22,381 nucleotides of DNA from a virus. Location of the stretch: IMG/VR virus record IMGVR_UViG_3300037508_001087, positions 1 to 22,381 of that record; one strand, written 5' to 3'. Each line of letters starts with the position of its first letter. Position 1 is the first letter of the stretch. Below the pieces are notes generated by a model. The model saw only the letters and a list, made by a program, of their open reading frames with translations, was not told the origin of the DNA and did no database searches. Shown one piece after another: positions 1-22,381 of this stretch. A program made the translations under genes and the position numbers.

Positions 1-46
1 CATTGCTGATAGACTCAATCGTGAAATCAACAAGGGATTTGGATAA
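1..46 (+). CDS. 3' end of an upstream gene (partial)
   Basis: The frame beginning at base 2 is open and encodes 14 residues ending in KGFG before TAA at 44-46. That stop overlaps the ATG of the next gene (TAATG), the same coupling used by several genes in this operon, so this is probably the C-terminus of a head or head-tail connector protein. The fragment is too short for any family assignment; position before the tail genes is the only clue. Confidence 0.6.
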   Translation, partial: IADRLNREINKGFG

Positions 47-519
47 TGACTTTAATTGAACGTCTATCTAAATACGAAGACACTATTGCTGGCAAAATCG
101 AAGCTCGATTAGGTGTACCTCAGCGATTATCAGCCATTTTATTTCGCATTGAGACTATAACAAGCATCGATGGAGCGATCTCTTCGTCGTATAACGATTT
201 ACACGTTAGCCATCCTTATATAAGTAGGGTGTCTGATCGTCAAGTAGGGCTTACTTTTTCTCAAGTAGGGGCTGGTATAACAGTAACCAAAAATGATTAC
301 CGTGTGATTTTAGGTAGAGTTCCTGAAATTAATAAATTTCTAGAAGGAACGATCGCCTATTTTGGTAACACTAAAACATCTAAGCGTATCGACGTATATG
401 TGAATCCTATTATCAATTGCGATCAGATCACATCTTACGATAAAAAAGCTTATGTGTTAGCAGTTATAGACGACGATATAACTCGTTGGGAACTTATCAT
501 CAGATCGGACTACGATTAA
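46..519 (+). CDS. Probable head-tail joining (neck) protein
   Basis: A 157-residue protein with no recognisable enzymatic motif. It has mixed helix and strand character, with an N-terminal helical stretch (ERLSKYEDTIAGKIEARL) and strand-rich later parts, and no signal peptide or membrane segment. It lies between the upstream partial gene and a tail-terminator-like gene, two genes before the sheath. In contractile phages that slot is normally held by head-completion or neck proteins, which seal the portal and receive the tail. The start is ATG coupled to the previous stop (TAATG) and its own stop is coupled the same way to the next gene, so production is probably stoichiometric with its neighbours. 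The role is inferred from gene order, not from sequence similarity I can see. Confidence 0.5.
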   Translation: MTLIERLSKYEDTIAGKIEARLGVPQRLSAILFRIETITSIDGAISSSYNDLHVSHPYISRVSDRQVGLTFSQVGAGITVTKNDYRVILGRVPEINKFLEGTIAYFGNTKTSKRIDVYVNPIINCDQITSYDKKAYVLAVIDDDITRWELIIRSDYD

Positions 520-1163
520 TGGCGAGTAATATTTCTACAGTTACAGCAGCATTAAAAAATTTCATCACCGCCAACGTTTATATAGGTTCTGAAGATTTAG
601 ATCCACCTAAACATTGGCAAGCTGAAACTAATCGTTATGCTTGCACGTTAACGGTGTTACCAGCATACGAACTGGTATATACAAAGATTTCCACCAATAT
701 TGTAACGGGTCTTGGTAAATTTAGATTTCAATTAAAATATCGATTACCAAGCCAACTACCTTATAATGGATTAAACGTTGGCGCTTTTGAACGACTGGCT
801 CAATTTCTTCAGTTATCGCCTATGTTAAATTTTGGTGGAGGTGCTGAAGGAATTAGATCTATTCAGTCTACACAGATTGATTATCCAATTGTCATTGAAC
901 GAGAAGAACGTCAACAAAACGATTGGATAATTTATGTGAACGTAGAATATTTAATAGATTTTCAAGTGACAGAGTACGATTTACCTGACGAATTTGCATT
1001 GGTAGATCCTGACCTTGATACCAGTGTCGAAGTAAGAAATATTGGTATCAATACATACAGGTCTGATATAGGGGACTTTGATGACAATGTTTTGGATAGT
1101 AACAATAGCATTTCTTTAGTACGGTATGAATTAAACGCTGGGTCTGAGGGAGGTGGTGGATGA
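519..1163 (+). CDS. Probable tail terminator / tail completion protein
   Basis: A 214-residue protein starting at the ATG that overlaps the previous stop. The frame can be extended 11 codons upstream to a TTG, but the coupled ATG is the better start. The N-terminus (ASNISTVTAALKNFITANVYIG) resembles the helix-first layout of small tail-terminator proteins, followed by a strand-rich middle, then an acidic stretch (about residues 150-175) and a Gly-rich end (GSEGGGG). It sits directly before the sheath gene, where the tail terminator (gpU / T4 gp15 role) caps the last tube and sheath ring and joins the head. The family is inferred mainly from size and synteny. A 70-base gap without a clear ribosome site separates it from the sheath gene. 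Confidence 0.5.
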   Translation: MASNISTVTAALKNFITANVYIGSEDLDPPKHWQAETNRYACTLTVLPAYELVYTKISTNIVTGLGKFRFQLKYRLPSQLPYNGLNVGAFERLAQFLQLSPMLNFGGGAEGIRSIQSTQIDYPIVIEREERQQNDWIIYVNVEYLIDFQVTEYDLPDEFALVDPDLDTSVEVRNIGINTYRSDIGDFDDNVLDSNNSISLVRYELNAGSEGGGG

Positions 1164-1233
1164 CGCGATCGCCTCCTGATAGTGTTGTTTGATTTGTTGT
1201 GTTTGTTTTTTTAATTACTGTTGAGTTACTAAA

Positions 1234-2700
1234 ATGTCAAACTTAGCCTTTGCCAACCTGACAAGACCCGGCGTTTTCATTACTGAGACGACTGGCGGTT
1301 ATCGAGTTCCTGAATTAGCTTCTTTTTCGACTGTATATATGATTGGTTCGTCTGAAGAAGGCGACTATAATTTTCCTACGTTAGTCAACAATGTGGAAGA
1401 TTTTACAAACCAATTTGGTGCATCAGCTTCCACTAATTCAGTCAAATTGTATTTTCGTAATGATCGCCAAGGTAAGCTGTATTTTATCAGAACAGCGATC
1501 GCTCCTGTTTTTGAAGTCACCGTAGGTTCGCCTACCACTCAAGTAGTGACTATTACTATTAACGGTGAAGCTGTTGATACTAATATTGTAGTAGGTGATA
1601 CACCTACCCAAGCTGTTGCTAAATTCATTGCTTCTATTAGTTCTTCTGACATTGGTGACGAAGTTGTTGCGACATCTACCGCACCTAATAAATTCATCAT
1701 TCGGTCTTCTGACCCTGAAGAATCACTAACGGTAGCTGCCACTAACGCTTTGTTGACCATCGCCAACATTACTCCTGCTTCTCTACCTAACTCTTACGAT
1801 TACGTTTACGCGATCGAAAAAACCTTTGATACTATTGGTGGTCGCAATCTAGAGCAAGGTTTCATTATTGCACCTGAAGCTTTCCAAAATCTCTCTACAT
1901 CCGTTGCTCGTCAAGCTGTAGGTGTGGCTATGGAAAACCTCGCCGCCGACAAGGATTACGACTGGGTAGCTCTTGTAGATTGCGCTCCTAACCAGAACAC
2001 CGTTGCCGCTGTACAAGCTGAAGGTCAGCTATATGCTACAGCTCAAGGTCACCTAGCGTTCTATGCTCCTTACCTAACAGACCTTGAAGGTAATACCGTT
2101 CCTAGTTCAGCAGCGATCGCTGGTATTGCCACTAAGCGTTATCGTCAACAAGGTTTCCAAGAACCTCCCGCTGGTGCTAACTATCCTATTGCTGGCGTAA
2201 TAAATGTTACTAAGCGGTTCACCAATACTGAACAATCGGTATTAAATCCTCTAGGTATCAACTTAGTGCGATTTTTACTGAACATTGGTGTTGTATCGTG
2301 GGCGGCTCGTACTCGTTCTAGTAATAGCTACTACACCTTTGTGCATACCCGCGTGATTATGAACGTGTTGAATGGCACCTTACGAGGAGCATTTGATTAC
2401 GATATTTTCAGTACGATTGACGGATTCTCTATCCTATTCCAGCGTATCGAAGGTACTGCCAACTCTGTGTGTCGCAGACTATGGCTAGGCAAGGCTCTAT
2501 TTGGGGCCACTGAAGCTGATGCCTATGCGGTCAAGTGTTCTTTGGAGAACAATCAACTTGACGATCTAGAGAACGGCAACGTGCTACTTGAAGTGTATGC
2601 AGCACCTTCTCCCATCTTGGAGAAGCTGCTTGTAAACACCATTCGCGTTAACTTGGGAGCTGTCCAAGATGCGGCTGCTGCTGGTCAAGTTTCTAATTAA
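1234..2700 (+). CDS. Contractile tail sheath protein
   Basis: A 488-residue protein. The N-terminus has the typical sheath opening (residues 8-20, LTRPGVFITETTG) followed by a strand segment ending in VYMIGSSEEG. The C-terminal third has the conserved sheath core: WAARTRSSNSYYTFVHTRV, then a helix-rich part (FSTIDGFSILFQRIEGT) and a final strand with the N/L/EVY-type pattern ending in LLVNTIRV, which supplies the inter-subunit handshake in known sheaths. A variable middle domain (about residues 90-180, Thr/Val/Ile rich) is likely surface exposed. Length is in the usual range for phage sheaths. There is a single sheath gene, followed by a tube gene, and phage-type chaperone and terminator genes surround it, which fits a phage tail better than a headless extracellular injection system. 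Confidence 0.93.
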   Translation: MSNLAFANLTRPGVFITETTGGYRVPELASFSTVYMIGSSEEGDYNFPTLVNNVEDFTNQFGASASTNSVKLYFRNDRQGKLYFIRTAIAPVFEVTVGSPTTQVVTITINGEAVDTNIVVGDTPTQAVAKFIASISSSDIGDEVVATSTAPNKFIIRSSDPEESLTVAATNALLTIANITPASLPNSYDYVYAIEKTFDTIGGRNLEQGFIIAPEAFQNLSTSVARQAVGVAMENLAADKDYDWVALVDCAPNQNTVAAVQAEGQLYATAQGHLAFYAPYLTDLEGNTVPSSAAIAGIATKRYRQQGFQEPPAGANYPIAGVINVTKRFTNTEQSVLNPLGINLVRFLLNIGVVSWAARTRSSNSYYTFVHTRVIMNVLNGTLRGAFDYDIFSTIDGFSILFQRIEGTANSVCRRLWLGKALFGATEADAYAVKCSLENNQLDDLENGNVLLEVYAAPSPILEKLLVNTIRVNLGAVQDAAAAGQVSN

Positions 2701-2729
2701 CATCAACGTACTAACAAGGAATCAAATCA

Positions 2730-3185
2730 ATGGTAAAGCTAGCTAGCAAGAATCCAGTCACCAACGCCGACTGCCTGTTTACGGTAACAGGCGTTCCTGG
2801 AGCCTGGGAAACATTCTCAGGCTTAAGAGAGACTATTTCTCGGGCTCAATATAGTGACGGTCAATCTAATCGTAAGCGTTTTACTGCCTCTGGTAGTAGC
2901 AGCCTTGAAGAAGTGACTATCACTCGTACTATCACCCCTGAAGATGCTGAAGATATTGCAGCCTACGATTGGGCTCAACGTATGAAAGCCGGTGATGAAT
3001 TTCAGTGTGAAGTACGCTTTGTAAAGAGAACCAACGATGTGGAGTTCAGAGGTAATCGCGTTCTGTATCTATACGGCTGTCGAATTTCTGAGATCGCCAT
3101 TATGCAAGGTATGGACACTGGAGCTGGTGACACAGCTTCTAGACTAGAGGTGAAGTTCTCTCTAGACGATTATAAATGGCAATAG
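2730..3185 (+). CDS. Tail tube protein
   Basis: A 151-residue protein placed directly after the sheath, separated by 29 bases that include an AAGGA ribosome site. It has the features of contractile-tail tube subunits: small size, mostly beta, with a long charged loop (TISRAQYSDGQSNRKRFT) and a conserved tube-like central part (TITRTITPEDAEDIAAYDWAQRM), and a C-terminal strand region ending in RLEVKFSLDDYKW. Hexameric rings of this protein would form the inner tube through which DNA passes. Sheath and tube are the most abundant tail proteins, and the intergenic hairpin just downstream may help keep their transcript level above that of later genes. Confidence 0.85.
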   Translation: MVKLASKNPVTNADCLFTVTGVPGAWETFSGLRETISRAQYSDGQSNRKRFTASGSSSLEEVTITRTITPEDAEDIAAYDWAQRMKAGDEFQCEVRFVKRTNDVEFRGNRVLYLYGCRISEIAIMQGMDTGAGDTASRLEVKFSLDDYKWQ

Positions 3186-3192
3186 CCTAAAA

Positions 3193-3230
3193 GGACGATC
3201 GCTCTTGTTGTGATATGAGAGCGATCGTTC
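3193..3230 (+). terminator. HIP1-based hairpin between tube and chaperone genes (possible attenuator)
   Basis: Bases 3193-3205 and 3218-3230 are complementary over 13 positions (one G-U), giving a stem that contains CGATCGCTCT and a 12-base loop. No uninterrupted T run follows, so it is not a textbook terminator. It lies exactly between highly expressed structural genes (sheath, tube) and genes needed in low amounts (chaperones, tape measure). Partial termination or 3'-end protection of the upstream message is a reasonable role. Confidence 0.45.
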
Positions 3231-3271
3231 ATCCATACGTTTGTTTAATTTCTTTCTAAATAGGTCTAACA

Positions 3272-3619
3272 ATGTCGTCTTCTAACCATATTAAAGTACA
3301 AGAACTATCGGACGGTTCGGTTGTTGTCAAAATAAAAGACGGCACCGAATACGGGATGAAAGAACCTAAAGTCAGAGCATTTATGGAATTAGAAAGTTGG
3401 ACTAATTCTGAAGATCCTCTTGTTAAAACCCAGTTAGGTGTGGCGATGAAAGTTATTTCATTGTGCATTCACCAAAAGAATGGAGAACCTTATAAAGTTA
3501 CGGATTTTGACCAGTTCTGTGATGATATATCAGTAGAGGACGTGGAGGTGTTAGGCGCTGGCCTAGCTAACTTTCAATCTGTCTTTGAATATCTCAACGA
3601 AAAAGCAACTAATATTTGA
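3272..3619 (+). CDS. Tail assembly chaperone, short form (G-like)
   Basis: A 115-residue acidic protein after the tube gene and before the tape measure gene. That is the slot of the tail assembly chaperone (lambda G, T4-like and P2 E analogues), which coats the tape measure during tube polymerisation. The sequence begins MSSSNHIKVQELSDGSVVVKIKDG and has helical later parts with no membrane segment. A second, start-poor frame overlaps its 3' end and runs on to base 3860, the arrangement expected of a programmed frameshift producing a longer chaperone. Family assignment rests on position, size and the frameshift arrangement. Confidence 0.75.
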   Translation: MSSSNHIKVQELSDGSVVVKIKDGTEYGMKEPKVRAFMELESWTNSEDPLVKTQLGVAMKVISLCIHQKNGEPYKVTDFDQFCDDISVEDVEVLGAGLANFQSVFEYLNEKATNI

Positions 3620-3860
3620 TTGTCAAGGTCGCACTTACGCGATCGCTGACTTTGTAGCGTTGTTAGTTATAGTCTCTGGTGGTTGCATATCTGAATCGTA
3701 TTTTAGATTATTAGATATGCCTGTATCAGAGGCTATTTACCATACTGAAGTGTTCAACCGATCCAAAGTATTAGAACGGTTATCATACGAAGAAGCTGAA
3801 CGACAGAAGATGGTCAACTCTATGGCTGGCAATTTTGAATGGGAACCCAACATAATTTGA
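3567..3860 (+). CDS. Tail assembly chaperone extension (T-like), made by frameshift
   Basis: This frame opens after TAG at 3564-3566 and ends at 3860. It has no convincing start of its own: the first candidate is TTG at 3585, without a ribosome site, and the first ATG is well inside the conserved-looking part. Downstream of the overlap it encodes QLIFDCQGRTYAIADFVALL and a helical tail with MPVSEAIYHTEVFNRSKVLERL. It is probably read as the C-terminal part of a fusion of about 196 residues with the gene at 3272. The run of five A at 3600-3604 sits in the overlap. The tape measure gene begins 10 bases after its stop, as usual for G/GT pairs. Confidence 0.75.
   Translation, partial: LTFNLSLNISTKKQLIFDCQGRTYAIADFVALLVIVSGGCISESYFRLLDMPVSEAIYHTEVFNRSKVLERLSYEEAERQKMVNSMAGNFEWEPNII
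3599..3605 (+). other. Candidate programmed frameshift site (-2 or +1)
   Basis: In the short-form frame the codons are GAA AAA GCA. The downstream frame is reached by a shift of -2 or +1. Lys-tRNA on AAA at 3602-3604 can re-pair perfectly with AAA at 3600-3602 (-2) or with AAG at 3603-3605 (+1). A -2 shift is known for the phage Mu tail chaperone pair; most others use -1. The direction is not decided by the sequence. Confidence 0.6.
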
Positions 3861-3870
3861 GTGGGCAAAG

Positions 3871-5874
3871 ATGTTAAATAACGTTGTTAAGACCGTACTG
3901 ATCGCAAAAGATGAAGCGTCTAGAGTCATCGAAGGTCTACAAAGAAATGTTGCGGCTAGTTCCAAAGGGTTTAACCTATTAGGTGCTGCAAGTGGTGTAG
4001 CCTTAGGCGGCATTATAGCGGGTAGTGCTGCTGCGATCGCTGGCGGTATTGGTATGACTAGAGCGTTTTCTGAAGCCAACAGCGTTAGTATGTCCGCTCT
4101 AAAAGCCGCAAACAATCTTACGGCTGAATTTAGTAATATTTCCCTTACCGTAGCTGAGGATTATATTACTTCTCTAAATAAGAAGCTAGTAGATGCTGCT
4201 GCGGTCCTTCCTGGTGCCACCAAAGAGTATTTGGCCCTATCTAACGTAATCGCTAACGACGTTGCTAGAGCGTTTCAGAACGCTGATGGAACGCTTAACG
4301 TAAAAGATTGGGAGAAAGCTACTACTGATATTGTATCGTTACTTAAATTTGTAGGTGGCGAAGCTGATCAAGCTAAAGTATTACTAGGCTCAGAAAAACT
4401 GTTAGCAGGCAACGCCACTCTAAACGAAATCAGACAATATGATTTCTTTGGTGGCAATGTAGCCTTTATGAAAGGGCTAGAAAAAGCTCAAAATGACTTA
4501 GGCAAAGAGTGGAAACAATTTACTCAAGAGGAACGAGTAAAAACTCTAACAGGACTTAAAAACGTCTTATTATCAGACGAGATGATCGATAAATTATCTC
4601 AAAGTGTGTCTGGTATTGTAGAAGTTTTTAATACTAGATTCTTTGACCCTACTACCGGCTTGTTCGGTATAATGAGAGAATTGGATTCTAGTGGTGGTAG
4701 TGTCTATAAATCCTTAGTTGAAACCGTTAAATTATTTGTTGGTAAAAACGGTATTATCACCACTATGTTGAATAACCTTGGACTAGATCCAATGGTTAGT
4801 CTAAAAAATGGTATCGATAAATTTAACAACTTTGTAGCTCGGTTCACCAACTATTTACAGATTTTTAACAACACCGAAAACAAACTCGACTTTAGTAGAT
4901 TGAATTTGGATCTTAGCGACAAATTATCCACTTTTCTAAATTTAGATAATTTGTCTATACCTGATATAGGGAAGATGATCGCTGATCTAATCAATAACGC
5001 TGTAGCAATGATGCGATCGCTAGATTGGGGCGCTATTGGTACAACTACAGGCACCTTATTTGGTCAAATTCTTCAAGAGGGTTTAGATCAATTATCGACG
5101 TTGATTAAATCAATAGATTACGGATCGGTGCTCCTATTACTTGGTGAAATAGGGATTGGTGTAGTCAAAGGTTTAGCCAACTTTTTGATTAATCTAGATC
5201 CTAATACTTATATAACAGGTGCTAGAGTTCTAATCGGTTCAGCGATCGCGTTGATGCTATTACCCTTAGCTACAGGAGCTATTGGTGGTTTAACCAGTGC
5301 TATATTAGGAGGTCTAGCCGTACTTGCGGCTTCTATTGGTATAACATTAACCGCACCTCTTATACTAGCGATCGCGGCTGTAGGAGCATTATTAGTAGGT
5401 GTGTTCTTATTAATTAAGAACAATTGGGAAACTATCAAAGCCAACATTTTATCAGGGTTAGAGTCTCTTAAAGAGGTAGCATCGCTAGGATGGGATCTTA
5501 TCAAACAAGGTTTCCAAGGTTATATTAATACCTTTATCAGCACGATCAATTTCCTTACCTCTTTACTTGATAAAATACCTGGGATAGATATACCTAGAAT
5601 TCCAAAACTGGGTAACGCTGCCGAAGGTTTTATACCAGACGCCTTTAGTAGAGAACTCAAAGCGATGCCTGCTGGTGCTAACCCTATTATTGCTAATACT
5701 AGCGAATTGATTTTAACTAGGAATCAACAGCAAGCTCTTCTAAACAACAGAGGTTCTAATATTTCATTAGGTGGTATTACTATAAATACCCAACCCAACC
5801 AAAACCCTTCTGAGATCGCTGAAATGGTGATTCAACAAATCGAACGTAGATTATCTCAACAATACGCAGTGTAG
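3871..5874 (+). CDS. Tail tape measure protein
   Basis: A 667-residue protein, the longest of the early tail genes apart from the hub. It has an N-terminal Gly/Ala hydrophobic segment (about residues 38-62), a long helical central region, and a second large hydrophobic block at about 452-515 (repeated small-residue stretches such as LLPLATGAIGGLTSAILGG) that could insert in the host inner membrane during DNA entry. The C-terminus (GGITINTQPNQNPSEIAEMV) is typical of tape measure ends. At roughly 0.15 nm of tail per residue, a value established for other tape measures, a tail near 100 nm is expected. It follows the chaperone pair and precedes the hub/initiator genes, the standard order. Confidence 0.9.
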   Translation: MLNNVVKTVLIAKDEASRVIEGLQRNVAASSKGFNLLGAASGVALGGIIAGSAAAIAGGIGMTRAFSEANSVSMSALKAANNLTAEFSNISLTVAEDYITSLNKKLVDAAAVLPGATKEYLALSNVIANDVARAFQNADGTLNVKDWEKATTDIVSLLKFVGGEADQAKVLLGSEKLLAGNATLNEIRQYDFFGGNVAFMKGLEKAQNDLGKEWKQFTQEERVKTLTGLKNVLLSDEMIDKLSQSVSGIVEVFNTRFFDPTTGLFGIMRELDSSGGSVYKSLVETVKLFVGKNGIITTMLNNLGLDPMVSLKNGIDKFNNFVARFTNYLQIFNNTENKLDFSRLNLDLSDKLSTFLNLDNLSIPDIGKMIADLINNAVAMMRSLDWGAIGTTTGTLFGQILQEGLDQLSTLIKSIDYGSVLLLLGEIGIGVVKGLANFLINLDPNTYITGARVLIGSAIALMLLPLATGAIGGLTSAILGGLAVLAASIGITLTAPLILAIAAVGALLVGVFLLIKNNWETIKANILSGLESLKEVASLGWDLIKQGFQGYINTFISTINFLTSLLDKIPGIDIPRIPKLGNAAEGFIPDAFSRELKAMPAGANPIIANTSELILTRNQQQALLNNRGSNISLGGITINTQPNQNPSEIAEMVIQQIERRLSQQYAV

Positions 5875-5881
5875 GTAAAAA

Positions 5882-6700
5882 ATGATATTGGAACCTATAG
5901 CAAACCCTGACGTTTTGGAAAGTTTACCCCCTGTTACTAAGACTTATAGTAGGTCATTTTTGACGGGTATAAACGGAGAGGTGCTGTATCAATTTTTATT
6001 TAACCCGGAAACCTTAAAATTCAATAAGAGCGTAAACTATTCTGAGGTCAATGTAGGTGGCACTGCCATTCAACCAATGTATTATCGAAATACCAGCGGT
6101 ACTACATTGACCTTAGATAATTTATTATTTGATACCTATAGTGAGGGTAAATCATCTAGAGAACTTATTGAAGGTTTAGGACGATTAACGTTACCAAACA
6201 CCCAATCCTTAACACCACCTTTAATCACTTTTGTATATGGTAGTTTTGTATTTGGACCTGCTATATTAAAAGATTTGCGATGGGAAACTGTTTCCGTATT
6301 AAATGGCGAACCAGCGATCGGTAACATATCCATAAACTTAACTGAAGTACCTTCTTCTACGTTACCAAACGCTTTTAGTACTAGACGAGCAAAATTAAAT
6401 TATACAGCGATCGTTACTACCGATAATAATGACAATAGTAGTAGTACTAATACCGTACCGGCTCCTACGTTAACTGATCGCCAGAAAGAAGAAGTGCGTA
6501 AAAAAGTGTTAGCTTATATAGGAGCTAATCTAAATAAGTTCCCTGTTGACATTAGAACTGAGTATACAGCCAATAGATTGAGAATATTGATTCCTTCTGC
6601 TGATGAAATCAATATGGCTGATAATACAAAAACGTTAGGAAGATTTGGATCTTATAATATCGAATCGCAACAATTAGAACCTTTAGCGGCGTTTAGATAA
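5882..6700 (+). CDS. Contractile injection-type tube/hub adaptor protein
   Basis: A 272-residue protein starting 8 bases after the tape measure stop, with a GTAGGT ribosome site. The middle (about residues 36-110) has the pattern of the contractile-injection-system tube N-terminal domain: QFLFNPETLKFNKSVNYSE, then a short loop and LTLDNLLFDTYSEG. In related systems such as Afp7-type proteins this domain joins the tube to the hub and is fused to a LysM domain. Here the LysM is a separate gene whose ATG overlaps this stop (TAATG), so the two probably work as one unit. A Ser/Asn/Thr-rich linker (TTDNNDNSSSTNT, about residues 179-191) precedes a C-terminal basic and amphipathic part. Confidence 0.7.
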   Translation: MILEPIANPDVLESLPPVTKTYSRSFLTGINGEVLYQFLFNPETLKFNKSVNYSEVNVGGTAIQPMYYRNTSGTTLTLDNLLFDTYSEGKSSRELIEGLGRLTLPNTQSLTPPLITFVYGSFVFGPAILKDLRWETVSVLNGEPAIGNISINLTEVPSSTLPNAFSTRRAKLNYTAIVTTDNNDNSSSTNTVPAPTLTDRQKEEVRKKVLAYIGANLNKFPVDIRTEYTANRLRILIPSADEINMADNTKTLGRFGSYNIESQQLEPLAAFR

Positions 6701-7011
6701 TGGCAAATCTAGTTAACATCCAAGCTGGTCAAACATTAAGCACGATCGCTAGCCAACTGTATGGTAACCCATCAGTATTTAGAGAGTTGGCAGATGAATT
6801 TAATATCGATGAATTTGATCCAACTCAAGAAATCACTGGAAAAATATTGGAAATCTCAGACCAATTAGAATCGCGTATAAAAGCTAAAGCTGAACAATTA
6901 GAAGGAGTGTTTAGCCTTTTTGATGATAAAAGGTTTGAAGAGATAGATTTAAGCGTTATACAATCTGTAGACGGTCTATCACCTCAACAGTTAGTATCTT
7001 GGTTATTGTAG
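6700..7011 (+). CDS. LysM-domain baseplate/hub protein
   Basis: A 103-residue protein whose first half is one LysM module: VNIQAGQTLSTIASQLYGN, then VFRELADEFNI and a hydrophobic closing strand (GKILEIS). LysM domains bind peptidoglycan or mediate baseplate contacts; small LysM proteins sit between tape measure and hub in many contractile tails (P2 X, Afp7 C-terminus). The remaining 45 residues are acidic and helical with no second module. The start overlaps the previous stop. The next gene begins 38 bases later, after an AT-rich gap that shows only a short CTTATATAAG palindrome. Confidence 0.85.
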   Translation: MANLVNIQAGQTLSTIASQLYGNPSVFRELADEFNIDEFDPTQEITGKILEISDQLESRIKAKAEQLEGVFSLFDDKRFEEIDLSVIQSVDGLSPQQLVSWLL

Positions 7012-7049
7012 TTGCTACCCTTATATAAGTAGAAGATATTTTTGAAAGA

Positions 7050-9197
7050 ATGACCTACGCAAAGATTCTTATTGGTGCTGGATCTACAGAAATCGCTAAT
7101 AGCGACGATCGCGATCTACGCACTTATGAATTTAATTGGGGCGACGGTCGTTTAATTGACGTTAGCGTATCGTTGAACGAAGGTAATAACCTTTCTACGT
7201 GTAGTTTTTCTATTTACGACAAAGACCGGACGATCGCTAATGATTTTTTCACTTATGTAAAGAATGTAGAGGGTTTAGAACCTAATCAACTACAACAAAG
7301 AGCTAATAACACTCCTGCTAGTTCTAGCCTTGCTGGTGAGGCTCCTAATAGTGGTGTATATGGTGGTGTAACTCTAAATCAAACTCAAGTTGATAACGCT
7401 TTTAAGGTGGCATCTTCTGTAAAAGCTCTTGGCGGATCTACTAGAGATATTGAAACCGCATTAATCACTGTAATGCAAGAATCGAGTCTCGTCTTTCAAA
7501 AAGGCGGAGATCGTGATTCTGTAGGTTGGTATCAGCAAAGAGAACCTTGGGGTGATTATGCCACTCGTACTGATATTGGTGGGTCCACTGGATTATTCCT
7601 AAAAGGTGGTAAAGCTCCAGGTACTCCTGGTTTGTTCTCTTGGACTCCTAGAAACCAAAATCCTTCTGGATACGATCGCGCTGTAGCCGCTCAAGGTGTA
7701 CAACGTTCAGCCTTCCCTGATAAATACGCTAACTGGTTACCTATGGCAGAAGCGTTAATACAAGCAATGAACGTTGACGCGGTATCAACTCCTACCGAGG
7801 ATACTCAAGATAGTTTGGCGATCAACACTACACCCGTATCAGTAGAACGTGAAGCCACCTTAGCTGGGCAACAAATCACAATTTTTTTGGGATTCGATAA
7901 TAAACCTTCAGTTGGGTATAGTTTCATCCATACAGGTATACAATATGACCTTTATGACAATAGTATACTTAAATTTGACGGTACGGCTGCTGCTTTTGTA
8001 TTACACCAGTCGAAGAAAAATTCAGCGTATATTAACATCACGTTAAAAGAGTTAGCTGAGAAGATTTCGTCCAACTACGGTTTAACTGTGGATATGACTG
8101 TAGAGGGACCGAAGTATGTTTATATACAACAGAAAGCCGAAACAGATTGGGAGTTATTAACAAGAGAGTGCGATCGTATTGGTCTTATTATTAAGAATGT
8201 AGGCGATAATAAGATTCAGATAAAAGCGAGATCTGAGATGTTAGTGGATCTTCCTGTGTGGAGATTAAAATTAGGTGAAAACCTAACTAATTTTTCTGTA
8301 TCGCACAAGGCTAATTCTACTCAAGGTGCTCGTAGTGCTGAACCTGGTGATTTAACGTCTACAGGTGTTAAAAAATATAATATTGATCCTGATACAGGTT
8401 TATTAGTACAAGAAGAGACCACAAAAAGCGAAACCTTAGGCTCTCAAAATACAGCTTCTACAATAGGTGTAAATTTAGCCAGTATTAAACCTCTTACTGA
8501 TGGTGTATCTGATTTAGCCGATAGTAATCGTAAAGCTAACGAACAACGAGTAAAAGGTATTGTAGCTACTTTTGAGACTCCTACTACAAGCGAAATTCTT
8601 AAACTAACACCAGACGACGTACTATTAACAGAAGGTATTACTGAATTCTTAGATCGTGTGTGGGTTATCGAAGAAGTTTCCCATACTCTGTCAGCATCTT
8701 CAGGTTGGAAAACTACGGGCACTGTATATAGTCCTTTGCGTAATAAATATCCAACTCAAAACGGTTCTATAGACACAGCTCAAAGCGATCAAAAGAATCC
8801 TAATGGTTTTATATTTCCTACCAAAACTAGACTTATAACATCACCTTTTGGTCCTAGATCTTCTGGTACTCATAAAGGTATTGATATTGGCACCCCTACC
8901 GGAGAAAATTGTTTTGCTTCAGCAGGAGGCGTAGTCAGTCAAGTAGTTACAGGTTGTAAAGTAGGCGATCGCTCTTGTGGAGGTCGATACGGTAACGTTG
9001 TCTATATCACACATCCTGGCGGATTTGAGACCCGTTATGCTCACTTAAGTGAAGTAGAAGTAAGCCAAGGTCAAACCGTGTCTCAAGGTCAATTAATAGG
9101 ACGTACAGGTAATACTGGTGACTCGTCAGGCCCCCACTTGCATCACGAATTAAGGTTGAATGGTGTCGCGAAAGATCCATTACAGTTTATCAAATGA
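7050..9197 (+). CDS. Baseplate hub (gpD/gp27-like) with lytic transglycosylase-like and M23 peptidase domains
   Basis: A 715-residue multidomain protein. Residues about 1-85 and 260-420 look like the late control D / gp27 hub fold (start GAGSTEIANSDDRDLRTYEF; later DWELLTRECDRIGLIIKN). Between them, about 105-245, is a soluble-transglycosylase-like domain: ALITVMQESSL with likely catalytic Glu144, then GDRDSVGWYQQRE and a C-terminal helix (YANWLPMAEALI). The C-terminus, about 585-712, is a complete M23 metallopeptidase: H608-K-G-I-D612, H665 in RYAHLS, and H696-L-H698. Both glycan and peptide bonds of the cell wall could therefore be cut by the tip of the tail during entry. The stop overlaps the spike gene start (ATGA). 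Confidence 0.88.
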   Translation: MTYAKILIGAGSTEIANSDDRDLRTYEFNWGDGRLIDVSVSLNEGNNLSTCSFSIYDKDRTIANDFFTYVKNVEGLEPNQLQQRANNTPASSSLAGEAPNSGVYGGVTLNQTQVDNAFKVASSVKALGGSTRDIETALITVMQESSLVFQKGGDRDSVGWYQQREPWGDYATRTDIGGSTGLFLKGGKAPGTPGLFSWTPRNQNPSGYDRAVAAQGVQRSAFPDKYANWLPMAEALIQAMNVDAVSTPTEDTQDSLAINTTPVSVEREATLAGQQITIFLGFDNKPSVGYSFIHTGIQYDLYDNSILKFDGTAAAFVLHQSKKNSAYINITLKELAEKISSNYGLTVDMTVEGPKYVYIQQKAETDWELLTRECDRIGLIIKNVGDNKIQIKARSEMLVDLPVWRLKLGENLTNFSVSHKANSTQGARSAEPGDLTSTGVKKYNIDPDTGLLVQEETTKSETLGSQNTASTIGVNLASIKPLTDGVSDLADSNRKANEQRVKGIVATFETPTTSEILKLTPDDVLLTEGITEFLDRVWVIEEVSHTLSASSGWKTTGTVYSPLRNKYPTQNGSIDTAQSDQKNPNGFIFPTKTRLITSPFGPRSSGTHKGIDIGTPTGENCFASAGGVVSQVVTGCKVGDRSCGGRYGNVVYITHPGGFETRYAHLSEVEVSQGQTVSQGQLIGRTGNTGDSSGPHLHHELRLNGVAKDPLQFIK

Positions 9198-9796
9198 GTT
9201 TTCTTTCTAGGTTAACAGAATTACAAGATACGGCTAAGTTTGCTAATAGTTTGATAGGGCGTAATATAGCTCCGTATTTAGCGATCGTTTCTAACAATAA
9301 TGATCCTGATAATCGTAGACGTATCAAAGTTGTTAATCCTGCTAATCCACAATTAGAAACTCATTGGATAAGACGATTAGATACAACACAAGGAAAAGAT
9401 GAACCCTTACCAAAGATAGGACAAACTGTTTTAGTTTTATGTATTGATGGTGTAGATACGAACGCCTTCTATTTGTATTGCGTAAATGATACAAATCCTC
9501 CACTAAACAAAAATAATGTGGTTGAGGATTTTATGTATAACCTTGATGGTAGTTATACTATTACAGCAGATCGCACTATAACGCTACAAACAGCATCAGG
9601 AGGCGTTATAACCGTTAATACTAATGGTAGTGTATCAGTACAAAGTCCATCAACTGTGACGCTTACAGCCCCTACTATTAATATTACAGGTAACGTTTCT
9701 ATAACAGGTTCTTCCGTTGCGATCAATGGTCAACAGATCGCAACTGTAGGAGCCCCTGATAGTAGAGGTGATGTTCTAACTGGTAAAGGATGGTAA
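9194..9796 (+). CDS. Baseplate spike / membrane-puncturing protein (gpV/gp5-like OB fold)
   Basis: A 200-residue protein. Residues about 25-95 form an OB-fold like that of gpV/gp5 spikes (YLAIVSNNNDPDNRRRIKV, then KIGQTVLVLCIDG). From about 110 the sequence changes to short regular Thr/Val/Ile strands (TITLQTASGGVITVNTNGSV) expected of a trimeric beta-helix that narrows to a needle. No catalytic domain or HxH apex motif is visible. The muralytic activity appears to be carried by the hub gene just upstream, whose stop overlaps this start by 4 bases, so hub and spike are translationally coupled. Confidence 0.88.
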   Translation: MSFLSRLTELQDTAKFANSLIGRNIAPYLAIVSNNNDPDNRRRIKVVNPANPQLETHWIRRLDTTQGKDEPLPKIGQTVLVLCIDGVDTNAFYLYCVNDTNPPLNKNNVVEDFMYNLDGSYTITADRTITLQTASGGVITVNTNGSVSVQSPSTVTLTAPTINITGNVSITGSSVAINGQQIATVGAPDSRGDVLTGKGW

Positions 9797-10122
9797 TCTC
9801 AATGATAACTGGTGTTAAATATCCTTTTGAAATAGAGAACGGTAATCTAAAAGTAGTTAAGGATGACGATTGGGCTCAGAGTGCGATCCGACATTATTTA
9901 GATACTTATCCGTTGGAAAATCCTATGCGGAGTTCTTACGGTTTTAATCCTGGTTTATTCGATACAAGAACGACTACTACTTTTGTAAACTTAAAAGAAC
10001 GTTTACAAGCGGCAATACCAGATGTTGATATTAACGTCGTTAACGATTTGGAATCTCTAAATATTTTCTATTCTTATAGAGGTTCTGAAGACACAAAATT
10101 ATACGTTTATAGGTGGACCTAA
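9790..10122 (+). CDS. Baseplate wedge protein, gp25/W-like
   Basis: A 110-residue protein matching the GPW/gp25 family in size, position and pattern: DWAQSAIRHYLDTYPLENPMRSSYGFNP, followed by an amphipathic helix (FVNLKERLQAAI) and a strand-rich end. Gp25 initiates sheath assembly and is related to the sheath handshake domain. The ATG at 9790 overlaps the spike gene by 7 bases. An alternative ATG at 9802, five bases after that stop, gives 106 residues beginning MITGVKYPF and could be the real start; AAAGGA at 9785-9790 would be a ribosome site only for the second. Its stop overlaps the J gene start. Confidence 0.85.
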   Translation: MVISMITGVKYPFEIENGNLKVVKDDDWAQSAIRHYLDTYPLENPMRSSYGFNPGLFDTRTTTTFVNLKERLQAAIPDVDINVVNDLESLNIFYSYRGSEDTKLYVYRWT

Positions 10123-11300
10123 TGGCTGAGATTGATACCAGTAAAATTGAAGCGTATATCCCGTTAATCGACGATCGTTCAGAAGAAACGATCTCTTCTC
10201 AAGCTCAGGATCTTATTCGATTTTTATCCAATAATCAATTAAACGATTTTACCGATGGTAATCCATTAGGAGTCCTTGTAAGAGCGTTGTCGTTCGCTCA
10301 AGCAGAGTTTTTATATAGAACGAATAAACTACCTCTCTCTCTTTTATTAACGTTTCTAGCGTCTGCTGGTGTGACTAGAACACCCGCTACAAAAGCTGTT
10401 GCTAGTGTCACTTTTACGTTAAGTTCACCACGTAATATACCCTATCAAATACCCGCTGGATTTGAAATCGTTTCTATTTCTAATAATCTACGATTCTTTA
10501 CTAAAAATGTTTTAACTATACCTGCCGGTTTTATCAACGGTGTAGTAGACGTTGAAGCTGAAAAGACAGGAGCCGAATATAACTTACCAGCTTTTTCTAT
10601 TTCTCGTATCACCCAACCTTTAGCTTTCTTAGCTAGTGTTATTAACACTTCTCCTGCTTCAGGTGGTGGTGACGCTGAACCTATCGAAGATGCGATCAAT
10701 AGAGGCTTTAGAGAAGTTCGTATAAGAAATCTAGTATCTGAATTAGATTTTGAACAAGCCGCTGTTACAGTTATGGGTGTTGGTAGTGCTGCTAAATGTA
10801 TCGGTCTATTAGGCCCTGATAAAATTACAAAAAAACCTGGCGCTATCCATCTATTTTGTTTGTCTACAGAAGGTGTACCAGCAGGTATCGGATTATTAAA
10901 TAGCGTTCAATCAGCTTTACAACCTAACATTTTATTAGGTACTACGCTGTACGTTTCTGCAATGGAAGTTTCACCCGTCGATATTTATATTACAGCTAGA
11001 ATAGATGGTGCTATACCTGCCGCCACGATAGCTGATAATTTGGAAAAATCGATCAAATCTTACCTATCTCCAAGGTCTTTTAGACCTGGCGAAACTCTTC
11101 ATATCGAAGAAGTACGACACCAATTACGTTTTGTAGAAGGTATTCAGTTTATCGATTATATATTGCTAAACGATTTGCCTAACAATATTGAGCCCGATAA
11201 CGCTTACTCGATTGTCCAATATCGTAGTTTGAATATTAAACTATCAGACGGTTTAGGTAACGTATTTGAATTAGGACGTGGAGATCTTGATAATCTTTGA
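10122..11300 (+). CDS. Baseplate J-like protein
   Basis: A 392-residue protein starting at the ATG that overlaps the previous stop (TAATG); an in-frame GTG at 10113 is less likely. It has the baseplate J (P2 J / T4 gp6) organisation. An N-terminal helical part contains DFTDGNPLGVLVRALSFAQA and LYRTNKLPLSLLLTFLASAG. A beta domain follows (VTFTLSSPRNIPYQIPAGFEI, then GVVDVEAEKTGAEYN), and the C-terminus has IYITARIDGAIPAATIADNL and RPGETLHIEEVRHQL. J proteins form the wedge ring that controls sheath contraction. The downstream tail protein I gene begins 8 bases after its stop. Confidence 0.92.
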   Translation: MAEIDTSKIEAYIPLIDDRSEETISSQAQDLIRFLSNNQLNDFTDGNPLGVLVRALSFAQAEFLYRTNKLPLSLLLTFLASAGVTRTPATKAVASVTFTLSSPRNIPYQIPAGFEIVSISNNLRFFTKNVLTIPAGFINGVVDVEAEKTGAEYNLPAFSISRITQPLAFLASVINTSPASGGGDAEPIEDAINRGFREVRIRNLVSELDFEQAAVTVMGVGSAAKCIGLLGPDKITKKPGAIHLFCLSTEGVPAGIGLLNSVQSALQPNILLGTTLYVSAMEVSPVDIYITARIDGAIPAATIADNLEKSIKSYLSPRSFRPGETLHIEEVRHQLRFVEGIQFIDYILLNDLPNNIEPDNAYSIVQYRSLNIKLSDGLGNVFELGRGDLDNL

Positions 11301-11308
11301 GGTTGGTT

Positions 11309-11959
11309 ATGACAACTGAAGTCTATAAAAGATGGTATATCGACAACAAGCCAGCTTCAGGTTTACTACCAGGAATAAATGGTGGTTACACTGATAACGA
11401 GATCTCTCAATGGCTGATGGCACCATTTGATCGCACTCTTGTTGAAATTAGAGATAAAATTGACGATTATCCAAGACAATTAAATCCTCTTACGTGCGAT
11501 CCAATTATATTGGATTTTCTAGCACCTATGTTTGGATTTACTGATCAATATTGGAGTACGACTTGGAACGTTAACACAAAACGATCGTTGCTAAATAACG
11601 CCTTTAGTTTGATATGGCCTAAAAAAGGTACAAGTTTGGTATTAAGTTTTGTACTGAACGCTTTTGACATTAAACATATTATCCAAGAAGGTCAAAGTTT
11701 TATTGTCGGACGAAACGTAGTGGGAGATCCTTTAGGAACAATTTCTTGGGACTATAAAATAATTTTACCCTACGAATATTACGCCACTCCTAAAGAAGTC
11801 CTAACCAAAAAACTGGATTATTTATTTGGACCTTGCTGGTGCTCCAAAGAGGTCGTTTATTCGTCTGACTTCTTTATCACCTACGAAGTGCTTGGATTCC
11901 TAAATCAAGATAATTTCGTTCTTCTTTCTTCTGACCACACTGACGCTTTTACTGTATAG
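11309..11959 (+). CDS. Tail protein I (P2 gpI-like) baseplate component
   Basis: A 216-residue protein starting at ATG 11309, preceded by TGAGG at 11298-11302. A TTG four codons upstream is in frame but less likely. The central part (LNPLTCDPIILDFLAPMFGF, then TKRSLLNNAFSLIWPKKGT) matches the layout of P2-like tail protein I, which joins the J ring to the fibres. It follows J and precedes the fibre genes, exactly the P2 order. Aromatic residues are frequent near the C-terminus, which may contact the fibre N-terminus. Confidence 0.85.
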   Translation: MTTEVYKRWYIDNKPASGLLPGINGGYTDNEISQWLMAPFDRTLVEIRDKIDDYPRQLNPLTCDPIILDFLAPMFGFTDQYWSTTWNVNTKRSLLNNAFSLIWPKKGTSLVLSFVLNAFDIKHIIQEGQSFIVGRNVVGDPLGTISWDYKIILPYEYYATPKEVLTKKLDYLFGPCWCSKEVVYSSDFFITYEVLGFLNQDNFVLLSSDHTDAFTV

Positions 11960-11970
11960 GTTTTACTACG

Positions 11971-13878
11971 ATGACTGAACAAATTCTAAGTAGAGATAAC
12001 GTAATTCTACGTCAGGTATCAGACCTTGATATTGTCGCTAGTATCGGTATAACTGATACCTTGATTATTGCCCAAAACGACGTACTTAAACGGACCACAG
12101 CAGAAGATCTGTTTGACTTCGTTAACCAAGCAGCACTAGACGCTGTAGATGCTCTAGAAACTCAAGTTTATAGCGATCTAAATGGTTACGTCAACAACAC
12201 ATCAAATCAAAGTATTGGTGGCACTAAAACGTTCACAGGTAACGTCGTATTCGATAATAACGTTGTAGCAGAACAAGGTTTACAACTTAATAATACAGCG
12301 CCTCAATTTGGTGGCGGTAGTGGTGTATTAGGATTAACCAATGCTAGTACTGAACCAACTACAAATCCTACTAATGGTTTTGTTTTGTATTCTAGCAATG
12401 GATTACCTATCGTCAGAAACTCCGCTGGCGATCTAGGCACCGTCGTTAACTTTAATTCTGATCGCTTCTTTGTTAAAAACGGAGCTTCTACCGTTGAACT
12501 GTCACCACTTCTACTAAACGAAACTACGGCTAACACTACTAACTATCAATTAGCGTTGACCGATTTAGGTCGTGTCGTAACTTTTAATAGTTCTACAGCA
12601 CGAGATCTAACGGTTCCTACAAACGATACGACAGCTTTTCCTATCGGATCAGTAATCTATATTTATAATATTGGATCTGGTGCGATCACTCCTGTAGCGG
12701 CTTCAGGCGTAACCCTACGAAATCTAACAGGAACTATTCGCCAATACCAATCAATCGTACTGCGTAAACGTGACACTAACGAATGGACGATCCAAGGTCT
12801 TGCTGTAGTTACCGCTGATATTGCTGATAATGCTGTTACTACAGCAAAGATCGCTGATAGTGCGATCACTACGGCTAAGATCGCTGATGATGCTGTTACT
12901 ACAGCAAAGATCGCTGATAGTGCGATCACTACGGCTAAGCTGGCCTCTCCTATTGCTCCAGTGGTTTCCAGTATTAATGGAGGCCCTTTATCGGGTAATA
13001 GAAATCGAATTATTAATGGCGGGTTGGCTGTCGATCAGCGGAATAATGGCGCAGCTCAAACATTCACGACTGGCGCAGCCCTGGCTTACAGCGTCGATCG
13101 CTGGTATGGGTACTGCACTGGGGGCAACGTTACCGGCCAACGGATTCAAGGAGCAACAGCAGGCCTATTTCGTTATCGATTTACTGGCGCAGCCAGTGTC
13201 ACCGCTATTGGGTTTGGGCAAAGAATTGAGCAGCTCAATAGCGCTGATTTAGCAGGCACCACAGCAACTCTTAGCGTCGATCTGGCTAACTCACTACTGA
13301 CTACGGTCACCTGGACAGCCTTTTACGCGAATACTGCCAACGCATTCGGAACCCTAGCCAGCCCTACCCGTACTCAGATCGCTACCGGAACCTTTACGGT
13401 AAACAGCACCGTTACCCGTTATTCAACTCAGATCAGTATCCCCGCCGCTGCTACGACCGGCATAGAAATTGTGTTATCTGTTGGTGCTCAAACCTCCGGC
13501 ACCTGGACTATTGGCGATGTGCAGCTTGAATCGGGCAGTATAGCAACACCGTTCTCTTTTAGACATTTTCAAACCGAATTGGCGATGTGTCAGCGGTATT
13601 ATGAAGAAGCTGGAAATCCACAGGATTCGGCGGCGATGTGGTCCGGGCAAGTCACAAATGGACTGACTTACTATGTAAGGGTCGGCTTTGCTGTTCAAAA
13701 ACGAACAACTCCAACAATGTTATTATCTAGTGGTCAAACTACCAGTATGAACAGCAACGCGATTGTTGCAGGCTCTGTCGCAATAGGCGTTAGTGGTTTT
13801 AGAATTGAGTGTCCTGCCACAGCTACCTCCGCCCTAGGCTGGTTTCGTTGCAACTGGGCCGCTAGTGCCGAACTTTAA
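11971..13878 (+). CDS. Tail fibre with mosaic C-terminal receptor-binding module
   Basis: A 635-residue fibre. The N-terminal 280 residues are Asn/Thr/Val rich, with a fibre pattern including NQSIGGTKTFTGNVVFDNN, common in tail fibre shafts. Residues 285-324 are four decapeptide repeats of the type IADSAITTAK, coded by two nearly identical 60-base units. After about residue 330 comes a second domain with the widespread fibre-tip pattern RNRIINGGLAVDQRNNGA, VDRW, GDVQLESGSIATPFSFR and CQRYYEE. DNA of this second part is visibly richer in G+C than the genes on either side (36 of 60 at 13081-13140; 23 of 60 at 14401-14460), indicating a domain taken from elsewhere. It probably binds a host surface glycan. 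Confidence 0.88.
   Translation: MTEQILSRDNVILRQVSDLDIVASIGITDTLIIAQNDVLKRTTAEDLFDFVNQAALDAVDALETQVYSDLNGYVNNTSNQSIGGTKTFTGNVVFDNNVVAEQGLQLNNTAPQFGGGSGVLGLTNASTEPTTNPTNGFVLYSSNGLPIVRNSAGDLGTVVNFNSDRFFVKNGASTVELSPLLLNETTANTTNYQLALTDLGRVVTFNSSTARDLTVPTNDTTAFPIGSVIYIYNIGSGAITPVAASGVTLRNLTGTIRQYQSIVLRKRDTNEWTIQGLAVVTADIADNAVTTAKIADSAITTAKIADDAVTTAKIADSAITTAKLASPIAPVVSSINGGPLSGNRNRIINGGLAVDQRNNGAAQTFTTGAALAYSVDRWYGYCTGGNVTGQRIQGATAGLFRYRFTGAASVTAIGFGQRIEQLNSADLAGTTATLSVDLANSLLTTVTWTAFYANTANAFGTLASPTRTQIATGTFTVNSTVTRYSTQISIPAAATTGIEIVLSVGAQTSGTWTIGDVQLESGSIATPFSFRHFQTELAMCQRYYEEAGNPQDSAAMWSGQVTNGLTYYVRVGFAVQKRTTPTMLLSSGQTTSMNSNAIVAGSVAIGVSGFRIECPATATSALGWFRCNWAASAEL
12823..12942 (+). repeat. Two 60-base tandem repeats inside the fibre gene
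   Basis: Units 12823-12882 and 12883-12942 differ only at one base of the second codon pair and in the last codon (ATC versus CTG). Each unit codes for two decapeptides built on IADxAxTTAK. The repeats lie exactly before the change of base composition at about 12960, so they may mark the joint where fibre tips are exchanged. Confidence 0.9.
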
Positions 13879-13904
13879 TTTTGTACCAAAAATAGGCCTA
13901 AACA

Positions 13905-14342
13905 ATGTACGCAAAAAGCAACACTGATTCGATTATTCGGGTTATCGATAATTCTTTTATCCCACTAGATCCAGCTAACACCGATTACCAAGAATATTTA
14001 ATCTGGTTAGCTGACGGTAATACGCCTGAACCAGTGGTACAACCACCCGAAGTTATTACTTCTAACTGGAAGGTCTTAGTAGATACTATAATCGGTGCTA
14101 CCGATATTTTGTTGGTCTTATCTACTAATCCACTGTTTTCAGCTATTATAGGACGTTTACAGACGTTAAGAAATAGCAGCGATTTAATAAACGAAGACGA
14201 GCCGTTGATCGCACTTTGGAATTTGCACGACTATTCTTTTAGCGAAGAACAAGTCGAATTTCTAAATCAATTAGCGATCGCCAACAACATCCCGTTGGTA
14301 TTGAGCGATCTCGGTAAGATTAGATTCAGTAGGTTTATTTAA
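13905..14342 (+). CDS. Tail-fibre-associated small protein
   Basis: A 145-residue protein. The first 60 residues have a pattern often seen in proteins next to phage tail fibres: SFIPLDPANTDYQEYLIWLA followed by DGNTPEP. The rest is helical and resembles small fibre-end or fibre-assembly proteins, with ITSNWKVLVDTIIGATDILL. No membrane helix of full length or enzymatic motif is evident. It lies 26 bases after the fibre stop with an AGG ribosome site. A role as fibre-assembly helper or fibre adaptor is inferred from the N-terminal pattern and from location. Base composition returns here to that of the rest of the tail operon. Confidence 0.6.
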   Translation: MYAKSNTDSIIRVIDNSFIPLDPANTDYQEYLIWLADGNTPEPVVQPPEVITSNWKVLVDTIIGATDILLVLSTNPLFSAIIGRLQTLRNSSDLINEDEPLIALWNLHDYSFSEEQVEFLNQLAIANNIPLVLSDLGKIRFSRFI

Positions 14343-14351
14343 GGTATTAAA

Positions 14352-15128
14352 ATGGCCACTTTAGTAGGCACGTTAAAAGATTCGGCTGGAGAGCTTCTTA
14401 ACGGACGTTTAGATATTAGTTTATCTAGAGGTCTTATTGATGACACGACCAACCCAGATAGTTGGTTACTACCTGTTACTAAATCGTTCGTTATTACCAG
14501 TGGCGTTATTAATATAACGTTAATCGAAAGCGAAACGTCTCAAATCCCTTACGTCTTTGAATTTTTTCAAAAGATCGGTGAAACGGGATCTCCTGCTACC
14601 CCGATTTATAGCGATACCAGTTTATTTAGATTTAGCGCGATTGTTCCTAACGTAGGAACCGTTCAATTCGCTTCGCTAACTCCTACTGGTATATCTAATG
14701 CTAATTTAGATACTGGCGCTTTTACGATCGCTAGATATTTAGCGAACGATCCTAACCTAATCCTTCTAATTCGACCTGATTTCGTTTCGGCTGTAGAATT
14801 TAACGACGTTACCGTATCCACTAAAAAACTAATACCTAAACCGTTTACAGAAGGTTTATTGGTAAAAAATCTCTACGTGCTATCGCCGTCAGGCTACGAC
14901 AATTGGACGTTTAGAGTAGGTTATACTGACGCAGCAGGCGTGGACCAAATTATTAGCGGCGGTAGCACCACTACTAATACGGTAATTTCAGGTCGTAAAT
15001 ATATTACGATTTCCTACGATGCGGCTCTACCTAACGTAATAAAGTGCCTATTTATCGAAGCAGTAGCGGGTAGTGGTGCGATCGCTCTTGACTCGTTCGC
15101 TTCAGTAAATTATCAAAAAACCGTTTAG
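14352..15128 (+). CDS. Putative fibre/baseplate periphery structural protein
   Basis: A 258-residue beta-rich protein I cannot assign to a named family. The N-terminus (ATLVGTLKDSAGELLNGRLD) followed by alternating strand patterns looks like an immunoglobulin- or fibre-type domain; the C-terminal half (LYVLSPSGYDNWTFRVGYTD) is also strand-rich and could be a separate jelly-roll-like domain. It has no signal peptide, membrane segment or catalytic motif. Nine bases separate it from the gene before and 20 from the collar-domain gene after it. Its position in a block of fibre genes suggests a virion surface protein, possibly a second receptor binder or a fibre connector. Confidence 0.55.
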   Translation: MATLVGTLKDSAGELLNGRLDISLSRGLIDDTTNPDSWLLPVTKSFVITSGVINITLIESETSQIPYVFEFFQKIGETGSPATPIYSDTSLFRFSAIVPNVGTVQFASLTPTGISNANLDTGAFTIARYLANDPNLILLIRPDFVSAVEFNDVTVSTKKLIPKPFTEGLLVKNLYVLSPSGYDNWTFRVGYTDAAGVDQIISGGSTTTNTVISGRKYITISYDAALPNVIKCLFIEAVAGSGAIALDSFASVNYQKTV

Positions 15129-15148
15129 AAAAATAGTAGGAAATCACA

Positions 15149-16357
15149 ATGAGCAGACCTAATTTGATTTCAGGAGACGTTTGGGAACCTTCTTTAGCGA
15201 ACGCGGCAGGTTTTCCTATTTTAGACGGATCGGACGAATACGGCCACGGTCCAAAAGTAATAGACGATTGGTTAGACGATGGCAGCGATCAAATTAAATC
15301 TCGTTTTTACGATTGGCGCAACCGTCTTCGAGTAACCGTAACTAGCGGTCTAACTGTAGGTTGGAACTCTACTTCAGTTATTACGACTACTGGTAACACC
15401 GTATCGATCGCTGCTGGTACTCTTACCCTTCCTAATAATACTACAGGATTTATATTCGTAAATTCTGAAGGCGTTATAGTGCAATCTTCGAGCTATCCGC
15501 AAATAGGGATTATTCTTTCCCGATTTATCACTAACGCCGGTGTAACCACCTTAAACGATCTGCGATTTCAAAGTATAGACGCGATCGCTCCTTTAGCTAT
15601 ACCTACTAGCTCTACGTTTGCTATTGGCGATCTAAAAGTTAGCGCTAGAGTAAATCCTCCTACAGGATGGTTGCTTTGTGACGGGTCTAGTTATAGTACC
15701 GGAACTTATCCTGAATTATTTAGCGCTATAGGAACTACCTATAACCTACCGGGTGACGCTGGCGGTACGTTTAGACTACCTAATCTAGTAGGACGCGTTA
15801 TTGTGGCTGCTGGTAGCGGTACAGGGCTTACTCCTAGAACCGTAGGAGAATTAATAGGTTCCGAGACTGCTACGTTATCGATCGCTAATATTCCGTCTCA
15901 CTCTCACGGCGTATCTCAATCGCCTCACACGCACTCTATTACGACTTCGCCCCACTCGCACGGTGTTAGCGATCCAGGACACAATCATAGTTTTTCTCCT
16001 GTACCGCACTCGCACGGAATAAACGATCCAGGGCACAACCATACTAACGTAACCTATAGGCAGGTAGTTGTCCAAGGTTTAGCCGCGAATACTGGAGGTG
16101 CGGAATTATCGGCTGCTGCCAATAGCGGTCTAAACGTGGGTATTTTCCCAAATACTACTAATATAAGTATCCAAGCTAATAACGCTGGCGGAACTATCGG
16201 TGGTGCTGGGACAGGCATAAGTATACAAACCTCGACTATTAACGCTTCTGCTAGTGGCTCTACTGCGAATATCCAAGTTAATAATACTGGAGATAACCAA
16301 CCGTTTTCTATAACACAACCAGCGATCGTCCTTAATTACTTTATTAGGGCTAGTTAA
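15149..16357 (+). CDS. Tail-collar-domain fibre with six periodic HxH motifs
   Basis: A 402-residue protein. Residues about 158-222 form a phage tail collar domain: GDLKVSARVNPPTGWLLCDG, Y-ELFSAIG, FRLPNLVGRV. After it, residues 251-298 hold six HxH motifs starting at 251, 260, 269, 278, 287 and 296, an exact 9-residue period. In trimeric fibres such as the T4 gp37 tip, HxH motifs from three chains coordinate iron along the axis, so up to six metal sites per trimer are predicted. The following Gly/Asn/Ser-rich part (about 300-385) and the end (ITQPAIVLNYFIRAS) match collar-protein C-termini. It is the last gene of the tail operon and stops before the terminator at 16421. Confidence 0.85.
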   Translation: MSRPNLISGDVWEPSLANAAGFPILDGSDEYGHGPKVIDDWLDDGSDQIKSRFYDWRNRLRVTVTSGLTVGWNSTSVITTTGNTVSIAAGTLTLPNNTTGFIFVNSEGVIVQSSSYPQIGIILSRFITNAGVTTLNDLRFQSIDAIAPLAIPTSSTFAIGDLKVSARVNPPTGWLLCDGSSYSTGTYPELFSAIGTTYNLPGDAGGTFRLPNLVGRVIVAAGSGTGLTPRTVGELIGSETATLSIANIPSHSHGVSQSPHTHSITTSPHSHGVSDPGHNHSFSPVPHSHGINDPGHNHTNVTYRQVVVQGLAANTGGAELSAAANSGLNVGIFPNTTNISIQANNAGGTIGGAGTGISIQTSTINASASGSTANIQVNNTGDNQPFSITQPAIVLNYFIRAS

Positions 16358-16360
16358 TGG

Positions 16361-16366
16361 TATAAT
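16361..16366 (+). promoter_or_regulatory. Isolated TATAAT (possible -10 element)
   Basis: A perfect TATAAT lies just after the last tail gene stop, about 60 bases before the terminator at 16421. No good -35 box is seen 16-19 bases upstream. If used, it would give an RNA of about 90 bases ending at the terminator. AT-rich stop-codon contexts make such boxes easily by chance. Confidence 0.2.
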
Positions 16367-16420
16367 AGTATACAAAACGCTTGTAGAGGCTTCTAGGGGC
16401 CTTAGAGAGTATATTTAAGG

Positions 16421-16461
16421 AAAACCCCCTTCAGGTTATATTGTACCTGAAGGGGGTTTTT
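16421..16461. terminator. Bidirectional intrinsic terminator between convergent operons
   Basis: Perfect inverted repeat: AAAACCCCCTTCAGGT (16421-16436) and its complement at 16445-16460, with an 8-base loop. Four A flank the left side and five T the right, so the hairpin can end both the plus-strand tail transcript and the minus-strand transcript from the diguanylate cyclase unit. The stretch 16358-16489 holds no supported gene. Confidence 0.93.
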
Positions 16462-16489
16462 CGTTCGTTGTAGGCGATTCTGGAAGGGG

Positions 16490-16666
16490 TTAATTCAGCT
16501 TATCGAAGATATTTTTAGCTTCGTAGTAGTTTTCGCTACTAAATACTAAACGACCCTTATTATAGACGTGATGACAGGGAGGTTCGCCTGCAAAATGTTC
16601 GTATTCGATTTTTGCGGTCTTGGTAGAAACTAAAATCCGACATTCGTAAGAGGAAGAAGTGTTCAT
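16490..16666 (-). CDS. Small 58-residue protein of unknown function
   Basis: ATG at 16666-16664 and TAA at 16492-16490 enclose 58 codons. The ribosome site GGAG lies 8 bases before the ATG. The product begins MNTSSSYECRILVSTKTAKI, has Cys9 and a Cys-His-His trio at 31-33, and ends in a helix-like NYYEAKNIFDKLN. No membrane segment or family is recognised. It is the last gene of the diguanylate cyclase unit, starting 18 bases after that gene's stop, so it is probably co-expressed with it. The good ribosome site, spacing and amino-acid composition make it more credible than a chance frame. Confidence 0.7.
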   Translation of the reverse strand: MNTSSSYECRILVSTKTAKIEYEHFAGEPPCHHVYNKGRLVFSSENYYEAKNIFDKLN

Positions 16667-16684
16667 CGTGGTTACTCCAGTAGG

Positions 16685-17245
16685 TTAATTGAATACTGCT
16701 TGATCGCGGCCAGAAGCTTTAGCTCGATAGAGGCGATTATCCGCTATCGTATAAAGCTCTTCGATATTAGGAGTTTCGTTGGTATCCGACACTCCAATAG
16801 ATACGGTTATATTCAATTGTCTTGCCACCTCGTTAACGAGGCTTACGATCCGTTGCGTTTGCTCTTTCCTCGTACTAGGAAGTACAATCGCAAACTCTTC
16901 GCCGCCTAAACGAAAAACTTTATCGCCCGCTCTTTCGATAGAACGAACTAGACCGTTACCCAAAGCCGAAAGTAGACGATCGCCAGCTTGGTGTCCGTGG
17001 CTATCGTTATACTTTTTGAAGAAGTCGATATCGATAATTAAAAGAGAAGCGGTACTGTTAGAGCGGTAAGCAATATTCAGTTGCTCTTTAATATACTGAT
17101 CAAAGAAGCGTCGATTGCCGCAGCCCGTTAAGCAGTCCACAAAAACTAACTTCCGTAGATTAGCGTTCTCTTCTTCGAGTCTAGAGATCTTACGTTTAAG
17201 AAACGATACGATTTCTATTTTATTATTCTTGATCGCGGTAACCAT
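16685..17245 (-). CDS. Stand-alone diguanylate cyclase (GGDEF)
   Basis: A 186-residue GGDEF protein. The start is the ATG at 17245, behind AGAGGAAAAAAACA; a longer frame from 17290 overlaps no ribosome site. After a short basic/coiled N-terminus (residues 7-32) come all conserved blocks: D37-CLTGCGNRR, DIDFFKKYNDSHGHQAGD from D72, the active loop GGEEF at 114-118, and SIGVS. The inhibitory I-site is present as R105-A-G-D108, five residues before GGEEF, as in PleD. It should make cyclic di-GMP from two GTP and be feedback inhibited. There is no sensor domain, so activity may be set by expression and dimerisation through the N-terminal coil. Cyclic di-GMP affects motility, aggregation and surface polysaccharide in cyanobacteria; which output matters here is unknown. 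Confidence 0.93.
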   Translation of the reverse strand: MVTAIKNNKIEIVSFLKRKISRLEEENANLRKLVFVDCLTGCGNRRFFDQYIKEQLNIAYRSNSTASLLIIDIDFFKKYNDSHGHQAGDRLLSALGNGLVRSIERAGDKVFRLGGEEFAIVLPSTRKEQTQRIVSLVNEVARQLNITVSIGVSDTNETPNIEELYTIADNRLYRAKASGRDQAVFN

Positions 17246-17274
17246 TGTTTTTTTCCTCTCGCGTGTGTAATTTT

Positions 17275-17652
17275 TCAAAACTGTGGCCAAGTTAAAAGGT
17301 CAGAATATTTTCCCGTTTCAGCACGGGTTAATTGGTTAAGTTTATTTTCGGAAAAGAAGGACACATCGTTATTATCCACCTCTAAAATATCGTGGAGATT
17401 ATCGAAGAACCAATTTCTAATTAAGTCTTTGTTGCGATCGCTCTGATATTTCGATAATAAATATCGTTTGACCTCAGCGCTGACACCAGACTTTTTTAGC
17501 TGCTGGTAATTCGGGTGGATATATTTAAGAAAGTTTAGTCGAACGGTTTCTTTAGAGACACCAAACTCTTTTCCTACTTCTAAAAGCGATTTACCCAAAA
17601 TATATTGGACAAATTGGCGCTTAACTAGATTGAGTTTCGTTTGGTTCGTCAC
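17275..17652 (-). CDS. Small helix-turn-helix DNA-binding protein
   Basis: A 125-residue protein starting at GTG 17652, with GAGG nine bases upstream. Residues about 20-46 form a helix-turn-helix of the kind seen in sigma region 4 or transposase/resolvase N-termini (LLEVGKEFGVSKETVRLNFL). The remainder is helical, with a Lys/Arg-rich middle (SAEVKRYLLSKYQSDRNKD) and an acidic stretch before the C-terminus; no second known domain is seen. It is first in a unit with the diguanylate cyclase (29 bases downstream) and is probably its regulator. Palindromic TATCTTTAAGATA and a repeat of it lie in the upstream region and are candidate binding sites. It could instead be a remnant of a mobile-element protein. 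Confidence 0.7.
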   Translation of the reverse strand: MTNQTKLNLVKRQFVQYILGKSLLEVGKEFGVSKETVRLNFLKYIHPNYQQLKKSGVSAEVKRYLLSKYQSDRNKDLIRNWFFDNLHDILEVDNNDVSFFSENKLNQLTRAETGKYSDLLTWPQF

Positions 17653-17673
17653 TGTATTCGACCTCGTTTCGTC

Positions 17674-17717
17674 TATATCTTTAAGATAGACGAGTTTAAT
17701 TCGTATATATCTTTAAG
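17674..17717. repeat. Repeated TATATCTTTAAG, one copy palindromic (candidate operator)
   Basis: TATATCTTTAAG occurs at 17674-17685 and at 17706-17717, 32 bases (about three helical turns) apart. The first copy extends to a 13-base palindrome, TATCTTTAAGATA, at 17676-17688. Both lie between the HTH gene start (17652) and the terminator at 17749-17778, where that gene's promoter must be. Binding by the HTH protein is an inference. Confidence 0.5.
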
Positions 17718-17748
17718 TAGCGATAGAGTCTACGATACCTAAGAATAT

Positions 17749-17778
17749 AAAAAAATAGAGCCGGGTTAGGGCTCTATT
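17749..17778 (-). terminator. Intrinsic terminator of the membrane-ATPase operon
   Basis: Read on the minus strand, AATAGAGCC (17778-17770) pairs perfectly with GGCTCTATT (17762-17754) around a 7-base loop and is followed by a run of T. It lies after the stop of the 58-residue membrane protein and before the separate HTH/diguanylate cyclase unit, so the two groups are likely separate transcripts. Confidence 0.9.
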
Positions 17779-17792
17779 GACGCGGAAGAGGA

Positions 17793-17969
17793 TTATTTAG
17801 AGGTTAGAGCGTTTCTTATCGTCAGACCCCAGATATAGGGATTAGATAGTACTGGATCGTATCCGGCTCCTAGAAGTCCGCTAACGAAAAGAAAAATTAG
17901 AACCGTACCTGATAGCTTAAACGTATTTTCGATAAAGCCATCTTTCCAAGGTTTGAAAAAGCCTTCCAT
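17793..17969 (-). CDS. Small single-pass membrane protein
   Basis: ATG at 17969-17967 and TAA at 17795-17793 give 58 residues. AGGAG lies nine bases before the start and overlaps the end of the ATPase gene, whose stop is 4 bases upstream, so it is tightly coupled to it. Residues 19-36 form one membrane helix (LSGTVLIFLFVSGLLGAG) between a short amphipathic N-terminus (MEGFFKPWKDGF) and a polar end. It is the last gene before the terminator. Small membrane proteins of this size act as subunits or regulators of membrane machines; coat-protein-like roles are possible, but the signal and charge pattern of filamentous phage coats is not seen. Confidence 0.75.
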   Translation of the reverse strand: MEGFFKPWKDGFIENTFKLSGTVLIFLFVSGLLGAGYDPVLSNPYIWGLTIRNALTSK

Positions 17970-17973
17970 CGTT

Positions 17974-19461
17974 TTAAGCTCCTAAAGAGATAGTGGTGTC
18001 AGATAGAGTTAGATAACCTTCGTCAACCAGTTTGGTTATATGGCTTATCCACGCATCTTTAGATCTGCTATCGATTACGCCTCCATTAAATAAAGTGGAT
18101 ACGAAAGCGGATTTAGAAGATAGAGAGGATAGTTTAAGTTCCTTAGCGTCGTCAAGTTCGTTAAAGAGCTTGCAGTAGGCGATCGCAGTAACAGCATTGG
18201 GTTTTTTGTTTTTCGCTGCTGACTTTACCGTTTCGGTATTATACTTAACGAGAAAATCAGCTACCTTACTATTAGTAGTAGGAGCGATCTCGTTTTCAGT
18301 AGTAGTAGGAACGGTAAAGGTAGAACCGCTAAGGGATTTTAGTTCGCCCTTATATTCGGGTAGAACGTCGTAATAGAGATCTTCGTTGTCACCTAACCAA
18401 AGCTGGAAATATCGGTTAGGATTATTGTTGATCTCTATTTTCTGGGATTCGTTCAACCTTAGACCACCAATCTTTTCGATAATAGTAGACCCCATATTAC
18501 GTTGCCGTTTTAGAGGTAGAACCAATCGAAAATTTTGCTGGATTATATCTAAATCCATTCCTAAAGGTCCAGCGTTTTTAGTTTGACCCAGAACTACAAC
18601 GTAGCAACCGATAGCAGCACCTTGGGTTGCTATTTCGATTTGAAGTCCAGCAATATCCTTAGCTAGATTCTTGATACCAGAACGATTAGCGTAAGTCTGA
18701 AGTTGAATAGCTTCGTCAAAAACGAACCATTCAGGCTCTAGATTAGGATCAGCGGCGTGGGCTGCTAGTTTATTACCCCAATCGGTAACTAACTTTTGGA
18801 GCTGTGCAGCTTTTTGATCGGTGTTCCCACTAATTAGAACACCATTCCAATTAGTAGGGATTAGATCGGTAGCTTTAGTGGACACGTAATTAACGCGATC
18901 GTAGCCGTCTAGAAGGACTCGTAAGGCGTTAGTTTTGCCTTCCCGAGTACCGGCCATCAGAATAAAGTGGGGCGCGTCAGAATCGATTTCAATAGCCTTA
19001 CGGGGAATAACCTCGTTACTATTAAGAACGATCGCTCCTTCAGTAGTAGTAACGGGTTCAGCTTTAGCAGCGATTGTTTTGATATTATCGTCCACTAAAG
19101 CGTAACGCTCTTCGTAGGCGATTTTTTTTAGATCTCCTTTATTGTCCCAGATTTTTCTGGCTATATCTAACTGTTCGTCTTGGCCTTTTAAGGCGTGAGC
19201 GATAGGCGTAAAGTTAGTAGTAGACCGAACTTCTTTCGCCTTACGCTGATAGGTTATATCGTTTTGGAGGCAGTAAGCGATACCAGCGGCGATACCCAAT
19301 ACGCCGATAAAAGGTCCACCAAAAAGAGATATACCACCAGCTAGAATCAACGTGGGTACAACAGCAGAAGAGTGATTTAGGTATTTATCGGCTAAAGCTA
19401 ATTCGGCTGTAGTTCTAACAGCTTGGATCGCTTCGGCTCGTAGTTCTAAAGAAGTGGACAT
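17974..19461 (-). CDS. Membrane-anchored FtsK/HerA-like P-loop ATPase
   Basis: A 495-residue protein starting at ATG 19461 behind a very strong AGGAGG. A hydrophobic hairpin at about residues 32-66 likely anchors it in the inner membrane. The ATPase domain follows: Walker A with Lys at 176 (AGTREGKT, residues 170-177), Walker B FVFDE at 246-250, and a sensor strand YVVVLGQTK near 287-295 with Gln293, as in FtsK/HerA/TraD-type motors. A conserved-looking basic part (LPLKRQRNMG, from 315) could hold an arginine finger. The last 60 residues look like a winged helix. The layout suggests a hexameric motor at the membrane that moves DNA or protein, similar in type to FtsK, conjugative coupling proteins or filamentous phage Zot/pI. 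It has no relaxase or coat gene beside it, so which cargo is moved is unknown. Confidence 0.75.
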   Translation of the reverse strand: MSTSLELRAEAIQAVRTTAELALADKYLNHSSAVVPTLILAGGISLFGGPFIGVLGIAAGIAYCLQNDITYQRKAKEVRSTTNFTPIAHALKGQDEQLDIARKIWDNKGDLKKIAYEERYALVDDNIKTIAAKAEPVTTTEGAIVLNSNEVIPRKAIEIDSDAPHFILMAGTREGKTNALRVLLDGYDRVNYVSTKATDLIPTNWNGVLISGNTDQKAAQLQKLVTDWGNKLAAHAADPNLEPEWFVFDEAIQLQTYANRSGIKNLAKDIAGLQIEIATQGAAIGCYVVVLGQTKNAGPLGMDLDIIQQNFRLVLPLKRQRNMGSTIIEKIGGLRLNESQKIEINNNPNRYFQLWLGDNEDLYYDVLPEYKGELKSLSGSTFTVPTTTENEIAPTTNSKVADFLVKYNTETVKSAAKNKKPNAVTAIAYCKLFNELDDAKELKLSSLSSKSAFVSTLFNGGVIDSRSKDAWISHITKLVDEGYLTLSDTTISLGA

Positions 19462-19492
19462 TGTGTTTTTCCTCCTAGGGTAGTAGTAGTTA

Positions 19493-20161
19493 TTAACCTT
19501 TTAGACCGCGACGAATTAAATAGATATTGCGATCTATAAATTGCCACGCCCAGATAACGCCTTCTAAGGCGAACATCGTAATAAGCATTTGGACGACGTT
19601 ACCCCAATCGACACCAGCAAAATTCACGGTCATCAGAATCTCTTGGTATCCGTAACCGTCTTTTAGAGGAGGGAACACTTGAAGAAGGATTATCAGGTCG
19701 ATAACGTAAGAGATTGGTTGAATCCGTCTCCAAGTGTTGATAGGGGCTATATTGATCTTATTGAAACGATTTTTCAAAAATCGCATAAGATCGTCGTCGG
19801 AAGCTTCAATCGCTATTTGTGCTGCACCTTCCTTAGATTCTTGAGCCACCGCTGAAATTAGGATCTTTAATCCCAAGGGAGATCCAAGAAGCAAAGAAGG
19901 CATAACTTCACCGATTTGAACGATTGACCAGATAATAATTCCGGCGAATCTCGATGTGATAGTTAATAAAGTCCCAATCAAAGGAAGAGTAGCAACCCAA
20001 CCGTTTAGAGCGCCACTAAGATATCCGAGCGCCCAAATAGAGTAAGGTTCGATATTAGACGCGATAACGTAAAACAGACCACAAAGTAAAAGCCCCTTGA
20101 GTACCCAGAACAAAATAATAGGGGTGATTCCACCGTTGGGTTTCTTATAAGAAGCCGACAT
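19493..20161 (-). CDS. Polytopic membrane protein of unknown function
   Basis: A 222-residue protein with about five hydrophobic segments (roughly 12-34, 42-60, 70-93, 148-164 and 188-207) and a polar central loop (105-146) containing ASDDDLMRFLKNRFNKIN, which may face the ATPase in the cytoplasm. The C-terminus is basic (RNIYLIRRGLKG). The ATG overlaps the stop of the upstream gene (TAATG), so both are made together, and the ATPase gene follows after 31 bases. No family is recognised. Position and topology suggest it is the membrane channel or scaffold of the system driven by the downstream ATPase. Confidence 0.7.
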   Translation of the reverse strand: MSASYKKPNGGITPIILFWVLKGLLLCGLFYVIASNIEPYSIWALGYLSGALNGWVATLPLIGTLLTITSRFAGIIIWSIVQIGEVMPSLLLGSPLGLKILISAVAQESKEGAAQIAIEASDDDLMRFLKNRFNKINIAPINTWRRIQPISYVIDLIILLQVFPPLKDGYGYQEILMTVNFAGVDWGNVVQMLITMFALEGVIWAWQFIDRNIYLIRRGLKG

Positions 20162-20622
20162 TAGTTTGCCCTCCCGGATTCAATAGCTTGCTGAACTACG
20201 TTGCGATCGCCAGTAATACTGATATTTGAAGTTTTGCCGTCTTTAATAACGGCGGTTTCACCGTTAACAGTGCAGACGACAGTGTTATCGGCTAATGGTT
20301 GATTCGTGACAAGGTCCACAATAAGCATCCCCTCGTTAATAGAGATAGGACGATTAAACTCGTCTGCGCTAGTTACTAAACGGCAACCTTTCTGAAATCG
20401 AAGCTCTGCGTCAGCAGCGCTTTGATCTAGATGTCGTTGTAATTGATCACGTTCTACTTTTTCTCGGATGCTGATTTTATCGGTAGCAGCCAACTCTCTT
20501 CGAGTAGCCACGTTAGAAGGAGAAAAGTAGTTAATAGATCCGATAAAGATGGCAAAACCTAAAGCTCCAATCATTAAAGCTTTTTGGGGTTCGTCTTCGA
20601 TAAACTCGCGTAATCCGTGCAT
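20161..20622 (-). CDS. Single-pass membrane protein with periplasmic Cys pair
   Basis: A 153-residue protein starting at ATG 20622, preceded by AGGAG at a spacing of eight bases. A longer frame from GTG 20727 has no ribosome site and would run through the TGTGA repeats, so the shorter start is chosen. Residues 16-33 form one membrane helix after an acidic N-terminus; residues about 40-75 are charged and helical, probably a coiled coil; the rest is strand-rich with Cys80 and Cys117, possibly disulfide bonded in the periplasm. This topology is like bitopic assembly subunits that bridge the inner membrane to outer parts. No family is recognised. Confidence 0.7.
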   Translation of the reverse strand: MHGLREFIEDEPQKALMIGALGFAIFIGSINYFSPSNVATRRELAATDKISIREKVERDQLQRHLDQSAADAELRFQKGCRLVTSADEFNRPISINEGMLIVDLVTNQPLADNTVVCTVNGETAVIKDGKTSNISITGDRNVVQQAIESGRAN

Positions 20623-20790
20623 TGTGAAACTCCTAGAAAATAGTGTTTTTTTGGGTGTGAAAGGGCTGAAACCCTTGTGAACTCGTTGATTTTGTGAAAA
20701 AATCTGTGAAAAAGTGTGAAATTTCACAGATTATTTGTGAAAAAACTTGTGAAAAGGCTAAATCTGTGAAAGCCTTGTGACACAAGCGTT
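20623..20790. promoter_or_regulatory. Dense TGTGA array (iteron- or operator-like region)
   Basis: Ten direct copies of TGTGA begin at 20623, 20656, 20676, 20693, 20705, 20715, 20736, 20748, 20765 and 20776, mostly followed by A runs, plus one inverted copy at 20724. TGTGAAATTTCACA at 20715-20728 is a perfect palindrome. AATCTGTGAAA occurs at 20701-20711 and 20761-20771 and inverted at 20722-20732. The stretch is the leader of the downstream gene (start 20622) and begins right after the stop of the previous one. A CRP-type or plasmid-iteron-type binding region is suggested. Confidence 0.75.
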
Positions 20791-21396
20791 TTAGAGATTT
20801 AGTTCAATATCACCTCCTTCCTCGTTAGTATCAACTTTGGTGGTCACGCTAGGGGTCGATTGGGTACGTTTGGTGCCAGTTTTTTTGAAAAAGAGGTAAC
20901 CAGTAGTTCCTAAAATTGCTAAGCCTGCGATCAATAGAAGACCACTAAAAGAATTAGACGAGGCTGATTCTACGTTGGCTGTAAGGGGTTCAGAAGGTTC
21001 TTGAACAGTCGTTACAGTAATAGGCGTAGAACTGGTAGCGTTTACCTTATTAAGCACGTCTACGGTCCTTGTAAGAGGAGCTAGAGTAGTATCACCACCA
21101 GTAACGCAAACGCCAGCAGAACTAAGGGTTAAAACGCTTTCGCTACTAGAGGCTTTATGCGAACCTTCAAGTCTATAGACCTCTTCGTTTTGAAAAAGGA
21201 ATACAGTTTGACCTTCCGCAGTCCAAACCTCAGTAAGCTGATCGCACTTAGGACGAAAAGCAATATCAGGTCTAGAAGCGATAGGGAACGCTTGCTTAAC
21301 GTTGGTTACACCGTAATCACGGGCGGCTACGGTTTGATAAGCTGTCAGGGACTCTTTGGCTAGTTCGGTTAGAGAGGTTATAGAAGTGGTGTCCAT
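20791..21396 (-). CDS. Membrane protein with C-terminal anchor and extracytoplasmic Cys pair
   Basis: A 201-residue protein starting at ATG 21396, behind GAGGAAAAAACA. Residues 1-150 are soluble and strand-rich, with Cys51 and Cys97, followed by a Ser/Thr/Pro linker, one membrane helix at 151-170 (SGLLLIAGLAILGTTGYLFF) and a basic KKTGTKR tail. By the positive-inside rule the tail is cytoplasmic and the first 150 residues should be outside, yet this form has no signal peptide. The same frame is open upstream to 21648 and encodes a hydrophobic segment that could serve as one; a -1 frameshift in the preceding gene would supply it. Both a short and a fused product may exist. No family is recognised. 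Confidence 0.65.
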   Translation of the reverse strand: MDTTSITSLTELAKESLTAYQTVAARDYGVTNVKQAFPIASRPDIAFRPKCDQLTEVWTAEGQTVFLFQNEEVYRLEGSHKASSSESVLTLSSAGVCVTGGDTTLAPLTRTVDVLNKVNATSSTPITVTTVQEPSEPLTANVESASSNSFSGLLLIAGLAILGTTGYLFFKKTGTKRTQSTPSVTTKVDTNEEGGDIELNL

Positions 21397-21426
21397 TGTT
21401 TTTTCCTCGTTGTGAAAATTGTTTGG

Positions 21427-21527
21427 ACTACTGTGACGGGTTAAACTACTGTGACTACTGTGACGGGTTAAACTACTGTGATGAGGCGGTTTTTGCTCCT
21501 CTGTCACGGTATTCACAGTAGTCACAG
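21427..21527. repeat. 27-base tandem repeat and 15-base inverted repeat
   Basis: Bases 21427-21453 and 21454-21480 are identical 27-base units built on ACTACTGTG and GACGGGTTAA, followed by one more base of match. CTGTGACTACTGTGA at 21449-21463 is perfectly complementary to 21513-21527, a 15-bp inverted repeat with a 49-base spacer. TGTGA cores are shared with the array at 20623-20790. On the minus strand the duplicated unit keeps the reading frame and codes for HSSLTRHSS twice. Confidence 0.85.
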
Positions 21528-21611
21528 TGTCGTATTTTTGGGGATTTTGTGAACATCGCGACAAAACGGTTGCCGAGGCCCCAGCCAAGATGACTAGGGC
21601 CAAAGCAATAA

Positions 21612-22103
21612 TTAGGCCGTTTGTGCGGTTGGAGGCTTTCCCAAGCCGTTAGCCAGATTCACAGTAGCTTGGGCTGCTAAACCGGCTACAGCGTGGCGAT
21701 TCTGAGCGATGGTATGGTGAACCGTAGTCACCAAGTCAGCTTGCAAGTACTCCCCAATGGCGGCTAATCCCTGAGAAGTCACGTTATGGAAATGTGCAGC
21801 TTCCTGGTCAAGGGCCTGGGTGTTTGCCTGGGTCAGGTTGATAGTTAAATTGGCAATGCTGATCGGGACGATGCCAGCGGCGGCGGGGCTGTGCAGCACC
21901 ATACCGGTTTCAAACTCGGGTTCTAGTACTTCAGCGACTATTTCCGGTTGTACCTCTGGTTCAGGACAAAAATGAGCTAAAGTCGCTGTGATTGTTTCGG
22001 GACTAAGACCGTCAGTAGTATCAAAACCGTTATCTTTGAGCCAACGATGGACTGTGGACTTAGCGAGATTGTGATCTTTGCAGAAGGAGTGTAGAGAAGT
22101 CAT
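21612..22103 (-). CDS. Small HTH protein, first gene of the membrane-ATPase operon
   Basis: A 163-residue protein starting at ATG 22103 behind AGGAAACAAACTT. Residues 1-45 form a helix-turn-helix (FCKDHNLAKSTVHRWLKDNG), similar in type to MerR or transposase N-terminal folds. An acidic linker follows (50-70), then an Ala/Gln/His-rich helical part. Base composition is higher in G+C than the downstream genes (36 of 60 at 21841-21900; 28 of 60 at 19561-19620), hinting at a different history. Codons 154-156 contain the heptamer G_GGA_AAG in frame, 22 bases before the stop. It may control its own operon through the GGAAC/GTTCC sites upstream; that is inference. Confidence 0.65.
   Translation of the reverse strand: MTSLHSFCKDHNLAKSTVHRWLKDNGFDTTDGLSPETITATLAHFCPEPEVQPEIVAEVLEPEFETGMVLHSPAAAGIVPISIANLTINLTQANTQALDQEAAHFHNVTSQGLAAIGEYLQADLVTTVHHTIAQNRHAVAGLAAQATVNLANGLGKPPTAQTA
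21636..21642 (-). other. Candidate -1 programmed frameshift heptamer GGGAAAG
   Basis: On the minus strand the HTH gene codons are TTG GGA AAG, so the bases G GGA AAG fit the X_XXY_YYZ slip pattern in the correct phase. GGGAAAG is the slip sequence of the lambda G/T genes. It falls within the 37-base window (21612-21648) where both frames are open. The nearest obvious stem (GGCCC/GGGCC, 21577-21601) is about 35 bases downstream, farther than usual for a stimulator. Confidence 0.55.
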
Positions 22104-22137
22104 AAGTTTGTTTCCTGTAAACGTTGTGGGTACTGGG

Positions 22138-22236
22138 TTGGGACGGTTTGGAACGGGTTTGGAACGGACAAATAGTAAGAATTCCGTTCCAATTCTGTTC
22201 CGATTAAGTACTGGTAACGTTCCTAGAGCGTTCCAG
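22138..22236. promoter_or_regulatory. Seven phased GGAAC/GTTCC sites upstream of the operon
   Basis: Nine-base sites like TTGGAACGG begin at 22138 (one variant base), 22148 and 22159 in one direction, and sites like CCGTTCCAA begin at 22184, 22195, 22217 and 22228 in the other. Spacings are 10, 11, then 11, 22 and 11 bases, so all lie on nearly the same face of the helix. The inner pair is a perfect 10-bp inverted repeat (22159-22168 and 22183-22192). This is the leader of the HTH gene. Confidence 0.8.
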
Positions 22237-22277
22237 TTATAGTGATACTATAGGGCGAAAATAAATACCTATTTCAA
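22236..22277 (-). promoter_or_regulatory. Candidate promoter of the membrane-ATPase operon
   Basis: On the minus strand TTGAAA (22277-22272) is followed after 19 bases by TATAGT (22252-22247), and TATAAC lies at 22241-22236. Spacing is longer than optimal, so this is a weak call. Transcription from here would run through the GGAAC/GTTCC array before the HTH start at 22103. Confidence 0.3.
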
Positions 22278-22305
22278 CAAGTAGCCAAAGAGGTGTATTC
22301 ACATA

Positions 22306-22381
22306 TTACAGCGATCGATGGATATATCTCGCCAATTCTGTCAACGCTTCCACAATAAGCTCATTGCGGCCTAGCCGGTTC
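22306..22381 (-). CDS. 3' end of a possible ribbon-helix-helix regulator (partial)
   Basis: The minus-strand frame entering at 22380 is open for 24 codons to TAA at 22308-22306. It encodes LGRNELIVEALTELARYIHR, which resembles the second half of a CopG/Arc-type ribbon-helix-helix domain (R-N-E-x-I-x-E-A-L pattern). Proteins of this class bind arrays of short repeated sites, and such an array lies immediately downstream at 22138-22236. The fragment is too short for a firm assignment. Confidence 0.4.
   Translation of the reverse strand, partial: NRLGRNELIVEALTELARYIHRSL

Follow-up and report, generated by a model that had tools for sequence, protein, structure and literature searches.

Conserved programmed −1 frameshifting very probably gives a DNA-binding protein gene of the virus studied here two products, one free and one tethered to the membrane. 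The window analyzed is an IMG/VR virus record of 22,381 bases, and its gene for a protein with an HTH domain and a coiled coil was compared with 24 other copies from cyanobacterial genomes and plasmids. The soluble product, made by most ribosomes, would carry a DNA-binding HTH domain at its N terminus and a long coiled coil. The remaining minority of ribosomes would slip by −1 at G_GGA_AAG just before the stop codon and thereby add a membrane span, usually after a basic linker, so that a tethered DNA-binding protein would result. For the genome and plasmid copies, the tethered form is predicted to end shortly past the span; for the window virus, it is predicted to run on through a 201-aa outer domain and then a further span. 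Most likely, the tethered form would dock the DNA of the element to a membrane machine for segregation or transfer, and the free form would set the stoichiometry and may autoregulate. The features concerned are summarized in Table 1.

Table 1. Positions of the features discussed, numbered along the window.
Feature	Position	Strand	Basis
HTH + coiled-coil gene, zero frame, 163 aa	21612..22103	−	ORF; AlphaFold model; L144 homology
Slippery heptamer G_GGA_AAG, in phase (TTG GGA AAG)	21636..21642	−	Kept in 24 homologues, codons frozen
Zero-frame stop TAA, end of the free protein	21612..21614	−	
−1 frame entered by the slip, open for 283 codons between heptamer and stop	20791..21648	−	
Predicted transmembrane segment in the −1 frame, LIIALALVILAGASATVLS, after GKASNRTNG	21559..21615	−	Hydropathy 2.60
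Strong predicted RNA stem-loop 3′ of the slip, possible stimulator in the window virus	21570..21608	−	z −4.0, 21645-21540
Repeats in the spacer that separates the HTH from the 201-aa ORF, direct (2 × 27 nt) and inverted (CACAGTAGT)	21426..21528	.	D1, I3, I4
201-aa ORF in the frame of the −1 extension, with an ATG and an SD-like GAGGA of its own and a membrane span at the C terminus	20791..21396	−	
Candidate operator or centromere, GGAACG/CGTTCC repeats clustered upstream of the HTH gene	22145..22240	.	Repeats I5, D17
153-aa single-span membrane protein, outside domain, two conserved cysteines (GC...VC), module gene 2	20161..20622	−	Family alignment
222-aa multi-span membrane protein, module gene 3	19493..20161	−	BLASTP E 3e-16 to the provirus L058 copy
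495-aa P-loop ATPase, N-terminal membrane span, FtsK/TcpA/HerA-like fold	17974..19461	−	Foldseek

Slip site and −1 frame in the virus

The 3′ end of the HTH gene reads TTG GGA AAG CCT CCA ACC GCA CAA ACG GCC TAA on the minus strand. It contains GGGAAAG, the heptamer of lambda, at 21642-21636, and the heptamer lies in the X_XXY_YYZ phase, as an earlier note on this DNA had claimed for the last codons of the gene. The 37-base window in which that note placed the shift was found to be exact, as it is bounded by the last −1 stop (TAA, 21651-21649) and the zero-frame stop (TAA, 21614-21612). Between 21648 and 20791 the −1 frame is uninterrupted and passes over the HTH stop; 20791 is the end point given before, and the length computed for the fusion agrees with the 437 residues that had been reported. 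The basic and then hydrophobic segment described for this frame is likewise present (GKASNRTNG followed by LIIALALVILAGASATVLS), with a Kyte-Doolittle mean of 2.60 over 17 residues, and no comparable hydrophobic −1 segment arose in dinucleotide shuffles of the region (0/3000).

GGGAAAG by itself is not significant in the window (2 present, 2.4 expected), and the −1 frame remained open over the 72 codons that separate the HTH stop from the ATG of the 201-aa ORF in 4.6% of the shuffles. The window alone is insufficient, and the slip site owes its significance to the homologues. Two near-identical contigs of the same virus (L001 and L002) show 0 differences in the covered part of the slip region and are therefore uninformative; L001, an extra assembly spanning the slip region, is identical to the window there. 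Most nearby differences between the window and two sister contigs fall in a gene for a GGDEF diguanylate cyclase (16685-17290, minus strand; Pfam E 1e-39), for example at 17057-17069.

Homologues of the HTH and coiled-coil protein

The contractile-tail genes of the window resemble those of cyanophage tails, and through relatives of the sheath protein a homologous operon was located in a cyanobacterial provirus (L058). Profiles of the 222-aa family were used to find the membrane/ATPase module in cyanobacterial genomes and on a Kovacikia plasmid, and a profile of the single HTH and coil gene (A7) was used for the family search. The latter matched about 24 loci, distributed over 10 of the 42 genomes searched from one cyanobacterial order, and only one clear genome in a sample of 386 genomes from the phylum. 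Within the searched data, the family comprises this one order plus the window virus. Of the 24 other copies, 22 come from genomes and have their 3′ end intact, and two come from plasmids of the cultured strain Leptolyngbya sp. BL0902 (WP_198808652.1 on unnamed5 and WP_198808371.1 on unnamed1). Many copies are closely related, with 11 clusters at 90% identity. WP_198808371.1 (L208, 5788-6597) is annotated from an internal start; its true start lies upstream and includes the HTH, and a CyRepA1-family replication gene is located a few kb upstream on the same plasmid.

Pattern scans of viral contigs with the ATPase, HTH, 201-aa and 222-aa proteins returned only near-identical copies of the virus, and the scan of genome contigs with the ATPase gave no match. 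BLAST searches of phages and plasmids for the module were mostly negative, except for one plasmid (222-aa family) and the BL0902 plasmids. A helicase relative (L016) was found without the module.

Conservation of the slip site and the −1 segment

The earlier note had suggested checking whether homologues keep the heptamer and an open −1 frame, and the 24 other copies bear this out. All of them carry a slip site at the same place and in the same phase: GGGAAAG in 20, GGGGAAG, a weaker slip site, in 3, and AAAAAAG in 1 (21, 3 and 1 if the window is counted, n = 25). A membrane-span-like −1 segment directly follows the slip in 25/25 copies; in one of them (L178), which looks degenerate, a stop lies inside the span. 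Examples of the segment are GKASSRRLTRLLLLIGLMVLAWALLRAS (L133), GKARRHKSPTLGVYVALVLVGAVIAVLLF* (BL0902 unnamed5) and KKAPGLSRRQVAALLLMGACIGGLMVAFLM (L135). Most copies have a basic linker between slip and span, and across the family the net charge has a mean of +2.0 over the 15 residues preceding the span and of −0.3 over the 15 following it, as expected for an N-in anchor. Insertion of the segment into the membrane is well predicted. The −1 product of the relatives ends 19-70 residues (mostly 36-54) past the slip, just beyond the span. Among the copies found, none had lost the slip site while keeping the −1 segment.

A codon alignment of 14 representatives of the family revealed that the slip codons are synonymously frozen. 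The glycine codon is GGA in 12 and GGG in 2, the lysine codon is AAG in 14/14, and the codon before the slip ends in G in 14/14. Nearly all other conserved positions for which synonyms exist show mixed codons, and elsewhere in the HTH and coil genes GGA accounts for 12.6% of the glycine and AAG for 49% of the lysine codons. Across the fetched loci, 548 ORFs with a minimum length of 150 aa were considered. An in-phase GGGAAAG or AAAAAAG near the 3′ end was present in 17 of them; a −1 span was found in addition in 15 of these 17, and all 15 are family members. Taken as a comparison of sequences, this strongly supports frameshifting, and G_GGA_AAG and A_AAA_AAG are reported to be highly shift-prone in E. 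coli (PMC5009743).

Two further observations concern codons and related genes. The glutamine four codons upstream of the slip lysine is encoded by CAA in 12/12 representatives, a further synonymous freeze close to the slip. In a coil gene of the two-gene type (L085, 2902), GGGAAAG occurs in phase 85 nt ahead of the stop, and the −1 frame there is open for 119 codons and includes a membrane span.

With regard to stimulators, the 75 nt following the heptamer of the window fold with a z of −4.4, and about 40 of 2232 windows of the contig (about 2%) are as structured as the stem-loop at the slip site. This stem-loop is strong in the window, L158 and L162, and most family members are without it. 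A conserved downstream hairpin as a family-wide stimulator was therefore rejected. No SD-like stimulator was seen upstream of the slip across the family, and an Rfam search gave no match. Since a conserved 3′ stem-loop and an upstream SD-like stimulator are both lacking, the efficiency of the shift may be low; in lambda, this kind of frameshift yields gpG and gpGT at about 30:1 (PMC5009743). Elsewhere in the window, a very strong hairpin (z about −6.8) at 16419-16462 lies between convergent gene blocks and is terminator-like on the plus strand.

Other routes to the −1 segment

The −1 segment could also be a small membrane-protein gene in its own right, overlapping with the HTH gene and read by coupled re-initiation at the HTH stop. 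Six copies have a start overlapping the zero-frame stop in the form of ATGA (L158, L162 and L174), GTGA (L180) or TTGA (L164 and L177), and both routes are possible there; moreover, ATGA-type overlapping starts occur between other genes of the module as well. However, 10 copies from at least four lineages (L165/L167/L171/L175/L178; L169/L173; L186; L172/L182) contain no ATG, GTG or TTG in the −1 frame before the span, which leaves frameshifting as the only standard route in these copies. The window offers a single candidate, a TTG within the span that has no SD and lies 11 nt beyond the first base of the stop codon, and re-initiation would leave the frozen slip codons unexplained. It is therefore considered unlikely as the source of the segment.

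For the virus itself, it might be argued that only the HTH protein and a separately initiated 201-aa protein matter, with a −1 frame that is open by chance and a spacer that consists of regulatory repeats. The SD-like sequence of the 201-aa ORF fits with this, as do the repeats in the spacer, which are like those of the next intergenic stretch, and the share of shuffles in which a frame of this length stayed open. Nevertheless, chance does not account for a heptamer and a hydrophobic segment that are common to distant plasmid and genome copies, and this explanation is regarded as very unlikely. Indels and sequencing errors often cause frame breaks at gene ends: the gene might once have been an in-frame fusion of the HTH and membrane parts that an indel broke, or the frame break might be a sequencing error. 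Yet the break is found at the same codon in 25 copies, in each case at a shift-prone sequence of one kind, the homologues include no in-frame fusion of this type, and the L001 assembly agrees with the window across the region, which makes an indel or error hardly credible. Programmed frameshifting is the reading followed below.

The long fusion of the virus

Among the copies found, the continuation of the −1 frame through the 201-aa protein is unique to the window virus, where no −1 stop precedes the 201-aa ORF and a fusion would thus necessarily run into it. The earlier interpretation as a choice between a free and a membrane-tethered DNA-binding protein is supported by the homologues, with the qualification that the long fusion is confined to the virus and involves a protein with its own start. 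A homologue of the 201-aa protein was found in none of the 42 genomes of the host-type order. If the outer-domain reading is true, a single polypeptide would link the DNA of the virus to the outside of the cell membrane.

The proposal that the 201-aa domain is a paralogue of the 153-aa outer domain was rejected, as a suggestive motif was seen and no significant profile match. Dense TTTCACA/TGTGAAA repeats occupy the intergenic stretch before the 153-aa gene (20640-20780). In the repeat cluster upstream of the HTH gene, CGTTCCA is present four times (shuffle p 0.015), and the L204 homologue has a similar GTTCCAA cluster upstream. The idea that direct repeats generally form an upstream centromere was rejected, since enrichment was observed only in the window and L204.

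Architecture and relation to known systems

The AlphaFold model of the HTH protein shows a confident three-helix HTH over residues 1-50 (helices 4-10, 15-24 and 35-45, pLDDT about 90), followed by a single long helix at 96-153, which is modeled with moderate confidence and qualifies as a coiled coil. The L144 protein is a homologue with 34% identity. The best PDB match of the HTH model was the centromere-bound domain of pSK1 Par (8csh, probability 0.93), with RacA and BldC below it among the fold matches; with a non-significant E of 0.5, this match is a lead rather than proof, also for a winged HTH of the MerR type. Overall, the modeled combination of HTH and coil resembles pSK1 Par, RacA and RocS, while DUF536 was not matched in a Pfam search by the window, L144 or L133 proteins.

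RocS, which is related to the pSK1 Par type, is reported to bridge nucleoid and membrane by combining an HTH and a coiled coil with an amphipathic helix at the C terminus, and a membrane-binding C-terminus is reported for RocS of Streptococcus pneumoniae and suggested for pSK1 Par of Staphylococcus (PMC11500499). The order of N-terminal HTH, coiled coil and membrane-binding C-terminus is shared with the tethered form proposed here. However, their membrane element is an amphipathic helix that is encoded in frame and carried by every molecule, whereas here a predicted transmembrane segment lies in the −1 frame and would thus be present only on frameshifted molecules. KfrA-type proteins of plasmids, which are linked to segregation, also combine a DNA-binding N-terminal head with a long coiled coil, but the abstract describes neither a membrane segment nor a frameshift for KfrA (PMC7821693). 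The HTH and coil proteins gave no match to the KfrA_N family.

In bacterial IS elements, a DNA-binding protein is produced either by itself or joined by a −1 shift to a second domain (PMC5009743). This is similar to what is proposed here, except that their fused part is a transposase catalytic domain and not a membrane anchor. The G/GT protein of lambda is unrelated to the HTH and coil protein, which would gain a membrane span by the shift. Moreover, G/GT occupies the tail-chaperone position before the tape measure gene. The corresponding position in the window is 3272-3860, and the HTH gene lies some 18 kb away from it on the other strand, i.e., outside the tail-chaperone position. The tail-chaperone pair of the window (3272-3619 and 3585-3860, plus strand) overlaps in the +1 frame relative to its first ORF and has no canonical −1 heptamer; it would need +1/−2 shifting or a separate start.

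No bacterial case of frameshifting as a switch between a free and a membrane-tethered DNA-binding protein was found in the open-access literature searched. Frameshifting and HTH-coil segregation proteins are each known; as far as that literature shows, a membrane anchor supplied by recoding is new.

The neighboring membrane/ATPase module and its possible role

The module consists of a 153-aa type protein, a 222-aa type protein and a P-loop ATPase, and, by profile matches to the 222-aa family, it was found in many cyanobacterial genomes and on the Kovacikia plasmid. The 495-aa ATPase of the window had no Pfam or NCBIfam match above cut-off. In Foldseek, its model, which is of low confidence (pLDDT 54), matched EssC (6e-5), FtsK (1e-4) and TcpA (2.5e-4), and the P-loop core, the N-terminal span and this fold together mark it as a probable FtsK/TcpA-like translocase. 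Three arrangements are found upstream of the module: paired HTH and coil genes, a ParM-like actin (a Pfam ALP_N match) with a small gene, or the single HTH and coil gene; the HTH and coil gene often precedes small membrane proteins and an FtsK/TcpA-like ATPase. The ALP_N actin with its small second gene, which is RHH-like in some cases, was seen in L086, L088, L092, L124, L125, L148 and others. The actin and the membrane/ATPase module are a candidate for an undescribed cyanobacterial segregation or transfer operon.

A DNA-tethering role is likely in view of the neighboring membrane proteins and FtsK/TcpA-like ATPase and of the ParM-like pair that accompanies the module elsewhere, and the tethered form would probably hold the DNA of the element for segregation or transfer. 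Which of the two applies affects the biological role only and not the frameshift. A role in DNA transfer, conjugation-like or of a phage-plasmid, with the tethered protein delivering DNA to the ATPase, is a credible option, though not the favored one. The fold of the ATPase resembles the coupling protein TcpA as well as FtsK, the Kovacikia plasmid that carries the module has relaxase genes, and an M23 peptidase is encoded near the BL0902 plasmid copy. On the other hand, many modules are preceded by the ParM-like actin and its small second gene, and the nearest HTH-coil analogues are segregation proteins (PMC11500499).

If the tethered form is made as proposed, the stoichiometry of a DNA-membrane tether would be tied to a translational switch in cyanobacterial plasmids and phages, and a previously unannotated means of controlling which share of a DNA-handling protein is attached to the cell membrane would come to light. 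More speculatively, and less likely than not, recoding could set the membrane-anchored fraction of a segregation or transfer adaptor that feeds a new membrane machine, with the outer domain of the virus form linking the DNA of the element to the outside of the membrane. The analysis further reveals a membrane module that is widespread and unannotated, contains an FtsK/TcpA-like ATPase and alternates with ParM-like actin pairs.

A similar module in Leptolyngbya phage Lbo402-yong5 (L009) ends in a 494-aa "DNA translocase coupling protein". There, an ORF with an ATG and a membrane span (24082-24318, minus strand) is in the +1 frame relative to a 171-aa gene whose end it overlaps.
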